Shown piece after piece: positions 1-40,981 of a DNA stretch of 40,981 bases; position 1 is the stretch's first letter; each line of letters begins with the position of its first letter. The notes beneath the pieces were generated by a model, which did no database searches, was not told the origin of the DNA, and saw nothing but the letters and a program-made list of their open reading frames with translations. Made by a program: the position numbers and the translations under genes. Origin of the DNA: a virus; the IMG/VR virus record IMGVR_UViG_3300022200_000119, positions 1 to 40,981 of that record; one strand, written 5' to 3'.

Positions 1-1
1 C

Positions 2-1486
2 TTTGATTCTTATCGTAGACCCTTAGTAGAAAAAAATGTTTTTAATGCTATAAGATACTTATATGCTGCTGTGGACTTAAACATTCCTATGTATAAAACT
101 CTTGAAGGAGAAGTTTTTGACATACAGAATGAAACACTGAAGAGTATGTTTATAAAAAGACTTTTTATTAAAGATAAAGATTCAGGAAGATTTGTCTTAA
201 ATGTATTAGATAAAGCAAATCCGAAGGTTAAAAAAGGCATTGGATACAACTCAGTTGCAACAGCAGGTGGACGCTTAGGTGGTCCTGGAACTATTGCCCC
301 TACAACACTGGGTCAAGGATTGGCGTTCAATAGCGCAAATGTTCCAGTAGCCGTATACAGTAGAGGTGATGATGAAATATCAGTAGCTAATCTTTTTGAA
401 AATGGATTATTAGACTCTGGATATGGATTCACCACATATAATGTTAAAGTTTATGGCGATTCAGAAGTTATATCTTCTTTGATAGCTCCTATGACTGTAA
501 GCCTAAAAAAGGCTGTTGTTGATAATTTTGTTTCAAGGGTTAATAGTTTGCTAGGAGATGGTGCTGATGATTATGCTTTGGTCAATAGATTTATAAAGTA
601 CACTGGAGAGGACTTCGCTAATTATGTAATTCAGGCTAATCAGTTAATTACAGTTGTAAATCCTAAAACTCCATTAGAAGGATTCAATGAAGATTTCGAA
701 TTACTTATGGATGGAATCTCCCCAGAGATAAAAGAGTCATTGAATGGGTTACCCATGTTTACAGCTAATTATAAAGATGCTAATGTTCATCAAGTAGTAA
801 GTAAGGGTATAGGTGAATCATTCGCTTTCTTGCAAGGTAACACTTTATTTGATTTATTCGATGATCAAGGTGTGAAAGAGCTTCAACAGTTTTTTGAACC
901 AAGCGATAGAACCTTTTATAAATCCAAAGATTTCAAGGATCTATCGGAGCAAACCTTCGCGCTTATGATACCCAAAATACTTAGAGCAGGTTACACAGGT
1001 AATTCATCCATAATGAATCTTCTAGATACTTTATCTCAGGATATTCAAAATTTAGACAGAGCAGAAAAAAATCCCTTAGCAGAGTTTAGAATTGCAGACA
1101 TAATTGGAAGATTCTCTACAGATATGACAGAAGCGTTAAAGCAATCTACTGGTGATAGAAAAATATCTTCTACCAAGATGCTGTCTTACTTTGTATACTT
1201 ACAGCACCTAGCCAACTCTGTTAGAAAAATATCAATCAAAACTATACCTAGATTTAATATGCTGAGGGAGCATATTGGAAAGCCTTGTGTGTTCCTAAAC
1301 TATAATAACTTTTATGCTTATATTTCTAATAGGTTAAATGAAAAAGGTTTCTTGAGTGGAATATACACCATATTTGGATATGAGCACACGATTAGCGGAT
1401 CAGAGTGTTCCAGCAGCTTCTTTCTTCAGAGGAATGAGTTGGCAAACCTGACAGCAAATTCTATATTCAGTGAGGCCATAAAGTGA
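2..1486 (+). CDS. Baseplate hub protein, gp27-like (5'-truncated by window edge)
   Basis: The reading frame is open from base 2 without a stop, so the gene starts before the window and the GTG at 71 is internal; 494 residues are visible. The last ~80 residues read IKTIPRFNML, then GKPCVFL, then GFLSGIYTIFGYEH, ending in a serine-rich strand (SECSSSFFLQRN). This resembles the C-terminal beta domain of phage hub or spike-base proteins, which pairs a conserved PC(V/F)FL element with a final LSGxYxIxGxxH strand. The gene overlaps the OB-fold spike gene by 4 nt (GTGA), the arrangement expected of a gp27/gp5 hub pair. In T4, gp27 forms the trimeric ring that carries the gp5 spike and continues the tail tube. 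Assignment rests on this C-terminal pattern and on context; it could be another hub-proximal structural protein. Confidence 0.6.
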   Translation, partial: FDSYRRPLVEKNVFNAIRYLYAAVDLNIPMYKTLEGEVFDIQNETLKSMFIKRLFIKDKDSGRFVLNVLDKANPKVKKGIGYNSVATAGGRLGGPGTIAPTTLGQGLAFNSANVPVAVYSRGDDEISVANLFENGLLDSGYGFTTYNVKVYGDSEVISSLIAPMTVSLKKAVVDNFVSRVNSLLGDGADDYALVNRFIKYTGEDFANYVIQANQLITVVNPKTPLEGFNEDFELLMDGISPEIKESLNGLPMFTANYKDANVHQVVSKGIGESFAFLQGNTLFDLFDDQGVKELQQFFEPSDRTFYKSKDFKDLSEQTFALMIPKILRAGYTGNSSIMNLLDTLSQDIQNLDRAEKNPLAEFRIADIIGRFSTDMTEALKQSTGDRKISSTKMLSYFVYLQHLANSVRKISIKTIPRFNMLREHIGKPCVFLNYNNFYAYISNRLNEKGFLSGIYTIFGYEHTISGSECSSSFFLQRNELANLTANSIFSEAIK

Positions 1487-2553
1487 ATTTATACAAAGCA
1501 AGAGTAGAGGATGTAGTAGGTAGTTCAGACCCTACGGCCATACTGTGTACAATTCTAAAGCAATCGAACGCAACAGGTAAAAAGGAATTAGTCCAAGTCT
1601 ATTACACTACACCTTATAATGCTACATTTCCTGGAGGAGGAGGCTTTACCGCTTACCCTCAGAAAGGTGATATAATTATTATAGCAACTTTAGACAATGA
1701 TACATCTACAAACTATTTTTATGTTTCAACGATAGTAGGTCTAAATCTAACATTAGAGGAGTCTGGTCCTAATACACCAAAAGGGTCTAAAGATCTTGGA
1801 TCAGGTAACGCTAGAAAAAGAACTATCGGACTATCTGATCACAGAGGGGGATCACTTGAGTTTGTAGATGAGAGTGGGGATTCTAAGTCTACCGGACCTA
1901 TAAGAAAAAACTTTGTAAAGATGGCTGATGGAACTGGGAATCAGGTCATCATGAATAGAGTTCCTGTGAACAGTTCGGTTACGCTGAACACACCAAATGA
2001 AGAGGTTAAGCTAAAGCTATCTGGAAGAGACAATCAAAACTCAATATTTGGTCCAAATTCTTTATTAGCAAAGGCTGCTGGAAATATTGCTATTCAATCA
2101 ACGAGAGGTAGCATGAGGATATCAAATGCTGCTGAGGCTAAGACTATTGACATAGTTAACAGCGGTAGGACTGATGTAATAGACGGACTAATAACGGATG
2201 TTCTACGAGGGGATATTAATATAAAAAGCCTACACAATACTGTAAATGTATTAGCAGATAGTTATCTTCCTTTCGAGAGACCTGGGGTTTTTATAGGAAC
2301 CAACTCACTTCATCAAGCTGGCGTGGTTCAGCTAAGAACTGGAGGCACTATAGAACTAGTTTCGGATAGCACTGTGGCTACCGTAGGAGTAAATCCAGAC
2401 AGCGGCAAAATTTTCATAAAGGCTACAGGGGACATAAATATTATATCCGATACAGGAGATGTTAACATTTCTGCGCCTACGGGTAATGTTAACCTTCAAC
2501 CTGTCACTCCACCAACCTTCGTCAGATCCACTAACAACAAGGAGATTTTATAA
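1483..2553 (+). CDS. Baseplate central spike, gp5/gpV-like, no lysozyme domain
   Basis: A 356-aa protein starting with GTG inside the stop of the upstream hub gene (GTGA overlap). Residues ~1-85 look like the OB fold of gp5/gpV spikes, with the strand YPQKGDIIIIATLDND at ~59-73. The C-terminal ~110 residues contain short glycine- and aspartate-rich repeats such as GDINIKS, GDINIISD, GDVNISAP and GNVNLQP, spaced about eight residues apart. This is the pattern of the triple-stranded beta-helix needle of gp5C and VgrG. Family knowledge says such trimers form the membrane-piercing spike beneath the tail tube. No lysozyme-like segment separates the OB fold from the needle, unlike T4 gp5, so the protein is probably a bare spike. 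A PAAR protein that could cap it lies far downstream at 26716-27039. Confidence 0.75.
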   Translation: MNLYKARVEDVVGSSDPTAILCTILKQSNATGKKELVQVYYTTPYNATFPGGGGFTAYPQKGDIIIIATLDNDTSTNYFYVSTIVGLNLTLEESGPNTPKGSKDLGSGNARKRTIGLSDHRGGSLEFVDESGDSKSTGPIRKNFVKMADGTGNQVIMNRVPVNSSVTLNTPNEEVKLKLSGRDNQNSIFGPNSLLAKAAGNIAIQSTRGSMRISNAAEAKTIDIVNSGRTDVIDGLITDVLRGDINIKSLHNTVNVLADSYLPFERPGVFIGTNSLHQAGVVQLRTGGTIELVSDSTVATVGVNPDSGKIFIKATGDINIISDTGDVNISAPTGNVNLQPVTPPTFVRSTNNKEIL

Positions 2554-5237
2554 TGCCTATCAACCCTTTTGATACTAAGTTCTTACAAGGTGGCATAAAC
2601 ACTGGTCAAGGATTGATTCCTACCTTTGGTGTTCCTCCTTGTATTCTTAATTTAGCTTTTGATGTTCTAGCACTTCTACCAGGAGATGCCTTAGGAGCTA
2701 TAGCCAACGGTATAAACTCTGGTGTTGTTCGAGCCAGAAGCGCCATAGGAGATGTAAAGGGGCAGATGCTAGGTGCTTTAGGATTCCAGGACATTGACGG
2801 AGATGGTCAATACAGGCTGGGTCTTGATAGTGGATTGGGAGGTCTTGGAGAGTTCGCTGATTCAGCATTAGGGGCATTAGGGAACGCAGCAGGAATCGTA
2901 CAAGGAGCTATAGAGGAATTAAATGCAACAATAAACGAGATCAATCAGATAGTGGATTGTCTAAATTCCTTTAGAGACGGTGTAAGTAACAGTGTATCTT
3001 TCACTAACACCTCCACATCTCCAGACAACGCCACTGAGCTTATTAATCAGCAAGTTATTGACGGGTGCCAGCAGTTTATAGCAGACGCTGGGCAGACCTT
3101 AGCCAACATAACTGCGGTTATACAACAAAGAGCAGACGGGACCTTATTCGATCCAGATGAAGATTTAGAAGAAGATGAAGGTCCTATTTTCAGATTAACC
3201 TTCGGACCTCCTGTTAGTAAGAAAGGTTCTTTCCTTCTGTCAGTAGACGGACTATATTACGATTCTCAAGGTAGAACTTATAAAGGTGGAGAAGTTCCTA
3301 GCGTTGAAGATATAGGTTTTATTCCTGACAGAGATAGATGGAAATTAGATCACGCTCCTAGCTTGGGAGGTAAAGGAACTCAGATAACTGTAGGCGATGT
3401 TAGTAGGTATGTAGACACACTATTTGATGTAGAGATACTTGACGAGTCCGAGGCATTACAGCAGTATTACGACGCAGACCATGCCTTAAATGTTATTAAA
3501 GGTAATAAATCTAAATTCATAACGGATCTTGAGAGACAGAGAAAATCACTTATAGCATCAGGGTACGAAGAGAGTTCTGCGATAGTACAGAACATGCAAC
3601 AACAGATCTTTTCTCAAACTGAGTTGTTTGATATAAAGATAAGAAAGAGAAAGAAGCAGATAGAAGTTGCAGTGAAGGCTCCTGATTTCTTTGGTTACGA
3701 TGGATTCTTTGAAAAAGGTAAGATACCTGTAAACGACTTTAGCTATCTTGGAGGATTAAACCTAGCTCCTGGATTTGAGAAGCAAAAGTCTTTGGTACTA
3801 GATCATGGTGAAGTAAGTGGTGTTATTCTTCCTGCAAAACCCATCTTTGTTAAATCAATTACAGGACCCTCTTCACCTTCCCTTACTCCTTTAAATATTG
3901 CTCCAATAGGTACGGGGGTGTTTGCGGATGTGACTGATGCTAGTTCAACTACCTTACCTGCAATAACTATTTCTGATTCTGTAGTGGCTGATAGGCTTGT
4001 AGCTATATACAGTTTCCTAGACGCAGATATACAAAAACCGGAATCTACAAAGTATAATGTAATCAGTTGTAATGACGATCCGACGCAAGACGCACAACTT
4101 GTAGGATCCACTTTAAGTTCAATATTTGCATCTGGATTAGGTATTCCACTCCTAAAAGGTATTGTTGAATATACTCCCTCAGGGAACTTTGTCCAGCAGA
4201 ATAAGCTAGGAAGTTATTTAAGACTCCCTGCATCTAAGAAGATGCAGGACTTAATGTTCAACTTAAGAGGATGTAGCTTTGATTTCTGGTTACACATGGA
4301 TCATGCATTTGCACCTAACAACATAAAAGAGAGAACGGGAAACAACCTAAAAACAAACAATAGAGATACTTCTTCTGGTGCTTTCTACGACTATAACTAC
4401 TACAAAATTATCCTATCCAACGAGAACACGGGTGGGGATTATATTGTAAATGCAGATACCGCAGTAAGAAATAGAAACTCCGACACTGTTCGTGGCATGT
4501 TAATGGGATTTACTAGAGATCCTCAATGGACAAGTGACTCCACCAAATTTAGAGGAACAGATACTGACATAGCGGCGAACTTCGCCAGCATAGACACCTC
4601 CAACACTACAGATTCTGTGAGCTTTTTCATAGCTCCAACACAGTCAGTAAATGGTGACGATGTAACTTTTGTGAGGTCATCTGAATGTGATAATGATCTA
4701 AAGCCTTTTGACGGTATGACGATCTCTACAACAAAGACAACTTCATCAGGGCACTCATTCAATGATTTAAGTTCTAGCTTTGTTCATATGAATGTGTCTT
4801 TTGATGTTCAATCTGATGAAATAAAAGTTTACTTAAACTCAGAATTGTTAGAGACTTGTTCTTTAAGTGTTGTATTTGGCACTGACCCTGGGGTTCCTGC
4901 GAGAATCCCATCCTTTATTAAAACAGGAGATAATGACACAGCCAGCTTCTACTACTCTTCTGGAACTGTCGAGAATGTAAAAACAAGTGATTTCAACAAC
5001 GGTCCAAAAAATGATCAATTCTTTACTCCATGGATATTTGGAGGAGGTTGGACGGACGGATTACCTATTGATTATTCAACAAGCTCAGGAGGATTCATGT
5101 CTGAGAGTAGGGGTCTTTTCAGTGGTCTAGGGGGTAGAGTAGGAAGTCTAAAAATATATGAAAAGCCCCTAACTACTAGTGAAGTTTTGTTTAACTATAA
5201 CGCACATAAAGCGTTCTTCAACAATATTAAAGTCTAA
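2553..5237 (+). CDS. Large baseplate structural protein with C-terminal LamG-like domain
   Basis: An 894-aa protein whose ATG overlaps the preceding TAA by one base (TAATG) and whose end overlaps gp25 by one base. The N-terminus (~1-140) is rich in glycine, alanine and leucine and has an EF-hand-like loop, DIDGDGQY, at ~80-87. The C-terminal ~320 residues look like a concanavalin/LamG fold: SFDFWLHMDH near 590, the strand DEIKVYLNSELLETCSL near 770, and a closing GRVGSLKIYEKPLTTSEV followed by NYNAHK. That ending (domain edge, then RxYxxxLTxxEVxxxY) is typical of LamG_3 domains, which often bind glycans. Its place between spike and gp25 makes it a baseplate or tail-tip component, perhaps a surface-binding one. 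The middle of the protein was not recognised. Confidence 0.6.
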   Translation: MPINPFDTKFLQGGINTGQGLIPTFGVPPCILNLAFDVLALLPGDALGAIANGINSGVVRARSAIGDVKGQMLGALGFQDIDGDGQYRLGLDSGLGGLGEFADSALGALGNAAGIVQGAIEELNATINEINQIVDCLNSFRDGVSNSVSFTNTSTSPDNATELINQQVIDGCQQFIADAGQTLANITAVIQQRADGTLFDPDEDLEEDEGPIFRLTFGPPVSKKGSFLLSVDGLYYDSQGRTYKGGEVPSVEDIGFIPDRDRWKLDHAPSLGGKGTQITVGDVSRYVDTLFDVEILDESEALQQYYDADHALNVIKGNKSKFITDLERQRKSLIASGYEESSAIVQNMQQQIFSQTELFDIKIRKRKKQIEVAVKAPDFFGYDGFFEKGKIPVNDFSYLGGLNLAPGFEKQKSLVLDHGEVSGVILPAKPIFVKSITGPSSPSLTPLNIAPIGTGVFADVTDASSTTLPAITISDSVVADRLVAIYSFLDADIQKPESTKYNVISCNDDPTQDAQLVGSTLSSIFASGLGIPLLKGIVEYTPSGNFVQQNKLGSYLRLPASKKMQDLMFNLRGCSFDFWLHMDHAFAPNNIKERTGNNLKTNNRDTSSGAFYDYNYYKIILSNENTGGDYIVNADTAVRNRNSDTVRGMLMGFTRDPQWTSDSTKFRGTDTDIAANFASIDTSNTTDSVSFFIAPTQSVNGDDVTFVRSSECDNDLKPFDGMTISTTKTTSSGHSFNDLSSSFVHMNVSFDVQSDEIKVYLNSELLETCSLSVVFGTDPGVPARIPSFIKTGDNDTASFYYSSGTVENVKTSDFNNGPKNDQFFTPWIFGGGWTDGLPIDYSTSSGGFMSESRGLFSGLGGRVGSLKIYEKPLTTSEVLFNYNAHKAFFNNIKV

Positions 5238-5689
5238 TGGCTACTAGCATCTACGGGAAAATAATACCAAAAACTGAGCTTGATAAACTCAAGTCCAATG
5301 AGCAGTTTGAGTTTATTGGTGTCGGTGTTCCTGTGGGTAAGTCCAATAAACTTTTTTATAAAGTTACTTCCAAAGAGCTTATTATAGGACAGATAAGACA
5401 GCTTATATTCACATCTCCTGGTGAAAGAGTAATGCTACCTAACTTTGGACTAGATTTAAACTCATTCTTGTTTGAGCCTATAACTCCTGACACAGAGGGG
5501 ATTATAAAGGAGAGGGTGATTAATCAAATAAATAGATATATCCCTAATGTTTCCGTTCTAAATGTTAGGGTTTTTGCAAATGATAATAATGACCCTTTCT
5601 CAACAAGTGAGTTGGCATCAATAATAATTCAAGTAGATGTTCAAGAAAGATCTACTCAGCAAGTAATTCCTGTGGAGTTTAAGATATGA
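5237..5689 (+). CDS. gp25: Baseplate wedge protein gp25
   Basis: A 150-aa protein of the GPW/gp25 family. The diagnostic core is clear: IRQLIFTSPGERVMLPNFG (residues 53-71) followed by LNSFLFEPIT. Family members are about 100-150 aa, related to T6SS TssE, and serve as the wedge component that nucleates sheath polymerisation on the baseplate. The gene shares one base with the upstream gene and overlaps gp6 by 4 nt (ATGA), so translation is probably coupled. The gp25-gp6-gp7-like order is the canonical wedge cluster. The assignment is strong. Confidence 0.95.
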   Translation: MATSIYGKIIPKTELDKLKSNEQFEFIGVGVPVGKSNKLFYKVTSKELIIGQIRQLIFTSPGERVMLPNFGLDLNSFLFEPITPDTEGIIKERVINQINRYIPNVSVLNVRVFANDNNDPFSTSELASIIIQVDVQERSTQQVIPVEFKI

Positions 5690-7275
5690 CAAACATTCCA
5701 TACACAACAGCGGCTTCAGATTTCCTGAAGTTAGTTGAGTTCAAAGAGGATAGTAAGGCAGATCTAGTTGATTTTGCTGCAACCGACTTTGTTACACTTA
5801 GAAGTTCTTTATTAGATTATGTTAAAGCGGTATATCCTTTAGATTATAATATGTTTGCTGAGTCTGATCTTGGGATGATGATGGTTGAGCTTGTTGCGTA
5901 CATGGGAGCAGTAATGTCAATGAAAGCAGACATGCTTGCTCATGAGTCGTTTATAAAAACAGCTAAAAACCCAGTAAACATTAGAAAGCTTCTACAACTA
6001 ATTGGTGTTAAATTTAGGGGTCCTGCATCAGCAGCAGCACAATCAAGTGTAACACTTGCAGCACCGATAACATCAGGTGACTCTATAACGATACCTACCT
6101 CTAGCAGAGTTTTTAATGTTACCTCGCCTGTAGATTCGCAGGCCGTGAGCTATACACTTTACAAGATAATAAACGGTCAAATAGAGGATATAAACGCATC
6201 CAATCAAATCGAGCTAACTTATGATGAGTCTGATGGTGGCTTATCTTGGACTAATGTAGCTTTGATTGAGGGGTCATTAGTTGTTGATTCAGGAACTTTT
6301 GCGGATGTAGATGTTATAAAATCTGTAAGACTTAGCCAAGGTCCTGTAGTGGATGGAAGTGTTCAAGTTTTTATAGACACGGGTGATGTTGCGACCTCTA
6401 AAGCTTACCGTGAGGTTCAGTCATTACTCTCAACATCTTCTTCCAATGAATCTGTATTTGAAGTTGTTTACAACCCAGACTTCACTGCCACTATTGTTTT
6501 TGGAGATGGTTTTACTGGGGAGTTACCTCCAATAGGGGCTAGTTATACCATAGCCTATAGAGTCGGTGGTGGGATTAGAGGTAACGCTTCTACTGGATTG
6601 ATTAATCAAAACACACTAACTTCTGATCTAACACCTAAGGAAATTACTGTTGTAAACACTCTTCCTTTTACGGGAGGGGCTTCCACAGAAACTATAGATC
6701 ATATTAAAAAATACTCAAAGCTTGTTTTCAGACAACAGGACAGGCTAGTTTCTCTTGATGATTACACCGCTTTCGGTAACACCTTCAAGTCCTCTACAGG
6801 ATCGTCAGGAAAGGCCATAGCGAGCACTAGGAAGGCGTTTGGATCAGGCAACATCATAGATGTCTTCGTTGTTGAGAAAGCCTCAGACACACAGCTACAG
6901 AAGGCTTCCATAGCATTCAAGACTGACATGCTTGAGAAGATGGAAGACAAGAAGATGATCACTGATCAGATAGCCCTTGTTGATGGTCTTATAAGAACAG
7001 TAGATCTAAATGTAGAGGTTACTTTAGACAGGCGCTTTGAGACAACAGAGGGCACTATAAAAAATAGAGTTGTTAATGTAATATTAAACTACTTCAATGT
7101 TGATAATAGAGAGTTTGGAGAAGACTTTTTTCCAGATATAGTAGCTAGAGATATATTCACTGAGGTTTCAGAAGTAAGAGTTGCAAGGGTAACTAATTAT
7201 GATCAACCTCTCCCTTTGGAGTTTAACGAGATACTACAACTAAACAATGTTCAGGTAACTTTTAACTATGTCTAA
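5686..7275 (+). CDS. gp6: Baseplate wedge protein gp6 (baseplate J-like)
   Basis: A 529-aa homologue of T4 gp6 / P2 gpJ. Residues ~45-110 carry the typical helical segment: NMFAESDLGMMMVELVAYMG, then MLAHESFIKTAKNPVNIRKL and LIGVKFRG. Later parts contain the beta-rich domain (FGDGFTGELPPIGASYTIAY, then RVGGGIRGN) and the C-terminal TPKEITVVNTLPFTGG to LVSLDDY region expected of J-like wedge proteins. Two gp6 copies per wedge form the inner baseplate ring in T4. T4 gp6 is 660 aa, so this copy is shorter. ATGA overlap with gp25 upstream and an 8-nt overlap with the next wedge gene suggest one translationally coupled unit. Confidence 0.93.
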   Translation: MTNIPYTTAASDFLKLVEFKEDSKADLVDFAATDFVTLRSSLLDYVKAVYPLDYNMFAESDLGMMMVELVAYMGAVMSMKADMLAHESFIKTAKNPVNIRKLLQLIGVKFRGPASAAAQSSVTLAAPITSGDSITIPTSSRVFNVTSPVDSQAVSYTLYKIINGQIEDINASNQIELTYDESDGGLSWTNVALIEGSLVVDSGTFADVDVIKSVRLSQGPVVDGSVQVFIDTGDVATSKAYREVQSLLSTSSSNESVFEVVYNPDFTATIVFGDGFTGELPPIGASYTIAYRVGGGIRGNASTGLINQNTLTSDLTPKEITVVNTLPFTGGASTETIDHIKKYSKLVFRQQDRLVSLDDYTAFGNTFKSSTGSSGKAIASTRKAFGSGNIIDVFVVEKASDTQLQKASIAFKTDMLEKMEDKKMITDQIALVDGLIRTVDLNVEVTLDRRFETTEGTIKNRVVNVILNYFNVDNREFGEDFFPDIVARDIFTEVSEVRVARVTNYDQPLPLEFNEILQLNNVQVTFNYV

Positions 7276-10200
7276 TTTCTATAAAAGAAACTATGTTGAT
7301 GTTCTTCAGGTAATAACTCCAAGTTATTACAAGGGGGAAGATAGAAAGCAATCTGAGGACACAACAGACATAGCAACAAAGATATTGCTTAAAGACTTTG
7401 AACTAATAAAGAATAACAATCTTTATATTCAATGCATAAGTACAGGTTCCTCTCTAAGTTCTCTTTTAAACCATGATTCTGGGCTTGGGTACGCCTCATC
7501 ACTTCCTGAGTATTTTGTTAGAAGTAATAAGCTAACTGAGATAACCCCTGCTGAGTTTGAACTCAACATCATGAATAAGTTGGGTTATGAATTAGCTGAT
7601 TATTCAACCAAGGCAGACTTCAGTGGATTCCTAGCCAATACATTACTTCCTAAAATAGCGTTTGGAGACGATAGTTTTGAGAACAATGTTCACGGAGAGT
7701 TTCCAGGAAAGCTAGGTGTAGATAATCTAGAGTCTCATAGGTATCTTCTAGAATCGTTAGGTCTTCTTCACATCCTGAACTACACAAGATCGGCGGTGGA
7801 CCTTGATTACAGAAAACTTCTAGTGACTCTTTATACTGACAGAATCTTTGCTGGAAAAACGATTACCTTAACAGATGCTATAAATGTTTTAAAAGAAGGT
7901 CTTTGGAATACTGGTAGGGTTAACGATCTAGGAATATTCCCAGAAGAATTTTTATCAGGAACAGGGTCAGGCTCTGCTTTAACTTACACTAGCGGAACTC
8001 AGCCTTTAGAGAAGATGAAGACATGGAACCAAATTCTTTACACTTCATCTTATGCTCAAGAGGATGATACTTACATAAGAGATGCTGTTTATGATTATTT
8101 TATAAACGACATATCTCCAACTGCAACAATACAAAACGGACCTCTTTATAGATTTCAAAAGGCAATGGGATTCTTAATGTCTGATATAAATGATCAGATA
8201 GTTAGTCTTGAAACCTTGTACTCTATAGAAGAATGTCCAATATACCTATTACCTTACCTAGCTGACCTTATAGGGTGGACTTTCTATACTTCAAATACAG
8301 ATGCGTGGAGAAGACAGCTAAGAGATGCTTTAAGACTGTATCATCAAAAGGGAACTAGGAGAGGTCTAGAGAATCTTCTTAAGACAATACTACCTTCATT
8401 AAATATAGATTTCGATAAAAGCTTCAACGAGTTTAATGAATCGTATGTCCCCAATCTCCTTTACTATCTTCTAAAGACTAACGCTACTCAGACAAGCAGT
8501 TTAGATGTTTGGACTCAGGAGAAGGCTTTAATCTTTTCTGAGGGAGAACGAGATCCAAGTAATCTAGACAATTCCATTAGAATTATTGTTGATCACTTAC
8601 TTCTAAAAGCGGTACACAACTATCCTCATCTATTCACTGTCAGAGGATTTAATTTTGATCTAAATAATCCCAATTTTAAATTTCACTATAGAGGCAGAGA
8701 GTTTCCAATACCTCCTTGGGAAGAAGAGAAGTTTTATAAAGACTGTGCTATGTCAGAAGAACTTGCAGAGTTCTTCTATAACGAGCTTGTATGCTTAGGA
8801 GTTTCACAGGACTATGCGCTTAAGACTCAAAACTACATGCTTGAGAATAGCGTTAGTGGAACTCAAGATCCTATATTTTATAACAATGGATTCCTTCTTC
8901 TAACATCAGGTCTAAAGCTACCTCCAAACTATGAAGAGATTATGGCAAACTATGAGAGAGACAAGTTCGATCTCATACCCCTTTGGAACGCTAAATCATC
9001 ACATTATAACCTGACAGTATCATCTACAGGGATTGAAGATAGCCTGTTTGCTGACGGTGCTTTCGACAGGGATGATTTCTTTGCATCTCTTGAGGCCATT
9101 CCGGCATTCACTCCAGCAAAAGCCATAGACAGGATTCATGTTGATCTAAGAATTGGAGATCCTCACTTAACTTACACTAAGATAGGGCCTAGAGTAAAGT
9201 ACACCTTCCTACATTCTAACCCTGCTTCAGGAACTGTCGCGGGTTTCTCTAATAGTGGACTTGATATGAGATCCACAAAGGCTGCATTAGTAGGAAGTTC
9301 TATGCTACCTAATTTTGATTTTGCCAATGCAAAGTCTAGGAACAATCACCAGACACTTCCTACATTCAAAAGAAACAGACTTACTTTTGGAAGAACTCTA
9401 GATTCTGTGAATTCGTTAGGTGAAGATGTAGATTTAGGTGTATCAGGAGAAACTAGATTTACTCTTAGCTCATCTCCATTTACACTAAGTGGAGACTATA
9501 TTGAATTTACAGGTAGAGCAGCTAAGAGAAGGAGATCCTACAGTAAAGTCCTATACGAAGGTGATTGGTATAGAAGAACGGGTTTAGTTCCCCCTATCTT
9601 TTTAAATTTAAAAGTGGATGGGGCAGGTAGTCAGTTCTTCAATTATATGCCTCTTGGATTTATTCCAAGCTCTTTTGAATTTGTTAATGTTACAGACTAC
9701 TTCGATCTTCCCGCCGTATATGAGTATTGCGAAAATCTAGATTCAAGTTCGACAATAAACGGAGTTGATACTTCTAGTACATTCCCCACAAGAGGCGGAT
9801 CTGCTGCTGCCATGGATGTGATAGAAAATGAAATAGGGGGAGTTTTCACTGGCAGCAAATTCATGCACAAGTATCGTTATAGGGATGATTTTGAGGATAT
9901 TCCTAGAGTGATGTTTGAGCTTACTGACCATGGAATAAAAGTTCAAGCTAAAAAATACCTTGAGTTAAACAAGCATCTATTCCTATTCAATGATCTTTGG
10001 AAGAATCATTATGAGAATATCTACAGCCAATTATGGAGTGAGTTAGACAATAACTTAGAGCACTACGATAACTTTGTTCTAGGAAAGCATACGAGAAGAA
10101 GGGGCGGAAGCCTTAAAGGTCTTTCTTATATGTACCTAAATGATTTCTCTAACTGTTTGGACAGGGACTTATCTTACTCATTAATAGAGTCCCATCTTGA

Positions 10201-11767
10201 TGGGGGAGATAATATACTTTCCAAAATATATGGACCCTACATGTGGAATGGTTTGTTAACAGTTGATGGATCTTCTATAGGACAAGTATCAGAAAATGGT
10301 CAAGTAGTAAATAACAAGATAAAGGATCTTGATGATCAGTACGAGTTCTTAATATTAAGCTCTGGACCAGATTTCCAAACGGTAACTGCTGATTCAGAGC
10401 TTCCTATTGGAGGATCAGAAAAGAGAAATCCTTATTTCTTTAGTGGGGTAGAATTAGTTGATAGAAGTACGAGTCTTAACAAGATGTTTGTGTATGATCT
10501 TAGCACAAATGAAGAACTTCTTGAGGATGACTCTCCTTTAATTGACGATAACCTTCTTGGGTTAAAAGTAACTGAGAATGGAACTAGACTTCGCTTTAGT
10601 TTCGATTACGGCGATGCAGTAAGATTCAACCCAGAGCATGAACTATCAGTTAATGTAAGTTCACTCTTCCTAAAAGAAAATTCTTTCCAGTCCGGGGGTA
10701 GAAGCTTTGGTATATGGATTCATACAAAACCAGAGTATGACAGCCACGGAAACCATATCTTCTGGACCTATACTCCTAAGGGTAAATGGGAAAAGAGCAA
10801 TGTTTCTCAAGTAACGGCAAGCACAGGGTTTGCTTTCGTAAGAGATAATTTAGCTCACATAAAGTCTCATGAACTTGGAACAATAGATAGAATTGTGGAT
10901 TGCTTCTCAAGATCATCCAAAAGGGAATCTCTTCTTTCAATAGATAACTCTGATTTTGTTCATGATGTGGTAAGGTTCAACACTAAGAACCAACCTATAA
11001 AACTAGACTTACCATACTACCAAGCTCATAGACAATTGCATAGAGAAGATCAGCAATATGTTATTGAAATAATACCTTTCGCAGACATTGATTCATCAAA
11101 GTATTATATTTTTGAAGGCATGTCGGTGATTGACGAAACAGTTAAAGAAAGGTCAAGTGTCAGAAACTCCTTTTCATTAGATGATTACTCAAGAGAGACT
11201 AAAGATAATCTATCTCAGATAAAATTTATAAAGCCTGACAATACTGTAGTTCCTCTAGGGGAGCTAATAAACATAGACTCTAGTGGACACTTGTATCACG
11301 ATGGAGATAGGTTAACAGCAGAGATAGGATACTCTAATGATTTAGTCCCACTAGCAACTCCAAAACTTTATAGTGCCGTCAACGCTGTGATAAAATCAAA
11401 AATATTCCAGAACGGAAACTCTAGACCTGAAAAGGAGTTCGTAGGCGTATTTAAGCAGACAAGCTATAATAAGGAGTATTCTATATCTGATCTAAAGATC
11501 ACAGGTAGTGTTAGAGGATCTTATATAAAGAAATCTTATAATATAGATTCTTTATTAGATAAAGACATTCTTCTAGAGATACTAAAATTCTTCTATGATA
11601 TTTCACAAGATGAAAAATCCAGAGACAACATTATATCAGAATCTATACATGGAATCAAAGGTGGAAATAGATTTAACTACAGAGTCCATCTAGCTTATCA
11701 GCAAAGTTGGGTATCAGGGCTAGTAAGGAACTTAGGAAGGTATAGTTCCGTAAACATCATAAATTAA
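7268..11767 (+). CDS. Giant baseplate wedge protein, gp7-like with P2 gpI-type domain
   Basis: A 1499-aa protein directly after gp6 with an 8-nt overlap. Residues ~285-380 carry a tail-protein-I signature: SDINDQIVSLETLYSIEECP, LLPYLADLIGWTF, WRRQLRDALRLYHQKGTRRG, then LENLLKTILP. In P2 this element is gpI; in T4 the matching wedge subunit is gp7 (about 1030 aa), which clamps the gp6 heterodimer. The remaining ~1100 residues are beta-rich and unassigned, and may form peripheral baseplate domains or a fibre-docking platform. No signal peptide or transmembrane segment is evident. Role as gp7-equivalent is well supported by domain plus position; the large C-terminal extension is unusual in size. 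Confidence 0.75.
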   Translation: MSNFYKRNYVDVLQVITPSYYKGEDRKQSEDTTDIATKILLKDFELIKNNNLYIQCISTGSSLSSLLNHDSGLGYASSLPEYFVRSNKLTEITPAEFELNIMNKLGYELADYSTKADFSGFLANTLLPKIAFGDDSFENNVHGEFPGKLGVDNLESHRYLLESLGLLHILNYTRSAVDLDYRKLLVTLYTDRIFAGKTITLTDAINVLKEGLWNTGRVNDLGIFPEEFLSGTGSGSALTYTSGTQPLEKMKTWNQILYTSSYAQEDDTYIRDAVYDYFINDISPTATIQNGPLYRFQKAMGFLMSDINDQIVSLETLYSIEECPIYLLPYLADLIGWTFYTSNTDAWRRQLRDALRLYHQKGTRRGLENLLKTILPSLNIDFDKSFNEFNESYVPNLLYYLLKTNATQTSSLDVWTQEKALIFSEGERDPSNLDNSIRIIVDHLLLKAVHNYPHLFTVRGFNFDLNNPNFKFHYRGREFPIPPWEEEKFYKDCAMSEELAEFFYNELVCLGVSQDYALKTQNYMLENSVSGTQDPIFYNNGFLLLTSGLKLPPNYEEIMANYERDKFDLIPLWNAKSSHYNLTVSSTGIEDSLFADGAFDRDDFFASLEAIPAFTPAKAIDRIHVDLRIGDPHLTYTKIGPRVKYTFLHSNPASGTVAGFSNSGLDMRSTKAALVGSSMLPNFDFANAKSRNNHQTLPTFKRNRLTFGRTLDSVNSLGEDVDLGVSGETRFTLSSSPFTLSGDYIEFTGRAAKRRRSYSKVLYEGDWYRRTGLVPPIFLNLKVDGAGSQFFNYMPLGFIPSSFEFVNVTDYFDLPAVYEYCENLDSSSTINGVDTSSTFPTRGGSAAAMDVIENEIGGVFTGSKFMHKYRYRDDFEDIPRVMFELTDHGIKVQAKKYLELNKHLFLFNDLWKNHYENIYSQLWSELDNNLEHYDNFVLGKHTRRRGGSLKGLSYMYLNDFSNCLDRDLSYSLIESHLDGGDNILSKIYGPYMWNGLLTVDGSSIGQVSENGQVVNNKIKDLDDQYEFLILSSGPDFQTVTADSELPIGGSEKRNPYFFSGVELVDRSTSLNKMFVYDLSTNEELLEDDSPLIDDNLLGLKVTENGTRLRFSFDYGDAVRFNPEHELSVNVSSLFLKENSFQSGGRSFGIWIHTKPEYDSHGNHIFWTYTPKGKWEKSNVSQVTASTGFAFVRDNLAHIKSHELGTIDRIVDCFSRSSKRESLLSIDNSDFVHDVVRFNTKNQPIKLDLPYYQAHRQLHREDQQYVIEIIPFADIDSSKYYIFEGMSVIDETVKERSSVRNSFSLDDYSRETKDNLSQIKFIKPDNTVVPLGELINIDSSGHLYHDGDRLTAEIGYSNDLVPLATPKLYSAVNAVIKSKIFQNGNSRPEKEFVGVFKQTSYNKEYSISDLKITGSVRGSYIKKSYNIDSLLDKDILLEILKFFYDISQDEKSRDNIISESIHGIKGGNRFNYRVHLAYQQSWVSGLVRNLGRYSSVNIIN

Positions 11768-11768
11768 A

Positions 11769-13661
11769 ATGAAAGGCTTGGTAAAAATAACAGAGATATA
11801 CGATGACGGCACTAGCAAAGTTATCGTTGAAGAAGACAATCTCATCGTAGATGGTGCTGGTGAAAGCATTGCTTCCTTTATGTCAATGCCTTCTTCTGTA
11901 GCGTTCTTAAACGGATCTGTTGAGCAAAGAATGTTAGACACTTCAAACTACATCATTCAAGCTTTAACTTTTGGAAAAGGATCTCTAGGTTATAAAGAAA
12001 ATGCTCACAAGTACAAGAGACACAACTTGATCCCTAGTGCTAATGAGTTCTTTGAACTAGAAAATAGCTTACTAGGGTACACTATTAGAAGGCAAGTAGG
12101 TATTACAAAACAGGATGACCCAAACCTTTTTGACGGGTCTAGCAATGTTTATAAGATCAACGCTTTAGGTACAACTCCACAGGTTTCAGTTGTAAGTGGA
12201 GCGGGTATAGTAGATGTAAATGGAGCGGTATACGCTCCTAAGATATTCTCAGTTGATCTAAAGTATGATTTTGAGGATAAGCTAGAGAATCCTATTTCTG
12301 GTCCTGCCGCTGCCCTTAGAGGTCAGACTACAATTATTCTTAAAAACCAAGGTGATGATGTAAGTGGAACTGTCTTATGGTATAACGGTTCTACCGCTTC
12401 TGTAACTGAGGGCGACCCCGCTCTTATGAACAACACAAGCACGCCTCTCACTTCAGACACGAATGGTGATTTAACTAACATATTTCTAAAGAAGTTAGGA
12501 GGAGGCTGGTGGAGAGCTTCTGTAATATCTTTTAGTGGAACTGATGCGTCACAACCTTTAGCATTCGAGCTTTACCCAGCGGGAAAAGAGGGCCACAACA
12601 CCTGGGCTGGTCCTAATGCGCCTTCAGGTTCAATATTTGTATCAAGACCTACTCTTAACATAGGTAGCGTTCCTGTTAATTATTTCCTACCTAATGAAGA
12701 ACCTTATTCATTAGGCACGGATAGATATTCTATGCCTCATTTAGTTTCTTCTGTTGCTAGTTTTGTTTATGGAAGTGCAAATACTCAGGGCGCTCCTAGT
12801 GGAATTTATTTGCCTAATACAGGAGGAACATTTAGAAGTAATGTTTCTTCTTACGACTCTATCCATAGCTTACCTGAGCAGCAAAACCCTGTGCTAACAA
12901 AACTAGAAAGTGACACTAAAACTTCTTATGAAGAAAGCACTGATATTAATTTAGAGCTAGGTCATACCCCTAACTTTACTGGATTCATTGGAAAGCCTAT
13001 TAGCTTGCTGAGTTATGTCAGTTCGACTGGTGATCTTGTAGGAAATGCTCTAACCCCAGCGTCTGCTACCTTACCTTTAGATGCTAGATTCCTAGGGGGG
13101 ATGAACCCTGGGTCCACAGGTGCAAGCCCAACAGTATCTTTAAACTTGATAGACGGATTGCTTCCATCAGTTCCTAAATTTAATTCGCCAGTGGTTTCTA
13201 CATCACTTAATGCTAGTGGTAGTGCTGCGGACACGGCTAAGAATACCGTAAGATCTGTGGATATATCTGGATTCGTAAGAGCTAGATACGATGGTTATGG
13301 AGAATCAGCCGCCAATAATGCTTTCTTAAATGTAAGTGGAGAGCAGGCTGGAGTATTTGCTAGTTCTACAGGAGAGGTTATATATAAAACATCTTTATCA
13401 AAACCAGATGTAGCATTTGTAAATTTCTATGGAGGAGTTACTGAAATGGGAATGTATACTATGGATTACTTTGAAACATTAAAAACATCCTCTGGTTATA
13501 GTATAAATAAAGATGTTGATACTGGGGATGCTATGAAGTTCAAGCTTTTCTGTAGAAAGATCTTTAATGAAGATATAACAGGTAGGTCTGATTACAATGG
13601 AAACGCGGGGCTTCCCGTCCCAGCAGCTATCGCGATAGAGTGGAGACTAAAATTCATATGA
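11769..13661 (+). CDS. Baseplate/fibre-adaptor protein, paralogue A
   Basis: A 630-aa protein starting one base after the previous stop. Its N-terminus (MKGLVKITEIYDDGTSKVIV, then DNLIVDGAGESIASFM) matches the N-termini of the next two genes. Its very last residues, EWRLKFI, match the closing strand of paralogue C (LWTLQF) and an internal strand of B (EWAILL). The shared domain therefore seems split here by ~450 residues of serine-, threonine- and glycine-rich beta material. A family function is not known to me; position among baseplate and fibre genes suggests a structural part of the baseplate periphery. It overlaps the next gene by ATGA (13658-13661). Confidence 0.6.
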   Translation: MKGLVKITEIYDDGTSKVIVEEDNLIVDGAGESIASFMSMPSSVAFLNGSVEQRMLDTSNYIIQALTFGKGSLGYKENAHKYKRHNLIPSANEFFELENSLLGYTIRRQVGITKQDDPNLFDGSSNVYKINALGTTPQVSVVSGAGIVDVNGAVYAPKIFSVDLKYDFEDKLENPISGPAAALRGQTTIILKNQGDDVSGTVLWYNGSTASVTEGDPALMNNTSTPLTSDTNGDLTNIFLKKLGGGWWRASVISFSGTDASQPLAFELYPAGKEGHNTWAGPNAPSGSIFVSRPTLNIGSVPVNYFLPNEEPYSLGTDRYSMPHLVSSVASFVYGSANTQGAPSGIYLPNTGGTFRSNVSSYDSIHSLPEQQNPVLTKLESDTKTSYEESTDINLELGHTPNFTGFIGKPISLLSYVSSTGDLVGNALTPASATLPLDARFLGGMNPGSTGASPTVSLNLIDGLLPSVPKFNSPVVSTSLNASGSAADTAKNTVRSVDISGFVRARYDGYGESAANNAFLNVSGEQAGVFASSTGEVIYKTSLSKPDVAFVNFYGGVTEMGMYTMDYFETLKTSSGYSINKDVDTGDAMKFKLFCRKIFNEDITGRSDYNGNAGLPVPAAIAIEWRLKFI

Positions 13662-16228
13662 GAGGTTTAGTAACAATTAATAAAGTCTTCAATGATGGAA
13701 GACAAGAGAGGGTTATACAGGACGAATGCAATGTTCTTACTGATGGGTTCTCCATGAGCATAGTTTCATGCATGACAGGTGCTCCCTCAAACCTTTCAGA
13801 AAACCTACACTTTAAGTATTTTCAGGTAGGTACAGGGGCTTACTACGGACACCTTGATGTAAATGAACTGAATCAAGATATAACTCAGTTCGCTCAAGCC
13901 CTTCCTCAAAGCACTCATAATAACTTCTATGAGTTGTCCCGCGCATTACCAACCAAGGAAGATTACGGCACACAAGGTAACCTCAAGGTAGTAGAGAAAG
14001 AAGTTCTCACCGTAACAAACCCATTTCAGCCACAAGAGGATTTAAACTACACTACAAGCTCAATGTTTCTTGTGGAGCTTGAGAGAAACCCTGCGACAAA
14101 GCTTAATGATCGCAGCATCAATGTAAAGTTTAACATAGATAAGGATTCCATCAACGGCAAGTCCATAAGAGAGTTTGGATTGTTTGTAGAAAATCCTGAG
14201 TTTAAAGATATAAAGAAACCTGTTCTAGGTGCTTACAAGCAACTGCCTACAGCTATTGATAAGACGAGTGAATTCTCACTTTCTGTAGAGTGGGCTATCT
14301 TACTCGATAATAACCCAGAAACAATTGGAGTGGACTTTCCCATACATGGTTATGAGGTGAAGAAACTTGGAGAAGTTTTAACTTTCTACCCATCAGTTAA
14401 GCAAGGTCTTCCAAATAAGTTTTACGCTCAATCTATAGATGTAGGTGACACTTACGATGTTATCGTGGAGAGTTACACTCCAACACCTAAAGATGGCTAC
14501 CTTACATATTCATTAGGAGGAGATGCGGTTTCAGGCGTTCATTACAATATAGCGGCATCCTCACAATCTCCTATCTTCTGGCCTAAGGGCTCTACGAGAA
14601 AGGTTATAACAGTATCTTCAATAGATTCAAGTTTATTTAGAGATCAAGGTATGAACTTAGAAATAACAATGAGTTCATTTACGGGTGGGAAGAGGATACC
14701 TGATCTTGCAACAGATTACATACCAAATAAATTTTATATACTGTTTGAAGATACTAAAAACACTCCACCAGCCTTTGAGTTAGGCGCTTCTGCTACAACG
14801 GGTGGCACTCGTTATCTTCTATCCTCTACTCTTAACGAAGAATGTCTTAGTGATGTAGAAGTTTACTTGCAAGTATCTTCTACCAATAATTTAGTAAGAA
14901 TAGAAGATCTTTCTGGAAACTTCCTTGCGTCTGGTAACACGAAGTTCACGATACCTAGAGGAGATACCAGTGGCGGTGTTTATGTTAGCGGACCCGCAGG
15001 TGATGATGTAATCGTTAGCGCATACAATACTGTTTCCGCAGTATCCTTTACTCCTTATAATGTATTTGCACATTCAAACGACTATAGACCAGAGGAACAA
15101 GCCAACATCTCGATATCCATAAAGGATATCCAGGATAACTCAGGTATTCTTATTGAGGAAGGGAATCCTACAGACAATGTACCGGAGTGGTATCTTCAAA
15201 ATGTTAAAAGTGGAGGTAGAGTTAGATGGGCTACATTCCCAACTCAAAAGACTCATTCAGGTTGGGACCTTTATGTTAATAACCCAACTCAAGACTTATT
15301 CTTGAATACCGTATTCTTGGATGATATCAAAGCTCCAGATGGCGTGCAAGACGCTACCTTAGCATATGCGCCATCTGCAATTTATATCTGGCCTGGAAGA
15401 CAGCAGTCGGGTGTAGCCAACCCGACATACGGCCCCGTTAATAGTCCACCTAAGATTAGAAGATCGTACTCAACGAGTATCTATGACCAGATAGGTAGAA
15501 AAGTGGATAGACCAGATCAAAGGCTTCCTTTTAGAAATGATATGTCTTCGATTGTGTTTTCTACTTATGCTTATAAACTAGATGAAAATGTATCGGCAAT
15601 CAATCCTAGTTATGGGATAGAGGTAGTTGATTCTTGCAGCGCGTTTAAAATGCAAATTTATTCCAGGGGTTTTAAAGATACCGGAAAGGAGATCATTCCT
15701 AATGTTCAGCAAAAAGGTGCTGAGGCTTTCTTCTCATGGAACTCTGATGGAGGCTTAGAGCTTGCAAGTAGTGAGGGAACGGGCGTATTCTCGGGAACTC
15801 TTTCTGCTGGTGTTTTTTCTGGAACTTCCGATGATGTTACAAAGTTTGGAGTGAGCGATAAGTGGGCTGGAAATGGGTGGTATAGGGCTTTCTTATCCAT
15901 ACAAGTTCCAATAGAAGCCACTGAGGCTGGTCCTAACGCTGATCTTAATGTTCCGTTGTCGGGATCTACCTCACAATTCTTCATCCTTCCAACTACCCAG
16001 GAGAATAATGAGATGCCTGGATATACAGGAACAATGGAAGAGGCACCAGCAGTTCTATCAGGAACGGTAATAGCATTCTCACAATACGAGGAAGTATTAA
16101 AAACGGATACTCATAATGGATATGTCCCCAGAGAGTATCAACCTAGAGAGTCTGATTACTGGCAGCCTATAGGAAACGCCTATTTAACAGATGATACCGC
16201 TAAACAGAAATTCACATTTGAGTTCTGA
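13658..16228 (+). CDS. Baseplate/fibre-adaptor protein, paralogue B
   Basis: I place the start at ATG 13658, not at the GTG at 13640. ATG 13658 gives an ATGA junction with the upstream stop and makes the N-terminus (MRGLVTINKVFNDGRQERVI) align from residue 1 with paralogue A. The product is 856 aa. Residues ~1-230 hold the shared domain, ending in IREFGLFVENP, then PVLGAYKQLP and LSVEWAILLDN; paralogue C has EIGLFMRNP, PILVAYRPFE and LVFLWTLQF at the same places. The remaining ~620 residues are an added beta-rich extension of unknown role. It is followed by a 29-base gap holding a candidate promoter and an SD. Confidence 0.6.
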   Translation: MRGLVTINKVFNDGRQERVIQDECNVLTDGFSMSIVSCMTGAPSNLSENLHFKYFQVGTGAYYGHLDVNELNQDITQFAQALPQSTHNNFYELSRALPTKEDYGTQGNLKVVEKEVLTVTNPFQPQEDLNYTTSSMFLVELERNPATKLNDRSINVKFNIDKDSINGKSIREFGLFVENPEFKDIKKPVLGAYKQLPTAIDKTSEFSLSVEWAILLDNNPETIGVDFPIHGYEVKKLGEVLTFYPSVKQGLPNKFYAQSIDVGDTYDVIVESYTPTPKDGYLTYSLGGDAVSGVHYNIAASSQSPIFWPKGSTRKVITVSSIDSSLFRDQGMNLEITMSSFTGGKRIPDLATDYIPNKFYILFEDTKNTPPAFELGASATTGGTRYLLSSTLNEECLSDVEVYLQVSSTNNLVRIEDLSGNFLASGNTKFTIPRGDTSGGVYVSGPAGDDVIVSAYNTVSAVSFTPYNVFAHSNDYRPEEQANISISIKDIQDNSGILIEEGNPTDNVPEWYLQNVKSGGRVRWATFPTQKTHSGWDLYVNNPTQDLFLNTVFLDDIKAPDGVQDATLAYAPSAIYIWPGRQQSGVANPTYGPVNSPPKIRRSYSTSIYDQIGRKVDRPDQRLPFRNDMSSIVFSTYAYKLDENVSAINPSYGIEVVDSCSAFKMQIYSRGFKDTGKEIIPNVQQKGAEAFFSWNSDGGLELASSEGTGVFSGTLSAGVFSGTSDDVTKFGVSDKWAGNGWYRAFLSIQVPIEATEAGPNADLNVPLSGSTSQFFILPTTQENNEMPGYTGTMEEAPAVLSGTVIAFSQYEEVLKTDTHNGYVPREYQPRESDYWQPIGNAYLTDDTAKQKFTFEF

Positions 16229-16239
16229 TATAATAAATA
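16229..16239 (+). promoter_or_regulatory. Candidate late promoter, TATAATAAATA
   Basis: TATAATA at 16229-16235 continues to AAATA and sits 22 bases before the ATG at 16258. No TTGACA-like -35 box is visible at normal spacing. It resembles the T4 late motif TATAAATA and recurs in other gaps of this window. A GAGG ribosome site follows at ~16248. Inferred only. Confidence 0.4.
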
Positions 16240-16257
16240 TAGAACAGAGGAACTAGT

Positions 16258-16836
16258 ATGCAAGGAGATACCTTTAATCCCACAGGACATCTTGAAGTTT
16301 GGAAAGTCTATAGGGACGGAACAAAGGAATTACATTGGACTGATCACAATGTAATTACCTCTGGAATGGGTATTGGTCTAGCTCAACTATACTCAGCTTC
16401 AGGTTCTGACTCCATTTTGGATTATCAGATACTTAACTTTCAAGTGGGAACCTCAGGAGATACTAGAGATTATGGAGTATCTTCTTATAAGCTTAAGGGT
16501 CCTTTAAGTGGTGTTCGTCCTTACGGCATACAAACAGGTCTTCAAGTAGAGACATTCCAACCCATACAAAATGGGGTGGTGGCTGCTGAGGAAAGCTTCG
16601 TAAGAATACCTTACTCTAACATACATAAGGTTTCAAAAACAGCCGTCAGATATACCCTAGTTCTAGAAGAGAGGAGTGGCAATGCCACTGATGAATTAAA
16701 TGAGATTGGCCTTTTCATGAGAAACCCCTCTGGATTGTCACCAGCTTCGCCAATCTTAGTTGCTTACAGGCCCTTTGAGGGCATTAAAAAGACTGAGTAT
16801 TTCACTCTAGTTTTCCTTTGGACTTTACAATTCTAA
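16258..16836 (+). CDS. Baseplate/fibre-adaptor protein, minimal paralogue C
   Basis: A 192-aa protein with GAGG eight bases before its ATG. It appears to be the minimal form of the domain shared with the two upstream genes: an opening strand GHLEVWKVYRDGTKELHW, then DHNVITSGMGIGLAQL, LNFQVGTSG, a middle strand, EIGLFMRNP, PILVAYRPFE, IKKTEYFTLVF and a final LWTLQF. Paralogues A and B carry the same landmarks with large insertions or extensions. The set looks like tandem duplication followed by growth. Function is unknown; a multi-copy adaptor between baseplate and fibres is a reasonable inference. Confidence 0.6.
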   Translation: MQGDTFNPTGHLEVWKVYRDGTKELHWTDHNVITSGMGIGLAQLYSASGSDSILDYQILNFQVGTSGDTRDYGVSSYKLKGPLSGVRPYGIQTGLQVETFQPIQNGVVAAEESFVRIPYSNIHKVSKTAVRYTLVLEERSGNATDELNEIGLFMRNPSGLSPASPILVAYRPFEGIKKTEYFTLVFLWTLQF

Positions 16837-16837
16837 A

Positions 16838-19800
16838 ATGCCCTTTGATGCCACAGATCTTTACACAGTAAGTGCTGGTGTAAACCTTTATAACTACTGG
16901 AACCCTTTCGTAACTAAGTTTGATACCAGCGCATTCTACCACTGGGAGCAGGATAACCTTCCTCTTTATGATTTAGAGGAGCGCACTGATTATCTTTGGG
17001 AAAAGCTTGGGTATCCTACATCCTCTTTACCAGGACTAGTGCTTGCCGTATCCTCAAGCATACCTACTCATTTAGAAGTTAGCTCCAATGTATTCACTTC
17101 TCTTCAAGATGCTGTAGACGCACTCCCTGAGATATTAAGATTTCCTACTCTTATCGAGGTAGCAGTGAGTGGTGACCTTGGAAAGGTTAGCCTAGATAAT
17201 ATCAAGTGCGTGGGTGATGGTGCCCTTGAGATTGTAAACAGGGTATACACTGATTTATCAGGATCGGACTCTTCGTATGAAACTGTGAATGCTTCTGGGG
17301 CTGGTTCGACTGTTAGCTCTGTTGATGCTAGAACTACACTAAATGATACCTCTTGTCTGCTTTTATCTGCTCAAACTTCCTCGTTGTTTGATACTAATGC
17401 AGATGGTGTATACATTTGTGCTAACAAACACTTAAATAACAACGAGCTACAAACCTATTTAACTTTAGGCATAGGAAATAACGACACCCAAACAGCTTCT
17501 ATTACAGGAACTGCTCTTGTCATGGAGGCTCACGATGTAAAGTTGAGCACTGCTCCTGCTAAGGATACAACTGTAGATTACGAATCTATTAGTGACGCTG
17601 GAGTTGATGTAAGGACTAGCACCACCTACGGAAGAAATAACATAACTGCTGGTGTTGAAAAGGTCTTAGGGATGGCCGCAGGAAACTACCTTAGAGGGGT
17701 TACTATAAGCAATTGTGACGGTCCTATTTACTTAAGAAAGTTCGTAGTGAATGCTGCTTCTGGAACTACGACGGGAGCGGATTATGGAACAACCGCCGAC
17801 ATAGGTATTCATGTTTCTAATACGGAAGGTCTTAGAATAGAAGACTGTGCCACTGTTAGGGCAAAGAAAGTTGGACTTCAAGTAGACAACTCTAACATAG
17901 AAATTAATAGGAAGTTCTACTCTCTTAGAAACTACGATCAAGCTTCTAGAGGAACGGAGGATGATGCAGGAATCTTAGCCAACAACTCCAACATAGAGTT
18001 CTTGCAAGAGGGAGTTCCTTCTAATAGCTTTGATTCTCAAATTGTTGTTTCTCAACAGATGCGAGGCATTCATTTAATCAATTCTAAACTAACAGGAGGA
18101 CTTGAATCAAATGCCAGCCTGACTAACGGTAGCTTGGTAGGTGCCATATCTTGCGATGTTGGTTTTGAATTAGATAACTCGGTTATTGATCTGGATGGAG
18201 TTTTAGATGCTTATGCCTGTCAATCCACTGGATTAAAAGCTGTAGGCTCAACTATTAAACTAGATAGCTCAATATTCCAGGGCAACGCTTCAAAAGGTAT
18301 TGATCTTAAGCATTCTACTTGTGAGTATAATAAAAATCTTACAAGTATTACATCCTATCCTACCATGGGAGCAGTCGTTCCTAATTACTTACACCAACAA
18401 ACTTTCTCCTATAACGGTCAACATGTGGTGTGTGATAAATCTAAATTTTATCACAAGTATGGTGTTAGCATACCACAAAAATCAGGGTCTTCTTGTTACT
18501 ATGTAAGCACGGGTGCTTCTAAAAAAGACGGAGCTACTGTAATTAGAGATAAGCCTTCTATAGAATTGAATAACTCAGAGGCTGATTTTGTACATGCTAA
18601 CATTTTCTCTGATGTGCAGGGAAAAGAAAGCACTAGAGGATTTAACATAGCATCTAAGAATCAATCTACAGCTAGATTAAAGGGATCGAGTAAGAATGCC
18701 TCATGTGCCATACTTAATGGCGTTAAGACTTTTGGTGTTAATCTATACGCGGATAATAACTCTACTATAGAATTAGCTGGGCAAGTTGTAGTAGGTGATG
18801 CCGGGACCGCCATAATGGCAGATAATGGATCTACAGTTAAGTTTACTCCTCATAGCACCGTAGATTCTAACTCTATGGATGTTTCAGGCTGGGATCTTTC
18901 TTCTTCAACAAACCATACAAATATCGAGGTTGCTGGAAGAAACAACTGTATTGTAGTTAATAACAATTCAACAGCTTACATTAGAGATCTAGGATCTTTC
19001 AGTGCTTGCCATGGCGCACTAAATTCTACTTTATCATCTGACGCGATTGAGTCTTATAAGGATTCAGCCCAGTATACAAGTGGAGGATCTTTCTCATTCT
19101 ATCCAAACTCTCAAAGGGCACTTCAAGCTTTACCTGATGGTGGTGCAATTGTACAATCTATTAGAAGTAACAATGGTAACTTCTTTGCTAATGCAAACCC
19201 AGCAAACAGAACATTTACCCCTGCTACTAATAACTCCATAGACTATAACTATGGATTAAACCTACAGGGAGCAAGTATTACAAATTACAGAATTTTCTCT
19301 AGAGGAGGAATCTGTGTGAGGGCATTGAACAATAGTGTTGTCGATGTTCAAAATGTTAACTTCTTAGCAGGCCCTGTAAATGCTGATGATGTCTTCTTAG
19401 ATCCTACCTTGAATCAGGCTGGGGGTTGTAATGATTTACGCATATGGGCTTTTGGTGGAGGATCTAAACTTAATGCTTCACTGTTAAGTGTAAGTTCTTC
19501 TTACCCATCTGAGCCAGGATACACTGGTCCTAGAGGAATTTACTACACTGATACTACTTTTGATCCATCAGCAGCAGCTTATACAGCGTTCTCAGGTCTT
19601 CCTTATAATAACGGCAACGACTCTGCTGGTTCTGCCCTTCCTTTAAGTAGCCTTGCAATTCTAGACTTCTTTGGACTTGGCGCGAGTGCTCTTTCTGGAG
19701 TTTCAAGTGTGAACTCTAGCTCAGGAGAAAACTATTTCCGTGGATGGTCTAAGCTAAGGTTTGGATCTGACAACCCTTACGGGTTTGGAACTAGTGCAAA

Positions 19801-20278
19801 TTATCAAAACTATGGTCCATATAGGCTGTTCCTTGAAATTGATCCTGCGGCCAAGGCTCTAAAGTATCTAGCATCAGATCTTACAGTAGAATCCGTAACT
19901 GATAACAGACCTTACCAAACATTAGCTCAGGGATACTTCCTTTCAGGAGATTGCTCTGCCGCGTCTGGAACGGCTACAGATGTTCACTATTCCTTGTATC
20001 GAGTAGATCCTAATACATATTCTCTGGAATCTTCTGGTTACTATCATGTGTCATCATTCTGTAAACCAGACAGCTATAATATAATGCTAGACGAGACTGG
20101 TGCTAATACTTTTGCTAATGCAAAGAACGCATCTATTGAAATCTTAGGTAGACCTAAACTAGTAAACATTTACACCCCCACTACTAGAGTAGATGGTGAG
20201 GCAAATATGTGCGATACAAGTGGTTTTGGAGCGGGCTTCATTTCCACAAACATTTTCGATCCTGATAGACAGTATTGA
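16838..20278 (+). CDS. Beta-helical tail fibre or tailspike protein
   Basis: An 1146-aa protein. Residues ~25-50 carry a short motif (FDTSAFYHWEQDNLPLYDLE) matched in the next gene (FKSNDPYYFEVDNIPLKQLE), probably a shared docking element. From ~290 to ~830 there are many short rungs of the type (D/N)NSxIxL, for example DNSNIEI, NNSNIEF, DNSVIDL, GSTIKLD, NNSTIEL, NGSTVKF, NNSTAYI and NNSVVDV. This is the pattern of a right-handed parallel beta-helix, as in phage tailspikes and pectate lyases. The C-terminal ~250 residues are a different beta-rich region that may be the receptor-binding or trimerisation tip. No catalytic residues could be assigned, so binding versus depolymerase activity is open. 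Confidence 0.65.
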   Translation: MPFDATDLYTVSAGVNLYNYWNPFVTKFDTSAFYHWEQDNLPLYDLEERTDYLWEKLGYPTSSLPGLVLAVSSSIPTHLEVSSNVFTSLQDAVDALPEILRFPTLIEVAVSGDLGKVSLDNIKCVGDGALEIVNRVYTDLSGSDSSYETVNASGAGSTVSSVDARTTLNDTSCLLLSAQTSSLFDTNADGVYICANKHLNNNELQTYLTLGIGNNDTQTASITGTALVMEAHDVKLSTAPAKDTTVDYESISDAGVDVRTSTTYGRNNITAGVEKVLGMAAGNYLRGVTISNCDGPIYLRKFVVNAASGTTTGADYGTTADIGIHVSNTEGLRIEDCATVRAKKVGLQVDNSNIEINRKFYSLRNYDQASRGTEDDAGILANNSNIEFLQEGVPSNSFDSQIVVSQQMRGIHLINSKLTGGLESNASLTNGSLVGAISCDVGFELDNSVIDLDGVLDAYACQSTGLKAVGSTIKLDSSIFQGNASKGIDLKHSTCEYNKNLTSITSYPTMGAVVPNYLHQQTFSYNGQHVVCDKSKFYHKYGVSIPQKSGSSCYYVSTGASKKDGATVIRDKPSIELNNSEADFVHANIFSDVQGKESTRGFNIASKNQSTARLKGSSKNASCAILNGVKTFGVNLYADNNSTIELAGQVVVGDAGTAIMADNGSTVKFTPHSTVDSNSMDVSGWDLSSSTNHTNIEVAGRNNCIVVNNNSTAYIRDLGSFSACHGALNSTLSSDAIESYKDSAQYTSGGSFSFYPNSQRALQALPDGGAIVQSIRSNNGNFFANANPANRTFTPATNNSIDYNYGLNLQGASITNYRIFSRGGICVRALNNSVVDVQNVNFLAGPVNADDVFLDPTLNQAGGCNDLRIWAFGGGSKLNASLLSVSSSYPSEPGYTGPRGIYYTDTTFDPSAAAYTAFSGLPYNNGNDSAGSALPLSSLAILDFFGLGASALSGVSSVNSSSGENYFRGWSKLRFGSDNPYGFGTSANYQNYGPYRLFLEIDPAAKALKYLASDLTVESVTDNRPYQTLAQGYFLSGDCSAASGTATDVHYSLYRVDPNTYSLESSGYYHVSSFCKPDSYNIMLDETGANTFANAKNASIEILGRPKLVNIYTPTTRVDGEANMCDTSGFGAGFISTNIFDPDRQY

Positions 20279-20290
20279 TAGGAGACACTC

Positions 20291-22795
20291 ATGGCTGATT
20301 TACCACAACAATTTATTAACGAGGCTTCTGAGCAATTCGTAGAAAGCTCTCACAAGTTTACTGAGCCTATCAGGCTGTTTAAGAGTAACGACCCTTACTA
20401 CTTTGAGGTAGATAACATTCCACTCAAACAACTGGAGGAGAATGTTCTTTTCCTTAGAGATCAGATTGCCAACAACCTTAGTGTCTCAGGTATTGGTAGA
20501 GAGGATCTCGCAGAGCTAAGACCTTTTGTAACTGGTTCAGACAGAACTGTTTATGTTAACCCTGGTAGATTCACAGCTAGAATAAACGACTGCTATCAAA
20601 AAGGAATTAATGTATTAAATGAAATTCAGGGTGTAGATATAGCTCCAATTACAACAGACCCTTCAGTTAGGACAGGCATTAAAAATAAAGCTAATAGAAG
20701 ACGAACTTCATTTACATTACCTACAAATGTTCTTAAGAAACTTGCTGGGGAAGTGATAACGGGTGCTGTTCTTGATAACGGATTGTTTCACTTCTTACAG
20801 CATCATAATTCAGAGAAACTTTCTAACAACTCCCTAAAGTTCTCTTTTTCTCAAGACTTCGGAGTTAACGCTGGGACTGGGATATCAGCCCTTCCAAAGA
20901 ATAAATTAGCTGTTTGGAGATCGTTTGGTCAGAACTACTTTGAAACAGGAAATCAGTTTAACGATCTACAGCAGGAGTCTGTGGAGTTTACTAGATTCTG
21001 GGGAGGTGCTATAAGAACTGCTATTGTAAATGTCCCAGAGACTTTATCAATTACAATTCCTGAGTTTAACGAATCTGATTACGACAATCAAACAACTTTC
21101 ACCCCTACGACAAGGGTTGACCTATTGTTTGTGTTTGCTCACCCTATGGATGCAAGTTCAACTTCTATAGCAAAGCCCTCAGGTTCTCTACCAACCACCA
21201 TAACTTCTCCTCAGCTTGGTCTCCTTACAGGTGCAGGAGTTATCGCTCTAAATACAGGAACAGGAACCTTTTCTAACTTTGAAAAAGGTCAGGACCCTTC
21301 TTTCTTTGATGGTCAAACCTTTACAGAAGGGTCAGGGACTCCATCTAACTTCTTCAAATCATCCAACGGTGTAAATGATACCACCCTTAATTATCAAATG
21401 ATCTCTAATATAGGAGATCAAAACCAATCTCAGATTGGTATAGGCGGTAGATTTACAACCCTTCCAAGTCCTGATGATTTATTAAACTTAACCCCTCTCT
21501 TTGAAGATACGCTAGTTAACAATAGCCTTGCTAGAGTTGGTCAAAGCATTCTGCCTCTAGCCTATGTTATAACTAGAAGGGGTTCTTCGGCTATTGAAAC
21601 TCAAGATATTTTTGATATCAGACCCTTCTTTAGAACTACTGAACTTTCATACAACGAGCGTGCTGGAATAGCAGCGGCTAACCCACCTTTATCATTTGCT
21701 AACCCCGCCGTAGGTAAGAGAGAATTCCAAGAGTCTCTTTTTGATGTTAGGGATAACATCATGACAGAGGTTAATAGACCAATCTTTATCTCTAAGCCTA
21801 TTGTAAACGGTATAGTATATGGGGGAACTAAGTGGGGAACTGAAGGTGCTTTAATAAAAGCATACCAGGACCTTTCTAATTCATCAATTGATAGTAGAGC
21901 TAAGGCAGTTAATCTATTACAATCAAAATACTGCCTCCCTGAGGATGTATCAGCTTTACCTGAGTACCCTGGGTGGGATATAAATATTGATTACTTTGGA
22001 GCTTTAGGGAGCCCAGGTCTAAAAAGAAATGATAGGCTTTTCTCTGCTGTTGTTAATGGTAGAGGCTCTAGGTTTAATGAAGAAGGTGTCGGTAACCCAG
22101 ATTTTCTTGATATTAACTGGGATAACTTTGAGTATCCTACCTCTCTTCTAACATCAGATAGATTGAATGCTGCTACTTATGGAACAGTCTTCTGTAAGAA
22201 AACCTTTACCTTAAGCCCTGAATTATATTCTTCACAAGGATTCACTAATTTTGATGTAAAGGTAGATCTTCTTAACTGTAGCCTTATGACGGGTATGGTA
22301 GGTGGAGACGGCAGTGATACTAATGAAATTTTGATTGGCTGTTCTAATATAGGTGTATTTGTTGAGAAAAATATTAAAAGTGCAACCTTCACGATCTATG
22401 TCGCTCTCGGCCCAGCCTCTCCGCAAGGAGGTGCTCCATATTTCGGAAAACCGTCTAACTCCGCAGGAGGACTTCCTGGTGGATACACTCAAGAAAGTTA
22501 CATGAGAGAGAGTAACGCCTTCTCTAGAGTATTAGTAATGTCTCAAGATCAAATTGCTCTCGAAGCCGCTAATAGAATTAACAATAGTGGTGATCATGAC
22601 AACGGAGGAGGAAACAGTGTTACTGGAAGTAGCTTCGGCCTTGGAAGAGGTTCTACCATTAGATCCGCTACTTTCTTCCCTTACTGGGTAACTTATCCAA
22701 CTGTCTCATTCACTGTCTTTGGATTAAAAGGAGACTCTCCAGTACGATCCATATTCTCAACTGACGCACAATCTCCATCTACCTCAATTCTTTGA
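20291..22795 (+). CDS. Large baseplate/tail structural protein with shared N-terminal docking motif
   Basis: An 834-aa protein with TAGGAG nine bases upstream of ATG. Residues 30-52 (SNDPYYFEVDNIPLKQLEEN) align without gaps to residues 30-50 of the upstream beta-helix fibre (TSAFYHWEQDNLPLYDLEER): the Y, DN, PL and LEE positions agree. The following helix (LFLRDQIANN) also corresponds to YLWEKLG upstream. The shared element probably fixes both proteins to the same baseplate site. The rest is beta-rich and unassigned, with a glycine- and serine-rich stretch near 760-780. I recall similar N-terminal motifs in structural proteins of marine T4-like phages, which is a memory-based impression only. 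Confidence 0.55.
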   Translation: MADLPQQFINEASEQFVESSHKFTEPIRLFKSNDPYYFEVDNIPLKQLEENVLFLRDQIANNLSVSGIGREDLAELRPFVTGSDRTVYVNPGRFTARINDCYQKGINVLNEIQGVDIAPITTDPSVRTGIKNKANRRRTSFTLPTNVLKKLAGEVITGAVLDNGLFHFLQHHNSEKLSNNSLKFSFSQDFGVNAGTGISALPKNKLAVWRSFGQNYFETGNQFNDLQQESVEFTRFWGGAIRTAIVNVPETLSITIPEFNESDYDNQTTFTPTTRVDLLFVFAHPMDASSTSIAKPSGSLPTTITSPQLGLLTGAGVIALNTGTGTFSNFEKGQDPSFFDGQTFTEGSGTPSNFFKSSNGVNDTTLNYQMISNIGDQNQSQIGIGGRFTTLPSPDDLLNLTPLFEDTLVNNSLARVGQSILPLAYVITRRGSSAIETQDIFDIRPFFRTTELSYNERAGIAAANPPLSFANPAVGKREFQESLFDVRDNIMTEVNRPIFISKPIVNGIVYGGTKWGTEGALIKAYQDLSNSSIDSRAKAVNLLQSKYCLPEDVSALPEYPGWDINIDYFGALGSPGLKRNDRLFSAVVNGRGSRFNEEGVGNPDFLDINWDNFEYPTSLLTSDRLNAATYGTVFCKKTFTLSPELYSSQGFTNFDVKVDLLNCSLMTGMVGGDGSDTNEILIGCSNIGVFVEKNIKSATFTIYVALGPASPQGGAPYFGKPSNSAGGLPGGYTQESYMRESNAFSRVLVMSQDQIALEAANRINNSGDHDNGGGNSVTGSSFGLGRGSTIRSATFFPYWVTYPTVSFTVFGLKGDSPVRSIFSTDAQSPSTSIL

Positions 22796-22808
22796 TACAT
22801 AGTATGAT

Positions 22809-25800
22809 ATGGGAACCTTATTTTCATGCGTATTCAGAGCGATAGATCTCGTTACAGGCACTGACCCACCTCCTGACCCAGGAGGTGACACGGACCCCGG
22901 AGGAGGCTGTCTAGATGCCAACAACAACGGGATATGCGATGATGAAGAAGATGACGGTTGTGATGAAGAAGCATTTTATTATCAATGCTTTTTCAATAAC
23001 TTACCCACTGCTCAAGGAGGAGGGTCTTGTGATCCTCAATTTATAGGTTCTTTCTCCAAAGATGAAATAATTAGTGGAGGTCTTGCAGGTCAAGACCTTA
23101 CGGATTGCTCTCAAGACTTTCCTTCACAGATAGCTGTAAACGGAGGTATTGCATACCTTGATCCAGGTGCAGACAACTGCTGTGTTAATGTACCTTATTA
23201 CTTCTGCGAGAATCCTTTTGCAGTAGAGTGTCCAGATGAGGGCTGTGAGCCTGATCCTATAGAATTTAATTCAAGAGAGGAAGGCGATACCCCTGATCAG
23301 GTCAATGGAGTCCCAGGAACACCAGGAGGTACGGGGTACAAAGACGAACTAGATTGTATAAATCTACCATGCTGCTTCAACCCTCCTCCAGACGCCTGTT
23401 ATGTAGCCAAATGCGATCAAGGTTCTCAGAAAAATGTAACAGTCGCAGCAACAAACTTCCCTAATGATACTTGCCCTACAGGACCAGGGGCTGTACTAGG
23501 CAATGACGGTATTTGGTATGTTGAAGCAAACGGGGGCGGGTCATTACTCTGTGTTTGCGTCGATTATATATGCGATACAGATGACGACACTTGTAAAGAA
23601 AGAATTGAAAACTTAGACGGTAATCCTGCTAATTCATGTCCACCAGCAGGAGGGTATCCCAACCTTGCCGCGTGTCGATCAGATCAAAATAATGAATGTT
23701 GTGACAGATACGACCCAGATTCTCCAGGAGTATTCGATCCCAACAATGATTTCAATCAAGATATATCTAATGCTCTTGCGGCAAGTTATTCATTTATAAA
23801 TTCACTAGATTCCTCACAAGGCAATGTAATCACTGTTTGCCCTGATATACAGAACTATAGATTTATCATAGGAAGCGAGCCTGGATCCTCTCCTCTACCT
23901 TCAACTTTATTAGACTATGAAAAGACTATAACTGGAGGTCCTGGTGTATTCTTAGACCCTGGTAATGGTAATGTAACAGTCTCCATAGCCGATATTCCAG
24001 AGGACGGCGCATCTTATACGGTTACTTTTACTAGAAACTGTGGCGATCCAAACGGTATTGATTTTGGATCGGTTGTATTCAACCTAGCCCCAGACGATTT
24101 TTATGCGTGTTTTAGCCCAGCAGACTGCAATTTTAACAATGTAGAGGGGTGTGTGTTTGACGGAGGTGATGGGGTTACTGGAACCATACGAGGAGAGCCT
24201 GGAGGAACGCCGCCAGGGGGAGGGGTTGTTTTTGATGACCCTGGTGATGGCGGTGGAGGAGGCGGTGGACCTAATAATGGTCCTCTTGCAAAAATAAAAT
24301 TATACCAAGGGCTCCCTTTTCATCCTGAAGGTTCTGATGTAGGAGGTTCCTTGGACGGTGACCCTGGATTTATGGGTGTAAATAGGTTTTTCCTTCCCTC
24401 TTTTTGCTCTGACACTTTTGATACTTATATAGATGTAGAGGGTTGTGATGAAAATGGCGTAGCGATCCCAGATCTAGTGATAACAAATGTTGACACATTT
24501 ACTAACGGGTTAGGATCTCTTTTAGGTCAAACCACATCACCTGTGGACTCAAATAGAATTAGATTACACTATCAAAATATTGGAAGTTCTCAAACTACTT
24601 TTCCCATAGCTGAATTTGATGCTCAAGGAGGGGGAAGTGATGTAAAAACCTTTACTTTATATCCTTATGATAGAAATAACTTCCAGATAGGTAGCTTACC
24701 TCCATTGCCGATTGCCAGCCCTGCTTGTAACGGCGGTGACCCTGGAGGGTTTGGCTCAGGAGGAGGAACTGGAGGACTACCTCCTAATACAGGTATCTCG
24801 TCTGATGACAAAACCAGTAGCATAAAACTATTCAGAAGCCGCGACACGGATGCTATAGCTAACCCTAATGCGACATCGGACTATCTGAAGTCTCTAGAAA
24901 CTAGAAAGGCAAGTGAGAAGCTATTCGACCCTGTTGTTTCTAATAAAAGACCAGGACCTAGACAAAGAGTTCCTTATATACCTGTTAGAAATGACAGGAT
25001 GATTTTTGGAGTATTTGGAAAGTTTATAGACTACAGAATAAAGTTAATCAGAGATTATTATCTAAACGAGGATGAGAACTCTGAGGATTACAGCGAATTC
25101 ATATTTGCCGACCTGACTCTAGAAAATATAGAAAGAAGCTTGAAGCCTTCCATAAGGTCTAAACTGAACAATAAGAAAACAATAGAGGGAGTTCCTTTGA
25201 GGAATAGAGTTCTTCAAAAGATAAAAGACCTCATAATAAAAGACGAGCTTCAATACTACAAAGTTGAGCAAGTAGTGGACATGGTTACCAATACCTCTAA
25301 CGAGGAGGAGAACTTTAAAAGATTCACTACCTTCCAAACTAATCAACAGATTATTAATATCATTGAGAACTCTCCTACACTAGACCCCAAGGGGTATACA
25401 GGATTAGATAATCAAAGAATAAAATACTGGAAGACGATAGCACCTGATCTTGAAAAGAACATTGCAGTAGTAGGAAACGACTTAGATGTGGATTTTATTG
25501 AGATCCAAAAAGATGACAGCTTTGAAGTCTACACCTCAGATGGAGTAACTACATGTTCTCTTAGCATAACAGACTTTGATACTGTAGAGGTTTTGGATAG
25601 GAATGCTAGTTTATTTCCAATAAACTTAGATACACAAATAGACCGAAGCAAAGTTCCAAGTTTCGAGAAACTGACTAAGGCATTCTCTCTACTAAAAGAA
25701 ACTTATAACTTTAAAGCAACAGCCAAGTCTAAGGCTACAGATAAAGTCGAGGAGGATGCCAGTCTTGACACTGAAAGAAGATCATTCTATTTCTTAAAGC

Positions 25801-26714
25801 TAGAACCAAGTTCAATAACTGATCTAGAAAGAAGAAATCCTTTAATTAGGTTAAGTGAGTGTAAGTATAGACTACTTACTGGAACTAATAATATTAAAAA
25901 CTGGGTAGAAACTAAACCATATCCTTTCTATAACCTATATGTCAATCACAATGATCTATTCATAGACCACATGTTTAAATCTAGAGAGCTAACTCTAGAA
26001 TTTAAGGACATATCTTTGGATAGTTTCTCAAGATACGGAGAAGAGTATCCGGTTATTCCAAGAAGAATCCCTTGGTATATTGTTGTTATACCGTCTGACA
26101 GATCAGATATAATGTCTACTGCTGGTGTATCCAAGTTACAAGATTATAATACCAGGGTCATGTATTTCAACATTAATCCTGATACTAATAGATACAAACA
26201 AAAATGGGACACCTCTATTCTAAAAGAAAATAGAGGTCAGTCTTTCCAATCTAGTCAGGATGGTGGTATCATTGTAGAGAATTATAACTTTGAGTATGAT
26301 GACACTAAAGTTGAAACTGAGATAAAGCCGTACATAGGAGGATCAGAACCTTTACCTAGGAGAGCACCTGCAACTAGAGCATTGTTCAAGGCCATGAGAG
26401 AATTAAAAACAGACGCGGACAGTTTCATTGACAGTAAGGGAACTACTGTTGCCTGGGGGTCAGTCTATCAAAAAATGACAAGACAAGAAAAGAAAGCTCT
26501 TGCTCTTGTAGATAGTTTAAACTTCCAGGAGTTGAGGTCTAAAATTCTACTTGGTAAACCCAGTGATGATGATGCCGTCAACGCTGAGTTTACAAAGGTC
26601 AGTGAAGTTACAAATCAAAACATTAAAAATTTAAATGAGTTTAAGACGATCACATATAAAAAACCCGCTGTAAGCCCTGATGCTATAGCTACACCTGAGT
26701 TACTAGGAGAATAA
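22809..26714 (+). CDS. 1301-aa virion protein with cysteine-rich head and Gly linkers
   Basis: Three parts can be seen. Residues 1-298 hold 26 cysteines, including three CC pairs (NCC, PCCFNPPP, ECCDRY) and a calcium-loop-like DANNNGICDDEEDDG near 36-50. Residues ~300-660 look like beta-sandwich modules separated by polyglycine/proline linkers (GGGGGGGPNNG near 485, GGFGSGGGTGG near 650). Residues ~670-1301 are a charged alpha/beta region with few cysteines, unlike the rest, with PWYIVVIPSDRSD near 1095. ATG 22809 is the only plausible start; no strong SD precedes it. Nothing matches a family I know. It lies between fibre genes and the PAAR tip, so a tail or baseplate appendage is likely. Confidence 0.5.
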   Translation: MGTLFSCVFRAIDLVTGTDPPPDPGGDTDPGGGCLDANNNGICDDEEDDGCDEEAFYYQCFFNNLPTAQGGGSCDPQFIGSFSKDEIISGGLAGQDLTDCSQDFPSQIAVNGGIAYLDPGADNCCVNVPYYFCENPFAVECPDEGCEPDPIEFNSREEGDTPDQVNGVPGTPGGTGYKDELDCINLPCCFNPPPDACYVAKCDQGSQKNVTVAATNFPNDTCPTGPGAVLGNDGIWYVEANGGGSLLCVCVDYICDTDDDTCKERIENLDGNPANSCPPAGGYPNLAACRSDQNNECCDRYDPDSPGVFDPNNDFNQDISNALAASYSFINSLDSSQGNVITVCPDIQNYRFIIGSEPGSSPLPSTLLDYEKTITGGPGVFLDPGNGNVTVSIADIPEDGASYTVTFTRNCGDPNGIDFGSVVFNLAPDDFYACFSPADCNFNNVEGCVFDGGDGVTGTIRGEPGGTPPGGGVVFDDPGDGGGGGGGPNNGPLAKIKLYQGLPFHPEGSDVGGSLDGDPGFMGVNRFFLPSFCSDTFDTYIDVEGCDENGVAIPDLVITNVDTFTNGLGSLLGQTTSPVDSNRIRLHYQNIGSSQTTFPIAEFDAQGGGSDVKTFTLYPYDRNNFQIGSLPPLPIASPACNGGDPGGFGSGGGTGGLPPNTGISSDDKTSSIKLFRSRDTDAIANPNATSDYLKSLETRKASEKLFDPVVSNKRPGPRQRVPYIPVRNDRMIFGVFGKFIDYRIKLIRDYYLNEDENSEDYSEFIFADLTLENIERSLKPSIRSKLNNKKTIEGVPLRNRVLQKIKDLIIKDELQYYKVEQVVDMVTNTSNEEENFKRFTTFQTNQQIINIIENSPTLDPKGYTGLDNQRIKYWKTIAPDLEKNIAVVGNDLDVDFIEIQKDDSFEVYTSDGVTTCSLSITDFDTVEVLDRNASLFPINLDTQIDRSKVPSFEKLTKAFSLLKETYNFKATAKSKATDKVEEDASLDTERRSFYFLKLEPSSITDLERRNPLIRLSECKYRLLTGTNNIKNWVETKPYPFYNLYVNHNDLFIDHMFKSRELTLEFKDISLDSFSRYGEEYPVIPRRIPWYIVVIPSDRSDIMSTAGVSKLQDYNTRVMYFNINPDTNRYKQKWDTSILKENRGQSFQSSQDGGIIVENYNFEYDDTKVETEIKPYIGGSEPLPRRAPATRALFKAMRELKTDADSFIDSKGTTVAWGSVYQKMTRQEKKALALVDSLNFQELRSKILLGKPSDDDAVNAEFTKVSEVTNQNIKNLNEFKTITYKKPAVSPDAIATPELLGE

Positions 26715-26715
26715 A

Positions 26716-27039
26716 ATGGCACTCATATGTTTTGAAGGAGATGGAATTAATCAAGGAGCCGACTGTACCTTGGAGGCAGCATCAAGAAATGTGCTAGTGG
26801 CTGGTCTTCCCGTGGCTGTAGCTCCTATTACAGCAGGAGTTCACGCTCATGGAGATTCTACGGGGCAGCCTTGCGGTCCCTCAGAAACTTTAGGTAGCGT
26901 TACTGTTAACAATAGAAACCTAGTGGCGTTAGGAACTAAGGCAGGATGTTCAAATGTAGGACATGTTTACGAAAGGTCAGTTCAAAATGCCATAGCTATT
27001 TCTTCTTTTCCAATAGCCCTAAAGGTACAGGTTAACTAA
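26716..27039 (+). CDS. PAAR-like spike tip protein
   Basis: A 107-aa protein with AGGAG before its ATG, one base after the upstream stop. Its features fit PAAR tips: ASRNVLVAGLPVAV, then GVHAHGDSTGQPCG, then repeated strands GSVTVNNRNLVALGTKAGC ending SNVGH. Candidate metal ligands are H43, H45, C53, C78 and H83. In T4 the corresponding protein is gp5.4, and in T6SS the PAAR protein; both form a sharp metal-stabilised cone on the spike trimer. The likely partner is the gp5-like spike encoded at 1483-2553, even though the genes are 24 kb apart. It is the last gene before the head module. Confidence 0.8.
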   Translation: MALICFEGDGINQGADCTLEAASRNVLVAGLPVAVAPITAGVHAHGDSTGQPCGPSETLGSVTVNNRNLVALGTKAGCSNVGHVYERSVQNAIAISSFPIALKVQVN

Positions 27040-27058
27040 CAAAAAAAGAGAAAAATCA

Positions 27059-27076
27059 TCAATTAAATTTAATTGA
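27059..27076. repeat. 18-bp perfect AT-only-core palindrome
   Basis: TCAATTAAATTTAATTGA reads the same on both strands. It lies in the 79-bp gap between the PAAR gene and the head operon. It has no GC stem and no T-tract, so it is not a standard terminator; an operator or other protein-binding site is possible. Confidence 0.5.
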
Positions 27077-27091
27077 GTATACATATTTACA

Positions 27092-27107
27092 GACGCCAAG
27101 AAGCGTC
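27092..27107 (+). promoter_or_regulatory. 5' UTR hairpin before head operon RBS
   Basis: GACGC-CAAGAA-GCGTC can form a 5-bp stem with a 6-base loop, directly followed by AGGAG at 27108-27112 and ATG at 27119. A hairpin immediately 5' of an SD may stabilise the mRNA or tune translation of the abundant core protein. The role is inferred. Confidence 0.4.
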
Positions 27108-27118
27108 AGGAGTTTATT

Positions 27119-27517
27119 ATGAACAGAGATCAATTAAGAGAAGCCGTACTCGGCACCGCAGCCTGGAAGAAGGCTGGTTTACTTAACGAGTCCGTTGCTC
27201 CCGTTCAGGAGCAAGAGGTCCTCGAAGAAGCTAAGGCCGAGGAGACTGCTCCTGAGGCTCACACCTGCCCTCTCTGCGAGTCCACCCTTGATGGTGAGCT
27301 TTCCGATGAGGTTCTTCTTGAGCACGCCGAGGCTATGCTAGGCGTCTTTGAGGAAGCAGAGCAACTACTCGCTGAGGCTGAGGAAGCCGAAGAAGGTGAG
27401 GTTATCGAAGAAGAAGAGGAAGTAGATCTCCTCGAAGGTCTTGACGAAGATGAGGTTGACGAAGTTGTTGCTTTCGTTAACGAAATGTACGGCAAGAAGA
27501 AGAAGGCCAAGAAGTGA
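27119..27517 (+). CDS. Acidic prohead core protein, gp67-like position, with CPLC motif
   Basis: A 132-aa, very acidic protein. It has an N-terminal basic/hydrophobic segment (MNRDQLREAVLGTAAWKKAG), then LLNE at 21-24, a HTCPLC element (C50, C53) followed by H69, long glutamate-rich helices, and a lysine tail (KKKKAKK). Gene order (core - core - protease gp21 - scaffold gp22 - capsid gp23) matches T4 67-68-21-22-23, so a scaffold-core role is likely. LLNE fits the (L/I)xE consensus cut by gp21-type proteases. C50-C53-H69 could be half of a zinc site. Strong AGGAG upstream. Codons here favour GAG/GAA with CTC/CTT and CGC-type choices more than the tail genes, as in other abundant head proteins. 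Confidence 0.6.
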   Translation: MNRDQLREAVLGTAAWKKAGLLNESVAPVQEQEVLEEAKAEETAPEAHTCPLCESTLDGELSDEVLLEHAEAMLGVFEEAEQLLAEAEEAEEGEVIEEEEEVDLLEGLDEDEVDEVVAFVNEMYGKKKKAKK

Positions 27518-27528
27518 GGCTCTAAATA

Positions 27529-27951
27529 ATGGCTTCTCTTAATGAAACGGGTATGGGGATTGGTGATTTTGCTCAGGCTTTGCTTGTGCAAGAGAAAACC
27601 AATCCTCAGCCTGTTTCACGCAAAGCTCCCGTGAGGGGCAATGTGCCCAATATAGAGAATGTTCAAGTTCTTCAAGAAGATGTTAATGATGTTCTTGCTA
27701 ATTCCTTCGGAGTTAAGCGAGATCCTGTACCTCAGGTCAACCTTCAAGAAGAAAGGAAGAAGCAGATTAAGGAACAGATTCAGGTTAAGATTAATGAACT
27801 GAAGGAGCTTCTTAACGAGCTAGGTGTTACTGCTGGAACTACGACTGTAGGGAGCTTAGGTGCTCCTAACTATTCTAAAGGATGTAGCCATGAGTCTAAT
27901 AAAGGAAATAAGAAACCTAAGAGACGGGCAAAAGTTAGAAGAAAAAAGTGA
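27529..27951 (+). CDS. Prohead core protein, gp68-like position
   Basis: A 140-aa protein whose SD (GAGG) overlaps the upstream stop codon region. Residues ~65-97 are a charged helix (ERKKQIKEQIQVKINELKEL). It then runs into LNELGVTAGTTTVGSLG at 95-111, which matches the major capsid protein LDEAAVGTGTTTVGALG (residues 48-64) over 17 positions without gaps. The LNE/LDE start fits the gp21 cleavage consensus. The tail is highly basic (KKPKRRAKVRRKK). The 3' end overlaps the next gene by 62 nt in another frame. Position suggests a gp68-type core protein; no direct family recognition. Confidence 0.55.
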   Translation: MASLNETGMGIGDFAQALLVQEKTNPQPVSRKAPVRGNVPNIENVQVLQEDVNDVLANSFGVKRDPVPQVNLQEERKKQIKEQIQVKINELKELLNELGVTAGTTTVGSLGAPNYSKGCSHESNKGNKKPKRRAKVRRKK

Positions 27952-28324
27952 TCGTTACCCTTCAGGAAGAGGAACTTATAAAAGAAAAAATAGGGTTACC
28001 TCTAGGAAGAGTAGAGTTCCTGTGTACAAAACAATTAAAGATGCTCTAGGTAAAACCTCTCCTGGAACTATCTTCTCAACCAAAGGTTCTTACAGAATGT
28101 ATGTAACGACTGCTGGTGGTTGGGGAAAGAGTAAGCAGCAAAGAGTTTCTGGTAGAACTGCTAAAGGATTCACTCCTGGAAGTGCAACGCCTAGCGCAGA
28201 CTGGAAAAGTGTTAAAAGCCACGCGGCTAGAACCAAGGTGAAGCATGGTCAAGGTTCTGAGAAGAAGCTTACGGCCAAGGCTCGTAGAAAGAAAGACAGA
28301 CCCAAGAAATACGGAGATAAGTAA
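27890..28324 (+). CDS. Small basic head-module protein of unknown function
   Basis: I start this gene at ATG 27890, which has AAAGGA at 27878-27883; an earlier in-frame ATG at 27860 lacks a comparable site. The product is 144 aa and strongly basic throughout (SRKSRVP, KKLTAKARRKKDRPKKYG). A central part, GTIFSTKGSYRMYVTTAGGW, could be a small beta domain. The 5' end lies inside the upstream gene (62-nt overlap), and the stop overlaps the protease ATG by one base (TAATG). DNA- or core-binding inside the prohead is a guess from charge and neighbours. Confidence 0.5.
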   Translation: MSLIKEIRNLRDGQKLEEKSDRYPSGRGTYKRKNRVTSRKSRVPVYKTIKDALGKTSPGTIFSTKGSYRMYVTTAGGWGKSKQQRVSGRTAKGFTPGSATPSADWKSVKSHAARTKVKHGQGSEKKLTAKARRKKDRPKKYGDK

Positions 28325-29421
28325 TGTTATTAGAAGATGTATTCATTATAGAAAACTTACAGGTCCTCAACGAGGGCAAAACAGGTCCAATGCGAGTCCG
28401 TGGTGTTTTTCAGCGTGCAGACGAAGAGAACAACAATGGTCGTATCTACCCTAAGGCACTGCTTGAGCGTGAGATAGATAAGCTTTGTGAGTCTATGAAG
28501 GGCCGTCGTCTTATGGGTGAACTTGATCACCCTCAACATGATAGCGTCAAGCTCTCCAATGTCTCTCACCTTATTACCAAGCTAGAGGCTAAAGGAAACG
28601 AGATTATCGGTGAGGCTGAGATTCTTGATACTCCCATGGGTAAGGTAGCCAGAGCACTTATTGAGGGTGGGGTTCAGATCGGTATCTCTTCTAGAGGTAT
28701 GGGAACTCTTTCCGAAGGTCAGGATGGTAAGCGTTATGTTAATGAGGACTTCCGCCTTATCACCTGGGACCTTGTTGCTGATCCTTCAACCCGTGGTGCA
28801 TTCCCCTCCCTTGCTGAGTCTCGTCAAAGTGTCCTTGTAGAAGAGATTATGAATGAGGTTCTTCCTCGCGTAACTAAGGAGAAGGTTTTTAGCACCTTAT
28901 TAGCAGAACAACTTAACGAAGCCAAGATGAAGAAGGCTAAAAAGAAGAAAGCCAGCAAGAAAGGCAAGCTCGATCCTGTCGGTCAAGAAGATGAGGATGT
29001 TAACAACGATGGCAAGGTAGACAGCACTGACGGTTACTTAAAGAACCGTAGAAAAGCTATTGGTGCTGCCATGGGCAAGAAGTCCAAGAAGATGAAGGGA
29101 AAAAAATTCATGAAGAAAGAATCAACTCTGTTCCCTCGTCTTGGAAATATATTTGAACAATCAAAAAGAGAAGACTCGCCTAGAGTTTTCCCTCGTCTAG
29201 CTAACCTTCTAGGTGAAGGCTTTAAGAAAGATAAAGGTTCAGGCGCTGCTTACAAAAGATCATCTCATAAAATGTATAAGTATGGTGGAAAGTACAGAGA
29301 TGCGGTAATTGCTGGTGAGCAAGCTAGAAGAGTTCTTAGCGGACAAGAGCAACCAAAAACGCCTCCTGGTAAAATTCCTGGGCCTCCCCCAGGGAAAAAG
29401 CAACAAGACGACAAAAAATAG
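28324..29421 (+). CDS. gp21: Prohead maturation protease gp21 with C-terminal extension
   Basis: A 365-aa protein. Residues ~20-165 are a T4 gp21-type protease: NNNGRIYPKALLE, GRRLMGELDHP with likely catalytic H69, VQIGISSRGMG with serine at 122/123, and WDLVADPSTRGAFPSL with a candidate aspartate. Family knowledge: gp21 is activated in the prohead and cuts scaffold, core and capsid at (L/I)xE sites. Beyond ~200 there is an unusual extension: a lysine-rich stretch; an EF-hand-like loop D225-N227-D229-K231-D233-D236; two FPRL repeats (LFPRLGNIF at 269, VFPRLANLL at 288); and a Pro/Lys tail. T4 gp21 is about 212 aa, so the extension is additional. It may act as a scaffold-binding or self-cleaved piece. 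Confidence 0.9.
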   Translation: MLLEDVFIIENLQVLNEGKTGPMRVRGVFQRADEENNNGRIYPKALLEREIDKLCESMKGRRLMGELDHPQHDSVKLSNVSHLITKLEAKGNEIIGEAEILDTPMGKVARALIEGGVQIGISSRGMGTLSEGQDGKRYVNEDFRLITWDLVADPSTRGAFPSLAESRQSVLVEEIMNEVLPRVTKEKVFSTLLAEQLNEAKMKKAKKKKASKKGKLDPVGQEDEDVNNDGKVDSTDGYLKNRRKAIGAAMGKKSKKMKGKKFMKKESTLFPRLGNIFEQSKREDSPRVFPRLANLLGEGFKKDKGSGAAYKRSSHKMYKYGGKYRDAVIAGEQARRVLSGQEQPKTPPGKIPGPPPGKKQQDDKK

Positions 29422-29432
29422 TAAAAAACAAC

Positions 29433-29451
29433 TACATCTATAATAGATGTA
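29433..29451 (+). promoter_or_regulatory. Candidate late promoter inside an inverted repeat
   Basis: CTATAATAG occurs at 29438-29446 within TACATCTA-TAA-TAGATGTA (8-bp arms, 3-base centre). No -35 box is seen. It lies 33 bases upstream of the scaffold ATG (29479), which has TTGGAG as SD. Similar to the TATAATA element seen at other gaps. A small hairpin or an operator are alternatives. Confidence 0.4.
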
Positions 29452-29478
29452 TAGATAACAATAGATTGGAGTACAATC

Positions 29479-30102
29479 ATGGATAAAAAGAAAATAGAAG
29501 ACATTGCTCAGTTACTTCCTGAAGGTATCACCGAAGAGACCATCGTTGAAATCGCTGGTGTTATGCAGGGTTTAATTGAGGAAAGAGTACAGGAGGAAGT
29601 TAGCGAACTTACCGACAAGGTTTTCGCTTACCTATCCATGAAGCGTCAGCAGATTCATGAAGCTGCCCTTGAGGAGCTTCATGAGTCCAATGATGTTTAC
29701 CGTGACGCACAGAGATTCCGTGAGCTTATGGGCTACATGGCTGTCGAGTATCGTCCTGAGTATATTGATGCTGAGAGCGAGAAGAGACTGTCAGAGGCTA
29801 CTGAGCTTGTAGAGGATAACGAAGTCCTCGCCCGTGAGCTTTCCGAGTCACTAAGAGAGCAAGATCGTCTTGCCAAAACAATTCAACTGCTAGAATCTAA
29901 GGTTTCAAAGCGTGAAAGAGAAATCGAATCACTTAATGAGAGCGTACAGAATCTAGTGGAAGAAAAGGAGACTATGCTGTTCGAGTCTACCGAGCAAGCT
30001 GTAGTCGTTACTAACAATGTAGACGAAGAGGTTGAGGATGAACGACTGGAAAGTATTGGAAATCAGTTCTTAACCGAAGAGATGCTCAAGCTTATGCGAT
30101 GA
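29479..30102 (+). CDS. gp22: Prohead scaffold protein gp22
   Basis: A 207-aa protein, nearly all charged helix. Heptad-like coiled coil runs from ~35 to ~165 (for example QLLESKVSKREREIESLNES and LVEEKETM). The C-terminus NQFLTEEMLKLMR is a short amphipathic end like that of gp22-type scaffolds. It lies directly between protease and capsid genes, exactly as gene 22 does in T4 (269 aa there). The scaffold forms the core on which gp23 assembles and is then degraded by gp21; several (L/I)xE sites are visible (LPEG, LHES, LNES). Own SD (TTGGAG) and possible own promoter. Confidence 0.85.
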   Translation: MDKKKIEDIAQLLPEGITEETIVEIAGVMQGLIEERVQEEVSELTDKVFAYLSMKRQQIHEAALEELHESNDVYRDAQRFRELMGYMAVEYRPEYIDAESEKRLSEATELVEDNEVLARELSESLREQDRLAKTIQLLESKVSKREREIESLNESVQNLVEEKETMLFESTEQAVVVTNNVDEEVEDERLESIGNQFLTEEMLKLMR

Positions 30103-30127
30103 GCAATAACTAAAAGGATTTGTAGTT

Positions 30128-31642
30128 ATGGATTTAATGGAAATGGGTGCCAGTGACGACCTCGTACAAAAGTGGGGTCCTGCACTAGACGGCATCGAAA
30201 ATGATTACACCAAGAGAGTAACTGCACAACTTCTAGAGAACCAACTTAAGTCTTGTCAGCAAGAGAAGCTTGATGAGGCTGCTGTTGGCACAGGCACCAC
30301 TACTGTTGGAGCCCTCGGCACTTTCCAGAAGTTTGCATTCCCTCTCGTTCGTCGGGTTTATCCCGAACTAATCGCTAACCAGCTTGTTAGCGTTCAACCT
30401 ATGAGCGGTCCCGTCTCACAGGTCTTCTACCTTGGTGCAGCTAGAGCTTACGGCAACAACCGCGAGACTATCTACAGCAAGTACAACCTAACTTACCGTG
30501 GTCTTACCACTGGTAAAGTTAACCCATTCCAAACTGGTGACGGCACCACTATTGATGTTGATGACGCCAGCGCCCCCACTTCTCAACAGTTTGGTGTTTC
30601 TGCTCTTACCAAAGCTTTTACTGACGGCAGCAACATGGCTAGTGCTATCGCTGAGTGGCCCGAAGCTAACTTCGCTCAGGGTTGGTCAGTATCCGCTGGT
30701 GAAAGACTTTCTGGGTCTGCAATCCCAGAGGTCACCCTTCAGATCGAGCAACAGCCTGTTGTCGCACGCACCAAGAAGATGCGTGCTCTCTGGACTCTTG
30801 AGGCTTCACAGGACCTTAAGGCTTACCACAACCTAGATCTTGAGCGTGAGCTTACTGATCTTCTTGGTAAGGAGATTCGTCTAGAGGTTGACCGTGAGAT
30901 TATCGAGAACCTTCGTGGTCTTGCTTACGATGCAACAGGTTCCACTGGCAACCTTTTCAAGGAAACTTACCTTGATCAGGCCAGCAACCAAAGCACCATG
31001 GGTAACTTTACTAGCCCCGGTAATGTCAATGATTCTACCTTTGGTGATTTCCTTTTCGATGCAGGCACTCTTCCTAGCTCCGCTGCTGGAAGTAACAAGA
31101 ATGTCTTCCTTGTAGATTTCGAGTCAAGTGCTCTTAACTTAGCTCCTCGTCACATTGGCGATGTTTACGCAAACCTTCTAGGTGCTATTAACTTCGCCGC
31201 TCAAGACATCTTCAAGACCACTCAGCGTGGTGCTGGTAACTGGATGCTTTGCTCACCTGTTGTTGCAACAATCCTTGAGACTGCTGCAAAACTAACTGGT
31301 GGTATTGAAGCTTCTGACGGTCCAACTAACTTCGGTCCTGGTAGCATCCAGTTCCGTGGTAAGTTCATGGGTCGTTACGATCTCTTCATTGACCCCCTCT
31401 ATCCTGAGGGTGAAATTCTCATGGGTTACAAGGGTAGTAACCCCATGGACGGTGGTTTCGTGTACTCACCCTACATCCCCTTCCAGGCTCTACCCACCAT
31501 CACTGACCCTGAGAGCTTCCAGCCCAGAAAGGGTATCCTTACTCGTTATGGCAAGGCTGCTGTTGCACCTGCTTCAAGATTCTACAGAGTTATTAGACTC
31601 GTTGGATCTTCTAGCTTGTTCAACCCCTTCCTTAATGTCTGA
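30128..31642 (+). CDS. gp23: Major capsid protein gp23
   Basis: A 504-aa T4-type capsid protein. Recognisable elements are FQKFAFPLVRRVYPELIANQ and VSVQPMSGPVSQVFYLG (~66-102), then KTKKMRALWTLEASQDLKAY-like text near 220, and the closing region GKAAVAPASRFYRVIRLVGS. The residues KLDE at 47-50 precede AAVG and fit the gp21 cleavage site, giving a ~50-residue propeptide (65 in T4). SD AAAGGA lies 9 bases upstream. Arginine codons here are mainly CGT/CGC whereas tail genes use AGA, consistent with high expression. A strong terminator follows. T4 gp23 is 521 aa. Confidence 0.97.
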   Translation: MDLMEMGASDDLVQKWGPALDGIENDYTKRVTAQLLENQLKSCQQEKLDEAAVGTGTTTVGALGTFQKFAFPLVRRVYPELIANQLVSVQPMSGPVSQVFYLGAARAYGNNRETIYSKYNLTYRGLTTGKVNPFQTGDGTTIDVDDASAPTSQQFGVSALTKAFTDGSNMASAIAEWPEANFAQGWSVSAGERLSGSAIPEVTLQIEQQPVVARTKKMRALWTLEASQDLKAYHNLDLERELTDLLGKEIRLEVDREIIENLRGLAYDATGSTGNLFKETYLDQASNQSTMGNFTSPGNVNDSTFGDFLFDAGTLPSSAAGSNKNVFLVDFESSALNLAPRHIGDVYANLLGAINFAAQDIFKTTQRGAGNWMLCSPVVATILETAAKLTGGIEASDGPTNFGPGSIQFRGKFMGRYDLFIDPLYPEGEILMGYKGSNPMDGGFVYSPYIPFQALPTITDPESFQPRKGILTRYGKAAVAPASRFYRVIRLVGSSSLFNPFLNV

Positions 31643-31656
31643 TAGGGACTGATAGT

Positions 31657-31700
31657 TAAAGTTACCCACTCCTTTTGATGAGGAGTGGGTAACTTTTTTT
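31657..31700 (+). terminator. Rho-independent terminator after capsid gene
   Basis: AAAGTTACCCACTCC (31658-31672) pairs with GGAGTGGGTAACTTT (31682-31696): a 15-bp perfect stem, extendable by one T-A pair, with a short loop and a T-run to 31700. It ends the head operon. Confidence 0.92.
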
Positions 31701-31721
31701 ATTGGGAGGACTATATAAAGT

Positions 31722-31922
31722 ATGAAGTATAGGTATAGGAGCATTTGCAGGTTCCCTATCCTGATTCATTTAGATGGTGAGATAACTTCTATAAGACCGA
31801 ATCAGGTTTTTGAATCTTCCATCCCATTAGAGATGGATGTTTTAAAAAGAATAGAGGAAGAAAATAAAACAACTCCGAAACCAAGACGAGGAAGAAGGAG
31901 CAAAGGTGATTTAGATGGCTAG
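31722..31922 (+). CDS. Small 66-aa protein between capsid and neck genes
   Basis: Starts at ATG 31722 with GGAGGA 11 bases upstream, just after the capsid terminator. The first ~40 residues alternate polar and hydrophobic residues (FPILIHLDGEITSIRPNQVF), suggesting a small beta-hairpin domain; the tail is basic (KPRRGRRSKGD). It overlaps the next gene by 8 nt. A TATATAAAG stretch at 31712-31720 may be a promoter but lies between SD and ATG. A similar-sized unrelated-looking gene precedes the sheath (34110-34286). Function unknown. Confidence 0.6.
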   Translation: MKYRYRSICRFPILIHLDGEITSIRPNQVFESSIPLEMDVLKRIEEENKTTPKPRRGRRSKGDLDG

Positions 31923-32787
31923 AATTGGTTACCCTACAGTTACAGGTTATGGAAATAGCTTTGCTAATATTGCAAGCCAAAACTTAAATGATCAGACTTC
32001 TCCTGATGCGGACGAGATTAATCTTGATGATTTAAATAAGTCTCGTCAAGCTGACCTCGTTGAGTTTACAGAGTTTGAACAACAAGTTAAAGACCATGTT
32101 CTTGCAACCTTAGGTTATCCAGTCGTAAGAGTAGAGCTTAATGATTATCAATTAAAGGTATGCATTGATGAAGCACTTACCGAATTAGATTATCATTCTC
32201 CTCATTTTACACGACAGTTTGCTGCATTCAACACTTCAGCAGATATTAACCTATATGAGGTTCCAAATTATATCTTAAGGAATCTTACATATGTAACATA
32301 CAAGAAAACTCTACTTAGTATCCAGTCTCAAGCAGGGACACTAGAGTTTGATTTCTTTATAAAGTATTTCCAAGATAACTACCTTTTTGATAACTTCACC
32401 ATAGGTGATTACTATCTCCTCCAATCTACCTTGGAAACTACTCGTAGAGTGTTAGGTCAAGATGGAGGATTCGATGTAGTTGATGGTAGATACTTACAAC
32501 TTTACCCATCCCCTGCTGTAGGTGATGTAGCCATCTTAGAGTATAGAGGTATAAACTCAAGAACCATGACTCCAAAGATGAGGAACTGGATACATAAGTA
32601 TGCTACTGCCTGTGCTATGGCTCTACTGGGTCAGGTTAGAGGTAAGTTTGCTGTTGTTCCAGGTCCAGCAGGAGGCACACAACTTAACGGTCAGCAGCTT
32701 ATAGCTCAGGCTGCTCAAGATAAACAAGTTCTCAAGCAAGAGCTTATCAATGAGGTTGAAGAACCTCCAATGTTTACTACAGGCTGA
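31915..32787 (+). CDS. Neck protein gp13-like
   Basis: A 290-aa protein opening the neck cluster. Landmarks are FEQQVKDHVLATLGYPVVRV (~52-71), the helix QLKVCIDEALTELDYHSPHF, then a beta-rich region (LQLYPSPAVGDVAILEYRG) and a C-terminal helix (WIHKYATACAMALLGQVRGK). In T4, gp13 (309 aa) and gp14 form the neck ring that closes the DNA-filled head. Order 13-14-15 in front of sheath and tube supports the call. It shares one base with the next gene (TGATG). Assignment is by position and general resemblance, so moderate. Confidence 0.65.
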   Translation: MARIGYPTVTGYGNSFANIASQNLNDQTSPDADEINLDDLNKSRQADLVEFTEFEQQVKDHVLATLGYPVVRVELNDYQLKVCIDEALTELDYHSPHFTRQFAAFNTSADINLYEVPNYILRNLTYVTYKKTLLSIQSQAGTLEFDFFIKYFQDNYLFDNFTIGDYYLLQSTLETTRRVLGQDGGFDVVDGRYLQLYPSPAVGDVAILEYRGINSRTMTPKMRNWIHKYATACAMALLGQVRGKFAVVPGPAGGTQLNGQQLIAQAAQDKQVLKQELINEVEEPPMFTTG

Positions 32788-33350
32788 TGGCAAAAAGATT
32801 TAAAACGAACAGACAAATGCAGGATCTTCCCAAGATAGAGGGAAGCACCCCTCTTTCGTTTTATGATCCAACCAATCCCGATGTTAACCTGTTTAATCTT
32901 GTTGATGATGAGATTATCAGAATTTCAGGATCTCCTTTACACTACTACAAGCAGCTAGTAAATGAGACCTATGACGAAGTGTATCTAGAATCCTCTAACA
33001 AAGCTGTTACATCTGAACCTATTGTAGTTCATGGATTCTACGAGCCTTCTGTTGTTGAAGAAGTCCTATCTAACTTTGGTATAGAGCTTACTAATGATCA
33101 GACTTTTGTGTTCAATAAATCCTATATTGAGGCTGAACTTAGTAGAGAACCTAAGATAGGAGATCAAATCAAGCCCATGTTTCAGAATCAGAAGTATGAG
33201 CTTACTGAGGTACAAGAAGACAGCTTTGAAATGTATGGCGTTTACCATTATGTCTGCACCGCCAAGCTTCTCCGCGATGATGTGGAAACTGTCAACGAAC
33301 CTCTAACTGATGTAGCGGACGATGTTGGAGGATACTTAGACCTTGAGTGA
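32787..33350 (+). CDS. Neck protein gp14-like
   Basis: A 187-aa protein (T4 gp14 is 256 aa). Visible features are SFYDPTNPDVNLFNLVDDEI (~24-43), a FYEPSVVEEVLSNFGIELTND segment (shown in parts: FYEPSV, LSNFGI), GDQIKPMFQNQKYELTEVQE and a final strand YHYVCTAKLLRDD. The pattern of a strand describing a potential dimer interface followed by HYVxTAKLLR is common in gp14-type neck proteins of T4-like phages. It sits between gp13-like and gp15-like genes and overlaps the latter by 8 nt. Confidence 0.65.
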   Translation: MAKRFKTNRQMQDLPKIEGSTPLSFYDPTNPDVNLFNLVDDEIIRISGSPLHYYKQLVNETYDEVYLESSNKAVTSEPIVVHGFYEPSVVEEVLSNFGIELTNDQTFVFNKSYIEAELSREPKIGDQIKPMFQNQKYELTEVQEDSFEMYGVYHYVCTAKLLRDDVETVNEPLTDVADDVGGYLDLE

Positions 33351-34068
33351 TATCAATACAACTGAAACCATCGTTGATAGTTACGATTTTAACTATGATC
33401 CTCTTGCCTCTAGAAATAGATATTTCAGAGAGAAGATAGAGAAGATAGCTAGGGATCTAACAATTGCTCCATCATTCTATAAAGAGGTCCTAAGAAGCTT
33501 ATTAGCTGAACTTCAGTTATATTATGTGGACTCACAAGGGAAGAAGACCGATGTTAAACTTCATCACGGTCGCCAGGAGAGGGTCATAGCTAAGAAGTTC
33601 CAGGAGAACAATATTGTCCTACCTTATAGCACGGTGTATCAAGCATCTATCCTAGAGGATCCCGATAAAAGAAGATCGCGTAGTGTTCTACAATTTTCAA
33701 AGCGTTGGAATGAGGAAACCCAGAGGGCTGAAAGAGTAGTCTCCTATCCTGACATACCTGTCAAAGTTCAATATACATACAGTCTGTGGTGTAAGTATGT
33801 GTCTGACATAGACCAGCTTTCAGAGCAGCTTAGAATTAAATTCAACCCTCATAAACACCTTAATATTAAGGATACTGCTGTTCTGAAGTCTTACTTGGTA
33901 GACGAGACAGACATTTCAGTGACTGCTGTTGGAGATAAAGAGGACAGATTGGTACAGAAGAACTTTAGTATTGAGGTTCAAGGGTATCTTCCTAGTCCCA
34001 AGTTCCTGATCACTAACTCAGGTAAGATCACCGAAATTAATTCTGAATTTGTGATCGTAAATTGTTAA
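33343..34068 (+). CDS. Tail completion / sheath stabiliser gp15-like (TTG start)
   Basis: A 241-aa protein (T4 gp15 272 aa). TTG at 33343 is the only reasonable start: GGAGG lies at 33327-33331 and no ATG or GTG is in frame nearby. Characteristic elements are YYVDSQGKKTDVKLHHGR, a DIPVKVQYTYSLWCKYVSDI strand (~145-164), DQLSEQLRIKFNP, and the end GYLPSPKFLITNSGKI. In T4, gp15 is the hexameric ring that ends the sheath and binds the head neck. Place directly before the sheath gene agrees. Confidence 0.75.
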   Translation: MSDINTTETIVDSYDFNYDPLASRNRYFREKIEKIARDLTIAPSFYKEVLRSLLAELQLYYVDSQGKKTDVKLHHGRQERVIAKKFQENNIVLPYSTVYQASILEDPDKRRSRSVLQFSKRWNEETQRAERVVSYPDIPVKVQYTYSLWCKYVSDIDQLSEQLRIKFNPHKHLNIKDTAVLKSYLVDETDISVTAVGDKEDRLVQKNFSIEVQGYLPSPKFLITNSGKITEINSEFVIVNC

Positions 34069-34076
34069 AAATAACC

Positions 34077-34084
34077 TTTAAATA
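34077..34084 (+). promoter_or_regulatory. Possible late promoter TTTAAATA
   Basis: TTTAAATA lies 26 bases before ATG 34110 and differs by one base from the T4 late consensus TATAAATA. It would serve the 58-aa gene, sheath and tube. Weak evidence. Confidence 0.25.
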
Positions 34085-34109
34085 GCCTACCTAGTAATAG
34101 GAGAATACC

Positions 34110-34286
34110 ATGAAGCAGTTAACCAACGAATCATTACAGACTTTAGAAGTTTATCTAGAGTACCCAAATCGTATAAAAACTGTGTTTTTACATCCTAAAA
34201 AATCAATTGTTGTGCCTTCTAGCAGCATAACAAACCAATGTAAAATACTTAGCAAAAGAAGGGTTCTAACAATAAGACCCGCTTGA
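34110..34286 (+). CDS. 58-aa protein upstream of tail sheath
   Basis: ATG 34110 has TAGGAG eight bases upstream and the frame runs to TGA at 34284-34286; the sheath SD (GAGGAG) overlaps this stop. The 58-residue product begins MKQLTNESLQTLEVYLEYPN and continues with alternating hydrophobic strands (TVFLHPKKSIVVPSSSI) and a basic end (LSKRRVLTIRPA). The good SD, the coupling to the sheath gene and the lack of any other content in a 229-bp gap support a real gene. Function unknown; a small beta-rich structural or decoration protein is one guess. Confidence 0.65.
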   Translation: MKQLTNESLQTLEVYLEYPNRIKTVFLHPKKSIVVPSSSITNQCKILSKRRVLTIRPA

Positions 34287-34297
34287 GGAGATAAGAT

Positions 34298-36358
34298 ATG
34301 GCAAACTATGTGAGTCCTGGAGTTTATGTTATAGAGCGCGATACTAGCCAGTATCCTGCTTCCGTTAATCCTTCTGTCGTAGGGTTAGTCGGCTTTGCAA
34401 GTAAAGGTCCTGTTGATAAAGCCACTCTAATTACTAACGGAGATCAGCTTGTTTCAACTTTCGGTGATCCTAGTGAGGATATTGTAGGTCAGGCTCTTGA
34501 GGGTGCTCTTGAAATCCTTGAGACAACTAACTCACTTTACTTTATTAGATGCGCCTCATCCACCGCTGCTGATGCCAGCGTTTCCGCTCAACTCGGATCT
34601 TGTCCCGCTATAATGTTGTCTGGTTCATCTTATGGGGTAACTTCACCCATATACTTAAAAGTAAATGGAACAGACGGGAATGGGAAGGCTTTATTTGCAA
34701 CAGATAAAAATATAACCATTCCAGCAGGGTCAACTACTACCGCTGAGGCAATAACTAGTGCTTTAGGCGGGGTTCTTACAGACGCAAGCAAGATATCAGG
34801 GCATGATATCTCAAACAGTGGAGTCATTGCATCTAACTTTGCAGGATCAGGGGCAACTTTAACAATAACGGCTTTCTCTAGTTCCGATTTCCTTACCTCT
34901 GGGGCAGCCAGTTCTCTATATGAGGTTAGTACAAATGGAGGCGCTGCTGCCTCTGCTTTTAGTTCGTTAACAGTTTCAGGAATGACATTTGATAGAGATT
35001 CCCTATCTTACAATGTACAAAGCTTGTACCCTGGTGCTGGATATAACTATTCAAGTCTTGCGGATGGTACGATAACTGGTCAATCTGTTGGAGTAACTAC
35101 GGCAGGGGGTACACACGCTACCATAAGCATTTTTGAAAATGGTGTGGCCTCTGAAAGCTTTAGAGTATCTCTTTTGGATGGAGAAACCTTTGTTGAGAAA
35201 GCAATAAACACGGGTGAAGTAAATCTTAAGTCTAACCTTGTAAAAGGTAATCTGATTGATGCTGGTGCTAACTTTGATGCGGTTGGCTTAACCAACTTCT
35301 CTGATTTGGTTAGCTCTCTAGGTGTTACAAATGTTGATGGAAAGAACGGAACCTTAACTGTTACAGGCGCAACTCCTAGATTCGTTAAGTTTGTTCAAAC
35401 GGCTAATACTTCTAACAAACTAGCGGGAGGTACAAACGGCATCCCTGCAAGCACTGACGATGATGGAATTACTACTGTAATCAAGGGTGCTGTTACAGAC
35501 ACTGGTAAGACCGGAATGCAGCTTCTAGACAATGACCTACTCAACCTAGGTATGGCTGCTGTCCCTGGAATTACAAATGAATCAGTACAGAATGAGCTTA
35601 TCACTCTAGCTGAAAAAACAAAAGAATTCCTTGCTGTTGTATCACCTCCCTATGCCATTGGTAGTGTTCAAAAGGCTATTGATTGGAGTAACGGTCTTGA
35701 TACCACTAGATCTGCTGCAATTAACAGTTCTTACGCAGCTATTTACTGGCCCTGGGTCAAGGTGTTCAGTGCCTTTGACGGTGTAGACAGGTGGTATGAC
35801 CCATCCATCTACGCAATTCGTCAGATGGCCTTCACAGACGATGTAGGAGAGTCCTGGTTCGCCCCTGCTGGGTTCACAAGAGGTAGACTAACCAAGCCCA
35901 CAGACACCGAAGAGGAACTCAGTCAGGGAGATAGAGACGCACTCTACTCTGACGGTAATGTCATCAACCCAATTGTGAACTTCCCTCAGCAGGGCATTAC
36001 AATCTTCGGTCAGAGAACCGCTCAAAGAAGTCCTTCTGCTCTAGACAGAGTAAATGTTCGTAGAATGATGATCCTGATTAGAAAGATCATCCTTAGATCT
36101 ACAAGACAGTTTGTATTCGAGCCAAACGATCCAACCACTTGGTCTCAGATCGAAGCTCTTACAACCAACCTAATTGATCCTATCGCAAGAGGTCGCGGTA
36201 TCTCTGAGTACAGGGTCATTTGTGACGATACAACAAACACTCCCATTCGTAAAGAAAGAGGCGAACTATGGTGTAAGGTTGTAATTAAACCAACTAAAAC
36301 AGCAGAGATTATAGTATTCGAGCTTAATCTTGTAAACCAAAGCGACAGCATAAGCTGA
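34298..36358 (+). CDS. gp18: Tail sheath protein gp18
   Basis: A 686-aa sheath protein (T4 gp18 is 659). The N-terminus (YVSPGVYVIERD, then VVGLVGFASKGPVDKATLIT) and C-terminus (RRMMILIRKIILRSTRQFVF, EPNDPTTWSQIEALTTN, SEYRVICDD, ELWCKVVIKPTKTAEIIVFE) are typical of contractile sheaths. Residues ~90-400 are a serine-, threonine- and glycine-rich insertion corresponding to the outer, more variable sheath domains. GAGGAG SD lies about 8 bases before the ATG. The sheath contracts to drive the tube through the envelope. The tube gene follows 14 bases later. Confidence 0.95.
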   Translation: MANYVSPGVYVIERDTSQYPASVNPSVVGLVGFASKGPVDKATLITNGDQLVSTFGDPSEDIVGQALEGALEILETTNSLYFIRCASSTAADASVSAQLGSCPAIMLSGSSYGVTSPIYLKVNGTDGNGKALFATDKNITIPAGSTTTAEAITSALGGVLTDASKISGHDISNSGVIASNFAGSGATLTITAFSSSDFLTSGAASSLYEVSTNGGAAASAFSSLTVSGMTFDRDSLSYNVQSLYPGAGYNYSSLADGTITGQSVGVTTAGGTHATISIFENGVASESFRVSLLDGETFVEKAINTGEVNLKSNLVKGNLIDAGANFDAVGLTNFSDLVSSLGVTNVDGKNGTLTVTGATPRFVKFVQTANTSNKLAGGTNGIPASTDDDGITTVIKGAVTDTGKTGMQLLDNDLLNLGMAAVPGITNESVQNELITLAEKTKEFLAVVSPPYAIGSVQKAIDWSNGLDTTRSAAINSSYAAIYWPWVKVFSAFDGVDRWYDPSIYAIRQMAFTDDVGESWFAPAGFTRGRLTKPTDTEEELSQGDRDALYSDGNVINPIVNFPQQGITIFGQRTAQRSPSALDRVNVRRMMILIRKIILRSTRQFVFEPNDPTTWSQIEALTTNLIDPIARGRGISEYRVICDDTTNTPIRKERGELWCKVVIKPTKTAEIIVFELNLVNQSDSIS

Positions 36359-36372
36359 TAAGGAATTGAAAT

Positions 36373-36987
36373 ATGGCACAGAATAGTTTTTACGCTGACC
36401 AACCTGCTGGTGGACCTACTTCGGAAAGCCAGAGAACACAAGCTGGCAATCCAGGTAACGCATTACCAGTAGTCTCGACTGATCTTGATTCTGTAAGGTC
36501 ATATCAATTCGAGGTAAGATTTGACCTCGCTACTGTTAATGTTCCAGGTATTGCATCTGATACACTAACCCTTGCTGCAAAACAGGTTACGGGTATAGGT
36601 TACAGTCTACAGGATATTGAAGTTCACCGTATGAATGATAGACTATACTACCCTGGTAAAATTCAGCAGGAGGAGCTTACTATCACATTCGATAACCTTC
36701 TTAAGGATGTTCCTACTCAGCAATTATTTGAATACCTAGCAACTGTTTTCGATATGAGAACTGGCTTCTACTCTCAGGTTGATGGTAGTTACAAAACCTC
36801 CATGCAAATCCTAGAGTTTGATGGTCAGGGTAGAGTCGTTCAGGTTATTGACCTAAAAGGTGTTTATCCTAAGTCCTTTATCAAGGGAGAGAAGAACTAC
36901 TCTACCTCTGAGTTTGATACTCTTGAGGTTAAGTTCCGTTATGATTTCATGAATGTTAGAACTATCGGTGGAAGCACTGTGGGTTGA
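36373..36987 (+). CDS. gp19: Tail tube protein gp19
   Basis: A 204-aa tube protein (T4 gp19 is 163 aa). Diagnostic text is YQFEVRFDL, then LAAKQVTGIGYSLQDIEVHR (~76-95), GKIQQEELTITFDNLL and LKGVYPKSFIKGE near the end, with DTLEVKFRYDFMN. The first ~35 residues, rich in proline, glycine and serine, are an extra N-terminal arm. Hexameric rings of gp19 stack into the rigid tube inside the sheath. A strong terminator follows. Confidence 0.93.
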   Translation: MAQNSFYADQPAGGPTSESQRTQAGNPGNALPVVSTDLDSVRSYQFEVRFDLATVNVPGIASDTLTLAAKQVTGIGYSLQDIEVHRMNDRLYYPGKIQQEELTITFDNLLKDVPTQQLFEYLATVFDMRTGFYSQVDGSYKTSMQILEFDGQGRVVQVIDLKGVYPKSFIKGEKNYSTSEFDTLEVKFRYDFMNVRTIGGSTVG

Positions 36988-37008
36988 CATAATTAGAATT
37001 TAAATCTG

Positions 37009-37041
37009 GCCCAACCCAGCGTTTGTTGGGTTGGGCTTTTT
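37009..37041 (+). terminator. Rho-independent terminator after tail tube gene
   Basis: GCCCAACCCA (37009-37018) pairs with TGGGTTGGGC (37027-37036) around an 8-base loop, followed by TTTTT. It closes the sheath/tube unit. Confidence 0.93.
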
Positions 37042-37043
37042 AA

Positions 37044-37050
37044 TATAATA
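37044..37050 (+). promoter_or_regulatory. Candidate promoter TATAATA abutting a start codon
   Basis: TATAATA ends two bases before ATG 37053. If transcription began ~7 bases after the -10 element, the message would start at about the second ATG (37056), so it would be nearly leaderless. No -35 box or SD is visible here. Confidence 0.4.
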
Positions 37051-37052
37051 CA

Positions 37053-39305
37053 ATGATGAAGTTCGCTAGATTACTACTGGAAAGTTACTCACAACTACAT
37101 GAGCAACAGCAAGATCCTACTCAAGTAGTTGCTAGTGCTGCGGGTGTTCCTAAGAAAACAGCCGTCCAAGTAACCAACCCTACAACAAAGACAGTAGGGT
37201 TGGTATGGACAGCAGGTAAAAACTCTGATGGAGCTACTTACTTTAGTAATAATCCAAAAGGTACATATCCACAACAAGTAGGCACCAATGGAGTTGCGAT
37301 GCCTGGAGAGGGCTTTGACGACCTGACGGCTTTCTTAGCTGGAAAAGAAAAGGAACAAGACAAAACTCCCGTAGTACCAGAAGCTCCTGTAGATCCTATC
37401 CTTTCTCAATTAAGTGAAGCAGACCTACAAAGAATGGAAGTGTTAGAGTCTCAAATGCCAGGGATTACTCAGGCTATGAAGACCGTATACGAAAAATCTT
37501 TGGGATTAATAGAGGACTATCCTGAACTTAATCTAAGTCCTAAGAAGCTACTTCAAAAAATAATGGGTGGAGAAACACGGGGATCCTTAGCATCGAACAT
37601 AGAAAAGGAAATACAAACAGGAACCGTTAAGATAGATAGGACTGAGAGAATCAGCTTTGCAGTAGACCCTATAGGGATGGCTGATCTTTCAGGATCTCTT
37701 AGCACCATGAGAAAATTCTCAGAGATATATTCTAAATCTAGAAATTGCAAGGCTTCCGTTCAAGATATGAAGGAAGTAAAGGATAAGATTAGAAAGGCTC
37801 CTGGGTCCAGTCATTTTTTCTTTGCTGCTGGGTTAGACGATAAAAGATTTGGAATGTCACTATCTGTTGCAAAGGAAAACCCTCTTAACCTTATGGCCGA
37901 ACAATATAATAAGAATGTGGAAGCATGTAAGAAGGGCAACATAGACATCCTTATCGAGGATGATTACTCAATACCTGAGAAAGAGATAGTTGCTAACGCT
38001 ACTGGTGACGCTGGAAATTTCACGGACATGGTTACCAATGCTAGTGAAGATGTGAAGGTCGCAGCGTTTGAGATATTGTTTGGTAGTGAAGAAAAAGGAA
38101 AAGAAAGATTGTTCAATCTTGTTTCTAGGTTTGGTAAGAATGTATTTAATGTTCTGCAAATGAAACGAGAGGTTCAGGAGGGAGATCGTGTGCTTGATGA
38201 GAAGTATCAACAAGCCATTGATACCTTAGACAGTTTAGGTATTGAAGTAGATAAGGATGTTATGAACACAATTAAAGGTCCATTAAGAAACTATATGTTA
38301 GAGACTATGAATTTTATAAATGAATTAAAACCTGACTATGCTATAAGAGTAGGTCAGGACACTACAACCAAAGGTGATAAGTCCGATGTTGATTACATCA
38401 TGAAGACTCGACCTGATATGAACCTACCTGAGGGGTCTCTTGCAGAAGTCAAATTTGAGGACTTAAGTAGAGATGCTAAGAAGGCAATCATTAACTCTGG
38501 TGACGAGAAGCAGGATACTTATTTCGTTGTTAAGAACTCTTTAAAAACATACACTAAGGAAGGTGATGTTAAGCTTGGAGATTCTTCAAACATGGAGACG
38601 GAGATCAGTCGCTTGACAGACCCTAATAATCCTCACGGTTCTTTTATTATGAATGCACTTGATCTAGATGAAGGCACTCAAGCAGGTGCATTAAGGATTT
38701 TATCTAAAGCACAATCGGCATCGGCTAATGTTAAGAAGTTAATGTCAGGATTTACAACTAATAGCTACCCTACCGAACAAGCTGCAAGGAAGTTCGTTAG
38801 CACTCAAGTAAGTAAGATTATTAAGAATGCTGGGATAACTAACTTTGATAACGATCAGCTTGTGAAGGATGCTATGAAGGAGTTTAACTCCAATGGAGCA
38901 AAGAAAGCAATAGGTCTTATAGATAGAATGGTACAACAATCTATTCTACAGAAAGGTATAAGCTATAATCCTGACGGAACGATTAACAAGAGAAATAAAG
39001 GTACAATGAATTCTCTTGCAGCCTTTGCAGCTATACAAGCATCTATAGGTATGGACTCTACTGGTTCAGATCCTATGTCTGAAATACATATTCTCTCTAC
39101 AGGTAACACTTATAGAGAGAATCAGAATCAGATGATCTTGCAACCTATTAAAGATTTGCTAGACCCTAAATCCAGAAGGTCCTTGAGTATGGGATCTCAG
39201 ACATGGAGAATTACAGGAGATGGATCGGTAACCTTTAATGCAGACAAGAAAGGTAGGTGTTCAGCTAACTCCTATATCAATACCAATTATTTAAAGAAGA
39301 ACTGA
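37053..39305 (+). CDS. 750-aa protein of unknown function, possible head-packaged protein
   Basis: Not recognised. It begins with two consecutive ATG codons (37053, 37056) and no SD. The N-terminus MMKFARLLLESYSQLHEQ has LxE sites (LLLE, QLHE) and resembles in layout the short capsid-targeting peptides of T4 internal proteins, which gp21 removes. A proline- and glutamate-rich linker follows (~100-130). The centre is helical. At ~444-468 there is KGDKSDVDYIM followed by GSLAEVKFED, a D...ExK arrangement seen in PD-(D/E)xK nucleases; this is suggestive only. The C-terminus contains SEIHILSTGNTYRENQ and a glycine/serine-rich end. The 3' end overlaps the minus-strand nuclease gene by 19 nt. Confidence 0.55.
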   Translation: MMKFARLLLESYSQLHEQQQDPTQVVASAAGVPKKTAVQVTNPTTKTVGLVWTAGKNSDGATYFSNNPKGTYPQQVGTNGVAMPGEGFDDLTAFLAGKEKEQDKTPVVPEAPVDPILSQLSEADLQRMEVLESQMPGITQAMKTVYEKSLGLIEDYPELNLSPKKLLQKIMGGETRGSLASNIEKEIQTGTVKIDRTERISFAVDPIGMADLSGSLSTMRKFSEIYSKSRNCKASVQDMKEVKDKIRKAPGSSHFFFAAGLDDKRFGMSLSVAKENPLNLMAEQYNKNVEACKKGNIDILIEDDYSIPEKEIVANATGDAGNFTDMVTNASEDVKVAAFEILFGSEEKGKERLFNLVSRFGKNVFNVLQMKREVQEGDRVLDEKYQQAIDTLDSLGIEVDKDVMNTIKGPLRNYMLETMNFINELKPDYAIRVGQDTTTKGDKSDVDYIMKTRPDMNLPEGSLAEVKFEDLSRDAKKAIINSGDEKQDTYFVVKNSLKTYTKEGDVKLGDSSNMETEISRLTDPNNPHGSFIMNALDLDEGTQAGALRILSKAQSASANVKKLMSGFTTNSYPTEQAARKFVSTQVSKIIKNAGITNFDNDQLVKDAMKEFNSNGAKKAIGLIDRMVQQSILQKGISYNPDGTINKRNKGTMNSLAAFAAIQASIGMDSTGSDPMSEIHILSTGNTYRENQNQMILQPIKDLLDPKSRRSLSMGSQTWRITGDGSVTFNADKKGRCSANSYINTNYLKKN

Positions 39306-39811
39306 TTATGTATCTTTAGAAGGTCATCCATGTAGAGCATAATATACTCTTTACCTTCTTTACTTATTAATGTACTATATGAATCAGTATAGTTTATTAT
39401 TTCTTCTTTATACTCAAGTATTGATATGATAGGCTGCCGATCCTGAGCCATAAAAAGAATCGGTGCTTTTCCTGCGGACGCCGCGTCCCGCTCCATATGT
39501 TCTATCCACTCCCAAAGTTTTGATTGAAAATCTAACATGGAGTTGAAGCCGAGGTTGTTATACCCCTTCTTGCATTCTATAATGTATGCAAATGTCTGAG
39601 GAGTGATAAGATCTCCCTGGATTTGTAGATGTTTCGGTAGCGTATGTGTCGTTGCGAAAGCTCCTGACCCTGGGGTCCTGGCAAACTCTTTTGTATCGAA
39701 TCTTTCATTGAGGATTTTGGCGACTTTGTTCTCGAAGGCTGCACCCTTCGCTCTACTATTCTTGCGCTTCGGCTTGGACCGCAGCTTAGATAAATCGAAA
39801 TTATCTTCCAT
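39287..39811 (-). CDS. Hjc-like PD-(D/E)xK nuclease (Holliday-junction resolvase-like)
   Basis: I start it at ATG 39811 (174 aa), with GGAG nine bases upstream; an in-frame upstream ATG at 39865 lacks a site and would run across the promoter-like element. Motifs fit Hjc/PD-(D/E)xK resolvases: RAKGAAFENKVAKIL with E27, ARTPGSGAF with R45, QGDLIT with D67, then IIECKKG with E79 and K81. The basic N-terminus (SKPKRKNSRAKG) could bind DNA. In T4, branch resolution before packaging is done by gp49; this enzyme may replace it. Related phage nucleases of the same fold are an alternative. It converges on the 750-aa gene and diverges from the next. Confidence 0.7.
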   Translation of the reverse strand: MEDNFDLSKLRSKPKRKNSRAKGAAFENKVAKILNERFDTKEFARTPGSGAFATTHTLPKHLQIQGDLITPQTFAYIIECKKGYNNLGFNSMLDFQSKLWEWIEHMERDAASAGKAPILFMAQDRQPIISILEYKEEIINYTDSYSTLISKEGKEYIMLYMDDLLKIHNQFFFK

Positions 39812-39828
39812 TACTATATACTCCACTA

Positions 39829-39837
39829 CTATTATAG
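39829..39837. promoter_or_regulatory. Divergent promoter element CTATTATAG
   Basis: CTATTATAG is an odd palindrome: CTATAATAG on the minus strand gives TATAAT 19 bases before the nuclease ATG (39811), and the plus strand gives TATTAT towards 39841/39916. No -35 box was found on either side. The same element recurs at 40773-40781. Confidence 0.45.
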
Positions 39838-39915
39838 AACATGAGCGATTCCAGATTGCTTGCAAATAAATTATCTTTTAAGAAACTTAGGATCCTGACC
39901 AGGAGAAACGGACGA

Positions 39916-40158
39916 ATGAAAGTACAATTCAATCTAACTAAAGAAGAGGGAGAAGCCTTCAAGAACTTCTTCAACGCAGTGAATGTTAATGACAACACTG
40001 AAGAGGAGTTTGTAAAGGCTGCTTTTATTCTTGGTCTCAAGAGCATGGAGGATGCAATCATCCGTAGAATGCAAGAAGAGATGAAGAAAGAAGAGGAGCA
40101 GTCCGAAGGTCCCGAAATCATCGAAGAAGAAAATGAAACTGAAGAAACTGAGGAGTGA
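39916..40158 (+). CDS. Small acidic protein, possible ribbon-helix-helix-like
   Basis: I prefer ATG 39916, which has AGGAG at 39901-39905; an in-frame ATG at 39841, five bases after TATTATAG, would add 25 residues and is a possible short-leader start. The 80-aa product begins MKVQFNLTKEEGEAFKNF, then has a second helix (EEEFVKAAFILGLKSMED) and a glutamate-rich tail (EEENETEETEE). A strand followed by two helices would fit a ribbon-helix-helix DNA-binding fold, but no key residues prove it. Near gp55, a transcription role such as that of T4 gp33 is conceivable; sequence does not show it. Confidence 0.6.
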   Translation: MKVQFNLTKEEGEAFKNFFNAVNVNDNTEEEFVKAAFILGLKSMEDAIIRRMQEEMKKEEEQSEGPEIIEEENETEETEE

Positions 40159-40465
40159 AAACCACCTGAACAAAGTGGTCAAGCAAGCTCGCCAGAGCAA
40201 GCAACCCACGATGTTTTTTGTTACTTCCCCCTGGGATCTCCAGGGTAAGAAGATTATCCAAGAACTAGACGAGGCTTATGAGGAAGCCATGATCGACTTC
40301 TATGAGGTTGATTACTTTGAGCTACCTCACGCCTTTGTGATCTTTAAATCAAAGGTCCCAGGTCTAGTATGTGTAGACGGAAAGGTGACACGGGTGTATG
40401 ACAACCCGATGTCTATCAGGGCTGAGTTGGGTCTCGATACCCTCGCAATTCCTCAAACGCCTTGA
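40133..40465 (+). CDS. Thioredoxin-fold protein lacking catalytic cysteines
   Basis: A 110-aa protein overlapping the upstream gene by 26 nt. The layout resembles thioredoxin: strand TMFFVTSPWD (~27-36) where the CxxC loop is expected, helix KKIIQELDEAYEEA, strand IDFYEVDYFE, and VPGLVCVDGKVTRVY with the cis-proline-like VP. The CxxC is replaced by SPWDLQ, so redox catalysis is unlikely; a protein-binding role is more probable. ATG 40133 has weak SD; GTG 40175 is an alternative start. Its 3' end overlaps the minus-strand gp55 gene by 50 nt. Confidence 0.6.
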   Translation: MKLKKLRSENHLNKVVKQARQSKQPTMFFVTSPWDLQGKKIIQELDEAYEEAMIDFYEVDYFELPHAFVIFKSKVPGLVCVDGKVTRVYDNPMSIRAELGLDTLAIPQTP

Positions 40466-40766
40466 TCTTTTCCGCGTACTTTTTGTCCTTCGTATAGACT
40501 AGTTTTAAATTATTAACGATAACGGTTGTAAAATAATTGAAGGCGCTCCCATTTTCAGGATTGAAATTTTGGAGCGTCTTCAATATTAACACGAAGCAAT
40601 CCTGCTTTGCATCTTCTGGATCTACATCAAAGTTGAATGCACCCATTACATTCGATATGAGAATGTCGAACATGGAAAACAATTCATCCTCATAGGTCTT
40701 TCGATCTTCGAGGTACAATACTATTAACTCCTCGAAGCGTTTGTTGTCGATGTAATGTCTAGTCAT
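40416..40766 (-). CDS. gp55: Late-transcription sigma factor gp55-like
   Basis: A 116-aa protein whose centre and C-terminus read like sigma-70 region 2: DPEDAKQDCFVLILKTLQNF, then NPENGSAFNYFTTVIVNNLK (~50-90), then a basic end (DKKYAEKIKAFEELRGYRD). The FNPENGSAFNYF block is the hallmark (FDPxxGSxFxxY in bacterial sigmas; NFDP...FAYF in T4 gp55). T4 gp55 is 185 aa; this form is shorter and shows no clear C-terminal clamp-binding motif. In T4, gp55 with gp33 and the sliding clamp redirects RNA polymerase to TATAAATA late promoters. The ATG is preceded by TATAATAG only 8 bases upstream, with no SD. Confidence 0.8.
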   Translation of the reverse strand: MTRHYIDNKRFEELIVLYLEDRKTYEDELFSMFDILISNVMGAFNFDVDPEDAKQDCFVLILKTLQNFNPENGSAFNYFTTVIVNNLKLVYTKDKKYAEKIKAFEELRGYRDPTQP

Positions 40767-40771
40767 ACTTA

Positions 40772-40782
40772 ACTATTATAGT
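40772..40782. promoter_or_regulatory. Divergent promoter element ACTATTATAGT
   Basis: A perfect odd palindrome between gp55 (minus, starts 40766) and the gene at 40793 (plus). On the minus strand it gives TATAAT eight bases before the gp55 ATG; on the plus strand TATTAT 13 bases before ATG 40793. No -35 box and no SD on either side. Confidence 0.45.
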
Positions 40783-40792
40783 GTAAACCCTA

Positions 40793-40981
40793 ATGCAACT
40801 TTCCAACCTCTATGAAGAAGCTCCCATTCACCCCTACTGTCAAGGATGTTCCCAACTCAAGCGGAACAAAGCAACCCATTGCATTCAAGATTATGAATCT
40901 CTGGACGAAGCTGATGTTCTATTTCTTTCTGACTCTTTCATTTACCATAATGGGAGGAGTAATCCTTTTAACAGCCGAGAT
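40793..40981 (+). CDS. Partial gene, possible uracil-DNA-glycosylase-like N-terminus
   Basis: Open from ATG 40793 to the window end (63 codons). The text has HPYCQGCSQLKRNKATHC (C16, C19, C30) and then DEADVLFLSDSFIYHNGR. A CxxC near the N-terminus followed by a D(V/I)LF(L/V)xDS-type strand recalls family 4/5 uracil-DNA glycosylases and the UDG-like domain fused to some phage family A DNA polymerases. Cysteines could bind an Fe-S cluster or zinc. The gene is too short here to be certain; other nucleotide or DNA enzymes are possible. Confidence 0.4.
   Translation, partial: MQLSNLYEEAPIHPYCQGCSQLKRNKATHCIQDYESLDEADVLFLSDSFIYHNGRSNPFNSRD

Follow-up and report, generated by a model that had tools for sequence, protein, structure and literature searches.

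In bacteriophage T4, the cleavage consensus of the prohead protease gp21 is (I/L)xE, and the capsid-targeting sequence (CTS) of internal proteins is an N-terminal propeptide that stands ahead of the gp21 cut and is removed. The T4 protease shows very few apparent cleavage determinants (PMC9026906). The T4 proteins gp22, gp67 and gp68 are degraded to small peptides, while the N-terminal regions of gp23* and gp24*, disordered in the prohead, relocate to the outside of the shell as it expands and bind adjacent subunits (PMC9958956). The T4 N-fist (residues 66-91) is disordered in portal-facing subunits, where the neighbouring capsomer is absent (PMC7136217). The way in which the core proteins of T4-type proheads locate and contact the shell has been called unresolved (PMC9958956). 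In this study we focus on a motif that, across a large group of microbial viruses known from uncultured material and T4-like by sequence, is shared by the major capsid protein and a prohead core protein. Because the motif is shared and its two copies appear to change together, the sequences suggest that the core and the shell protein plug into a common place during head building.

The window, that is the whole stretch of DNA analysed, comprises 40,981 nucleotides (IMG/VR record IMGVR_UViG_3300022200_000119) and contains a T4-type structural cluster in the order gp67-like protein, core protein, basic protein, gp21, scaffold in the gp22 position and gp23. The gp67-like acidic protein (27119-27517) is followed by a prohead core protein of 140 residues (27529..27951, + strand), by a basic protein of 143 residues (27893-28324; N-terminus MSLIKEIRNLRDGQKLEE), which is an extra gene between core and gp21, and by the gp21-like prohead protease (28324..29421, + strand; phrog_207, E 1.6e-53; PF03420, E 2.3e-25). 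The peptidase S77 domain of this protease (PF03420) adjoins the gp22 and gp23 genes in the gene order 21-22-23, as for T4 gp21. The gp22-position scaffold protein (29479..30102, + strand) lies between gp21 and the gp23-like major capsid protein (30128..31642, + strand; phrog_138, E 2.1e-79; PF07068, E 2.9e-79), and the latter also gives a profile match to the solved chains of T4 gp23 (E 9.7e-46). Among the matches listed, the identity of this gp23 to the best phage records is at most about 31%, so the virus stands far out within the T4 superfamily; a candidate home for it is the Far-T4 group of uncultivated phages (PMC4360716). An AlphaFold2 model of gp23 computed from 12 sequences had a pLDDT of 39 and was left out of use.

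Two further features of this region can be mentioned in their own right. In the gp67-like protein, a conserved HxCPLC motif resembles a zinc hook (PF04423, E 3e-4, under the cut-off) and is also found in the related loci L001, L005, L007, L013, L017, L021 and L024. The segment 26716-27039 encodes a protein of 107 residues with HGDS and GxxxVxxxG-type segments, which looks by eye like a PAAR-like spike tip and has no match in PHROGs or Pfam.

For the core protein, AlphaFold2 predicts helices at residues 4-7, 11-24, 49-60 and 72-97, and then a disordered basic tail (mean pLDDT 69.9, pTM 0.23). The long predicted helix of residues 72-97 (27742..27819, + strand) ends at the E of LNE (27811..27819, + strand), a predicted gp21 cleavage consensus with the cut after E97. 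The peptide predicted to be released, LGVTAGTTTVGSLG followed by the basic tail, would comprise residues 98-140 (27820..27948, + strand), that is 43 residues with a net charge of +11, and would contain the shared motif. Five scans of viral contigs yielded some 200 related loci, and an iterated profile recovered the core protein in 135 of the 244 sequences searched (77 distinct); many of the remainder are fragments that begin too near gp23 to contain the gene, and at five loci the core ORF was not found in the upstream DNA searched. Among 66 aligned homologues, the column of E97 is E in 61, in line with the (L/I)xE consensus of a gp21 substrate, the part ahead of LxE is net negative in 61, and the part behind it is net positive in all 66, with a median charge of +8 and a median length of 43.5 residues.

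T4 gp68 (141 residues) resembles this core protein in length, in the position of its gene between the gp67-like gene and gp21, and in its layout, with an acidic N-terminal part, LxE and a basic C-terminal tail. It differs in lacking the gp23-like motif, and in the window the extra gene at 27893-28324 separates the core gene from gp21. Comparison by hhalign (A2, A5) with seven gp68 proteins returned probabilities of 0.2-0.4%; because profile similarity is absent despite the like position and charge layout, we do not file the core protein as a gp68 orthologue. The core protein has no match in PHROGs or Pfam, and tblastn searches of 50,697 phage records with the window core and one distant core returned none. 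P-HM2 and C48C1 were rejected as carriers of the core gene, different genes occupying the position. The same core/gp23 pair is present in L114 (QCKN01000003.1), a 130-kb contig from a Prochlorococcus single-cell assembly, which is not proof of the host.

Residues 95-111 of the core protein (LNELGVTAGTTTVGSLG, 27811-27861) pair without gaps with residues 48-64 of gp23 (LDEAAVGTGTTTVGALG, 30269-30319), and 11 of the 17 positions are identical; this likeness, noticed in a preliminary description of the window, is confirmed on the rechecked translations. When 26 window proteins are compared in all 325 pairs, the core/capsid pair gives the highest-scoring ungapped 17-mer match (BLOSUM62 score 53, runner-up 50), and the highest score in 2,000 shuffles of the core was 40 (Gumbel p ~5e-5 before correction for the choice of the pair). 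After that correction p is only about 0.01-0.02, and the window pair alone is modest evidence since it was in effect chosen as the best of many. The likeness is not due to chance, the decisive support being its conservation in relatives.

The preliminary description placed the start of the shared segment at LxE. Both proteins do carry this tripeptide, as LNE in the core and as LDE in the capsid protein (30269..30277, + strand), where the predicted cut after E50 corresponds to the boundary between pro-region and N-fist of T4 gp23, but the likeness proper is limited to GTTTVGxLG, LxE being common merely as the protease consensus. The core copy, GTTTVGSLG, covers residues 103-111 (27835..27861, + strand), and the capsid copy, GTTTVGALG, residues 56-64 (30293..30319, + strand) of what would be the mature N-terminal tail, directly before FQKFAFPLVRR.

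In 79 non-redundant relatives, the core proteins have a near-invariant LxE, usually followed by T-T-x-G-x-x-G and then by the basic tail, and the N-terminus of gp23 has the same motif between LxE and FQKFAFPLVRR. These alignments define a short linear motif, T-T-x-G-x-(L/I)-G, which closely follows a gp21-type cleavage consensus in each of the two head proteins; homologues keep it, and its absence from them had been named as evidence against the earlier claim. When core and capsid are aligned on the motif, they agree at T in 93%, at G in 99% and at the second G in 93% of cases. The likeness begins behind the E and ends at the last G, where gp23 enters the N-arm helix; upstream of the cleavage consensus and past the last G, agreement is at background. 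Scored with a matrix derived from 8 capsid residues, the last of them the final G of the motif, 84% of the 79 core homologues rise above 6 bits; the share is 4.6% for shuffled cores and 8.7% for other ORFs. The core motif is degenerate or lost in some relatives, such as L005 (GTGVGNIG), L017 (TGTGCCGCNMGG) and L107.

Among 1,982 ORFs near head genes, the pattern T[TS][VTAC]G.[LIVM]G occurs in none beyond gp23 and core: gp22, the gp67-like protein and the CTS-bearing basic internal protein are all devoid of it. No third carrier could be retained from this search, the scattered matrix matches being unrelated. That the motif closely follows the cleavage consensus in the two proteins could be explained if it were an extended recognition element of gp21, formed by primed-side subsites or an exosite, in two high-copy substrates, and shared adaptation to gp21 could then also produce co-variation of the two copies. 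However, the distance between LxE and the motif varies from 0 to 11 residues in the core and from 0 to 12 in gp23, which fixed subsites would not permit and which therefore disfavours recognition by protease subsites. Moreover, an element of this kind is missing from gp22, from the gp67-like and CTS-bearing basic proteins and from all other nearby ORFs, and it sits poorly with the very few apparent determinants of T4 gp21 (PMC9026906). We thus regard a role as protease recognition element as unlikely.

As to the earlier reading, by which the cleavage site and its flank were duplicated between the two head genes, the codons of the 79 loci bear no sign of a recent duplication or of gene conversion, though an ancient duplication is conceivable. 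In the window, 30 of the 51 bases are identical and the same codon is used at 4 of the 11 identical residues; over the 79 loci there are 442 identical residues, and the same codon is used at 150 of them where codon usage would predict 199, a deficit that should not be over-read because the expectation was drawn from capsid codon usage only. Since codon sharing is no higher than codon usage predicts, the likeness reflects selection on the protein and not a recent DNA duplication; it is kept, or was made, at the protein level.

The two copies also show signs of changing together. Cognate pairs of core and capsid 10-mers score 28.1, against 23.1 for non-cognate pairs, and cognate pairs exceed swapped ones (p = 0.0002) when permutation is restricted to clusters whose capsid proteins are at least 75% identical. 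Disjoint nearest sister pairs gave 18 positive and 6 negative differences with 15 ties (sign p 0.011, Wilcoxon 0.0017), and the motif-anchored version 19:8 (sign p 0.026, Wilcoxon 0.0045). Control windows elsewhere in gp23 or core, with scores of 13-18, have zero cognate effect. The excess is located at the variable positions -4 to 0, 3 and 5; core and capsid both read NIGGTTTVGR in L213 and YGPGTTTVGS in L009, while the two proteins have AAATTTGQIG against AAATTTGQLG in L127, and QEATTVGNLG against EEATTVGNLG in L244. Co-variation in homologues, which the preliminary description had put forward as a check, is thus seen within clades and between sister pairs but barely in a partial Mantel correlation of core and capsid motif similarity from which capsid body and gp21 similarity were removed (r = 0.06, p = 0.10). 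Because of this weak value, the cognate signal may partly reflect shared ancestry, and co-variation is probable, not proven.

The weak partial Mantel result would also be expected from an ancient duplication, or from low-complexity convergence with no common partner, in which a flexible Gly/Thr-rich linker is favoured beside cleavage sites and the likeness is neutral in other respects. The richness of the motif in G, T and S, its loss in some homologues and the modest significance of the lone window pair after correction for pair choice go in the same direction. This explanation is nevertheless very improbable in our view: it is opposed by the agreement of three motif positions in 93-99% of anchored core/capsid pairs, by the cognate excess at variable positions that the control windows lack, and by the absence of the motif from the other ORFs near the head genes.

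The alternative offered by the preliminary description, a recognition tag for protease, scaffold or shell binding, is strongly supported, the motif being conserved, confined to two proteins and probably co-varying. Its protease version is weakened by the 0-12 residue spacing and by the other ORFs that do without the motif; the version that fits best is docking to the shell. In a profile alignment, the motif falls near QTSGAVTQIG of T4 gp23, where the N-fist ends and the N-arm starts. We propose, with about an even chance of being right, that the basic core peptide freed by gp21 mimics the tail of mature gp23 and binds the shell at the site used by that tail. The helical part of the core protein would assemble inside the prohead, and gp21 would cut both core and gp23 after LxE. 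The cut core would yield a peptide whose new N-terminus resembles the mature gp23 tail, and this peptide may dock at, or compete for, shell sites otherwise taken by gp23 tails. Candidate docking places are positions with no neighbour's tail, such as the vertices or the portal, and the basic tail of the docked peptide would then face DNA or acidic core fragments. We infer the cleavage at LxE, the docking site and the role of the basic tail from these sequence patterns.

If the gp23 tails move outward as in T4, an internal fragment must follow them or act before expansion; and since T4 gp68 ends as small peptides (PMC9958956), the freed fragment might simply exit the head. The motif could instead serve in the prohead, the uncleaved core binding a partner of uncleaved gp23 (e.g. 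gp22 or gp21) so that the core is tied to the shell, with the fragment lost later. An acidic N-terminal part in 61 of 66 homologues and a basic C-terminal part in all 66 would suit such a linker between scaffold and shell, and the fate of gp22, gp67 and gp68 in T4 (PMC9958956) agrees with loss of the fragment. However, core and gp23 are unlike upstream of LxE, although the gp23 part is removed on maturation, and the motif persists in mature gp23, where it adjoins the conserved N-arm helix. We give this prohead-stage linker as little credit as the protease element, and prefer imitation of the mature gp23 tail. A larger form of the imitation proposal is possible, if rather doubtful: the core would provide a cleavable decoy of the mature tail, joined to a basic peptide that binds DNA. 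This decoy would fill tail-docking sites and link proteolysis with capsid expansion and DNA packing, and it would be widespread in uncultured T4-superfamily phages.

A literature search, with most subscription journals outside its coverage, found no description of a tail common to shell and core proteins. A sequence common to the mature shell tail and the core, and probably co-varying between them, points to a specific common binding site. The motif could thus serve as a testable handle on the core-shell contact, and as a marker for head-core genes of uncultured phages, which the family libraries searched do not recognise.

The maturation of T4 gp23 and gp24 by gp21 resembles the present case in gp23 homology, in the LxE consensus and in a tail that leads from the cut to the N-arm helix. 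However, a shared gp68/gp23 tail was not detected in T4 and six Straboviridae/Vibrio phages, scores of 14-20 being near background, and gp68 there differs from the window core in having no detectable gp23-like tail. The QTTG of gp68 and the gp23 sequence Q(T/S)(T/S)G in T4 and its relatives are a weak lead only. The mature N-termini of T4-family gp24 proteins, after LLRE, LLSE or LISE, read STTT or SNTT and then an NSxGRP-type segment, loosely like the motif; such N-termini occur at L119:10324-11607, L250:8125-9357, L253:8107-9351 and L255:8449-9354. In SaPI1 and phage 80alpha, competing scaffolds reportedly let different internal assembly proteins contact the shell protein via similar short motifs; that motif is common to two scaffolds, and not to a shell and a core protein as here.

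The CTS of T4 is likewise a short sequence common to several head proteins beside a gp21 site, but it is a propeptide ahead of the cut and is removed, whereas the motif described here follows the cut and is retained by the shell protein when it matures. Being internal and behind LxE, the motif was rejected as a T4-type CTS. Separately, members of the 27893-28324 family (135 homologous ORFs) often start with similar short segments ending in LL(N/T/V)E|K/A, which resemble a T4 CTS with its gp21 site. Several neighbouring ORFs ahead of gp21 share the near-identical N-terminus MNYIQRI(Y/H)DLL(V/T)EA and then diverge fully (L157:789-1926, L163:719-1844, L165:30-1714, L070:1826-2110 and L130:557-1832, one L130 copy lying within an ORF); this N-terminus looks like a CTS of internal head proteins.
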